Of a stretch of DNA of 33,936 nucleotides, positions 1 to 33,936 are shown in pieces. Origin of the DNA: Candidatus Jordarchaeia archaeon (GTDB lineage Archaea; Asgardarchaeota; Jordiarchaeia; Jordiarchaeales; Jordiarchaeaceae). Location of the stretch: NCBI GenBank assembly GCA_018383815.1, contig JAHAWU010000012.1, positions 1 to 33,936 of the forward strand, read 5' to 3'. A program made the position numbers and the translations under genes. The stretch's first letter is position 1. Every line of letters begins with the position of its first letter. Below the pieces are notes generated by a model. The model saw nothing but the letters and a program-made list of their open reading frames with translations. It was not told the origin of the DNA and did not search any database.

Positions 1-159
1 GGTGAGGCGGGGGTCGAGGAGTCCCACGAAGTCCGCCCTCTTCTGCATTTCTTCGTTGGGGCAGACGATTCTAAACCTGCTGGTTGGGGTTGACGCTTCC
101 CCCAATCTTCTTTCGGGGGGTGCGTAGTCGACCTCGATGAGCACACAATTGTTTTTCAA
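1..159 (-). CDS. Partial unknown protein (N-terminal 53 codons, runs off left edge)
   Basis: An open frame enters from the left edge on the minus strand. It can begin at a TTG at 159 (reads M-K-N-N-C-V-L-I-E-V-D-Y), 12 bases after an in-frame TAA at 172-174; a GTG at 144 is an alternative. The 53 visible residues contain no motif I recognise. The stretch is noticeably GC-rich compared with the AT-rich spacer at 160-250 that separates it from the divergent threonine synthase gene, which is what a coding region next to a shared promoter looks like. The product is unknown and the call rests only on the open frame and base composition. Confidence 0.4.
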   Translation of the reverse strand, partial: MKNNCVLIEVDYAPPERRLGEASTPTSRFRIVCPNEEMQKRADFVGLLDPRLT

Positions 160-279
160 AATCCACTTGGTTTAAGCTAAACAATCTAACCTTTAAAAAC
201 CCATCACTCTAAGCCCGAAAATGTCAATAATCGGGAGATAATATAATAGAAAGTGTATGTGGAAGTTACTGGTGATTAT

Positions 280-1407
280 ATGTACTTAGAGTGCGCGGTT
301 TGTGAAAAGCGTATAGAGGACAATTCGATTCTATGCCCCGATTGTAAAGGTCCAATCCAGGTATATTATGACTATGATTCTATGCGGTTGAGCCGAGAAG
401 ATTTTCACGGCAGAACCATCTGGAGATACCGTGAACTACTTCCCTTCGAAAAGATTACCCGCCTCGTGACACTAAACGAGGGAAGCACACCATTACAGAG
501 AAGCGACACCATAGGAGACGACCTAGCACTAGATCTATGGTTCAAGCTAGAGTCGCACAACCCCACAGGATCTTTTAAGGATCGCGGGAGCGCCGTGGAA
601 CTTACCAAGGCGCTGGAAAGGGAGGCGAAATCGATTGTATGTGCGAGCACGGGTAACATGGCTAGTTCGGTTTCCGCCTATTCTGCTAAGGCGGGGCTTA
701 AATGTAAAATGGTTGTTCCTAAGAATGCGCCGGTGGCTAAGATTACTATGATGGAGCTTTACGGGGCTGAAGTAGAATTTGTGGATGGAGGGTTTGACGA
801 AGCTGTGTCCACCGCAATGGAGTACGCTAAGGATCCCAGCGTACAGTTTGCGGGGGATTATTATTGGAGGAGGGAGGGCCAAAAAACCATTTCCTTTGAA
901 ATATGGGAGCAGTTGCCGAATGTGGATTGGGTTGTGGCTCCTGTGGGTTCTGGGGTGCTTCTCTCCGCTATTTATAAGGGATTTTGGGAATTAAAGAAAT
1001 TGAAGCTTACTGATAGGATTCCTCGTCTAGTTGGCGTTCAAGCAGAGGGATGCAGCCCGGTGGCCTTAGCTTGGAAAGGGTACAAGCTCAGGAAGTGGGA
1101 GAAGGCACAAACCGTTGCGAGCGCAATTGAGGTTTTGAATGCCTTTGATGCTCCTCTTGCGCTTGAAGCAGCAAAAGAAAGTGGAGGCAAAATTATTTCG
1201 GTTTCTGATAAAGAAATCATGGAATCCCTTGTTGAACTAGCACGCAGGGAAGGGATTTTTGTAGAACCCGGCGCCGCAGCCTCAATAGCAGGGGTGTTGA
1301 AGAACTGGAAGACGTTTGATGGGAGGGTTGTATGCGTATTGACTGGCTATGGGCTTAACGATTTTCAAACGGTTAAGGATTACTTGGAAGGAAAACTCAA
1401 GTTCTAA
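280..1407 (+). CDS. thrC: Threonine synthase (PLP-dependent)
   Basis: Likely converts O-phosphohomoserine to threonine in the cytoplasm. The N-terminus carries a zinc-ribbon-like pair of Cys motifs (C-A-V-C and C-P-D-C), common in archaeal threonine synthases. It is followed by G-S-T-P-L and the PLP-lysine motif S-F-K-D-R-G (about residue 100), then an A-S-T-G-N motif, a G-S-G phosphate-binding loop and a C-terminal L-T-G-Y-G. The frame is open from a GTG at 253, but the ATG at 280 has a perfect GGTGAT ribosome-binding site three bases upstream and is the better start, giving 375 residues. That is slightly short but normal for the family. A related fold-type II enzyme such as cysteate synthase is possible; the complete motif set favours threonine synthase. 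It stands alone, divergent from the partial gene at the left edge. Confidence 0.85.
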   Translation: MYLECAVCEKRIEDNSILCPDCKGPIQVYYDYDSMRLSREDFHGRTIWRYRELLPFEKITRLVTLNEGSTPLQRSDTIGDDLALDLWFKLESHNPTGSFKDRGSAVELTKALEREAKSIVCASTGNMASSVSAYSAKAGLKCKMVVPKNAPVAKITMMELYGAEVEFVDGGFDEAVSTAMEYAKDPSVQFAGDYYWRREGQKTISFEIWEQLPNVDWVVAPVGSGVLLSAIYKGFWELKKLKLTDRIPRLVGVQAEGCSPVALAWKGYKLRKWEKAQTVASAIEVLNAFDAPLALEAAKESGGKIISVSDKEIMESLVELARREGIFVEPGAAASIAGVLKNWKTFDGRVVCVLTGYGLNDFQTVKDYLEGKLKF

Positions 1408-1453
1408 ACAGTAGTGTGGTGAAGGTTTCTGGAGCAGTTTTTGGAAGATCGAA

Positions 1454-2026
1454 TTATTTTTTGGTGAAGTGGTCTAGGGTTAATTCTGCCTTTTTATTCT
1501 CTTCGGTTCTTGATTTTTTGGGAGGCTTTGTTTTCTGCTTTGTTTCTTCTTCTATCTGTTTAGCTTTTACCTCTGTGTCTTCCTTCGATTTTTCTTTTCT
1601 AATCTCTTGTTCAGAAGTTTTTTGGGCTTTTTGGGGTTCTTTGAACTGAACTATTGGAGGCCTTTTTTCTTTTATAACGGTCTTTTGTTGGATTTTTAAT
1701 TCTACTTCTTTGCATTCTATACTACTTTTTATGCTGTATGGTTTAATATTTACTAACTCATCAGGTTTTACGTTTATATTCAATTTGTAGAGTGGCGGTA
1801 GTTCTGTGCGCTCTTTGATGGTTAGGGTTTCGTTTTCTTTTTCCAGAATTTTTTCTTCGAGGGCTAGGGTGAGAATTTTTTGGGCAGTTGAGGGCGGTAG
1901 ATTTTTGTGTATACCCCAGTTGAAGGAGAGGTAGAAACACCAGTCCCTTGGGCTCAAATGTTCTTCGCCAGATAATTGAAAGGGGATCTGCGAGAGGAAG
2001 ATTAAATCTCTTCTATCTATGGGCAT
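1454..2026 (-). CDS. DUF2240-like archaeal protein with long charged tail
   Basis: A 190-residue cytoplasmic protein. Residues 1-90 resemble the archaeal DUF2240 family: an N-terminal I-P-F-Q-L-S-G segment, an R-D-W-C-F-Y-L-S-F core, a helix that reads as an A-x-x-I-L-x-x-A-L-E-E-K-I-L-E winged-helix-like element, and a P-P-L-Y segment near residue 78. Residues 110-190 are a low-complexity Lys/Glu/Thr-rich tail, probably disordered, which is longer than I expect for the family. Function is unknown. The gene converges with threonine synthase, the two stops being 46 bases apart. The family match is from memory of the pattern and is moderate; the tail has no recognisable motif. Confidence 0.6.
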   Translation of the reverse strand: MPIDRRDLIFLSQIPFQLSGEEHLSPRDWCFYLSFNWGIHKNLPPSTAQKILTLALEEKILEKENETLTIKERTELPPLYKLNINVKPDELVNIKPYSIKSSIECKEVELKIQQKTVIKEKRPPIVQFKEPQKAQKTSEQEIRKEKSKEDTEVKAKQIEEETKQKTKPPKKSRTEENKKAELTLDHFTKK

Positions 2027-2154
2027 CTTGTACGCATCCCACTAACCTTTATCATTTTAAAGAGTCCACGGATATTAATAACACTTATTCTAACTGTTAA
2101 AGGAAGGAACTTTTGTGAAGGGTACATACTTACAAGTACCGAAAATGTTTCCCT

Positions 2155-3201
2155 TTAATGTTTCTTGTCGGAAGATGCCACCATTAGGGCCATGGCATAA
2201 GCTGTGGACATGGTGGCTGCCTTATCCCCAATAAGTTGCCCCAAATCAATTATTTCTTTAAAACCCGCGGCTTCGGCGGCTCTGCGTGCCAAAAAATTTC
2301 TGCCCATTCCCGCAACAACCACCCTATCAATGGCTGGATTTTCAGCAGCAACTTGAAGTAGGCCTTCTTTAATTTGGTCTAATTGACACCGATAAATATA
2401 CTGTGCAATCTCGTAAATCTCTTCCCTCCGAAGCATATCGGTGTCCGCACATACCACACGAGCCAAGCGTGCCAAACTATGTTCAACAGTTTTGCTTCTG
2501 CCATCCGCCGTTTCACAGGAATATTCCTCCTCGCTAATGTTGTTGAGAATCAAGTGTACATCAGCTGAGAGAGCAAATTTCTCAGAGGAAACCCTACACT
2601 CCCTACCCCAAACAGGAATGCGGCTCACAATGGCAGGTATAACAGTTCTAAGTGCACCAGTATAAACTAGTTCCCCCGAAATCAGTCTTTCAGTGTCAGT
2701 CTTTCCAACGGTTGAGGGTTTTCCACCCACAACAGGTATGATATCAGTAGTGGTGCTTCCCACATCCACCAGAAAACAATCCTTAACGTGACGACCAACC
2801 ATGCAGGCCGAAGCAGCCCAATTAGCAGCAGCCACCCTTAAGGGATTCTTCCTAGCTTCACTCAGAGTAAGGAGGTTAGCTTCAACATCAACCACCCAAA
2901 CGTTGGTCTCGGGAAAAGCTTGCTCCACGGATTCTAAAATGTGGTTTACGCCCTCACGTTTTGTTTGATAAGCATCAGAAAGTTCAGCTGTCATTGTCAC
3001 GCCCACGGAATAGGGGTTTCTGCCTTTGCAAAGTTGGTCTCGGATTTGTACCAATAGTTGGGGTAATTCAGAGAGAGAGTGTTGCCAGACCGGGAAAAAT
3101 ACCGAGAGAGATTCGTAGTTCTCTACTTCACCCTTAGTATTTGTGTACAATGCCACGGCTTTGGTGTTTGCGCCCCCAATATCCCATCCCAGAAATAGCA
3201 A
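2155..3201 (-). CDS. mfnF: MfnF-like methanofuran biosynthesis protein (H4MPT-linked C1 family)
   Basis: An ASKHA-fold protein of 348 residues that starts with the nucleotide-binding signature G-W-D-I-G-G-A-N-T-K. It has the second phosphate-binding motif D-V-G-S-T-T-T-D-I-I-P near residue 143 and a late G-M-G-R-N-F-L-A motif. This matches the family annotated as H4MPT-linked C1 transfer pathway protein. One member, MfnF, joins the aminomethylfuran diphosphate to gamma-glutamyltyramine in methanofuran synthesis. The start is a TTG at 3201 preceded by a GGAGG site seven bases upstream. It is the last gene of a minus-strand set with a helical unknown and an ATP-grasp ligase resembling MfnD, which supports the assignment. 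Whether it makes the methanogen-type cofactor or a variant cannot be told from sequence. Confidence 0.75.
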   Translation of the reverse strand: MLFLGWDIGGANTKAVALYTNTKGEVENYESLSVFFPVWQHSLSELPQLLVQIRDQLCKGRNPYSVGVTMTAELSDAYQTKREGVNHILESVEQAFPETNVWVVDVEANLLTLSEARKNPLRVAAANWAASACMVGRHVKDCFLVDVGSTTTDIIPVVGGKPSTVGKTDTERLISGELVYTGALRTVIPAIVSRIPVWGRECRVSSEKFALSADVHLILNNISEEEYSCETADGRSKTVEHSLARLARVVCADTDMLRREEIYEIAQYIYRCQLDQIKEGLLQVAAENPAIDRVVVAGMGRNFLARRAAEAAGFKEIIDLGQLIGDKAATMSTAYAMALMVASSDKKH

Positions 3202-3219
3202 CTCGAAGCCTCCTTGCGA

Positions 3220-3756
3220 TTAACTCTTTATTATCCCCTCCTTTTTCGCCATTTCAATTAAACCGGTTGGCGCAGTTAATCCTCGCTCATCCATCATTTC
3301 TGTGACTCTTATTAAGATTCTACTCCAATTACTAATTGCTTCCTCACCGAATCTGCGTGTTTTTCTATCCTCCTCACTATCCGTGAGTTTGTCTAGGGAC
3401 CATTTTAGTATGCTGACCAAGTCAAAACAGGCCTCCGCAACTCCAGAAGCCCTTCCCAAAAATGCGCGGGCGTCCTCTAAATCCTGAGAAAAAAGCGCCG
3501 CCGCAATAAAGGATTCTACAGTAGCGTTTAGGGCTTGACAAGCATGGGCGAAAGCCCTAATGGAAATGAGAAGACATTCTCTGCTATTTTTTGCCCCCAA
3601 TATTTCCTGAATGTTCCCCGCACTGAGGTTACGCTGCACAATGCGTGCCTCAGTAAATTTCTGAAACGCCTCCTTATACTTTCCTTTCTCTAGGGCTTCC
3701 CCCGCTTCCTGAATGATCTTCATGAAGAGAGCGCTCCCCTTAGTGCTTAAATCCAT
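3220..3756 (-). CDS. Unknown all-helical protein in methanofuran cluster
   Basis: A soluble protein of about 178 residues with no motif I recognise. The sequence looks like a bundle of amphipathic helices rich in Ala, Glu and Leu, with no signal peptide or membrane segment. The frame is open from 3783, but an ATG at 3756 follows a GGGAGG site seven bases upstream and is the likely start (M-D-L-S-T-K-G). It lies between the MfnD-like ligase and the MfnF-like enzyme, with 18 bases to the latter, so it is probably co-transcribed and could be an accessory factor of the same cofactor pathway. That role is inference from position only. Confidence 0.7.
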   Translation of the reverse strand: MDLSTKGSALFMKIIQEAGEALEKGKYKEAFQKFTEARIVQRNLSAGNIQEILGAKNSRECLLISIRAFAHACQALNATVESFIAAALFSQDLEDARAFLGRASGVAEACFDLVSILKWSLDKLTDSEEDRKTRRFGEEAISNWSRILIRVTEMMDERGLTAPTGLIEMAKKEGIIKS

Positions 3757-3824
3757 ATAAATGCCTCCCAACAAACTAGCCATAAGGAAACTTCTCTAAC
3801 TCTTGCTGTTCTCGAACATGGTTT

Positions 3825-5057
3825 TTATTTTTTTCCAGTTAATTCTTCTACTATTTCTTTCTTCATTTTCTCCATATTTAGCATTGCAAGTTTCTCGTTT
3901 TTGGAATATGCTACCAGGATTGTATGTATTTTGTCACCCATAGGAAATGGCGGAGCCGCCACGTCCTCACGCTGTACAATCCTCCTAAATCTGCCCTCAT
4001 CAATTTTCAAGTCTGGAAGGTATATCTTTTTGAAATACGCACACCCTTCCATGCTTATTTTTGAAGGCAGGGTTTTATTAACAATGGCTTCACTTATCAT
4101 ACTGGGGATGTTTTGTCTGAGAACTCTTCTCAACCCCAAATAAGAGGTTGTGAGACGGGGATTAACTTCCAGAATCGTCACCCCCTCCTCAGAAAGTTTA
4201 ACATCCACACCCACATATCCTTGCAACCCATTTATGTTCTCAATCAGGGTTTTTGTGTCCTCAAAGGCCTGCTCTTTCAATTTATGCTTTAAAGGAACAT
4301 ACCCACCCTCATATTTAGACTCCTCACTAGGACCTTTAACCTTTACATATTGAAAGTTTAGAGATAGGGGAAAAGCTTTTTCTCCATTGGAGAGCAAGCT
4401 TACACTGGCATCTACGCCGGGAACAAATTCCTCCACCAGAAACAAATCACGATTACTTACCCTGCGAATCTTTTCCATAGCCTGCGGAATTTCATCTGCC
4501 CTACTCACAAGGCTTAACCCCTCGCTACCCGCACCATCCAAAACCTTAAACACAACAGGATAACCTACCCCCTGAACAGTTTTTTCAACACTCGCAGTAG
4601 AACTACTAGTTTTTGAGAGGCCGTGCTTCGGAACCTTTAATCCCAACTTTTCTGCAACACCCAGAAGCTTACTCTTATCAGTAGTTAATTCTATGGCAGG
4701 GGGAAGGGGGCCAAAAAGTTTAGCGCCAGCCTTAACCGCCTCAGAAGCTAAGGAGTACAAAATATTGTCTGTTTCGGGCGCTATTAAGAACGCGGCGTCA
4801 GCTTCACTCAGCAATTCTCGAAAGAAATCTAAATTCCAACTAGAAACAACCTCGACTCGATGCGTCCCTAAAGGGGGGGCAATCTTTGCGATTCGATGGT
4901 CAAGGGTTGTGTACACTTCAAAGCCCGCTTCTCTAAAGTCCTCAACAATGTAGCGAAGCATAGCATAGGCCTCACCTATCAAACCCGAGATCTCTCCCTC
5001 AACAAAACCTCCTCCAGAAAAAAACTCAAAAACCAGTAATTTCAACAGAACCACCAC
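3825..5057 (-). CDS. mfnD: ATP-grasp ligase, MfnD-like (tyramine-glutamate ligase family)
   Basis: An ATP-grasp enzyme of about 406-410 residues resembling archaeal tyramine-L-glutamate ligase (MfnD) and the OrfY proteins of H4MPT-using methylotrophs. It begins L-L-V-F-E-F-F-S-G-G-G. An A-P-E-T-D-N-I-L-Y motif near residue 100 matches the MfnD-type A-P-E-D-D-N-I-L-Y. A V-V-F-K-V-L-D-G-A-G-S-E-G loop follows, then F-L-V-E-E-F-V-P-G, then the metal-binding E-V-N-P-R-L-T-T near residue 297. MfnD adds glutamate to tyramine in methanofuran synthesis. The longest frame begins at a GTG at 5057; a TTG at 5045 (M-K-L-L-V-F) preceded by GGTGG is an equally good start. It heads the minus-strand methanofuran block and diverges from the HisA/HisF-related gene across about 160 AT-rich bases. 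Substrate is inferred from family and context. Confidence 0.75.
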   Translation of the reverse strand: MVVLLKLLVFEFFSGGGFVEGEISGLIGEAYAMLRYIVEDFREAGFEVYTTLDHRIAKIAPPLGTHRVEVVSSWNLDFFRELLSEADAAFLIAPETDNILYSLASEAVKAGAKLFGPLPPAIELTTDKSKLLGVAEKLGLKVPKHGLSKTSSSTASVEKTVQGVGYPVVFKVLDGAGSEGLSLVSRADEIPQAMEKIRRVSNRDLFLVEEFVPGVDASVSLLSNGEKAFPLSLNFQYVKVKGPSEESKYEGGYVPLKHKLKEQAFEDTKTLIENINGLQGYVGVDVKLSEEGVTILEVNPRLTTSYLGLRRVLRQNIPSMISEAIVNKTLPSKISMEGCAYFKKIYLPDLKIDEGRFRRIVQREDVAAPPFPMGDKIHTILVAYSKNEKLAMLNMEKMKKEIVEELTGKK

Positions 5058-5220
5058 AACTTGTCCATCGAAAAACCTTAAAGAGAACTCCCATTAGTAC
5101 TACTTAGCAGCGAAGTTTTTTAAATCCAGAGACTGATTCAAATTTAAATTATTTCCTCTATAACTTTTTCGTAAATTGGGCTGTTCAAAAATTTAACTCT
5201 TTTAGATATGGTGTTTTTTT
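5058..5220. promoter_or_regulatory. Divergent AT-rich promoter region
   Basis: This spacer separates the divergent MfnD-like gene from the HisA/HisF-related gene. It contains TATA-like stretches (AAATTTAAATTA near 5140-5151 and AAAAATTTAAC near 5188-5198) placed to serve one or both genes, and a T-run directly before the ATG at 5221. No operator repeat was recognised. Confidence 0.35.
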
Positions 5221-5949
5221 ATGCGGGTTATACCAGTAATGGATGTGTTGAAGGGAGAAGTTGTTCAGGCAATTAGGGGAGAACGACAGAAATATCAGCC
5301 AATAAAAACAGTTCTCTCAAACTCTTCAAAACCCCTAGATGTAGCCTTGGCCTTCCAAGAGATTTATGGTTTCGATGAGCTTTACGTAGCGGATTTGGAC
5401 GCCATACAGGGATTAGGCTCAAACATTGAAGTAATCAAACAAGTTTCTAGTAGAACCGACTTGAAACTAATTGTGGATGCGGGAACAAACAATCCCAAGG
5501 ATGTCAAGCGAATTTTGGAAGCCGGTGCACAAAAAGTTATTGTAGCCACAGAAACACTAGAATCAGCCAAACAGTTAGAAGAATGCGTAAAGGCAGTGGG
5601 AAAACAAAAAATCGTGGGAAGCCTAGACTACAAGAAGGGAAAAATTCTCACAAAATCGGAAGAATTAACAAAATTAAATCCGGTTGAGGCAGCAGAAATA
5701 TTCGAGAGGAAAGGTGTCAGCGAAATTATTTTCTTGGAGCTCTCAAAGGTAGGAACCCTCCAAGGAGCAGAAAGGGAAACCCTAAAAGAATTAATTGAAA
5801 CAGTCAGCATACCTGTCTTAACTGGAGGAGGAATAGAAAGCATACAAGAAGTGGTCGACTTGCAAAAAATAGGAGTAGCAGGTGTTCTCATTGCCACAGC
5901 ACTTCACAAGGGAAAAATTCGCCCTGAAGACCTACAAAAAATAACCTAA
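5221..5949 (+). CDS. HisA/HisF-related TIM-barrel protein
   Basis: A 242-residue beta/alpha barrel related to the histidine enzymes HisA and HisF. It has V-I-P-V-M-D-V-L-K-G at the N-terminus (HisA I-P-A-I-D-L-x-x-G), D-E-L-Y-V-A-D-L-D-A-I near residue 50, V-D-A-G near residue 85, and a C-terminal phosphate-binding L-T-G-G-G-I. It resembles the HisA/HisF-related family of methanogens and H4MPT users rather than true HisA. No other histidine gene is nearby, and it diverges from the methanofuran-type genes, which suggests a cofactor role. The reaction is unknown. The ATG follows a GGTG and a run of seven T. Confidence 0.75.
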   Translation: MRVIPVMDVLKGEVVQAIRGERQKYQPIKTVLSNSSKPLDVALAFQEIYGFDELYVADLDAIQGLGSNIEVIKQVSSRTDLKLIVDAGTNNPKDVKRILEAGAQKVIVATETLESAKQLEECVKAVGKQKIVGSLDYKKGKILTKSEELTKLNPVEAAEIFERKGVSEIIFLELSKVGTLQGAERETLKELIETVSIPVLTGGGIESIQEVVDLQKIGVAGVLIATALHKGKIRPEDLQKIT

Positions 5950-6073
5950 AAATGGAAAAATTCGAAAATCCAAAAAGGAATGTCTCTATTATACTCAAAG
6001 CTTCAAGCAACAGGTAGCAAGTTTTGCCGAGCCAAAATCTTGTTTTGTGACTTGGCGATATTCTTATTAAAAT

Positions 6074-6101
6074 GTGTACAATTTATATAATTGGTGTACA
6101 A
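6074..6101 (+). promoter_or_regulatory. Likely operator/promoter of the toxin-antitoxin pair
   Basis: Two exact copies of GTGTACAA (6074-6081 and 6094-6101) are spaced 20 bp apart, two helical turns, and each contains the palindrome TGTACA. The TATA-like element TTTATATAAT (about 6082-6091) sits between them, and the antitoxin start follows at 6103. Paired palindromes straddling the TATA box are what is expected for autorepression by a ribbon-helix-helix antitoxin. Binding is inferred. Confidence 0.55.
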
Positions 6102-6102
6102 A

Positions 6103-6417
6103 ATGGGCGAGAAGACCATGTCTGCAAGGTTCGATTCCGAACTATATGAGGAAATTCTAGAATATGCCCGAGAAAAGGGCATACCCAAGACGAGGGCTCT
6201 TCGGGAATTGGCAAAAGAGGGGGTGCTGAGGTGGAGACTAACAAAGGCTTTAGCCCTCTATAAGGATGGGAAAGTAACCATTTGGAAGGCTTCGCGAATA
6301 GCAGGAATTCCCCTCTCAAAAATGGTTGAGATTGCTGCGTCCGAAAGGATACCCATTCACGTCTCAGAAGAGGATTTGGAAAGGGACTTCAAAGCCGTGT
6401 TCGGTGAAACCTTTTGA
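6103..6417 (+). CDS. Antitoxin, ribbon-helix-helix/UPF0175-like
   Basis: A basic protein of about 104 residues. The N-terminal K-T-M-S-A-R-F-D-S-E-L-Y-E-E-I segment reads as a ribbon-helix-helix DNA-binding strand and helix. The middle (D-G-K-V-T-I-W-K-A-S-R-I-A-G-I-P-L near residues 60-76) resembles the UPF0175 antitoxin family. The frame is open from a TTG at 6091, but that codon lies inside the second operator repeat, so the ATG at 6103 is preferred; ATG 6118 is also possible. It overlaps the PIN-domain gene by four bases, the typical antitoxin-then-toxin order, and probably neutralises that toxin and represses its own promoter. Confidence 0.75.
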   Translation: MGEKTMSARFDSELYEEILEYAREKGIPKTRALRELAKEGVLRWRLTKALALYKDGKVTIWKASRIAGIPLSKMVEIAASERIPIHVSEEDLERDFKAVFGETF

Positions 6418-6923
6418 ATGTGGTACTCAACGCAAGTCCCCTTATTTATCTTGGAAAAAAGAGGAGGATTGATATTCTGAGAATTATTTTCGAAAAGAGT
6501 ATTATCCCCCCAGAAGTTGAGGAAGAAATAATGAAAATCGCTGATAGCCCCGAAGCTATACAGTTACAAGAAGCCATCAAAGAGGGGTGGATAACGGTGG
6601 AAGGGGCTTCAGAAGACCAGTCGGCGCAGATTGTAATGTTGTTTCCTGAGTTAGATAAGGGGGAAGCTGCAACCATAGCATTGGCAGTTGAGCAGCGGAC
6701 AGAGGGTGTTGTGATAGATGATAGTGAAGCGAGGGTGGCAGCAGAATATTTTAAGCTGAAGGTTTATGGAACTCTATTCATCATTCTAGAAGCTTTTAAA
6801 CGCAGAATTTTGAAATCTAAAACCGAAGTGAGGAGCATGGTGGATAACATGCTGAAAAGAGGTTTTTATCTCTCCACAGAAGTCTACGCAAGATTTCTAA
6901 ACCTCCTAGACAAAGTTAGATGA
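6414..6923 (+). CDS. PIN-domain toxin (DUF3368/COG2405 type)
   Basis: A 169-residue PIN-like nuclease. The first strand, V-V-L-N-A-S-P-L-I-Y-L, has Asn where many VapC proteins have Asp, a variation seen in the DUF3368 group. The second acidic site is L-D-K-G-E-A-A-T-I-A-L-A (about residues 80-91), and the third is V-I-D-D-S-E-A-R (about 100-107), followed by G-T-L. It probably cleaves RNA and is paired with the upstream antitoxin, with which it shares a TTGA overlap. The start is TTG at 6414; GTG at 6420 would also work. Function is from family and gene order. Confidence 0.8.
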   Translation: MNVVLNASPLIYLGKKRRIDILRIIFEKSIIPPEVEEEIMKIADSPEAIQLQEAIKEGWITVEGASEDQSAQIVMLFPELDKGEAATIALAVEQRTEGVVIDDSEARVAAEYFKLKVYGTLFIILEAFKRRILKSKTEVRSMVDNMLKRGFYLSTEVYARFLNLLDKVR

Positions 6924-7007
6924 ATCTAAGGCTATATGTGGTCTGTATATGTTGGTCTCCTAAACTTAAAGAAAGTTATTTTAAAGGGTCATGATAACTA
7001 TAATGAC

Positions 7008-7436
7008 ATGGTTGAGTGTTTGTTTTGTAAAATATTCAGAGGAGAAGTAGAATCCAAAAGGGTCTACGAGGATGAAAACAATATAGCTATCCTTGACATC
7101 AATCCTCGAATGCATGAATGCCAAGTGCTGGTTATTCCCAGAACGCATGTTAAGCAATTCTACGAGTTAAGCGACGAAGAGAACGCCAGCCTTTTCAAAG
7201 CCGTCAAAGAAGTAGCTATAATGATTAACAAAGCTTACAATCCAGATTTCGTTTCGCTTTTTAGTCGAGGGATGGGTGTTCCTCATGCCCATATAATTGT
7301 GAGTCCCGCTTGGCGAAATGACATTATACTGACCGGATTTATGCTGAACCGTATGAACATATTTTTCAACGCAGGAGTCTCACCTCAGGCGCTTGACAAT
7401 ATAGCTGAAAAATTGAAGAATGCCAAGAACACGTAG
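7008..7436 (+). CDS. HIT-family nucleotide hydrolase/transferase
   Basis: A protein of about 142 residues of the histidine-triad superfamily. It starts with the C-L-F-C-K-I-F-R-G-E zinc-type N-terminus, continues with an I-L-D-I-N-P-R segment, and ends with the active-site stretch G-V-P-H-A-H-I-I-V. Two of the three histidines are present, including the presumed nucleophile; the first triad position is Val. The frame is open from 6936, but the 24 extra residues are atypical and ATG 7008 fits the family start. Substrates are typically AMP-lysine or dinucleoside polyphosphates. It stands alone after the toxin-antitoxin pair. Confidence 0.75.
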   Translation: MVECLFCKIFRGEVESKRVYEDENNIAILDINPRMHECQVLVIPRTHVKQFYELSDEENASLFKAVKEVAIMINKAYNPDFVSLFSRGMGVPHAHIIVSPAWRNDIILTGFMLNRMNIFFNAGVSPQALDNIAEKLKNAKNT

Positions 7437-7515
7437 GAGAAGGGATTTGCTATTCAAATCTGGCGGTCTAAAAAATTGAGGAAATACGAGCCTTTTAGAC
7501 CTGCTTTGAACTTTT

Positions 7516-8286
7516 TTAAATCATGGAGTATCCTCCACTGACACTAATGGTTTGGCCTGTTATCCAGCTTGAGACATCTGATACCAGGAAGGCTACCGCG
7601 TTTGCTATGTCTGTGGGCTCCCCCAATCTTCGAATTGCGTAAGCCTTCAACATATTCTTAACTATGTCGGGGTTAGAGATTAGCGGTTCAACAAGTGGTG
7701 TTTTCGTTGTTCCAGGGGATACTACGTTAACGTTTATCATGTATCGCCCCAACTCTTTGGCTAGGGCTTTGGAGAACCCTATTATGAAGGCTTTAGCACC
7801 GGAGTAGACTGCAAAGTAGGGCTCACCTACTCTGCCGGCATCTGAAGCTATGCTCACTATTTTTCCATACTTTCTCTCAATCATGTGTTTAATTACTGCC
7901 TTGCAACAGTTAAGAACTCCATAAATATTCACTTTTATGTCAGGCTCCCAACTTTTCCTATCCAAGTCTGCGAAGAGGCCAAAAGCTCCCACTCCAGCGT
8001 TGTTAACCAGAATGTCGATTTTCCCGAATTCCTTCAAAGTGTTCTCAACCATGCTGTTAACCGCTTCCCAACTGGTAATGTCCACCTTCGCTTCCAGAGC
8101 TTTTACCCCTAGGGATCTTACCTCGCTTGCTACATTCTTTATTTTTCCTTCGTCGATATCATTTATTACAATATTAGCTCCTTCTCCAGCGAGAGTCAAT
8201 GCAATCTGCCTTCCTATTCCACTTCCAGAGCCGGTAACTATTGCCACTTTTCCCTTTAAACCCAAATCCAAAATCATCACATCCAA
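7516..8286 (-). CDS. Short-chain dehydrogenase/reductase (FabG-like)
   Basis: A classical SDR of 256 residues. It has the NAD(P)-binding T-G-S-G-S-G-I-G near residue 18, N-N-A-G near residue 90, the catalytic Ser of I-V-S-I-A-S-D-A near 143, Y-S-G-A-K (Tyr and Lys, about 156-160), P-G-T-T-K-T-P, and the C-terminal G-Q-T-I-S-V-S-G-G. The D-I-D-E after strand two suggests preference for NAD(H) over NADP(H), an inference. The best-known relatives reduce 3-oxoacyl thioesters or sugars; the substrate here is unknown. It shares a strand with the nitronate-monooxygenase-like gene, 74 bases apart. ATG 8286 was kept as start, although ATG 8277 is possible. Confidence 0.85.
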   Translation of the reverse strand: MDVMILDLGLKGKVAIVTGSGSGIGRQIALTLAGEGANIVINDIDEGKIKNVASEVRSLGVKALEAKVDITSWEAVNSMVENTLKEFGKIDILVNNAGVGAFGLFADLDRKSWEPDIKVNIYGVLNCCKAVIKHMIERKYGKIVSIASDAGRVGEPYFAVYSGAKAFIIGFSKALAKELGRYMINVNVVSPGTTKTPLVEPLISNPDIVKNMLKAYAIRRLGEPTDIANAVAFLVSDVSSWITGQTISVSGGYSMI

Positions 8287-8360
8287 AACCGAGCTAAATC
8301 ACAATAGGGATTCCTTTGAATATATTAAACTATTGTCATGATTAGCGGCTTTTTCCTCAT

Positions 8361-9386
8361 TTAGTGACAGCCCCTCAGATCGTTTAAGCTTTTAATGATT
8401 TCCTCAGCTTCTTGAACTATTCTCTCAACTAGAACTTTGACAGGCAATATTTCATCTATTAGACCCGCCACTTGACCTGCTGCCATAAATCCCTTTTCTA
8501 TATTTCCCTCAATGGTGTTCTTTACACCCTCCCAGGCATAGTTGGAGGTGTCCACACCTTTACTCATCAATTCTTGGAGTTTAAGCGAGAATTCGGTTTT
8601 TAACTGTCTGCAGGGCCCATAAGGCATAATAGTTATCAAAGTATCTTTCTCCGAAGCCTTAAGAATCCTCTCCTTATAGTCTCGGTGAAACTCACATTCC
8701 TCGGTGGCAATGAAACGAGTTCCCATTTGGATCCCCACCGCGCCCAAAGCAAGGGCAGCCACCAGTCCCGCTCCATCACACAGTCCTCCCGCTGCAATTA
8801 CTGGAGTCTTCACTGCCTTCACAACTCCTCTCACTAAAACCAGTGTAGTTATGGGGTATTCATAACTCACAACTCCCCCTCCCTCTGTCCCCGAGGCGAT
8901 TATAAAGTCGACCCCCGCTTTTTGCGCAGTTTTGGCGTGTTGAACGGTGGGAACAATGTGCATACACAAAAGCCCTGCATCCTTAATGGATTTAATTAGC
9001 ATAGCAGGGTCACCCGCTGACGTCACAATCACCTTCAACTTTCTACGAGTTTTAGGGTTGGATTCCAACTCTTCTTTTACTACTTCCATATAATCTCTTG
9101 CTATGGGAATAGCGTGCTTAAGTGTGGGAATGTTAACTGCAAAGGCAGCGTCTGAGATTGTCGAATCTGTTATTTCCCGTATGATTGCCCTTAGTCCTTC
9201 TTTGTGATCAATTTTTTCTTTTAGGAGACCCATTTTCTGAAAGGTGAATCCCGCGGTTGTGAGTGTGCCCAACCCACCCGCATTGGAAACAGCGGTCGCC
9301 AACTTAACAGTGGTGTATGGAGCCATAGCGCCCTGAATTATGGGATACTTGATTCCCAAAGAGTCACAAAGCTCAGTTTTCAGCAA
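8361..9386 (-). CDS. Nitronate monooxygenase / 2-nitropropane dioxygenase-like flavoprotein
   Basis: An FMN-dependent TIM-barrel protein of 341 residues. It has the family N-terminus I-K-Y-P-I-I-Q-G-A-M, an S-N-A-G-G-L-G-T-L-T loop, G-T-E-G-G-G near residue 168, P-V-I-A-A-G-G-L near residue 195 and A-L-G-A-V-G-I-Q-M-G-T-R-F. These are shared by nitronate monooxygenases and FabK-type enoyl reductases, so the substrate is uncertain. The start is TTG 9386 with a GGAGGT site eight bases upstream. It diverges from the iron-sulfur flavoprotein gene and probably forms a transcription unit with the following SDR. Confidence 0.8.
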   Translation of the reverse strand: MLKTELCDSLGIKYPIIQGAMAPYTTVKLATAVSNAGGLGTLTTAGFTFQKMGLLKEKIDHKEGLRAIIREITDSTISDAAFAVNIPTLKHAIPIARDYMEVVKEELESNPKTRRKLKVIVTSAGDPAMLIKSIKDAGLLCMHIVPTVQHAKTAQKAGVDFIIASGTEGGGVVSYEYPITTLVLVRGVVKAVKTPVIAAGGLCDGAGLVAALALGAVGIQMGTRFIATEECEFHRDYKERILKASEKDTLITIMPYGPCRQLKTEFSLKLQELMSKGVDTSNYAWEGVKNTIEGNIEKGFMAAGQVAGLIDEILPVKVLVERIVQEAEEIIKSLNDLRGCH

Positions 9387-9467
9387 TTAGTCATACCTCC
9401 AGTACAACATAAGCCAAAGCTAACTTTTATAAGATTAATTGTTGTGTCGTCTCCAATGGTGATTCAC

Positions 9468-10337
9468 TTGAAAATACTAGGATTAGTTGGTAGCTACCGC
9501 AAGCTGGGAAACACCGAGGTACTTGTTAGGGAAGCTTTAATGAGCGCAGCCGAAATGGGCGCAGAAGTAGAAATGCTCAGACTAACAGACCTTAACATTA
9601 AACCCTGCAAGGGCTGCATGGCCTGTGTCTTTAAAAAAGCAGATTGCAAAATAGAGGATGACGCCAAATTCTTCTTCTCAAAACTCTTTGAAGCCGACGG
9701 AATAATCCTAGGATCACCAATCTACATCTTTGGTCCGGTAGGCATAATAAAAATGATTCAAGACCGATTCCTACAAATCTCCACAAAAATAGACAAACTC
9801 AAAAACAAAGTTGGAGCCATAATCGCCATCGGGGGAGCTCCAGGAGCTGAAGGAACCATTATGCCCGGACTCGCCAGTTTCTTCAGCTTCCTCGGAATCC
9901 CGGTTGTGGATCAAATGCTAGTTTACTCCCATGGTCCAGGAGAGATTCTACTCCACGAGGACGCAGTGGAAAAGGCAAACCGGATAGGGAGAGAGCTCGT
10001 GGAAGCCCTTCAAGACGACCAGACTAAAACCAAGTACATGAAAGGAGCAGGTGCTTGTCCAATTTGTCACCAAAACTTTCTGGTATTGAAGGAAGGAGTC
10101 TTGGAGTGCGGTCTCTGCCACATCAAAGCAACCCCCAAAATAGAAGGAGGCAAGCTCATTCTGGAATTCGGCAAAACAGAATTGAAGAAGGGAGAGGAGA
10201 TACAGGAAGCAATATCGGAACACATTGAAAATCTGTCAGAAACCGGAGTAAAGTATCTTAAACTCAAAGATGAGATCGACAAAAGAAAAGAAAAATACAG
10301 AAACTTCCCAGTTAAAGAGGTGAAACCTCCCTCTTAG
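9468..10337 (+). CDS. Iron-sulfur flavoprotein (NADPH-dependent FMN reductase fold) with zinc ribbon
   Basis: A flavodoxin-like protein of about 289 residues. The FMN phosphate loop G-S-Y-R-K-L-G-N-T-E is at the N-terminus. It is followed by the compact cysteine motif C-K-G-C-M-A-C with a fourth Cys seven residues later, as in [4Fe-4S] iron-sulfur flavoproteins of methanogens, then G-S-P-I-Y near residue 85. The C-terminal part has C-P-I-C-H and C-G-L-C-H, a likely zinc ribbon or rubredoxin-like module, followed by a charged helix. It probably transfers electrons between reduced cofactors and ferredoxin-type partners. TTG 9468 follows a perfect GGTGAT site and is preferred to GTG 9444 or ATG 9456. 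Confidence 0.8.
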   Translation: MKILGLVGSYRKLGNTEVLVREALMSAAEMGAEVEMLRLTDLNIKPCKGCMACVFKKADCKIEDDAKFFFSKLFEADGIILGSPIYIFGPVGIIKMIQDRFLQISTKIDKLKNKVGAIIAIGGAPGAEGTIMPGLASFFSFLGIPVVDQMLVYSHGPGEILLHEDAVEKANRIGRELVEALQDDQTKTKYMKGAGACPICHQNFLVLKEGVLECGLCHIKATPKIEGGKLILEFGKTELKKGEEIQEAISEHIENLSETGVKYLKLKDEIDKRKEKYRNFPVKEVKPPS

Positions 10338-10407
10338 GAGAAAATAGAGAGTTATTAGATGCGATTTGGAAGGACAACCTCTCCTTATTCTAACTTGAGT
10401 TTAAAGC

Positions 10408-10619
10408 TTTGACACTCCCCACGACTGAGGTCGGGGTATTCTTGGAAGCTTTTTAAGGCCTCCAATGGTTGTGCCACCACCCAGTTAACGCGCCCTCCAT
10501 TAATAGACGGCACCTATTTTACACCAATATCTATTAATACATCAGCTTATTAAACTCTTTTTGGCGATTCATCCCTCACGACTAATAGGTCGGGGGATTT
10601 CTCGCCAACGCTTTGTAAA
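10408..10619 (+). mobile_element. MITE copy 1, IS200/IS605-like ends, no transposase
   Basis: A 212-bp element repeated exactly, in inverted orientation, at 13174-13385. The left end after TTGAC has an imperfect hairpin with arms CGAC/GTCG flanked by CCCC/GGGG (about 10417-10436). The right end is a longer hairpin (10560-10609) with arms TTGGCGA/TCGCCAA, ATCCC/GGGAT and CGAC/GTCG around a six-base loop. Such subterminal hairpins next to a TTGAC-type target are typical of IS200/IS605 elements. No TnpA or TnpB reading frame is present, so this is a non-autonomous derivative, possibly retaining a structured RNA. Family assignment is inference from end structure. Confidence 0.7.
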
Positions 10620-11549
10620 CATCCTGGTACGAATGTGTTGTGGATGGGAAGAAACATTAGGAGAAGAAAATGTGGCAGGAAAGCCAGTTCCCCCACAGTA
10701 CTTGCAACTCCCTTTAAATAAAGGATCCTCTGACTATGCGGCTCACGGTGCTTTACGCCTATCCAACCCAGACTAATCATGGCGATACCTAGAAGGGCTA
10801 ATCCCAGCCAAACCAGTGAGATTACTGGAAGCCTGGGCGGAGTGACTCCTACAACACCATAGGCAATCCAGCAATTAATTTCAAACACAGTTCTCTGCAA
10901 CGCAAAACCTAGGACAATGAGTATTCCTGAGACTACACTGAAGCCGGCACCCCTAACCAAAGGAAAAAGGGCATAAAAAGTTTTTAGTGCATTTTTAGTA
11001 TTTGGAGCATGTTTGGAGACAATGATTCCCTGAAAAGGGGAATTAGGCTCCAATTGGAAAGAAGCTATATTAGGGCTCCTTTTGGCAAAAGGAGACATAA
11101 ATGGGGAGACCCAAAACCACACGCAGAGGACAACTCGAAGCCCCAGTCCAAAGACGCCCTCCAGCGGCTTGCACCAAAAACTTTTTACGCCCAGGAAAAA
11201 CACCCAAAACACCTTCACCTTTCAAAAAAGAACCATGAAGGTCACGTGCAATCAAAACACAAGAAACAATTAATAGCACCGCTAACAGAGCGGAGAACAT
11301 TAAAATCATTGTGTTTTAAGGGTATGGAACTAGCATAGTTGATATTAAACCCAAGTAAGCTAAGTAGGTCGTCGAAGGATACTGAACTAAAAGTTGCCAG
11401 GAGAGTGCCAATGCATTATGGTAATTGTTGATGGCAAGTATAAAGTTCCAAAGAGGTATACATCATAGTATGCCTATGCCTCCCGCAAACGTGCCCAGTA
11501 TTCCACCAATTAAACTAGAAACTTTTTTCTCCGACACTTTTCTAACCAC
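10620..11549 (-). pseudogene. N-terminal part of a broken membrane protein (paralogue of the 11815-12702 gene)
   Basis: Translating the minus strand from GTG 11549 gives residues matching the intact neighbour (S-S-L-I-G-G-I-L-G versus I-I-G-S-L-L-G-I-G). The frame meets a TGA at 11463-11465 and a TAA at 11316-11318 (after V-P-Y-P, which aligns with V-P-Y-P of the neighbour). It then shifts frame; from about 10960 a second frame aligns again (a G-x-x-x-L-G-x-x-x-Q-x-T stretch and a W-L-G-L-A-L-L-G segment) until it runs into MITE copy 1 at F-V-P-G. A 222-residue open frame here, which ends inside the MITE, is therefore not a real gene. The missing C-terminus lies on the plus strand at 13386-13500. 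Confidence 0.75.
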
Positions 11550-11814
11550 CTTATGCCTGTACTCTTTTTATCGAGGAGTTAAGGACTAGTTGGATGTAAC
11601 TGCAATTTCATCCAATCCATCCTCCAAAATGTGCCCCTTTTCTTAAACGGGCCACTAAAAACCCTTAGGTATAAGCATATCTAATTTTTACTTAAACTAA
11701 TTTTAGAGGCAAACACAAAAAAGTGAAACCTATTTTTTGACGGTGATACAATTCTTCCCCCAAATTTCTGGTTCACAAATTATTCTCTTCCTATGGAGAG
11801 AAAAAAATGGAAAT

Positions 11815-12702
11815 TTATTTATTTGTTGGAAGTGGGGCTGGGAAAATTCTTGTCCAGAGCACTGATACCACTAAGAGAATGCCGAAGCCCACTATTGAAA
11901 GTATGCTGGAGAATTCAAAACTGCTGAGAACCCCGCTAGTCATGCTGGCACCCATAGGATAAAACAAGGCAATTAACAGCTGATTCCAGAAAGAAGCTAA
12001 TTGCATAGAATAAAGTACACTCACAAAAAGGTGTAGACCAAACACCACCCCGCCCATAATGCTCAGAACCCCTGCAACCGTGGCCAAATCCCTCCAGTCA
12101 ACCAAATCCCTTACACGTAAGGTCGCAGCACCCAGTACAATTAGCACCACACCTAAAGCCGCCAGGCCTATCCAAGTGTACAGGAACTCAGGTATACGTA
12201 TTGGTGTAAATATCTCTGTTAAACCCTGTATCCTCAAAAAATTATAAACAATTGTATTCTGGAATGTCACGCCAGCAAGTATTGTAACTCCGGCGATTAA
12301 TACTCCAAGGAAGCTAAACGCCAAGTAAAGGGAACTTTCAATTCCCCTCTTGAGAATAACAGTAGCGCCGAAGGCCGAAAACTCGGACCGACCATAACTT
12401 CTAAAACCTAGACCAATCATAACAGCGAACACAACCAAGACCACAACAACTAAAATTGACACCACCGCAAGCCAGTTCACCGAATTAGGATAGGGCACCA
12501 CCAAGCTGACGATTAGACCATTATAAACAGACAAGCCGAAAAGGGGGATAGGAAAACCCGCTACAAAGTTTACCAAGGCCGCATAGCTCATAAGATCCGA
12601 CATAAAAACAATGACAGTCGTAATCCATACAAAACCCGCAATAGACACCCCGATTCCCAGCAAGCTCCCAATTATACCCTTAGTATTCCTTCTACTATGC
12701 AT
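11815..12702 (-). CDS. Polytopic membrane protein, unknown function
   Basis: A hydrophobic protein of about 295 residues with roughly seven membrane-spanning stretches and short polar loops. The N-terminus is positive (H-S-R-R-N-T-K-G). No transporter or enzyme motif was recognised. It has internal similarity in spacing to the broken paralogue on both sides of the island. ATG 12702 follows a GAGGG site and is preferred to TTG 12708. It sits inside the segment inverted between the two MITE copies; before the inversion it would have been followed by its paralogue as a tandem pair on the plus strand. Function is unknown. Confidence 0.75.
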   Translation of the reverse strand: MHSRRNTKGIIGSLLGIGVSIAGFVWITTVIVFMSDLMSYAALVNFVAGFPIPLFGLSVYNGLIVSLVVPYPNSVNWLAVVSILVVVVLVVFAVMIGLGFRSYGRSEFSAFGATVILKRGIESSLYLAFSFLGVLIAGVTILAGVTFQNTIVYNFLRIQGLTEIFTPIRIPEFLYTWIGLAALGVVLIVLGAATLRVRDLVDWRDLATVAGVLSIMGGVVFGLHLFVSVLYSMQLASFWNQLLIALFYPMGASMTSGVLSSFEFSSILSIVGFGILLVVSVLWTRIFPAPLPTNK

Positions 12703-12708
12703 TTCCAA

Positions 12709-13173
12709 CCCTCTTACCCTTCACAGTTAATAACTCTTCTCAGCCATAGGCAACTGCCACCAAAATCATCACATCATATTCCCTGTTTGGAGAGGTTGAT
12801 GAGATGTTACACATCATCAAAACCAAACAAAATAGTAGAAAAAGGCACTCTAATACCATTGCTGGTTTCCATCTCATCCAACGCATCCTCCAAGAACGAC
12901 CATGCTACAACTGCTATAACAACATCTTAAAATATTAGATGTATAACCCCTAATAAAAGCCTTATTACAGTGGCAAACCCCCTATTTGCCTCCTTCGTTA
13001 TTCTTGTGTTTAAACTCATGAAAATATTCTCCAGCCCTTTTGACCCGCCCCGTCACTTTTGGAGTTAGACTCGGCAGGTCTTGTTAAATGTTTTGATGGA
13101 AGTTTTTAGCTTCAGGTTTTTGGAACACGTGTTCCAAATAACCTTTTCCGCAAGAACCATTCAACATTTCTAA
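12709..13173. other. Intergenic stretch with gene remnant
   Basis: No full gene was found. On the minus strand around 12815-12935 a short frame reads L-E-D-A-L-D-E-M-E-T-S-N, and a near-copy (L-E-D-G-L-D-E-I-A-V-T-S-N) lies at about 11586-11630 upstream of the broken paralogue. The two membrane genes thus appear to have been duplicated together with this upstream segment. Whether it encodes a peptide or is conserved leader DNA is unclear. The remainder is AT-rich without recognised signals. Confidence 0.4.
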
Positions 13174-13385
13174 TTTACAAAGCGTTGGCGAGAAATCCCC
13201 CGACCTATTAGTCGTGAGGGATGAATCGCCAAAAAGAGTTTAATAAGCTGATGTATTAATAGATATTGGTGTAAAATAGGTGCCGTCTATTAATGGAGGG
13301 CGCGTTAACTGGGTGGTGGCACAACCATTGGAGGCCTTAAAAAGCTTCCAAGAATACCCCGACCTCAGTCGTGGGGAGTGTCAAA
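13174..13385 (-). mobile_element. MITE copy 2, inverted, identical to copy 1
   Basis: The reverse complement of copy 1 over all 212 bp, read base by base with no mismatch seen. The TTGAC left-end flank is at 13379-13383 on the minus strand. It interrupts the paralogous membrane gene: the plus-strand sequence immediately after it encodes that gene's C-terminus. Perfect identity implies recent insertion or gene conversion, and gives the homology needed for inversion of the DNA between the two copies. Confidence 0.7.
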
Positions 13386-13500
13386 AGGAGTAATTATAGG
13401 ATCAATACTTTCCCAAATCTTGTCCATAGTGGGATTCAGCCTCTTGATTGTAACCTCCATTCTCCGGATACGGGCTTTCTCAGCCCCCAGCAAACATTAG
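13386..13500 (+). pseudogene. C-terminal fragment of the broken membrane protein
   Basis: The plus strand reads K-G-V-I-I-G-S-I-L-S-Q and then I-L-S-I-V-G-F-S-L-L-I-V before TAG at 13498. The intact gene ends S-S-I-L-S-I-V-G-F-G-I-L-L-V-V, an unmistakable match. This piece continues the fragment that ends against MITE copy 1 at 10620. If the element is removed and the halves joined across TTGAC, the frame stays open through F-V-P-G-W-S-K-G-V-I-I. The two halves are on opposite strands because the DNA between the elements has flipped. Confidence 0.75.
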
Positions 13501-13637
13501 TGACATCTCCACTCCCAATTTTTTTTATCTTTTAGGCGGTTTAACTTGATTTTTGGTAGAGAGGTCGGGCTTATCATCAATTTTTTCTTTGTGTGAGGGG
13601 TATACTTGTTTTGTTTTACTTTTTTAGGTGGAGGGGT

Positions 13638-15638
13638 TTATTCTTGGAAGAATTCTTGTATCATTTTTTCTATGGTTATGAATGGGGAGTGAGAGCTTAT
13701 GGATATGGTTCTTTGGGCCAGCCAGGATGCTAGTCGGCTTTGATTTGTGCGGTAGGTGTATCTGCCGTCGAGGAGTATTCCTATGGCGTAGTCGTTTTTG
13801 TGTCTCCAAACTCTGCCCAGTGATTGGTTTACTGCGTTGAATGCCTGGTCTAGGTACCATGTGGTACCCATCCCCTTTTGTTTCTTTTCGTAGTATTCTC
13901 TTTGCGCTTTTATTCGGGGGTCTTGAGTGTTGGGGTAGGGTATTCCGACGAGTATTGCGGCGCGTCCTGTTTCGTCTGGGAAGTTTAGTCCTTCGCTGAG
14001 TTTTCCTCTCACCACTGCGAATAGTACCGCTTTATTTTTGGAGGCTTCTTTGCAGTACATGTCTGCAAGAACTGGTCTGCTTCCCCTAGTTTCGAAGAAT
14101 GCTGGGACCCTCAATTCGTCTAGTATCCCATTTTTCTCCCACATCTCAAGCATACTCTCCATAAGTTCATATGAGGGGAAGAAGACTATGGTTCCGTTTG
14201 GAATAACATTTATGAGTGCAGTTATGGTTTTTCCATAGTCGATTATGGTTTCTTTGTCCTCTCGAAGCTCATATTTTGTGGTTAGTGCTTTTTTGTTTAG
14301 TCCTCGACTTATGCTGAGAATTAAAATATTCTCTTCAGGTATTATTGTGGGATAACTCTGTAAGAAGGGGTTCTCCAGCCCCAATCTTTGGGCGGTTCCT
14401 TTTAGGGGGGAGAGGGTGCCGCTTGTTAGTATGACGGTTCTGGGATTTTCGCTTAAAATTTGTTCAAAGGCAATTTTGGGCTCTAAGCAGAGCCACTCCA
14501 GCTGGGGATTTTTCTTGTATCTTAGGTTCCATACTCCAACGTAGAACTTTTCGCTGGACTGGAGGAAGTTTTCAAAGAAGTGGTACACCCAGTAGGTTCT
14601 CAGCCTATCCAGTATAATAATTCTTCCACGTAGAGCTATTAACTCACGCTGAATGTTTAAAATAATGGGCCAACTGTCGAGGAAGTTCTTTATCCTCTCC
14701 CTAGTTAATCCGTGTTCATTCAATTCATTTAGAATGATTTCTCTGGTTAAAAGTTCCTCGTCTTTAAAATCTGCATGGTTGAAGAATCTGAGAAGGAAGG
14801 AAAGAAACATCTCAACATCTGAAGCCCATGGACGGCTGATTTCTTTTATTTCGTCTAGAGCCTGTTCAACTGTGAGGTGGGAGAGGGTGAAGGACACTGT
14901 GTCTTTTAGGAAATCTTCCATGTTGTGCGCTTCGTCCAAAACCACTATCTGGTTCTGATAATTGGAATCAATAAACAGGTAGTTGTAGGCGCCTATAACC
15001 ACCTTGTAAATTTGGGCGAGCAACCTCGCAAGGTAGTAGGGGCACACCTTATGTTCCAAGCCGTATTGAAGAAGGCTCTCTACGCTAGCCAGAGTGGGAG
15101 CATCTTTGGGAATGATTGAGGGGATTTCAATTTCCCCCATCTCGAATTTACAGTAAAGATCCATTCCCGAGGGGAGACGCTCATTACTGGTCAGGTTGAC
15201 CTCTGGCCGGGAGGAGGCGATTTCCACAAGGCTTCTATCATCCTCCAAGCTTCTAATCCGGGAAAGACAGGTTTCACTAGCATAAAAATAGTCATTGGAG
15301 CGTCTCAAATCCTCATCCAAGCAGAGCTGAACACGAGACCCCCTAACCACACCAGTTATATTGTGTCCCAGCTCGTTTATCTTTTCCAACTCGTAAGCGA
15401 CTTGCCTCATCTGGGCATGGGTTCTGGAGTAGTAGAAAACGCGGTAAGGGGTGCCCACAGTGGCTGCAAGTATGGCAATGGTTTTACCAAAACCTGTGGG
15501 AGCCTCCAGAAAACCTACTCCCCCCTTCTCAACCAGCGATGCCACATCCCTCATATACATTTCCTGCTGGGGATAAGGAGTGTAGGGAAAATAGGTTTTT
15601 ATCTGTTCACTTATGCTTTTAGCAGAGTCTTCCTTCAA
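13638..15638 (-). CDS. xpd: XPD/Rad3-type DNA repair helicase
   Basis: A superfamily 2 5'-3' DNA helicase of 666 residues, the archaeal counterpart of XPD/DinG. It shows Walker A A-P-T-G-F-G-K-T (about residues 41-48), Ia R-T-H-A-Q, DEAH motif V-V-L-D-E-A-H-N near residue 230, L-T-S-G-T-L-S-P near residue 400, and the C-terminal motif Q-S-L-G-R-V-W-R-H. Cysteines at V-Q-L-C, S-E-T-C, L-Y-C-K and V-C-P-Y between motifs Ia and II are placed to bind the XPD [4Fe-4S] cluster, though their spacing differs from the best-known members. It probably acts in excision repair or damage verification. It starts at TTG 15638 with only a weak ribosome-binding site. Confidence 0.88.
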   Translation of the reverse strand: MKEDSAKSISEQIKTYFPYTPYPQQEMYMRDVASLVEKGGVGFLEAPTGFGKTIAILAATVGTPYRVFYYSRTHAQMRQVAYELEKINELGHNITGVVRGSRVQLCLDEDLRRSNDYFYASETCLSRIRSLEDDRSLVEIASSRPEVNLTSNERLPSGMDLYCKFEMGEIEIPSIIPKDAPTLASVESLLQYGLEHKVCPYYLARLLAQIYKVVIGAYNYLFIDSNYQNQIVVLDEAHNMEDFLKDTVSFTLSHLTVEQALDEIKEISRPWASDVEMFLSFLLRFFNHADFKDEELLTREIILNELNEHGLTRERIKNFLDSWPIILNIQRELIALRGRIIILDRLRTYWVYHFFENFLQSSEKFYVGVWNLRYKKNPQLEWLCLEPKIAFEQILSENPRTVILTSGTLSPLKGTAQRLGLENPFLQSYPTIIPEENILILSISRGLNKKALTTKYELREDKETIIDYGKTITALINVIPNGTIVFFPSYELMESMLEMWEKNGILDELRVPAFFETRGSRPVLADMYCKEASKNKAVLFAVVRGKLSEGLNFPDETGRAAILVGIPYPNTQDPRIKAQREYYEKKQKGMGTTWYLDQAFNAVNQSLGRVWRHKNDYAIGILLDGRYTYRTNQSRLASWLAQRTISISSHSPFITIEKMIQEFFQE

Positions 15639-15759
15639 GAATAACCCTCAAAACAAATCTCAGTAGAACAAGATATAAGAGTTACTATGACAAAATATAC
15701 TACCTACATCTAAAAATAATTCCAGCCAATTGGGCTTGTATAGTTTAAGGGTGTCTGTT

Positions 15760-16698
15760 TTGGAAAAGGTTTGTGTGGCTCTTGGAGGAAACGCCATTCT
15801 CAGGTACAAGGATAGGGGCACTGCGGAGGAGCAGTTTGAGAATGTAAGAAAAACCGCTGAGTACCTAGTACGCATGATTGGGGATGGGTTCAAAATAATA
15901 ATAACGCATGGAAACGGGCCCCAAGTGGGTGATATACTGATTCGTAATGAGAGATGTTCTGATATTTTGCCGCCTATGCCTTTGGATGTGCTTGGAGCTG
16001 AGAGTCAGGGCATGATTGGATACATGATTCAACAGGCTTTACGGAACGAGCTGAGAAAAGCGGGACTGGACATCCCCGTTATAACCATTGTGACGCAGGT
16101 GGTGGTCGATAAGAATGATCCAGCATTTAAAAATCCTGAAAAGTTTGTGGGCCAATTCTACACCGTTTGGGAAGCTGAAAAAATGAAGAAAGAGAGGGGC
16201 TGGATTCTTAAGGATGACGCTGGTAGAGGGTATAGGAGGGTAGTTCCTTCCCCGAAGCCAATATCCATAGTGGAGGTTGACACAATAAAGAGATTATATA
16301 ATGAGGGTGTTTTGGTTATTGCGGCGGGTGGGGGCGGAATACCTGTCGTGGTAGGTGAGGAAGGTAGACTTCAGGGAGTGGAGGCCGTAATAGACAAAGA
16401 TTTGAGCGCAGAGAAGTTGGCCACCAGCATCGGGGCGGATACATTGTTAATTCTTACCGATGTGGAGGGTGTTGCTATAAACTTTAGAAAACCAAACCAG
16501 AAATTCCTCAAAGAAATGAGCATAGTCCAGGCAAGGGAATACTTGGAACAGGAACAGTTCGGAAGGGGAAGCATGAGACCCAAAATAGAGGCCGCCGTGA
16601 AATTCATAACGGAGGGAGGAAAAAGAGTAATAATATCCTCTTTGGAACAGGGAGAAAAAGCACTGAAAGGCGAGGCAGGAACACTAATCCACATTTAA
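15760..16698 (+). CDS. arcC: Carbamate kinase
   Basis: A cytoplasmic amino-acid-kinase-family enzyme of about 312 residues that interconverts carbamoyl phosphate and ADP with carbamate and ATP. It shows A-L-G-G-N-A-I-L at the N-terminus, H-G-N-G-P-Q-V-G near residue 48, V-G-Q-F-Y near 123, A-A-G-G-G-G-I-P-V-V near 200 and V-I-D-K-D-L-S-A-E-K-L-A near 218. The frame is open from TTG 15730, but TTG 15760 (M-E-K-V-C-V-A-L-G-G) follows GGTGTCT and fits the family. It is divergent from XPD, and no arginine deiminase pathway partner is visible here. Confidence 0.88.
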   Translation: MEKVCVALGGNAILRYKDRGTAEEQFENVRKTAEYLVRMIGDGFKIIITHGNGPQVGDILIRNERCSDILPPMPLDVLGAESQGMIGYMIQQALRNELRKAGLDIPVITIVTQVVVDKNDPAFKNPEKFVGQFYTVWEAEKMKKERGWILKDDAGRGYRRVVPSPKPISIVEVDTIKRLYNEGVLVIAAGGGGIPVVVGEEGRLQGVEAVIDKDLSAEKLATSIGADTLLILTDVEGVAINFRKPNQKFLKEMSIVQAREYLEQEQFGRGSMRPKIEAAVKFITEGGKRVIISSLEQGEKALKGEAGTLIHI

Positions 16699-16773
16699 AA
16701 AAAACAGACAGCAACAATGATTTCCAACCCCCCCAATCTACTAAAAAAGAAGAGAGGCGATAATACACTTTTT

Positions 16774-17535
16774 TTATCCCAGAACATATTTTAGTGTTAA
16801 CAGTAATGCTATTCCTATTAGGAATATGGCTATGGAGGCCAGTGACCTTTTCAATTTCGGTTCTTTGTGGAGCTCAGGTATTAGGTCCGAGCACGCTATA
16901 TATGTGAAACCCCCCGCGGCGAATGCCAGAACAGAGTATACAATACGGGTGTATTCTCCCGTTATCACAATGTCTTTTAATAAGAGGTATGTGATGAGTG
17001 CCCCAGCTATGGCTGTTAGGGCGGAGAGTAGATTGTAACCTAGGGCCTTAATTCTTCCAAATCCGCCGTATACTAGTACACCGAAGTCTCCAATCTCTTG
17101 GGGTATCTCGTGTGCAATAACCGCTAGAGTAACCACTGCCCCCAAGTTTATGTTTATCATGTAGCTAGCCGCTATAAGCACTCCGTCTATTAGGTTGTGT
17201 ATTCCGTCGCCAATGAGGTTCAGGTAAGTGAAGGGATGTATATCGCAAACTCCTTCGTGGCAGTGGCGCCAATAGATAATCCGCTCCAGCAGGAAAAAGG
17301 AAGCAAAGCCCACTACCAGTAAAATTGAGAAACTCAGAGGCTCTAGGTTTTCAACAGATTCTGGTAAAATGTGGAAAAAGGCTCCACCCATTAGGGCTCC
17401 AGCAGCAAAGGCTATTAGGAAAAATAGAATCTTATCCAAAAAAGACCTATTAAAGGCTAGAGTGAAAATTCCCACCAGCGAAACTAAACTAGCGAGAACA
17501 GTACTCACAATAATAAAAGTTAAAGTGAAATACAT
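16774..17535 (-). CDS. ZIP-family divalent metal transporter
   Basis: An inner-membrane protein of about 253 residues with eight hydrophobic segments. It has the paired ZIP signatures: H-N-L-I-D-G in helix IV and H-E-I-P-Q-E-I-G-D-F in helix V, which form the metal pathway. A His/Cys cluster (R-H-C-H-E-G-V-C-D-I-H) lies in the loop before helix IV and may bind zinc or iron. ATG 17535 (M-Y-F-T-L-T-F) follows GGTGG and leaves a normal first helix; the longer frame to 17586 adds an odd leader. It probably imports Zn, Fe or Mn. Confidence 0.85.
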   Translation of the reverse strand: MYFTLTFIIVSTVLASLVSLVGIFTLAFNRSFLDKILFFLIAFAAGALMGGAFFHILPESVENLEPLSFSILLVVGFASFFLLERIIYWRHCHEGVCDIHPFTYLNLIGDGIHNLIDGVLIAASYMININLGAVVTLAVIAHEIPQEIGDFGVLVYGGFGRIKALGYNLLSALTAIAGALITYLLLKDIVITGEYTRIVYSVLAFAAGGFTYIACSDLIPELHKEPKLKRSLASIAIFLIGIALLLTLKYVLG

Positions 17536-17673
17536 ATACAGCCACCCAAACCAGCAAAACGTGATCACGGATTTTGAGGTTTTCATAGAAGAATTTAAAA
17601 TTTTTCAGTATCTATTTACCGAAAAGCCAAACTACACTGTCCATTTTAAGGGTATCCATTGCTCTTCCGGGTT

Positions 17674-19035
17674 TTAGCCCTTCTTCCCTACTTTTTGTAT
17701 TATCCTGATGGTTTTTTCCACTGCTTCCTTTGCTGTTGGCGCTAATATTCTGACCATGGCTTCCTTGCCAATTCCACCGCGGTCAAATATCACATCGGGC
17801 ACACGGCCGATGGAGGTAATTGCCCTTTTAACGCCCCACGGCAAACTTTTGCCTTCCTGCTCTTTAATCTCCGCTGGCTCTTCGCCTCTATTAAAGGTGG
17901 AAACTACCAGACCCAGTTCCACGCAGGCATTGATTATTTCCTCAGAGTACTTTATGTTAACCGCAGCTCTCATGGTTGGGTCGTGTTCCATCACTGCCAA
18001 GATGATTCTCGCTATGTGACTGGAGGAGCCGAATTTGATGCATCCTAAGGGCTTAGCCCGTCCGTGATAATTCATTATTCTTCCATCCACTGCTGCTATG
18101 TCCCCTACGTCCTTAGCATTTGGTAGGGCCATACCCACGTTGGTTCTCACCTCTGGAATGAATTCTCCAAAATTGGGCGTGGATTCCATCATTGTTACTG
18201 CTGCGTCCAAATCTTGGGCAACTCTCCACTTCTCAGCATCTATTTCAAGCCAGTAAGTGGGGTTAACTGGTTTTCTTCCTCCCCCCACCATCACTGGATG
18301 CCCAACTGCCTCATCAATAAATTTTTCCGCGTGGAACACCGCGTCAGCTGGCTCGCAACCTTTAGCTATGTATGCTGCTATAGCTGCGGAGAAACTGCAG
18401 CCGCTTCCGTGAGTTCCGGGTTCTTCGATTCTGGGCTTCTCAAAAAGTTTTATTTTACCGCCATAAAACATTACGTCCACTACGGTTTTACCTGTGGCTT
18501 CTAAGTGCCCTCCCTTAATCACAACCACCTCTGGGCCGAGGGTTGAGATGACGCGCGCCGCCTCCTCCATATCTTTAACCGAGTTAATCATAGTATCAGC
18601 TATTACCGAGGCCTCAGTAACGTTTGGAGTGACCACTTGGGATAAGGGAATGAGATTTTTTACTATCATTTTTTCGGCAGCGGGAGTAAGCAGCCTATCA
18701 CCGGAGCCCGCCCAGATTACGGGGTCTACTACTAGGGGAAAGCCGTGTTCGTTTAGTTCATTGCAGACCAGTTTTATTACCTCTGGCTCGTAAAGCATCC
18801 CAGTTTTAGCTGCATCCACTTCTATATCATCGGCTACCACATCGATTTGAGCCATTACAATCTCTGGGGGAATGGGATGGATGTCTCGCACAAACAAGGT
18901 ATTCTGGGCGGTAACTGCGGTGATAGCACAAGTTCCATGAACGCCTAGTGCCGCAAAAGTTTTAAGATCAGCTTGAATTCCTGCACCTCCACCAGAATCT
19001 GAACCCGCAATTGTTAGAGCTACGGGAAACTTCAA
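17674..19035 (-). CDS. thiD: Hydroxymethylpyrimidine (phosphate) kinase fused to thiamine-phosphate synthase ThiN
   Basis: A bifunctional thiamine-synthesis enzyme of about 453 residues. Residues 1-260 are ThiD: T-I-A-G-S-D-S-G-G-G-A-G-I-Q-A-D near the start, V-I-K-G-G-H near 195, and G-T-H-G-S-G-C-S-F-S-A-A-I-A near 220 with the catalytic Cys. Residues 280-453 are ThiN, starting near T-P-N-F-G-E-F-I-P-E-V-R-T-N and containing R-A-K-P-L-G-C-I-K-F-G-S-S-S-H-I. It makes HMP diphosphate and then condenses it with the thiazole phosphate. The ThiD-ThiN fusion is typical of archaea. The GGAGG site spans 19044-19048, making TTG 19035 (M-K-F-P-V-A-L) a better start than TTG 19050. Confidence 0.9.
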   Translation of the reverse strand: MKFPVALTIAGSDSGGGAGIQADLKTFAALGVHGTCAITAVTAQNTLFVRDIHPIPPEIVMAQIDVVADDIEVDAAKTGMLYEPEVIKLVCNELNEHGFPLVVDPVIWAGSGDRLLTPAAEKMIVKNLIPLSQVVTPNVTEASVIADTMINSVKDMEEAARVISTLGPEVVVIKGGHLEATGKTVVDVMFYGGKIKLFEKPRIEEPGTHGSGCSFSAAIAAYIAKGCEPADAVFHAEKFIDEAVGHPVMVGGGRKPVNPTYWLEIDAEKWRVAQDLDAAVTMMESTPNFGEFIPEVRTNVGMALPNAKDVGDIAAVDGRIMNYHGRAKPLGCIKFGSSSHIARIILAVMEHDPTMRAAVNIKYSEEIINACVELGLVVSTFNRGEEPAEIKEQEGKSLPWGVKRAITSIGRVPDVIFDRGGIGKEAMVRILAPTAKEAVEKTIRIIQKVGKKG

Positions 19036-19376
19036 AGCCACAGCCTCCAAGAAGAGCTATTTAAGTAGAAAACGTAGTTTAAACTATTAAATCTATGGCA
19101 GAACATTGTGTAGCGTTTCTGAAAATTTGTGGTTATCAATTTCAAGTTACACCTCATATTCGTTCACCGACTGTTAGGAAGTTTGTTAGTACTGTGCAAG
19201 CCTTTTATTTCTCCTATTTTTAGGGAAGCAATGCTTTCCAAATGTAGTGCTTCAATTGAAGTTGAATGGTGGGGTTTTGGTCTCCTGGTTTTATGTGATA
19301 TTAATTTTATAAGTGGGTGGTATGTTCCTTATTTTGAGGATGGAGCTAAAATATTTGTAAGGGTGTTGAGCTGGTA
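19036..19376. other. Intergenic region before the selenocysteine locus
   Basis: About 340 bases between the divergent ThiD-ThiN and PSTK genes. A TATA-like TAATTTTATAAG (about 19302-19313) lies 65 bases before the PSTK start. Short plus-strand frames exist (for example 42 codons from ATG 19095 to TAG about 19221, and a Cys/Trp-rich one overlapping the PSTK start) but neither has a clear ribosome-binding site or recognisable motif. It could include a leader RNA; nothing else was recognised. Confidence 0.4.
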
Positions 19377-20147
19377 TTGCTTATAATTTTCTGTGGTATA
19401 CCAAGCATCGGAAAAACTCTGGTTGCAAGAAGGCTGGCAATAGAACTTGAAAAAAGTGGCTATCCCACTGTTGTTTTGGGTTCCGACGACATTCGTCGAC
19501 TTGTTCCCGCACATATGGAGATGTTCAACCCGGAGCGGGAAGAGTTCATAAGGGAAACAACACTACACATGGTAGATTATTTTCTCAGCGCAGGAAAAAC
19601 AGTAATCAGTGATGATACAAATTATTACAATGCCATGCGGCATGACCTTATAAGAATTGCAGAAAAAAACAAAACGGATTATGCCATAGTCTATATACAC
19701 GCTCCCCTAGAGCTTGCTCTAGAGTGGAATAGAGAAAGGGGGGAGCCCATTCCCTCCGAGGTCATAAATAGGATCCATGACAGATTCGACGTTCCTGGTA
19801 AAAAGTATAAGTGGGACCAGCCCATTGTCAGTATTGACAGATCCAAGGAATCAGTGGAGGATTCTGTTAAAATAATTCTCCAGAAACTCCAAGAAGGGAA
19901 ACCTCAAAAGAGCGGTAAGCCCCAAGTCTTGTATAAGGCGGGCAAATCTGAGGAAATCGACCGACTTACACGCAGAATCGCTGGAAAAATTTTGGAGGAA
20001 AAAGGCGACAAGATGCTGGCTCGGCGAATAAGCGCTTTGAGAAGGGGTTTTGTTAGGGAAGCGGCTGAGAAGAATTTAACTCTGGAACAGGCTGAGAAGG
20101 AGTTCCTCAAGAAGGTAAAGAGTGTGATTAATGGTGAAAATTTCTGA
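19377..20147 (+). CDS. pstK: O-phosphoseryl-tRNA(Sec) kinase (PSTK)
   Basis: Phosphorylates Ser on tRNA-Sec to give O-phosphoseryl-tRNA-Sec, the second step of archaeal/eukaryotic selenocysteine synthesis. The 256-residue protein closely resembles the Methanocaldococcus enzyme. It has M-L-I-I-F-C-G start, P-loop G-I-P-S-I-G-K-T (about residues 7-14), V-L-G-S-D-D-I-R-R near 40, [15 protein letters not shown] near 80, and [20 protein letters not shown] near 127. The C-terminal helical tRNA-binding half, about residues 190-250, is rich in Arg/Lys/Glu. The start is a TTG at 19377, matching the family's N-terminus exactly. It overlaps the next gene by 17 bases, so it is first in an operon with two nucleotidyltransferases. 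Confidence 0.92.
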
Positions 20148-21189
20148 ATGGGTACCCCGAGATGGCGACGCAATTTTTACTAAAGAGGGATTCATTTTTT
20201 ACACCATTGGATACGTTCATCCAGAGGATAGGGTAATCGCATTTATCAAATATATTCCCAAAGAACTTCAAAGCCATTTTAAAGTGCCTTGGCTACCCTA
20301 TGAGTGGCGGCTGGGCAGCACTCCACTGGTAAGGCCAAAGAAGCTCTACTCGCCCCAAATATACGCTTCCGTCATCTCCTCACTTAAAGAAATTATTCCA
20401 GACACCGTCTACTTTAACCCTTATGTAGGAAAGGAACTGGTGACTGTTCCCAAAAAGCGCATTGAAGAGGTTTATGTTCCCAGCGAACGCTTGAAACATC
20501 TTTTGGAAAAGCAAGACCACGATGAGCTTGAGAGAAAAGCAGTAGAAGTCATAGGAATACTTTCCAAAGAGTCTGGAGTGCCAGTAGAGGATTTTGGTAT
20601 TCACGGCTCCATTTCTCTACAGATGCATAACCAACAAAGCGACATTGACATTTGTATTTATGGAGCCGAAAACTTCAGAAAGGTTAAGAATGCATTCCAC
20701 AACCTGTGCACCAAGGGTATAGTATCAATTCTCCAAGTGGACAAGTTTGACCCCATTAGGCGGAACAGGGGCGTATATCAGAACACAAGGTTTGTAATTA
20801 ATGCCACCCGAAGAATTGAGGAAATGAAGGAGAAGTTTGGACAATACAAGTATGAGGCAATAGTGCCAGTTGAAGCCACATGTCGAGTAACAAATAATGA
20901 TGAATCCATGTTTCGCCCCTCAATCTATGAGGTGGACGACTGCCAGTTAAAACAAAAAGGAAGGGGGGAAAAGCCTAGCAAGGTTGTGAGCATGATTGGG
21001 CAATTCAGAGATTTCGCAAGTGTAGGCGAGAGGATAAAAGTTAGAGGTATGCTCGAAAAGGTGGAGAACCTAAAAACAGGTGAAACCAGTTACCGCATAG
21101 TTGTGGGATCCGGAGTAGGCGAAGAGTACCTATGGCCAATAAATAGTTTACCCAGTTCTCCACCCGAAAAGATTATCGAATCCGATTAA
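20131..21189 (+). CDS. Predicted nucleotidyltransferase 1 (Pol-beta fold), PSTK operon
   Basis: A 352-residue protein with a minimal nucleotidyltransferase core: [11 protein letters not shown] at about residues 155-165, followed by [10 protein letters not shown], the G-S and D-x-D metal-binding signature, and a possible third acidic residue in V-P-V-E-A near 250. An N-terminal domain of about 130 residues precedes the core. The C-terminus ([14 protein letters not shown] near 305-318) looks like a small beta domain. It resembles archaeal predicted nucleotidyltransferases of COG1665 type, whose substrate is unknown. It overlaps PSTK by 17 bases and is followed by a paralogue. A role on tRNA-Sec or in Sec synthesis is suggested by operon position only. 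Confidence 0.75.
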
Positions 21190-21238
21190 AAGGATGAAAA
21201 AGGTGGGGCTTCAATTTTTAAAGGGGGATGATAAAATA

Positions 21239-22312
21239 ATGGTGCTAAAAGTGAGGGACAAGGATGCCCCCATTTCGCGGGAGGGTATCATATTCAGGGT
21301 TTACGGATATGATCATCCTCCCCACGCCTGCATATGTGACGTAGAGTACGCTCCAGAAACCATATATAGGGCAGTGGAGCCCAAAGCGGTGCGCACAGGT
21401 CTCCCTCTAAAGTATTATAAGTTCTATTCGGATGAGGGGCTTAGATTTGTTCAAGAAAAGTATCCCCAATACCAGTTTTTCTATGAGCCACTCCAACGCC
21501 AACTTGTAGGAATAAAAGAGGAACAAATAGTGGAGCTCAATAAACCTGACCAGAAGCTTAAAGAAATTTTGGAGCAGGAGCCCAAAGACAATCTGATGAG
21601 GACTCTGAAAAATGTTTTGGAATTGATTTTTAACCACTCAAAGCTTAAGCCTTCGGACTTTGGTGTTTTCGGCTCCCTCCTGCACGGCTTTTACAATTTG
21701 AATTATAGTGACCTCGACTACGTTATCTACGGAGGAAGCAAGGTTGAAGAACTCGTAGAGGTTTTAGGAGACTTTTACAAGGCTCGGGATGGAGTGCTAA
21801 AAAATGAGTTTGATTTTTTTGATGAAAGAACGGAGCGGAAAAATTGGCGGTTCGAAAACTATAGCCTTAGGGAGTATGAGTGGTATGAGAGGAGAAAGTG
21901 CATCTATGCGGTTTACGATTCAAAGGAGCTGGGCAGGAGAGTTAAGGTTGAGTTTGAACCCGTCAGGGCTTGGAACGAAATAAGAAATGAATATCATCCG
22001 GAAACGCGAATAACGAGGATAGGGTGGATAAAGGCGAAGGCAATTATTCTGGATGACAGGGAGTCCTACTTTATGCCCGCCATTTACCCCATAGAAGTCC
22101 TAGAACTCATTGAAGGGAGGGAAATAGACAACATTGAAAGAATAATCACTTATGTGGAAGAATACAAAATGCAGGTTAAAAAAGGCGAAGAGGTGCTGGT
22201 TGAGGGGACGCTGGAAAAAGTTGAAACACCCAAAAAAACATTCCACCAAATTACTCTAACCCACATTCCAGACAAAAGGTACTACAGGCAAGTGCTGAAA
22301 ATCGCAAAATAG
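21239..22312 (+). CDS. Predicted nucleotidyltransferase 2 (paralogue of the upstream gene)
   Basis: A protein of about 357 residues sharing the layout of its neighbour. The N-terminal domain has I-S-R-E-G-I-I-F-R-V-Y-G-Y-D-H-P (neighbour: [16 protein letters not shown]). The core is F-G-V-F-G-S-L-L-H-G-F-Y-N with S-D-L-D-Y-V-I-Y-G near residue 165, a third acidic site is V-K-V-E-F-E-P near 245, and the C-terminal beta domain is G-E-E-V-L-V-E-G-T-L-E-K-V-E. Sequence divergence is high, so the duplication is old. ATG 21239 follows GGGGGATGAT and is preferred to ATG 21194. All three catalytic acids appear intact in both copies. The substrate is unknown. A CCCTTTTT run at about 22317-22324 may end the transcript. 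Confidence 0.75.
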   Translation: MVLKVRDKDAPISREGIIFRVYGYDHPPHACICDVEYAPETIYRAVEPKAVRTGLPLKYYKFYSDEGLRFVQEKYPQYQFFYEPLQRQLVGIKEEQIVELNKPDQKLKEILEQEPKDNLMRTLKNVLELIFNHSKLKPSDFGVFGSLLHGFYNLNYSDLDYVIYGGSKVEELVEVLGDFYKARDGVLKNEFDFFDERTERKNWRFENYSLREYEWYERRKCIYAVYDSKELGRRVKVEFEPVRAWNEIRNEYHPETRITRIGWIKAKAIILDDRESYFMPAIYPIEVLELIEGREIDNIERIITYVEEYKMQVKKGEEVLVEGTLEKVETPKKTFHQITLTHIPDKRYYRQVLKIAK

Positions 22313-22411
22313 TAACCCTTTTTAGCAGAAAAATACTGGATAACTTACCTCCCGTTTGCGGCGGAGAATCATAACTGTTTACTTGTCCAAAATGCAGACA
22401 TATTTTAGGAT

Positions 22412-22422
22412 TTTTTATATAT
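22412..22422 (+). promoter_or_regulatory. TATA box before the KARI-like gene
   Basis: TTTTTATATAT, a good archaeal box A, lies about 60 bases before the likely start at 22481 and just after the end of the PSTK operon. It suggests that the KARI-like gene begins a new transcription unit. No experimental support. Confidence 0.45.
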
Positions 22423-22480
22423 TCTAGAAGTACTTACTTGATTATGAGCTCGAAAATACTAAATTTTTGTGGTGGTGAAA

Positions 22481-23485
22481 TTGGTGAAATTTTACTATGA
22501 CGAAGACGCGGATCTATCAGTATTGAAGGATAGGGTTATTGCAGTTATAGGTTATGGTAATCAGGGCCGTGCTCAGGCGCTAAACATGAGAGACAATCAT
22601 CTGGAGGTAATAATAGGGAACATTAAAGACTCATATTGGGACTTGGCGGAGGCTGACGGCTTCAAAGTTTATCCCATAAGGAAAGCCGCCAGCAAAGCTG
22701 ATATAATATCTTTCCTTATTCCAGACGAACTTATGCCCCAAGTTTATGAGAAGGAAATCCGAGGCGAATTATTCCCAGGGAAAGTTCTCAATTTTGCTTC
22801 GGGTTACAACATAGGTTTTGGCTTAATCAAACCCCCCAGTAATGTGGATGTGGTTATGGTAGCACCCAGAATGATTGGAAAATATGTGCGTGAACTATTC
22901 GTTGAGGGCGAGGGATTTCCAAGCTTTATAGCAGTGGAGAATGATGCCAGCGGAAGAGCCAAAGAAATAGTACTGGCTTTGGCAAAAGCTATAGGCTCCA
23001 CTAGGGCGGGCGTACTTGAAGTCACCATGGCTCAGGAGGCCTACATGGACCTATTTACAGAGCAGGGTACGGGTCCAATCATTGGCAGAACTCTAATGAC
23101 CGCATTTCAAATTCTGGTAGAGGCCGGCCTCCCTCCAGAAGCGGTACTAATAGAGTTGTACATGTCCGGCGAGCTGGGACTTGTTTTTCAAACCTTTGCC
23201 GAAACAGGAATCGCGGGACAAATGGAGTTACACTCCCAAACTAGCCAGTATGGATCAATCAGTAGAAGCTTGACCCTCAAATTCGACCCCATCGTTGAAC
23301 ATCTTAAAAAGGTTTTTGAAGAAATAAAAAGCGGAGCCTTCGCAGACGAATGGAAGAAAGAACAGGAAGCAGGATACCCCAAGTTTAAACAGCTAAAAGA
23401 GTTATCCAAACTTAACCCCCTAGCACCCTACGAGAAAAAAGTTATTGAGGGATTAAGAAGAAAAAAGGCGGAAGAAAACCCATAG
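22481..23485 (+). CDS. Divergent ketol-acid reductoisomerase-like protein
   Basis: Has the Rossmann-plus-knotted-helical layout of class I ketol-acid reductoisomerase (IlvC): K-F-Y-Y-D-E-D-A-D start, V-I-G-Y-G-N-Q-G-R-A-Q-A-L-N, F-A-S-G-Y-N-I-G-F-G, V-D-V-V-M-V-A-P, L-F-T-E-Q and A-G-I-A-G, about 334 residues. True KARI catalyses the second step of branched-chain amino-acid synthesis. Several positions differ. The A-P-K-G-P-G loop is A-P-R-M-I-G, and the E-x-x-x-E pair of the last metal site (F-E-C-L-H-E in typical enzymes) reads Y-M-S-G-E, so the first Glu is Tyr. The S-N-T-A-E-Y-G loop is S-Q-T-S-Q-Y-G. The D-L-F-x-E-Q acids are kept. No other branched-chain gene is nearby; it sits within the Sec locus. 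TTG 22481 follows GGTGGTG. It may be a paralogue with another substrate. Confidence 0.8.
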   Translation: MVKFYYDEDADLSVLKDRVIAVIGYGNQGRAQALNMRDNHLEVIIGNIKDSYWDLAEADGFKVYPIRKAASKADIISFLIPDELMPQVYEKEIRGELFPGKVLNFASGYNIGFGLIKPPSNVDVVMVAPRMIGKYVRELFVEGEGFPSFIAVENDASGRAKEIVLALAKAIGSTRAGVLEVTMAQEAYMDLFTEQGTGPIIGRTLMTAFQILVEAGLPPEAVLIELYMSGELGLVFQTFAETGIAGQMELHSQTSQYGSISRSLTLKFDPIVEHLKKVFEEIKSGAFADEWKKEQEAGYPKFKQLKELSKLNPLAPYEKKVIEGLRRKKAEENP

Positions 23486-23544
23486 TTTCCCCTGGAAACC
23501 CATATAGTAGAAATATATAATTTCTTAAAGGGGAGGATTTATGC

Positions 23545-24936
23545 GTGCCTGAAATCATCCCAGTTCACATAGGGCTTATGGGTCACATTGACCACGGAAA
23601 AACGCAGGTGGCAAGGGCCCTAAGTGAGGTGGTTTCTACTGCGGGACTGGACAAGCATCCCCAAGCACAGGAGAGAGGAATATCTATAGACCTGGGTTTT
23701 ACATCCTTCCATTTGAACAATTACTTGGTAACCTTGGTTGATGCTCCAGGCCACGCCGAACTGATAAGGAGTGTGGTGGCTGGAGCAAACATAATTGACG
23801 CCGCGATTCTAGTGGTGGCAGCTGATGAAGGCCCAAAAATACAAACTGGTGAGCATATAGTTATTCTTGAAAGTTTCGGCATAAGAAGGGTGCTTGTAGC
23901 TTTAAGCAAAATGGATTTAGTTTCCCCCGAGAGACTAGAAACAGTAAAGAAACAGATTATAAGCATACTTAGGGGAACCGCCTTGGAAGGGGCGCCCATA
24001 ATTCCTATTTCCGCGATTACCGGCGAGGGATTGGAAGAACTCAAAAAAGCCCTTCTAAGTGTTTTATCGCCTCCAAAAAGGGAGAAAGAGGGTCCTTTTA
24101 AGATGCCCATAGACCACGCTTTTCGCGTCAAAGGAGCAGGGACAGTGATAACAGGAACCATCCACCGGGGCAAAGTTTCTACTGGCGACGAAATTGAGAT
24201 TATGCCCCTAAAACAAAACGCAAAAGTGAAGTCTATCCAAATCTTCAGAGAGGAAGTAAATGAGGCCCAAGCTGGAGACCGGGTGGGCATTAACATAACA
24301 GGCCCTGAACCTGAAAAGATTTATCGAGGATGCTATGCGGGAACCCCCAGAACCCTAAAGGTTACTAACCAGCTAATTGGGAGAATAAGGATGAATAAAT
24401 TGTTCAAGTATCCTCTTCACCCCGGTGTACAGGTACACCTCACTGTGGGAATGCCCACAGTCACTGCCACCATGATTCCCTTCAAAACATTTGAGGAGAA
24501 AAAAATCCTTATAGAAGAAGTGGGAAACGAAGACAGTTATGATGCCTTTTTCAGACTCGGCGAAAGCGTGGTTGCGGAGGAGGGAACACCCCTGCTTGTT
24601 TCCCGCCTAGATTTGCCTCCAACAACCCTAAGAATCGGGGGCAGCGGAAAAGTGACCCAACCCACCATTGAACAAACAGAATTCTTTATTGAAAAAATAA
24701 AAAAGGGCCGAGTAAAAGTCCCTGTTCATTCCAAGGGCAGCGTGGTTGTGGGTCTGGCAGAAACCAAGTATGGAGCTGAAAAATTGTTAGAGGAGATTGC
24801 TACTACAGAAAAGGGGAACCGTGGAAAAGTGGTGGACACATTTGGTGGTAGGGGCGCTGTTATAGTCAAATTTGAAAAACCAGTTTTGGAAAACGAAGAA
24901 GTTTTCATAAGGAAGTTTAAGCCACGTAAATTCTAA
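23545..24936 (+). CDS. selB: Selenocysteine-specific elongation factor SelB
   Basis: A translational GTPase that delivers Sec-tRNA-Sec to in-frame UGA codons. The 463 residues match archaeal SelB. They show G1 G-H-I-D-H-G-K-T at residues 13-20, D-A-P-G-H (G3) near 72, S-K-M-D (G4) near 127 and S-A-I-T (G5) near 160. EF-Tu-like domains 2 and 3 follow, then a short C-terminal domain IV of the archaeal/eukaryotic type rather than the bacterial winged-helix tail. The G2/switch region keeps Q-E-R-G-I-S-I-D-L-G-F, characteristic of SelB and distinct from EF-1alpha or eIF2gamma. The start is GTG 23545 with GGGAGGA seven bases upstream. SepSecS follows after 13 to 37 bases, so the two are probably co-transcribed. 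Confidence 0.93.
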   Translation: MPEIIPVHIGLMGHIDHGKTQVARALSEVVSTAGLDKHPQAQERGISIDLGFTSFHLNNYLVTLVDAPGHAELIRSVVAGANIIDAAILVVAADEGPKIQTGEHIVILESFGIRRVLVALSKMDLVSPERLETVKKQIISILRGTALEGAPIIPISAITGEGLEELKKALLSVLSPPKREKEGPFKMPIDHAFRVKGAGTVITGTIHRGKVSTGDEIEIMPLKQNAKVKSIQIFREEVNEAQAGDRVGINITGPEPEKIYRGCYAGTPRTLKVTNQLIGRIRMNKLFKYPLHPGVQVHLTVGMPTVTATMIPFKTFEEKKILIEEVGNEDSYDAFFRLGESVVAEEGTPLLVSRLDLPPTTLRIGGSGKVTQPTIEQTEFFIEKIKKGRVKVPVHSKGSVVVGLAETKYGAEKLLEEIATTEKGNRGKVVDTFGGRGAVIVKFEKPVLENEEVFIRKFKPRKF

Positions 24937-24973
24937 GGGAGGTCTTAATCTGAGGGAACTAATTGAAAAATAC

Positions 24974-26269
24974 ATGAAGGGGCTTATCCCCCACAACATG
25001 CTGGATAGAGGAGCCATTGTTTTGGAATCCCAACTGGATCCCCTGCGTATATTATTCGAGCAGAGAAACATACCTGAAGAGGGATGGAGCGATTCCCAAA
25101 TAAGACTCCTACTAACGATTCTATCCATGATGGACACAGACAAGGATCCCCAAGCAGCCAGGGTTGGGGAGAGAGAAGCCAGAGTAGCTTCGCCTCTTGT
25201 TTCTGAACTGGCAGCTAATTTCTGCCACGGAGTAGGTCGCAGTGGGGAAATATACGCGCCACAACCTAAAGCACCTGGAGCCTCAATAATGTACGCTCTA
25301 GCCAACATGCTGGCCTCTGATGCTATTCGAAGATTCGGAGCCCCCAACTTAAAGTACGCCTTTCTGCTTCCCCTACCTACTGGAATGTCAATTGGACTCG
25401 CAATATCTGCTATGAGACAAAAGAGAAAGGGAAAACATGTGGTTCACCCCCGTATTGATCACAAGTCGCCCCTGAAAGCCATAGAACTTATAGGACTGGA
25501 AACTAAAATCTTAGAGGGCGAGGTTAAGGGCGATGCGGTGATTGTTTCCCCAGAGAGGGTGGAGGAAGCGATAAATGGGGAGACACTAGCAATTCTGTCC
25601 ACAACTACATTTTTCCCTCCCCGCGAACCTGACGATGTTAAGGAAATAGCTAAAATCGCGAAGGAACACAACATTCCTCACATAATTAACAATGCCTATG
25701 GGGTTCAGAGCAGAGAAATAATGAGAAGAATAAGGTCGGCGGTGGACGCTGGAAGAGTAGACGCCGTTGTTCAGAGTACTGACAAAAATTTTCTTACACC
25801 GGTAGGCGGGGCAATAGTTGCTGCGCCTGAGAGAGAAACCATAGAACGAATCAATGAGCAATATGCAGGTAGAGCCACTGCAGCACCAGTAGCACAGTTT
25901 CTGGCTGCGATACTAGCTTTGGGCGTCAAAAAATACGAAAGCCTCAGAGATGAACAGGAAAAGAACAGAAAATATCTAGAGGAGAACCTCATAAAGATCG
26001 CAGAAGAATATGGAGAGAGGGTTCTAAATGTATATAACCCCATAGCCTGCGCCATGTCACTCACCAACAGAGATCCCGTAAAAGTTGGAGGCGCATTGTA
26101 TAACTTGCGAGTAACTGGACCGAGAGCATTAGGGCCTACAAGCTATGGTTCCTGCTGCAAAGAGTATCATACTGCCTACATCACAATGAATGCAGCAATT
26201 GGAACAAGGAAAGAGGACATAGAAAAAGCACTACAAAAACTGGAAGAAATCCTAAGACAAACTAGATAA
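24974..26269 (+). CDS. spcS: O-phosphoseryl-tRNA(Sec):selenocysteinyl-tRNA synthase (SepSecS)
   Basis: The PLP enzyme that converts O-phosphoseryl-tRNA-Sec to selenocysteinyl-tRNA-Sec using selenophosphate. The 431 residues resemble Methanocaldococcus SepSecS throughout. They show G-L-I-P-H-N-M, S-M-M-D-T-D-K-D-P near residue 52, R-V-G-E-R-E-A-R near 62, F-C-H-G-V-G-R-S-G near 85, P-K-A-P-G-A-S-I-M-Y-A-L near 97, the PLP-lysine motif S-T-D-K-N-F-L-T-P near 270 and L-R-V-T-G-P-R near 380. The only ATG for the frame is at 24974 and lacks a good ribosome-binding site. An in-frame CTG at 24950 has GGGAGGT six bases upstream and would add eight residues, so initiation at CTG is quite possible. Confidence 0.93.
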   Translation: MKGLIPHNMLDRGAIVLESQLDPLRILFEQRNIPEEGWSDSQIRLLLTILSMMDTDKDPQAARVGEREARVASPLVSELAANFCHGVGRSGEIYAPQPKAPGASIMYALANMLASDAIRRFGAPNLKYAFLLPLPTGMSIGLAISAMRQKRKGKHVVHPRIDHKSPLKAIELIGLETKILEGEVKGDAVIVSPERVEEAINGETLAILSTTTFFPPREPDDVKEIAKIAKEHNIPHIINNAYGVQSREIMRRIRSAVDAGRVDAVVQSTDKNFLTPVGGAIVAAPERETIERINEQYAGRATAAPVAQFLAAILALGVKKYESLRDEQEKNRKYLEENLIKIAEEYGERVLNVYNPIACAMSLTNRDPVKVGGALYNLRVTGPRALGPTSYGSCCKEYHTAYITMNAAIGTRKEDIEKALQKLEEILRQTR

Positions 26270-26390
26270 TTTTCAAGATAAATAGGTATAGTAAGAGATT
26301 CCGCCTCTCTCGCTTTTGCGGTTAAAGTCTTCGAAAGAGTTAAATTTTTTGTTATTCATTATTAATTACTGTTTCGTGACGGGAAAGGAT

Positions 26391-27050
26391 ATGTTGTCAG
26401 CTGATGTTGATGAGTTGATTAGGGGCTTAAGTGAGGCTTCACGTGTTGTTAAAGCGAAAGGTGAACATTTAGATCTTTTCAGGGTGGCGTATCACGCTGC
26501 CACTTCTCTAAAGTCTTACTGTGTAGATTTTTCTGACAAAAGTGGCGAGGCTCCCTATAGTTTTGAGGCGAGGCTTCTCTCCTTGGAGGATGGGGAGAAA
26601 ACAGTGAAGCGGATAAGAGTGGCAGGCGGCCTTGAAGGAATAGAGTTGAAGGTTTGGGGCTCCAGCAAAGAGAAGGCGGAGAAAAAAATAGGGGAATTGT
26701 CCCAAAAAGTTGAGGAAACCCTTTCCAGAATAGGAAAGATGTCTGTTGAAAATGTTCAAAGGTTTCATAGTGCAGTAACAATAGAAAGGAAGTTGGATAT
26801 GTCGCTAAATCGTCTCCTAACGGGAGCAACTAGACAACAGGTCTACTTTGACTTGGCCGACGCCAGAGAAAGAATAATTCTGCTATTGGGACACTTTGAT
26901 TCCAGCATTATCCAGATGGAGAAAATGTTGGAAGACCTCACGAAACTAGACAAAGACGCACCCATTAAAAAGGAAGTAGGCGAAAAAATGGCTTTAGAAA
27001 TCCTTAAATGGAAAAGAAAAATTAGCGACTACATATCACAACTAAAATAG
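26391..27050 (+). CDS. Unknown helical protein downstream of SepSecS
   Basis: A protein of about 219 residues with no motif I recognise. The C-terminal half (from about residue 105) is strongly helical and charged, with heptad-like patterns that suggest coiled coils. The first hundred residues are mixed, with a short beta-rich stretch. No signal peptide or membrane segment is seen. ATG 26391 (M-L-S-A-D-V-D-E) follows a GGAAAGGAT site and is preferred to the longer frame from 26316, whose extra residues look untranslated. It lies between SepSecS and tRNA-Sec, which makes a role in Sec biology possible but unproven. Confidence 0.65.
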   Translation: MLSADVDELIRGLSEASRVVKAKGEHLDLFRVAYHAATSLKSYCVDFSDKSGEAPYSFEARLLSLEDGEKTVKRIRVAGGLEGIELKVWGSSKEKAEKKIGELSQKVEETLSRIGKMSVENVQRFHSAVTIERKLDMSLNRLLTGATRQQVYFDLADARERIILLLGHFDSSIIQMEKMLEDLTKLDKDAPIKKEVGEKMALEILKWKRKISDYISQLK

Positions 27051-27311
27051 AAAAAGATTTCTGGACAAAATATTCTAAATCCTCCTCTTCCCATGGTATT
27101 ACCGCCTTAGTAATTTTCGCATTACTACACTTTTGCGAAATATCCCAGAGGAAGGACATATACAGAGGAACCTCTTTCTCTAGGATGAAATCAGAAAACT
27201 TAGTATATAAAGAAATAGTAAGCCAGTCGTACTATCGGAAAATGGGCATTCATAAAAAAGGGTAGTATGTAATTTCCGCTAGGAGGAATTTGTTGGCGGC
27301 GGACTGGGGGA

Positions 27312-27344
27312 CCTTCGCAAACATACCCTAATAAGAGTACGTGT
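27312..27344 (-). other. Predicted T-loop intron of tRNA-Sec (33 nt, about position 59/60)
   Basis: A strict bulge-helix-bulge. The outer helix is GGGG/CCCC (the T stem), the central helix TTCG/CGAA, with three-base bulges ATA and GGT. The inner hairpin has arms ACGTACTC and GGGTATGT around TTATTA. Cutting after the second base of each bulge leaves the textbook T arm GGGGTTCGATTCCCC. Without this removal the T arm cannot form. Confidence 0.85.
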
Positions 27345-27398
27345 ATCGAACCCCGAACCCTTGCCGGGTTCCACGGATTTGAAGTCCGGGGCAAGGGA

Positions 27399-27426
27399 TT
27401 GGGCAGAGCCTCTTGGGTAGGCTCCT
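27399..27426 (-). other. Predicted D-loop intron of tRNA-Sec (28 nt)
   Basis: Inserted between TGG and T of the D loop. In the precursor, GGGT (27429-27432) pairs with GCCC to form a 4-bp central helix. A three-base bulge GGA lies on the 5' side, next to an inner 6-bp helix GGAGCC/GGCTCT. The 3' side forms a larger internal loop (AATCCC), so this is a relaxed bulge-helix-loop rather than a strict motif. Cutting after the second bulge base on each side gives the loop TGGT. Confidence 0.7.
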
Positions 27427-27654
27427 CCACCCCTGCTTCAGTCCGCCAATGTTTTATTGTTAAATTACAGGGTTGTTTTGGGGGTTATATTGTTTTTCAC
27501 AGTATTTATTTTTGTTTCCGGTGTTATTTAATAGCTAAGAAGGCGGAGCAAATATTTTGAATTGGCGAGTCATGCATATTTTTGACCGACATCTTATTAT
27601 TATAGCTTGAGTTTTGGTTTTTGATGAGTATTACTAAATTTTTGGAAAGGTAGC

Positions 27655-28653
27655 TTGCGGAGTGTGTACCTTTTGGGTCTCAAAGATTTGGCTGAATCCA
27701 TCAAAAATTTTGAGGGTGTCACGAGGAAGAAGCCCATTATTGACGTTACCCGCCCTTTGAGTGAGACTCTGCGTTTTTCTAAAATTGGCGTAGTAAAGTC
27801 TTTTGGTGAGGATTCCGCGGTTCTGGATTTGGGTGGTGAATACTATCTTTTGGCGGCCACTGATGGAATTTGGCATAAGCTTTTGACCGCTGCGCCAGAG
27901 TTTGCTGGTTATTGTTCTGTTCTGGTTAATGTGAATGATGTGGTGGTTAAGGGTGGAGAGCCTCTAGCACTATTGGATACGTTGAGCTATGAGAATATGG
28001 ATGTGGCTGAGAGCATAATGAAGGGCGTCCTTTTGGGCTGCGAAAAATTCGGAGTTCCCGTGGTGGGTGGCCACCTTCACCCCTCCTCGCCCACTTACTC
28101 GCTCTCGGTAACGGTTCTGGGACGAGTGCCAAAGAAGGAAGTTATCTACAGTGACACCGCAAAGCCTGGTGAGTTTATTCTGGCAGCAGTTGATCTTGAG
28201 GGTAAAGTGCATGAAAATTTTGTTTATGCTTGGGATAGCACTTCTTGGAAAAATCCAGAGTACGTGCAGGAAAAGTTTAGGGCAGTGAGGCGGATTGCCA
28301 AGAGGCACCTAGCTACTGCTGCTAAGGATGTCAGCAATCCGGGATTGATAGGAACTTTGGGCATGCTTCTTGAAGCCAGTCAGGTGGGTGGAGTAGTTGA
28401 TGTTTCCGCCATACCCAAACCCAAGGGTGTAAAGTTGGAGCAGTGGGTTAAAATGTATCCTGGATTTGGGATTGTTATGACTTCTAAACCAGAGAAGGCT
28501 TCTGAGTGCCTCGAAATATTTAGGAGTATAGGCGTTTCAGCTGAAATAATTGGTCGCGTTGATGATTCGAAAAAGCTTTTAATAACAGAAGACAGTGAAG
28601 TTTGTGAAGTATTTAATTTTGAGAGAGATCGACTATCTGGAAAAATTTGGTAA
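27655..28653 (+). CDS. AIR synthase-family protein (methanogenesis marker 2 type)
   Basis: A 332-residue member of the PurM/SelD/HypE superfamily. It resembles the family called methanogenesis marker protein 2. It has N-F-E-G-V-T-R-K-K-P near residue 20, the ATP/metal site G-E-D-S-A-V-L near 52, A-A-T-D-G-I-W-H-K-L-L, A-G-Y-C-S-V-L-V-N-V-N-D-V near 88, and G-G-H-L-H-P near 140. It lacks the glycine-rich Cys/Sec loop that selenophosphate synthetase uses, so it is not a canonical SelD. It starts at TTG 27655 after AAGGT. It diverges from tRNA-Sec, about 200 bases away, which is suggestive. Family members are annotated in methanogens, but the reaction is not established as far as I know. Confidence 0.75.
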   Translation: MRSVYLLGLKDLAESIKNFEGVTRKKPIIDVTRPLSETLRFSKIGVVKSFGEDSAVLDLGGEYYLLAATDGIWHKLLTAAPEFAGYCSVLVNVNDVVVKGGEPLALLDTLSYENMDVAESIMKGVLLGCEKFGVPVVGGHLHPSSPTYSLSVTVLGRVPKKEVIYSDTAKPGEFILAAVDLEGKVHENFVYAWDSTSWKNPEYVQEKFRAVRRIAKRHLATAAKDVSNPGLIGTLGMLLEASQVGGVVDVSAIPKPKGVKLEQWVKMYPGFGIVMTSKPEKASECLEIFRSIGVSAEIIGRVDDSKKLLITEDSEVCEVFNFERDRLSGKIW

Positions 28654-28715
28654 GCAAAATAACCCTTTAGCCGAATGATTCGAAGTACGAATTAAAATAC
28701 TTGAAGGGATACACG

Positions 28716-28943
28716 ATGGCGAAGAGAAAAGACGAATCAAAGTGTAGCGTTACATCCTGCGGCGAAAAGGCGAAGCGCTCATTCTCACTAAAGAACGTAC
28801 AGAGCGCGCTTGTGAAGAGCGGCATCAATATAGAAGGCAACCCTAAGAGGGTTTATCTCTGCGAAAAACATTACAAAGCGATTAAAAAGGAATTAAAAAA
28901 GGAGAAGAAAACAGAGCTAATGAGACACGGCCTACCCTTTTAA
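28716..28943 (+). CDS. Small conserved archaeal Cys/His protein, probably zinc-binding
   Basis: A basic protein of 75 residues starting M-A-K-R-K-D-E-S-K-C. Two Cys near the N-terminus (C-S-V-T-S-C) and a distal C-E-K-H (L-C-E-K-H-Y-K-A-I-K-K) would form one C2-CH zinc site. The rest is Lys-rich, like a nucleic-acid or ribosome-associated protein. Similar small proteins occur in Thaumarchaeota and relatives, from memory of the pattern. The frame is open from TTG 28701; ATG 28716 after GAAGGGAT fits the family. Function is unknown. Confidence 0.7.
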   Translation: MAKRKDESKCSVTSCGEKAKRSFSLKNVQSALVKSGINIEGNPKRVYLCEKHYKAIKKELKKEKKTELMRHGLPF

Positions 28944-28955
28944 TTCATGATTTTT

Positions 28956-30515
28956 TCACTCCCACTCCACGGTTGAGGGTGGTTTGTTTGTTATATCGTA
29001 GACTACCCTATTTATTCCCTTAACCTCATTCACTATTCGGGAGGAAATTCTTTCCAATATGTCCCAGTCAAGTTTTGCAAAGTTTGCGGTCATGGCATCC
29101 TCGCTCTCAACAGCTCTCACCGCCACAACATTCTCGTAGGTTCTTGCATCTCCCATTACCCCTACAGTTTTTACAGGCAGAAGAACCGCAAAATATTGCC
29201 AGAGTTTATCTTTAAATGGAGATTTCTGAATTTCCTCCTGTATGATGGCATCGGCTTCACGGAGAATGTCTAGCTTCTGTTCTGTAACCTCACCTATTAT
29301 TCTCACAGCTAAACTGGGTCCGGGGAAGGGTTGCCTCCAAAGCACATCGTCGGCAAGTCCTAGAAGTTTTCCCACTTTTCTCACCTCATCCTTGTAAAGG
29401 TACGCCAAGGGTTCAACCAGTTTGAAAGTCATACCTTGGGGGAGAGTTACGTTGTGGTGAGACTTTATTTTTGAAGCGGATTTGCTGGTTGCCGCAGACT
29501 CCACCCTATCAGGATAAATGGTTCCCTGACCCAAGAATTCGAATTTTCCATGGGCGCCCTCAAGTTCTCTGGCTTTCGCTTCAAAAATTCTTATGAATTG
29601 GTCAGCAATTATTTTACGTTTTTCCTCGGGGTCAACCACTCCCCTAAGTTTTCTAAGAAAGATTTCCCTAGCGTCCACAAAATGAATGTGCTCAAAGTTC
29701 AAATTTTTGAATTCTTCAATGACTTGCTTAGCCTCATTTTTTCTAAGCAGTCCATTATCCACGAATACGCAGTGCAGTTTTTCTCCCACAGCTTCATGTA
29801 TTAGGAACGCTGCAACTGTGGAATCAACCCCTCCACTTACCGCCATTATAACCCTAGCGTCTCCAACAGTTTTCCTAATGTTTTGTATTGTTTCCTGTAT
29901 CCAGTCATTCATTCTCCAAGTGGGCTTGCTTCCACATATTCCTTCTACAAAGTTTTTCAGAATTTTGCCACCCTTCGCTGTGTGGTGCACCTCTATGTGG
30001 AATTGAACACCAAAAATATTATCCCTAGTGTTTCGGTACGCCGCTATGGCGCAGTTATCAGTATGCCCAATTTTTTCAAACCCTGAAGGTAAAAGGGATA
30101 CCTGATCTTCATGACTCATCCACACAACTTCACCATCTTCAAGGCCTTGGAAAAGATCCTCCTTATTGTCAACGTGGAGAACCGATTTTCCATACTCCCT
30201 CGCACTCCTATTTACTCTACCTCCCAAAACATGTACTATTAGTTGATGACCATAACATATTCCCAGAATTGGAATTTCCCTCCTCTTACACCATACGAAG
30301 AATTCTCTACCGATAAGGGGACTACCCTCACTGTACACACTGCTTGGACCGCCGGAAAAAATAATTCCTTTGAGCTTGGAAATTTTTTCCAATTCCCCTA
30401 TAGACACATCATAGGGATAAATCTCTGAGTATACTCCTATTTCGCGGATTCTTCTAGAAATGAGGTGAGTGTACTGACCACCGAAATCCAATACTATAAT
30501 TGTGTCTCTCTCCAA
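28956..30515 (-). CDS. guaA: GMP synthase (glutamine-hydrolysing), single-chain
   Basis: Converts XMP to GMP in purine synthesis. About 519 residues carry both halves in one chain. The class I glutamine amidotransferase part has V-L-D-F-G-G-Q-Y, the nucleophile motif G-I-C-Y-G-H-Q and F-H-I-E-V-H-H-T (Ile in place of the usual Pro). The ATP-pyrophosphatase part has P-loop V-S-G-G-V-D-S-T near residue 228 and G-Q-G-T-I-Y-P-D, and the dimerisation domain ends in P-P-S-T-V-E-W-E. Many euryarchaea split these into two genes, so the fused form is informative. TTG 30515 (M-E-R-D-T-I-I) follows a GAGG site eight bases upstream; ATG 30545 adds ten residues and is the alternative. Confidence 0.9.
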   Translation of the reverse strand: MERDTIIVLDFGGQYTHLISRRIREIGVYSEIYPYDVSIGELEKISKLKGIIFSGGPSSVYSEGSPLIGREFFVWCKRREIPILGICYGHQLIVHVLGGRVNRSAREYGKSVLHVDNKEDLFQGLEDGEVVWMSHEDQVSLLPSGFEKIGHTDNCAIAAYRNTRDNIFGVQFHIEVHHTAKGGKILKNFVEGICGSKPTWRMNDWIQETIQNIRKTVGDARVIMAVSGGVDSTVAAFLIHEAVGEKLHCVFVDNGLLRKNEAKQVIEEFKNLNFEHIHFVDAREIFLRKLRGVVDPEEKRKIIADQFIRIFEAKARELEGAHGKFEFLGQGTIYPDRVESAATSKSASKIKSHHNVTLPQGMTFKLVEPLAYLYKDEVRKVGKLLGLADDVLWRQPFPGPSLAVRIIGEVTEQKLDILREADAIIQEEIQKSPFKDKLWQYFAVLLPVKTVGVMGDARTYENVVAVRAVESEDAMTANFAKLDWDILERISSRIVNEVKGINRVVYDITNKPPSTVEWE

Positions 30516-30606
30516 TGCGAAGCCTCGCTTCCCGAAATTAATCATTCAGGTTAGGTATCATTAATCTAAGAGAGGACTATTAATCTTATCCTAGCTAAAA
30601 AAGATA

Positions 30607-30617
30607 TTTTTATATTA
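30607..30617 (+). promoter_or_regulatory. TATA box of the nitroreductase gene
   Basis: TTTTTATATTA, about 60 bases before ATG 30671 and just after the divergent guaA start. Spacing allows a short leader carrying the AGGAGGAGA ribosome-binding site. Assigned by pattern only. Confidence 0.4.
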
Positions 30618-30670
30618 CTCCTTTTGGTGAATATTAAGGGTACTTAGTGAAAATAGGAGGAGAGAATACT

Positions 30671-31192
30671 ATGGATGTTTTTGAGGCTATTAAAACAAGG
30701 AGGAGCACCCGACGTTATAAGTCAGAAAATGTTTCCGAGGAGCAAGTAAAAAAATTGTTGGAAGCGGCAATTATGGCGCCCTCTGGAGGGAACATGCAAC
30801 CTTGGGACTTCATTATCATTAGGGATGAGACGCAGAAGAAGGCTCTAGCTAGAGCCGCACTGGGACAAATGTTCATTGCCAGCGCCCCCGTGGTCATAGT
30901 GGTTTGCGCAAATAAGCCTCGAACCGCAAGGAGGTATGGTGATAGAGGAGCAGAGTTTTACTGTCTTCAAGACACAGCTGCAGCCACACAAAACATACTG
31001 CTAGCCGCCACAGCTATGGGATTGGCAGGATGCTGGGTGGGAGCCTTTAATGATGAAGCGGTATCACAAGTTTTGAAACTTCCCGACTACATACGACCAG
31101 TTGTGATACTACCCATCGGCGTCCCCGCAGAATCTCCCAAAATGCCCCCACGCATACCGCTGGACGAACTTGTACATTATGATAAATGGTAA
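30671..31192 (+). CDS. Nitroreductase-family FMN oxidoreductase
   Basis: A 173-residue FMN-binding protein. The N-terminus has the classic I-K-T-R-R-S-T-R-R-Y, followed by A-A-I-M-A-P-S-G-G-N-M-Q-P-W near residues 30-43. Further on are A-A-A-T-Q-N-I-L-L-A-A-T-A-M-G-L-A-G-C-W-V-G near 100 and the C-terminal L-P-I-G-V-P motif. Members reduce nitro groups, quinones or flavins, or dehalogenate; the substrate is unknown. ATG 30671 has an AGGAGGAGA site seven bases upstream and is clearly better than the frame start at 30647. It converges with the next gene. Confidence 0.88.
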   Translation: MDVFEAIKTRRSTRRYKSENVSEEQVKKLLEAAIMAPSGGNMQPWDFIIIRDETQKKALARAALGQMFIASAPVVIVVCANKPRTARRYGDRGAEFYCLQDTAAATQNILLAATAMGLAGCWVGAFNDEAVSQVLKLPDYIRPVVILPIGVPAESPKMPPRIPLDELVHYDKW

Positions 31193-31220
31193 ACTTTAAC
31201 TTTCTCATGTGGCAATGGAA

Positions 31221-31601
31221 CTACTTTAGCATTCCGTACTCCCTTAGAAAATTTTTATCTGAATCAGATACGTTGCTTCCCAAGAAGTTTGTTCCCTCCC
31301 CCGTAAGTTCTATTACGGTGTATCCCTCCTGCGACGAGAATACCTTCACGAACCCTCTCTCCTTAAGTTTTTTTAGTGAGGACAAAATTATCTGTTCTAG
31401 CTGGGAATCTTTGAATGCAAAGCTCCCATCTGGTTTGTGGAAGTCGGGGATTCGCCTCAAAGCTTTCTGGAGGGAGGTTAGTGAGCGTTTTCCGGAATCT
31501 GAAGGGTTGGAATAAAGCCACAAAAGTATTAGCCAGTCAACAAAGGAGAGGCTGGAATCAACCCCCAATAGTTTGCGGGCGATAATGCTAATGGAAGGCA
31601 T
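31221..31601 (-). CDS. Possible winged-helix DNA-binding protein
   Basis: A protein of about 126 residues. From about residue 20 it shows a helical segment with W-L-I-L-L-W-L-Y, then L-Q-K-A-L-R-R-I-P, then a recognition-helix-like L-S-S-L-K-K-L-K-E-R-G-F-V-K-V and a beta wing (Y-T-V-I-E-L-T). This pattern is typical of winged-helix regulators but there is no family signature, so the call is tentative. ATG 31601 (M-P-S-I-S-I-I) follows GGTG and is preferred to TTG 31613. Convergent with the nitroreductase and 80 bases after the HdrB-like gene. Confidence 0.55.
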   Translation of the reverse strand: MPSISIIARKLLGVDSSLSFVDWLILLWLYSNPSDSGKRSLTSLQKALRRIPDFHKPDGSFAFKDSQLEQIILSSLKKLKERGFVKVFSSQEGYTVIELTGEGTNFLGSNVSDSDKNFLREYGMLK

Positions 31602-31680
31602 AAAGAGCACCAAGAAAAATACCGCGAAAAATCAACCATAAACCTTTTGGTTAAAAACTCTGGAAATCTAGTCTGGGAGT

Positions 31681-32601
31681 TTATGTCTCTTTAGGCGCCA
31701 ATTTGGCAATTATGGGTTCTACTGATATTCTGTGCATTTGGAACCCCAGTTTTCGGGGCTCCGCTCCCATAAGTAGAGCCAAAAGTTGTGACAGGTGTAT
31801 TACTGGAATGGGGTTTTCCAGCATTTCAACATCTAGAAGGTTTCCCTGATACTTATCCAAAACGTTAAGACAATAGGGACATATGATCACTATAGCTTCC
31901 GCATAGGCCTCTGATAGGCTATCGAGTTTCTTCTGGGTAACAACATAGGAAATGGTTTTGTGTACTGTTTGCTGTATTCCCCCAAATCCGCAGCACAAAG
32001 TTTTTTCGGTGTACTCTACAGGGATTCCACCCAGTTTCTCAACCATTTCCTCTATGAATGAGGGGTTTTCCATACTGTCTAAGCCCTTTTCTCCATCAAC
32101 GTGTGAATAGTGGCAACCGTAGTGCACCGCCATTCTCATTTCCCCAAGGGTAAAAGTTGTCTTTTTTAGTATTTCGCTCATTTTCTTGTAAAAGAAGTCT
32201 GCTATGTGAATAACTTCCACTTTTTCAAATTTTTTCCCAATCTTCCTGAGAATTTTATCCGTCTGGAATTTTATCTGAGGATCTTCCATTAGGGCCTCAG
32301 CCACGTAGAAAGAGGAATAGCATCCATTACAATCCGTGATAACGTAAGGCGTTTTTTCCAATATTATGCTGGCGTTTCTCCCCACAAGGCAGGTGAGTAC
32401 AGTGTCAGCATTTAAAGAACTAAATTCGGGGGTTCCGCAGCAGGTCTGATCATCGCTCACCACATAGTTAACGCCCAACTTTTCAAGCACAAATCTGGTG
32501 GCTGACTCAATACCGGGATAAAAATTATTTATAAAACAACCCCTAAAATAGAAAAAGGAGCCATTATCGGGAATCCTTTCCAATCTTTGCACATTCACCA
32601 A
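31681..32601 (-). CDS. HdrB-like protein (two CCG domains)
   Basis: A 306-residue protein of the heterodisulfide reductase subunit B family. It has two cysteine-rich CCG domains: the first with G-C-F-I-N-N, C-C-G-T-P-E near residue 60 and C-N-G-C near 94; the second with H-Y-G-C-H-Y, T-L-C-C-G-F-G-G near 205 and I-I-C-P-Y-C near 245. CCG domains bind non-cubane [4Fe-4S] clusters that cleave disulfides in HdrB. It is the last gene of a set with HdrC-like and FwdF-like proteins, so it likely receives electrons from them. True CoM-CoB heterodisulfide specificity cannot be claimed. Confidence 0.85.
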   Translation of the reverse strand: MVNVQRLERIPDNGSFFYFRGCFINNFYPGIESATRFVLEKLGVNYVVSDDQTCCGTPEFSSLNADTVLTCLVGRNASIILEKTPYVITDCNGCYSSFYVAEALMEDPQIKFQTDKILRKIGKKFEKVEVIHIADFFYKKMSEILKKTTFTLGEMRMAVHYGCHYSHVDGEKGLDSMENPSFIEEMVEKLGGIPVEYTEKTLCCGFGGIQQTVHKTISYVVTQKKLDSLSEAYAEAIVIICPYCLNVLDKYQGNLLDVEMLENPIPVIHLSQLLALLMGAEPRKLGFQMHRISVEPIIAKLAPKET

Positions 32602-32614
32602 TCAAAAAGCCCCC

Positions 32615-33220
32615 TCAATATTTTTCTGAACACTCTTTGGATTGTTTCACACTATCACTCAACTTCTTCAACTCTTCGCTTAACCCCGTCTCTTTCAAAA
32701 TAACTTTTAACTCCTCCATCGCCCTACTTGAAACCTCGTATTTTTCTGGCAGACCCATCTCCAGCCGCATCTCAGCCAACTCTCTCTCCGCCTTTTTAGG
32801 ATCCAGCCGGGCATAATCCCGGGGACTAATAGATAATCCACTCTCCATTAGATTTCTACCCACACTACTCAGGATTTCTAATAAATCCCGACCGTAACCC
32901 CTCTCCAAAGCCATCCTTCTCAGCCTAGAAATAATGTAAGGTATCCCTATTCTCCAAGGACACTTATTCATACAAAAGAAACATTGGAAGCAGTACCAAA
33001 CCTCCTTGCTACTTAGGACCTTTTCTTCCTCGCCCAGCGACACATCATAAATAATTTTTCTGAAATTAAAACTGGAATTTCTGGCCGCTGGACAGTCACC
33101 CACGCAAGCCCCGCAGGAGAAACAGTTCTCTATTTTTTTACTATCCAGTCCTGCTACTTTATCAAAGAATTTCCAACTCCATTTTTCTGAAGATAGGGTT
33201 ACATTTCCATCCGTCGTCAC
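32615..33220 (-). CDS. HdrC-like iron-sulfur protein
   Basis: A 201-residue protein with two [4Fe-4S] motifs, F-S-C-G-A-C-V-G-D-C-P (about residues 34-44) and Y-C-F-Q-C-F-F-C-M-N-K-C-P (about 77-89), as in heterodisulfide reductase subunit C. It has an extra helical C-terminal region of about 90 residues. The start is GTG 33220, overlapping the stop of the FwdF-like gene by four bases, and 13 bases separate it from the HdrB-like gene. Probably shuttles electrons between the polyferredoxin and the HdrB-like protein. Confidence 0.85.
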   Translation of the reverse strand: MTTDGNVTLSSEKWSWKFFDKVAGLDSKKIENCFSCGACVGDCPAARNSSFNFRKIIYDVSLGEEEKVLSSKEVWYCFQCFFCMNKCPWRIGIPYIISRLRRMALERGYGRDLLEILSSVGRNLMESGLSISPRDYARLDPKKAERELAEMRLEMGLPEKYEVSSRAMEELKVILKETGLSEELKKLSDSVKQSKECSEKY

Positions 33221-33936
33221 TGAGCTACCTCCAGTTCCTTCTTCAAGCGTTCTATGACTTTTTCTGTTTTGCCCTTCTCTGTGAGCATTCTCGTGCTCTT
33301 CTCCTTAAGAAAGTCCCTGGCCTTTTTTATACGCTGAGATAGTTTTTCCCTCATCTCCTCTGTAAGCTCTGGAACCTGCACCTCAGGGATAGTGGGTTCT
33401 TCCTCCTCTATCTTTTCAATTTTCACTATGCGTATTTTGGGCATCTTTTCGGCTTTGCCCACCAGTTTCAGAAATGTTTGTTCCCACATTCTGCTCCAGG
33501 GGGTTTCATTTGGCTTTGTGTATCGAACATCCTTTCTTATAACTTCTATGATTTTTTCTGGACAGGCATTTTGACAGGCTCCACAGAAACCACAGAAATC
33601 CTGGTTGAAGGCTATCTTGTCAAATTTCTCCTTCTCTTCCATAGTTTCAGGAATAAACCACACCTTCGAGGGACAAATGTTTAGACAGGCTTTACAGCCC
33701 ACAGGATCGCATTTCTCTGGATGGTGTAACCGGATTTCTCCCTCAAAGGCCTTTGTGACCCGTATCGCGTCCCTTGGACAAGCTGCTTTACACCAGCCAC
33801 AGGTTAAACACTTCTCCCTATCAATTTTAATTTCTCCAGACCACTCTAAATCTTTTATTTCTCTATCCACTTCAGTTTTACAATTAACTTTGATTGCTTT
33901 GTCTGGACATATTTTTTCGCAGAGCTTTTCGAAAAG
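33217..33936 (-). CDS. FwdF-like polyferredoxin (partial; 5' end beyond window)
   Basis: The frame stays open to the right edge, so the beginning is missing. The visible 239 residues show ferredoxin motifs C-E-K-I-C-P, C-L-T-C-G-W-C-K-A-A-C-P, C-D-P-V-G-C-K-A-C-L-N-I-C-P and C-G-F-C-G-A-C-Q-N-A-C-P, at least four [4Fe-4S] sites. A Lys/Glu-rich helical tail follows. The arrangement resembles the polyferredoxin subunit F of formylmethanofuran dehydrogenase. A shorter version from GTG 33870 would lose the first motif and is unlikely. Operon with the HdrC-like and HdrB-like genes suggests electron transfer between C1 and thiol/disulfide chemistry; whether it is a genuine Fwd subunit is open. Confidence 0.8.
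   Translation of the reverse strand, partial: LFEKLCEKICPDKAIKVNCKTEVDREIKDLEWSGEIKIDREKCLTCGWCKAACPRDAIRVTKAFEGEIRLHHPEKCDPVGCKACLNICPSKVWFIPETMEEKEKFDKIAFNQDFCGFCGACQNACPEKIIEVIRKDVRYTKPNETPWSRMWEQTFLKLVGKAEKMPKIRIVKIEKIEEEEPTIPEVQVPELTEEMREKLSQRIKKARDFLKEKSTRMLTEKGKTEKVIERLKKELEVAQ

Follow-up and report, generated by a model that had tools for sequence, protein, structure and literature searches.

The window that we analysed, a 33,936-nt stretch from a Candidatus Jordarchaeia archaeon, raises the question of how a tRNA-Sec gene (selC) with additional sequence in two of its loops could give rise to a working tRNA. ARAGORN called no tRNA, either in the whole window or in the uncut 154 nt of the gene, and Rfam returned nothing at E ≤ 1 over the whole window. 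With 27426-27399 and 27344-27312 removed, ARAGORN reported the 93-nt form as tRNA-SeC(tca), in agreement with the sequence-only reading, which had proposed that removing inserts of 28 and 33 nt leaves a 93-nt tRNA-Sec. The coordinates it gave for the gene, 27294-27447, are exact, and to these we add the strand (minus), which it did not state. The spliced form has a perfect acceptor stem of 9 bp, a D stem of 7 bp (one G-U) closed by the loop UGGU, a T stem of 4 bp with the loop UUCGAUU, the anticodon UCA, a variable arm of 6 bp (long, as in archaeal tRNA-Sec), G73 and an encoded CCA. According to the sections of PMC5330540 consulted, a 7-bp D stem is the general state in archaeal tRNA-Sec. The earlier description of the acceptor, D and T stems, D loop, anticodon, G73 and CCA was right throughout, but it overlooked a C-U mismatch at the first pair of the anticodon stem, which also occurs in the sister species. 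At the level of sequence, we confirm a doubly interrupted tRNA-Sec gene on the minus strand, with introns in the D and T loops (Table 1).

Table 1. Positions in the window of the selC precursor gene, its parts and the neighbouring genes for selenocysteine (Sec) use
Feature	Position	Strand	Description
PSTK-like kinase (L-seryl-tRNA(Sec) kinase)	19377..20147	plus	KTI12 154.1 bits; TIGR03574 207.5 bits, below cut-off 290.5
SelB / EFSec, Sec-specific elongation factor	23545..24936	plus	aSelB_III and TIGR00475 above cut-off
SepSecS, Sep-tRNA(Sec):Sec-tRNA(Sec) synthase	24974..26269	plus	PF05889 435.1 bits; TIGR03531 515.2 bits
NF045535 Sel_Asgard, putative selenocysteine system protein	26316..27050	plus	174.5 bits, cut-off 132
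selC, tRNA-Sec(UCA) precursor gene	27294..27447	minus (27447 -> 27294)	154 nt; mature 93 nt, encoded CCA
selC exon 1	27427..27447	minus	21 nt: acceptor 5' strand, D stem 5' strand, D-loop UGG
selC intron 1	27399..27426	minus	28 nt, D loop between GG and U; model columns 21/22
selC exon 2	27345..27398	minus	54 nt: D-loop U, D stem 3' strand, anticodon arm, variable arm, T stem 5' strand, UUCGAU
selC intron 2	27312..27344	minus	33 nt, T loop, 59/60; model columns 75/76
selC exon 3	27294..27311	minus	18 nt: U60, T stem 3' strand, acceptor 3' strand, G73, CCA

Independent evidence for the two inserts came from a scan with covariance model R2, for which 13 uninterrupted selC genes were used, all from other Asgard families and none from this order; a second model, R1, included the spliced window sequence, which makes its match on this gene circular. 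R2 gave one match in the window at E ≤ 1, running the full length from 27447 to 27294 (69.6 bits, E 1.7e-13, the E-values of these models being rough), and placed the extra 28 and 33 nt exactly in the D and T loops. The excision runs, and an alignment of the spliced selC with nine other genes, used the boundaries of the sequence-only reading and are not independent of it. That alignment has 93 columns without a gap in the spliced row, and the junction bases GUGGUC and GUUCGAUUC are invariant in all ten rows. Comparison with related genomes had been named beforehand as a check; when it was run, their uninterrupted tRNA-Sec matched the predicted exons column for column. Scanning excisions over a range of positions, we found that one rebuilds the T arm and that four rebuild the D-loop hexamer, among which the 28-nt excision gives 93 nt.

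Searches of the window's genome (3.79 Mb) with a covariance model under stricter filters (E ≤ 1) and with BLAST each gave one match, so that selC is apparently the only copy, a status that we keep as apparent because of the stricter filters and an assembly that is 95.55% complete. Genes of this kind are easily missed by Rfam family RF01852, which at E ≤ 0.01 found all four uninterrupted controls and one of seven interrupted genes, the window gene not being reported. The Rfam tRNA family matched 17 places in this genome (8 above cut-off), which would fit a genome of mostly interrupted tRNA genes. A scan of the genome for the T-loop-intron pattern gave 10 matches against 16 with a reversed control, a count not above chance; ARAGORN called tRNAs in 0 of the 10 before and in 4 of the 10 after the insert was excised, and one of the ten is selC itself with its D intron still inside. 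The PSTK-like, SelB, SepSecS and Sel_Asgard genes lie within 8 kb of selC and their frames are open, and the selD gene of this genome has an in-frame TGA (Sec codon). The Sel_Asgard gene directly follows SepSecS and adjoins selC. On the other side of selC (27655-28653) is a gene for an AIR-synthase-like 'methanogenesis marker 2' protein that scores far below the SelD cut-off, and two consecutive ORFs occupy 20131-22312 between the PSTK-like and KARI genes, the first with a weak Pfam nucleotidyltransferase match and neither with an NCBIfam match.

Under the strict bulge-helix-bulge (BHB) rule that we applied, a stretch of four exon bases pairs with a stretch of four intron bases, the first lying two bases short of the 5' cut and the second two bases short of the 3' cut. 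Both inserts conform to this rule by sequence: intron 1 pairs GGGU with GCCC (4/4, one wobble) between bulges GG↓A and AA↓U (arrows mark cuts), and intron 2 pairs UUCG with CGAA (4/4) between AU↓A and GG↓U. The T-loop motif is as it had been described (UUCG/CGAA, bulges AUA and GGU), and its four pairs also form in the minimum-energy fold. That fold, computed for the precursor (-79.3 kcal/mol), contains every stem of the mature tRNA (acceptor, D, anticodon, variable and T), and the inserts form two hairpins, one on the D loop and one on the T loop. Intron 2 there has 4/4 central pairs, with part of its 5' bulge paired, and intron 1 has 0/4 strict BHB pairs, the 7-bp D stem being kept and a 3-bp UGG/CCA helix lying beside the cut sites as a relaxed form of the motif. 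When the strict BHB is forced at intron 1, the fold becomes less favourable by 6.4 kcal/mol in the window gene and by 5.0 kcal/mol in the sister species. On this modelling, a relaxed motif may be what is cut at intron 1; the GCCCA at the 3' side of this intron fits both registers and cannot discriminate between them. By the rule used, the inner helix has 7 pairs in intron 1 and 2 contiguous pairs in intron 2, in a test that is weak (4 contiguous pairs in 3 of 7 introns at the D-loop site).

A fold with all mature stems, preferred over the strict BHB at the D insert, could also mean that the inserts stay in place as expansion hairpins and that the 154-nt tRNA works unspliced. However, both inserts break stretches, GUGGUC and GUUCGAUUC, that are invariant in the 13 uninterrupted genes, both obey the endonuclease pairing rule by sequence, and the homologues are matched by removal of the inserts, not by their retention, leaving us to regard unspliced function as very improbable. 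Contact between the D loop and T loop shapes the tRNA elbow; with inserts in both loops, the precursor should therefore be inactive until both are removed. Structure and comparison support the reading of the two inserts as introns that are removed.

Relatives in the same order bear on two other explanations, the first being that selC is a decaying copy, with Sec use lost or served by another gene. Although the lack of an ARAGORN or Rfam tRNA at the locus is what one would see at such a pseudogene, the assembly holds no second selC match, the nearby Sec genes are open, the TGA of selD is retained, and a second species of the genus (G078) keeps both sites, with introns of 28 and 34 nt and exons identical to the window gene at 90 of 93 positions. 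The D intron is identical at 21 of 28 ungapped positions; exons conserved and introns diverged are as expected of removed introns, and we give decay hardly any weight. In the sister family, all three selC genes found (G073, G074 and G075) have three introns, sharing the two sites of the window gene and adding one in the anticodon loop (16-20 nt in the D loop, 12-15 nt in the anticodon loop and 17-18 nt in the T loop). An assembly or binning artefact might be suspected from the 234 contigs and 5.14% contamination of the window's genome, but the same sites recur in G073, G074, G075 and G078 with introns of different sequence, and we consider an artefact the most remote of the alternatives. In the assembled contigs of the other two genomes of the genus, the covariance search gave only one weak selC match in G076 (E 0.355) and none in G077, and in both genomes the SepSecS contig ends near the expected start of selC.

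We therefore hold it very probable that the window gene is the functional, and apparently the only, tRNA-Sec gene of an Asgard archaeon of the Jordarchaeia/Freyarchaeia type, spliced from both loops, with introns that we infer from structure and comparison. Its genome, like 6 of the 8 genomes of the order, has two splicing endonuclease paralogues. The first has its best match in 3p1z and 3ajv, which are the Aeropyrum pernix alpha chain (PMC6379350, in the part consulted), and keeps the catalytic His, the inserted loop and a lysine aligned to A. pernix K44; the second has neither the loop nor the catalytic His. By sequence, this pair is what is expected of an (alpha-beta)2 endonuclease with the Crenarchaea-specific loop, and that loop and the K44 lysine have been linked to a broad specificity that includes relaxed motifs (PMC6379350, same part). 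RtcB is encoded in 7 of the 8 genomes, including that of the window. In the mechanism that we propose, the endonuclease, probably a heteromer of the two subunits, would recognize a BHB at the T-loop site and a strict or relaxed BHB at the D-loop site and cut at both, RtcB would join the exons, and the D-T loop contact of the mature tRNA-Sec would form after splicing. Gene content suggests that SerRS, PSTK and SepSecS would then charge the tRNA and that SelB would bring it to UGA codons such as that of selD. The selC introns would be part of a wider pattern across the lineage, in which tRNAs and some mRNAs are interrupted by BHB introns.

In the phylum set of 227 genomes, SepSecS was matched at E ≤ 0.001 in 145, weakly in some. 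Our survey started from the selC matches listed with E-values up to 1.7e-6 and from seven further stretches close to SepSecS; 127 matches were aligned and two were dropped (L197, judged on inspection not to be selC, and L199, truncated by the end of its contig). The 125 loci parsed, in 123 genomes, have no intron in 69 cases, one in 20, two in 31 and three in 5, so that 56 of 125 carry one to three introns, at five sites overall; at least one intron occurs in 54 of the 123 genomes and at least two in 36, and selC was parsed once in 121 of the 123. The sites are the T loop (43), the D stem (28, one family), the anticodon loop (17), the D loop (7, four families) and the variable arm (2). All four central pairs are present in 7/7 D-loop introns (9.4% of shuffles), 17/17 anticodon-loop introns (3.7%), 26/28 D-stem introns (4.1%) and 24/43 T-loop introns (5.0%), the other 19 of these having only three of four; these counts are descriptive, related sequences not being independent. 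The inner helix is less consistent than the central helix, and two D-stem introns needed a one-base shift in the pairing test. Two genes are cut at the 5' side (G118, G098), one has an uncertain 5' end (G080), and two listed as T-loop only (G129, G136) appear to have their 5' part misaligned over a D-stem intron. Because the SepSecS tree covers 30 of the 145 matching genomes and has a weak root, we give no count of independent intron gains.

Several individual loci stood out in this survey. Three selC introns in the D loop, variable arm and T loop occur in G165 and G001 (L168, L169), the G165 bin having 12% contamination. Two genomes, G121 and G112, have two selC loci each (L161, L167, L162, L163); the introns differ in G121, and the G112 pair is identical and close to contig ends, so that a single gene may have entered the assembly twice. 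Nearly all Asgard selC loci (123 of 125) end in GCCA, in contrast to the statement, in the part consulted of a review, that archaeal tRNA-Sec genes are without an encoded CCA (PMC9499178).

Apparent BHB introns, judged from the letters of the genes, also interrupt protein-coding genes of the order. The scan picked out BHB inserts by whether their excision brings back an expected protein motif, so the choice is built in, and a shuffle test was applied to selD only. The selD gene of the window's genome (L233, G000:C133:20063-20983, minus strand) has, besides its Sec TGA, a 30-nt insert containing TAA, and all seven genomes of the order whose selD scores above cut-off are interrupted at the same site, by 30, 31 or 34 nt. 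These putative introns, in this selD and its homologues in G073-G078, hold a stop or a frame change, and the lengths of 31 and 34 nt rule out simple stop read-through in those two. In every insert the BHB helix is 4 bp long and is accompanied by 8-10 inner pairs; once the insert is removed, the product reads (N/S)DVYA(I/K)G(G/A)T, which resembles other Asgard SelD (a pattern search recovered the motif in 22 of 25 further loci); shuffled inserts had four central and at least seven inner pairs in 1 to 7 of 100,000 cases, with position fixed. In rtcB (L257, G000:C175:3989-5323), a 30-nt insert with an in-frame stop precedes the conserved HQGYG. All four genomes of the genus have this insert, as a strict BHB in three (inner helices of 1, 4 and 4 pairs), G078 failing the rule; the three rtcB genes found in the sister family contain no stop. 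Other rtcB rows with a stop, among the phylum matches listed, are G159 and G033. The former, labelled Sigynarchaeota (L004/L064), has a SepSecS 86% identical to that of the window and an rtcB with an in-frame TGA, both probably contamination from the window's lineage. The third gene, cbf5 (L290-L297), is interrupted at GTL↓DP by a BHB insert of 29-35 nt in all 8 genomes of the order, one of which (G076, 1/8) has no inner helix by the rule used. Introns in cbf5 are known in Crenarchaeota, and in 2009 no other archaeal mRNA intron was confirmed, some being predicted (PMC2738675, in part). Among the matches listed in open papers, we found no report of introns in selD or rtcB.

The T-arm intron of Lokiarchaeota tRNA-Sec was reportedly first described in Mariotti 2016. 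At 31 nt, it was the only archaeal tRNA-Sec intron known at the time of the sources, as far as the parts consulted go (PMC5330540, PMC9499178). The window gene resembles it in being an Asgard tRNA-Sec with a 7-bp D stem and a T-arm intron and, on the same parts, differs in its additional D-loop intron, with three introns in the sister family. The tRNA-Sec of Daphnia pulex is also interrupted, in a eukaryote, by a single intron at the canonical anticodon-loop site (PMC5330540, in part). In the parts of PMC9723677 consulted, the tRNA-Sec of Jordarchaeia LHC_bin_1308 is shown and 'insertions and deletions' are described in that of Sifarchaeia and some Lokiarchaeia, the word 'intron' being absent there, as it is from the parts of PMC11227280 consulted. 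Atabeyarchaeia and Freyarchaeia, the latter probably of the same broad lineage as the window, have introns in 92-95% of their tRNA genes, several in over half and often at non-canonical sites, and Sec tRNA is reported present; the parts of PMC11291895 consulted describe these intron-rich tRNAs without describing tRNA-Sec introns. Crenarchaeota and their relatives with multi-intron tRNAs likewise have BHB introns at non-canonical sites and a heteromeric endonuclease, with the special loop in Crenarchaeota, whereas their introns lie in ordinary tRNAs (PMC4090602, PMC6379350, both in part). Among the titles and abstract openings listed for open papers, we found no tRNA-Sec with two or more introns, and the earlier remark that none was known with introns in both D and T loops agrees with this literature, which was consulted in part. 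On the same partial basis, tRNA-Sec had already been described with a single intron, and the presence of two or three together appears to be new. To our knowledge, the multi-intron crenarchaeal and related lineages are without Sec.

ARAGORN and Rfam, two common detectors, miss the window gene, and Rfam failed on 6 of the 7 interrupted genes tried, so that archaea using Sec may be more numerous than counts suggest; Secmarker is said to have found the Lokiarchaeota case, and our comparison of detectors covers ARAGORN and Rfam only. The 'insertions' reported in Asgard tRNA-Sec may be introns. With one tRNA family, five sites, one to three introns and a mostly single-copy gene, intron gain and loss become traceable in Asgard archaea. 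The introns of selD and rtcB, if real, would extend archaeal mRNA splicing beyond cbf5 in the closest known prokaryotic relatives of eukaryotes, and would lead one to expect faulty annotations, for instance a 'stop' within selD. We think it probable that Sec decoding in this order hangs on tRNA splicing at two levels, through a tRNA-Sec with two or three BHB introns and through the selD message, with rtcB itself interrupted in the genus, a likelihood lowered by the rtcB inner helices of only 1, 4 and 4 pairs. If this is true, a BHB intron must be removed from selD to make selenophosphate synthetase, itself a UGA-Sec selenoprotein, and the RtcB ligase may be needed to make itself, allowing a possible feedback on splicing and Sec use.
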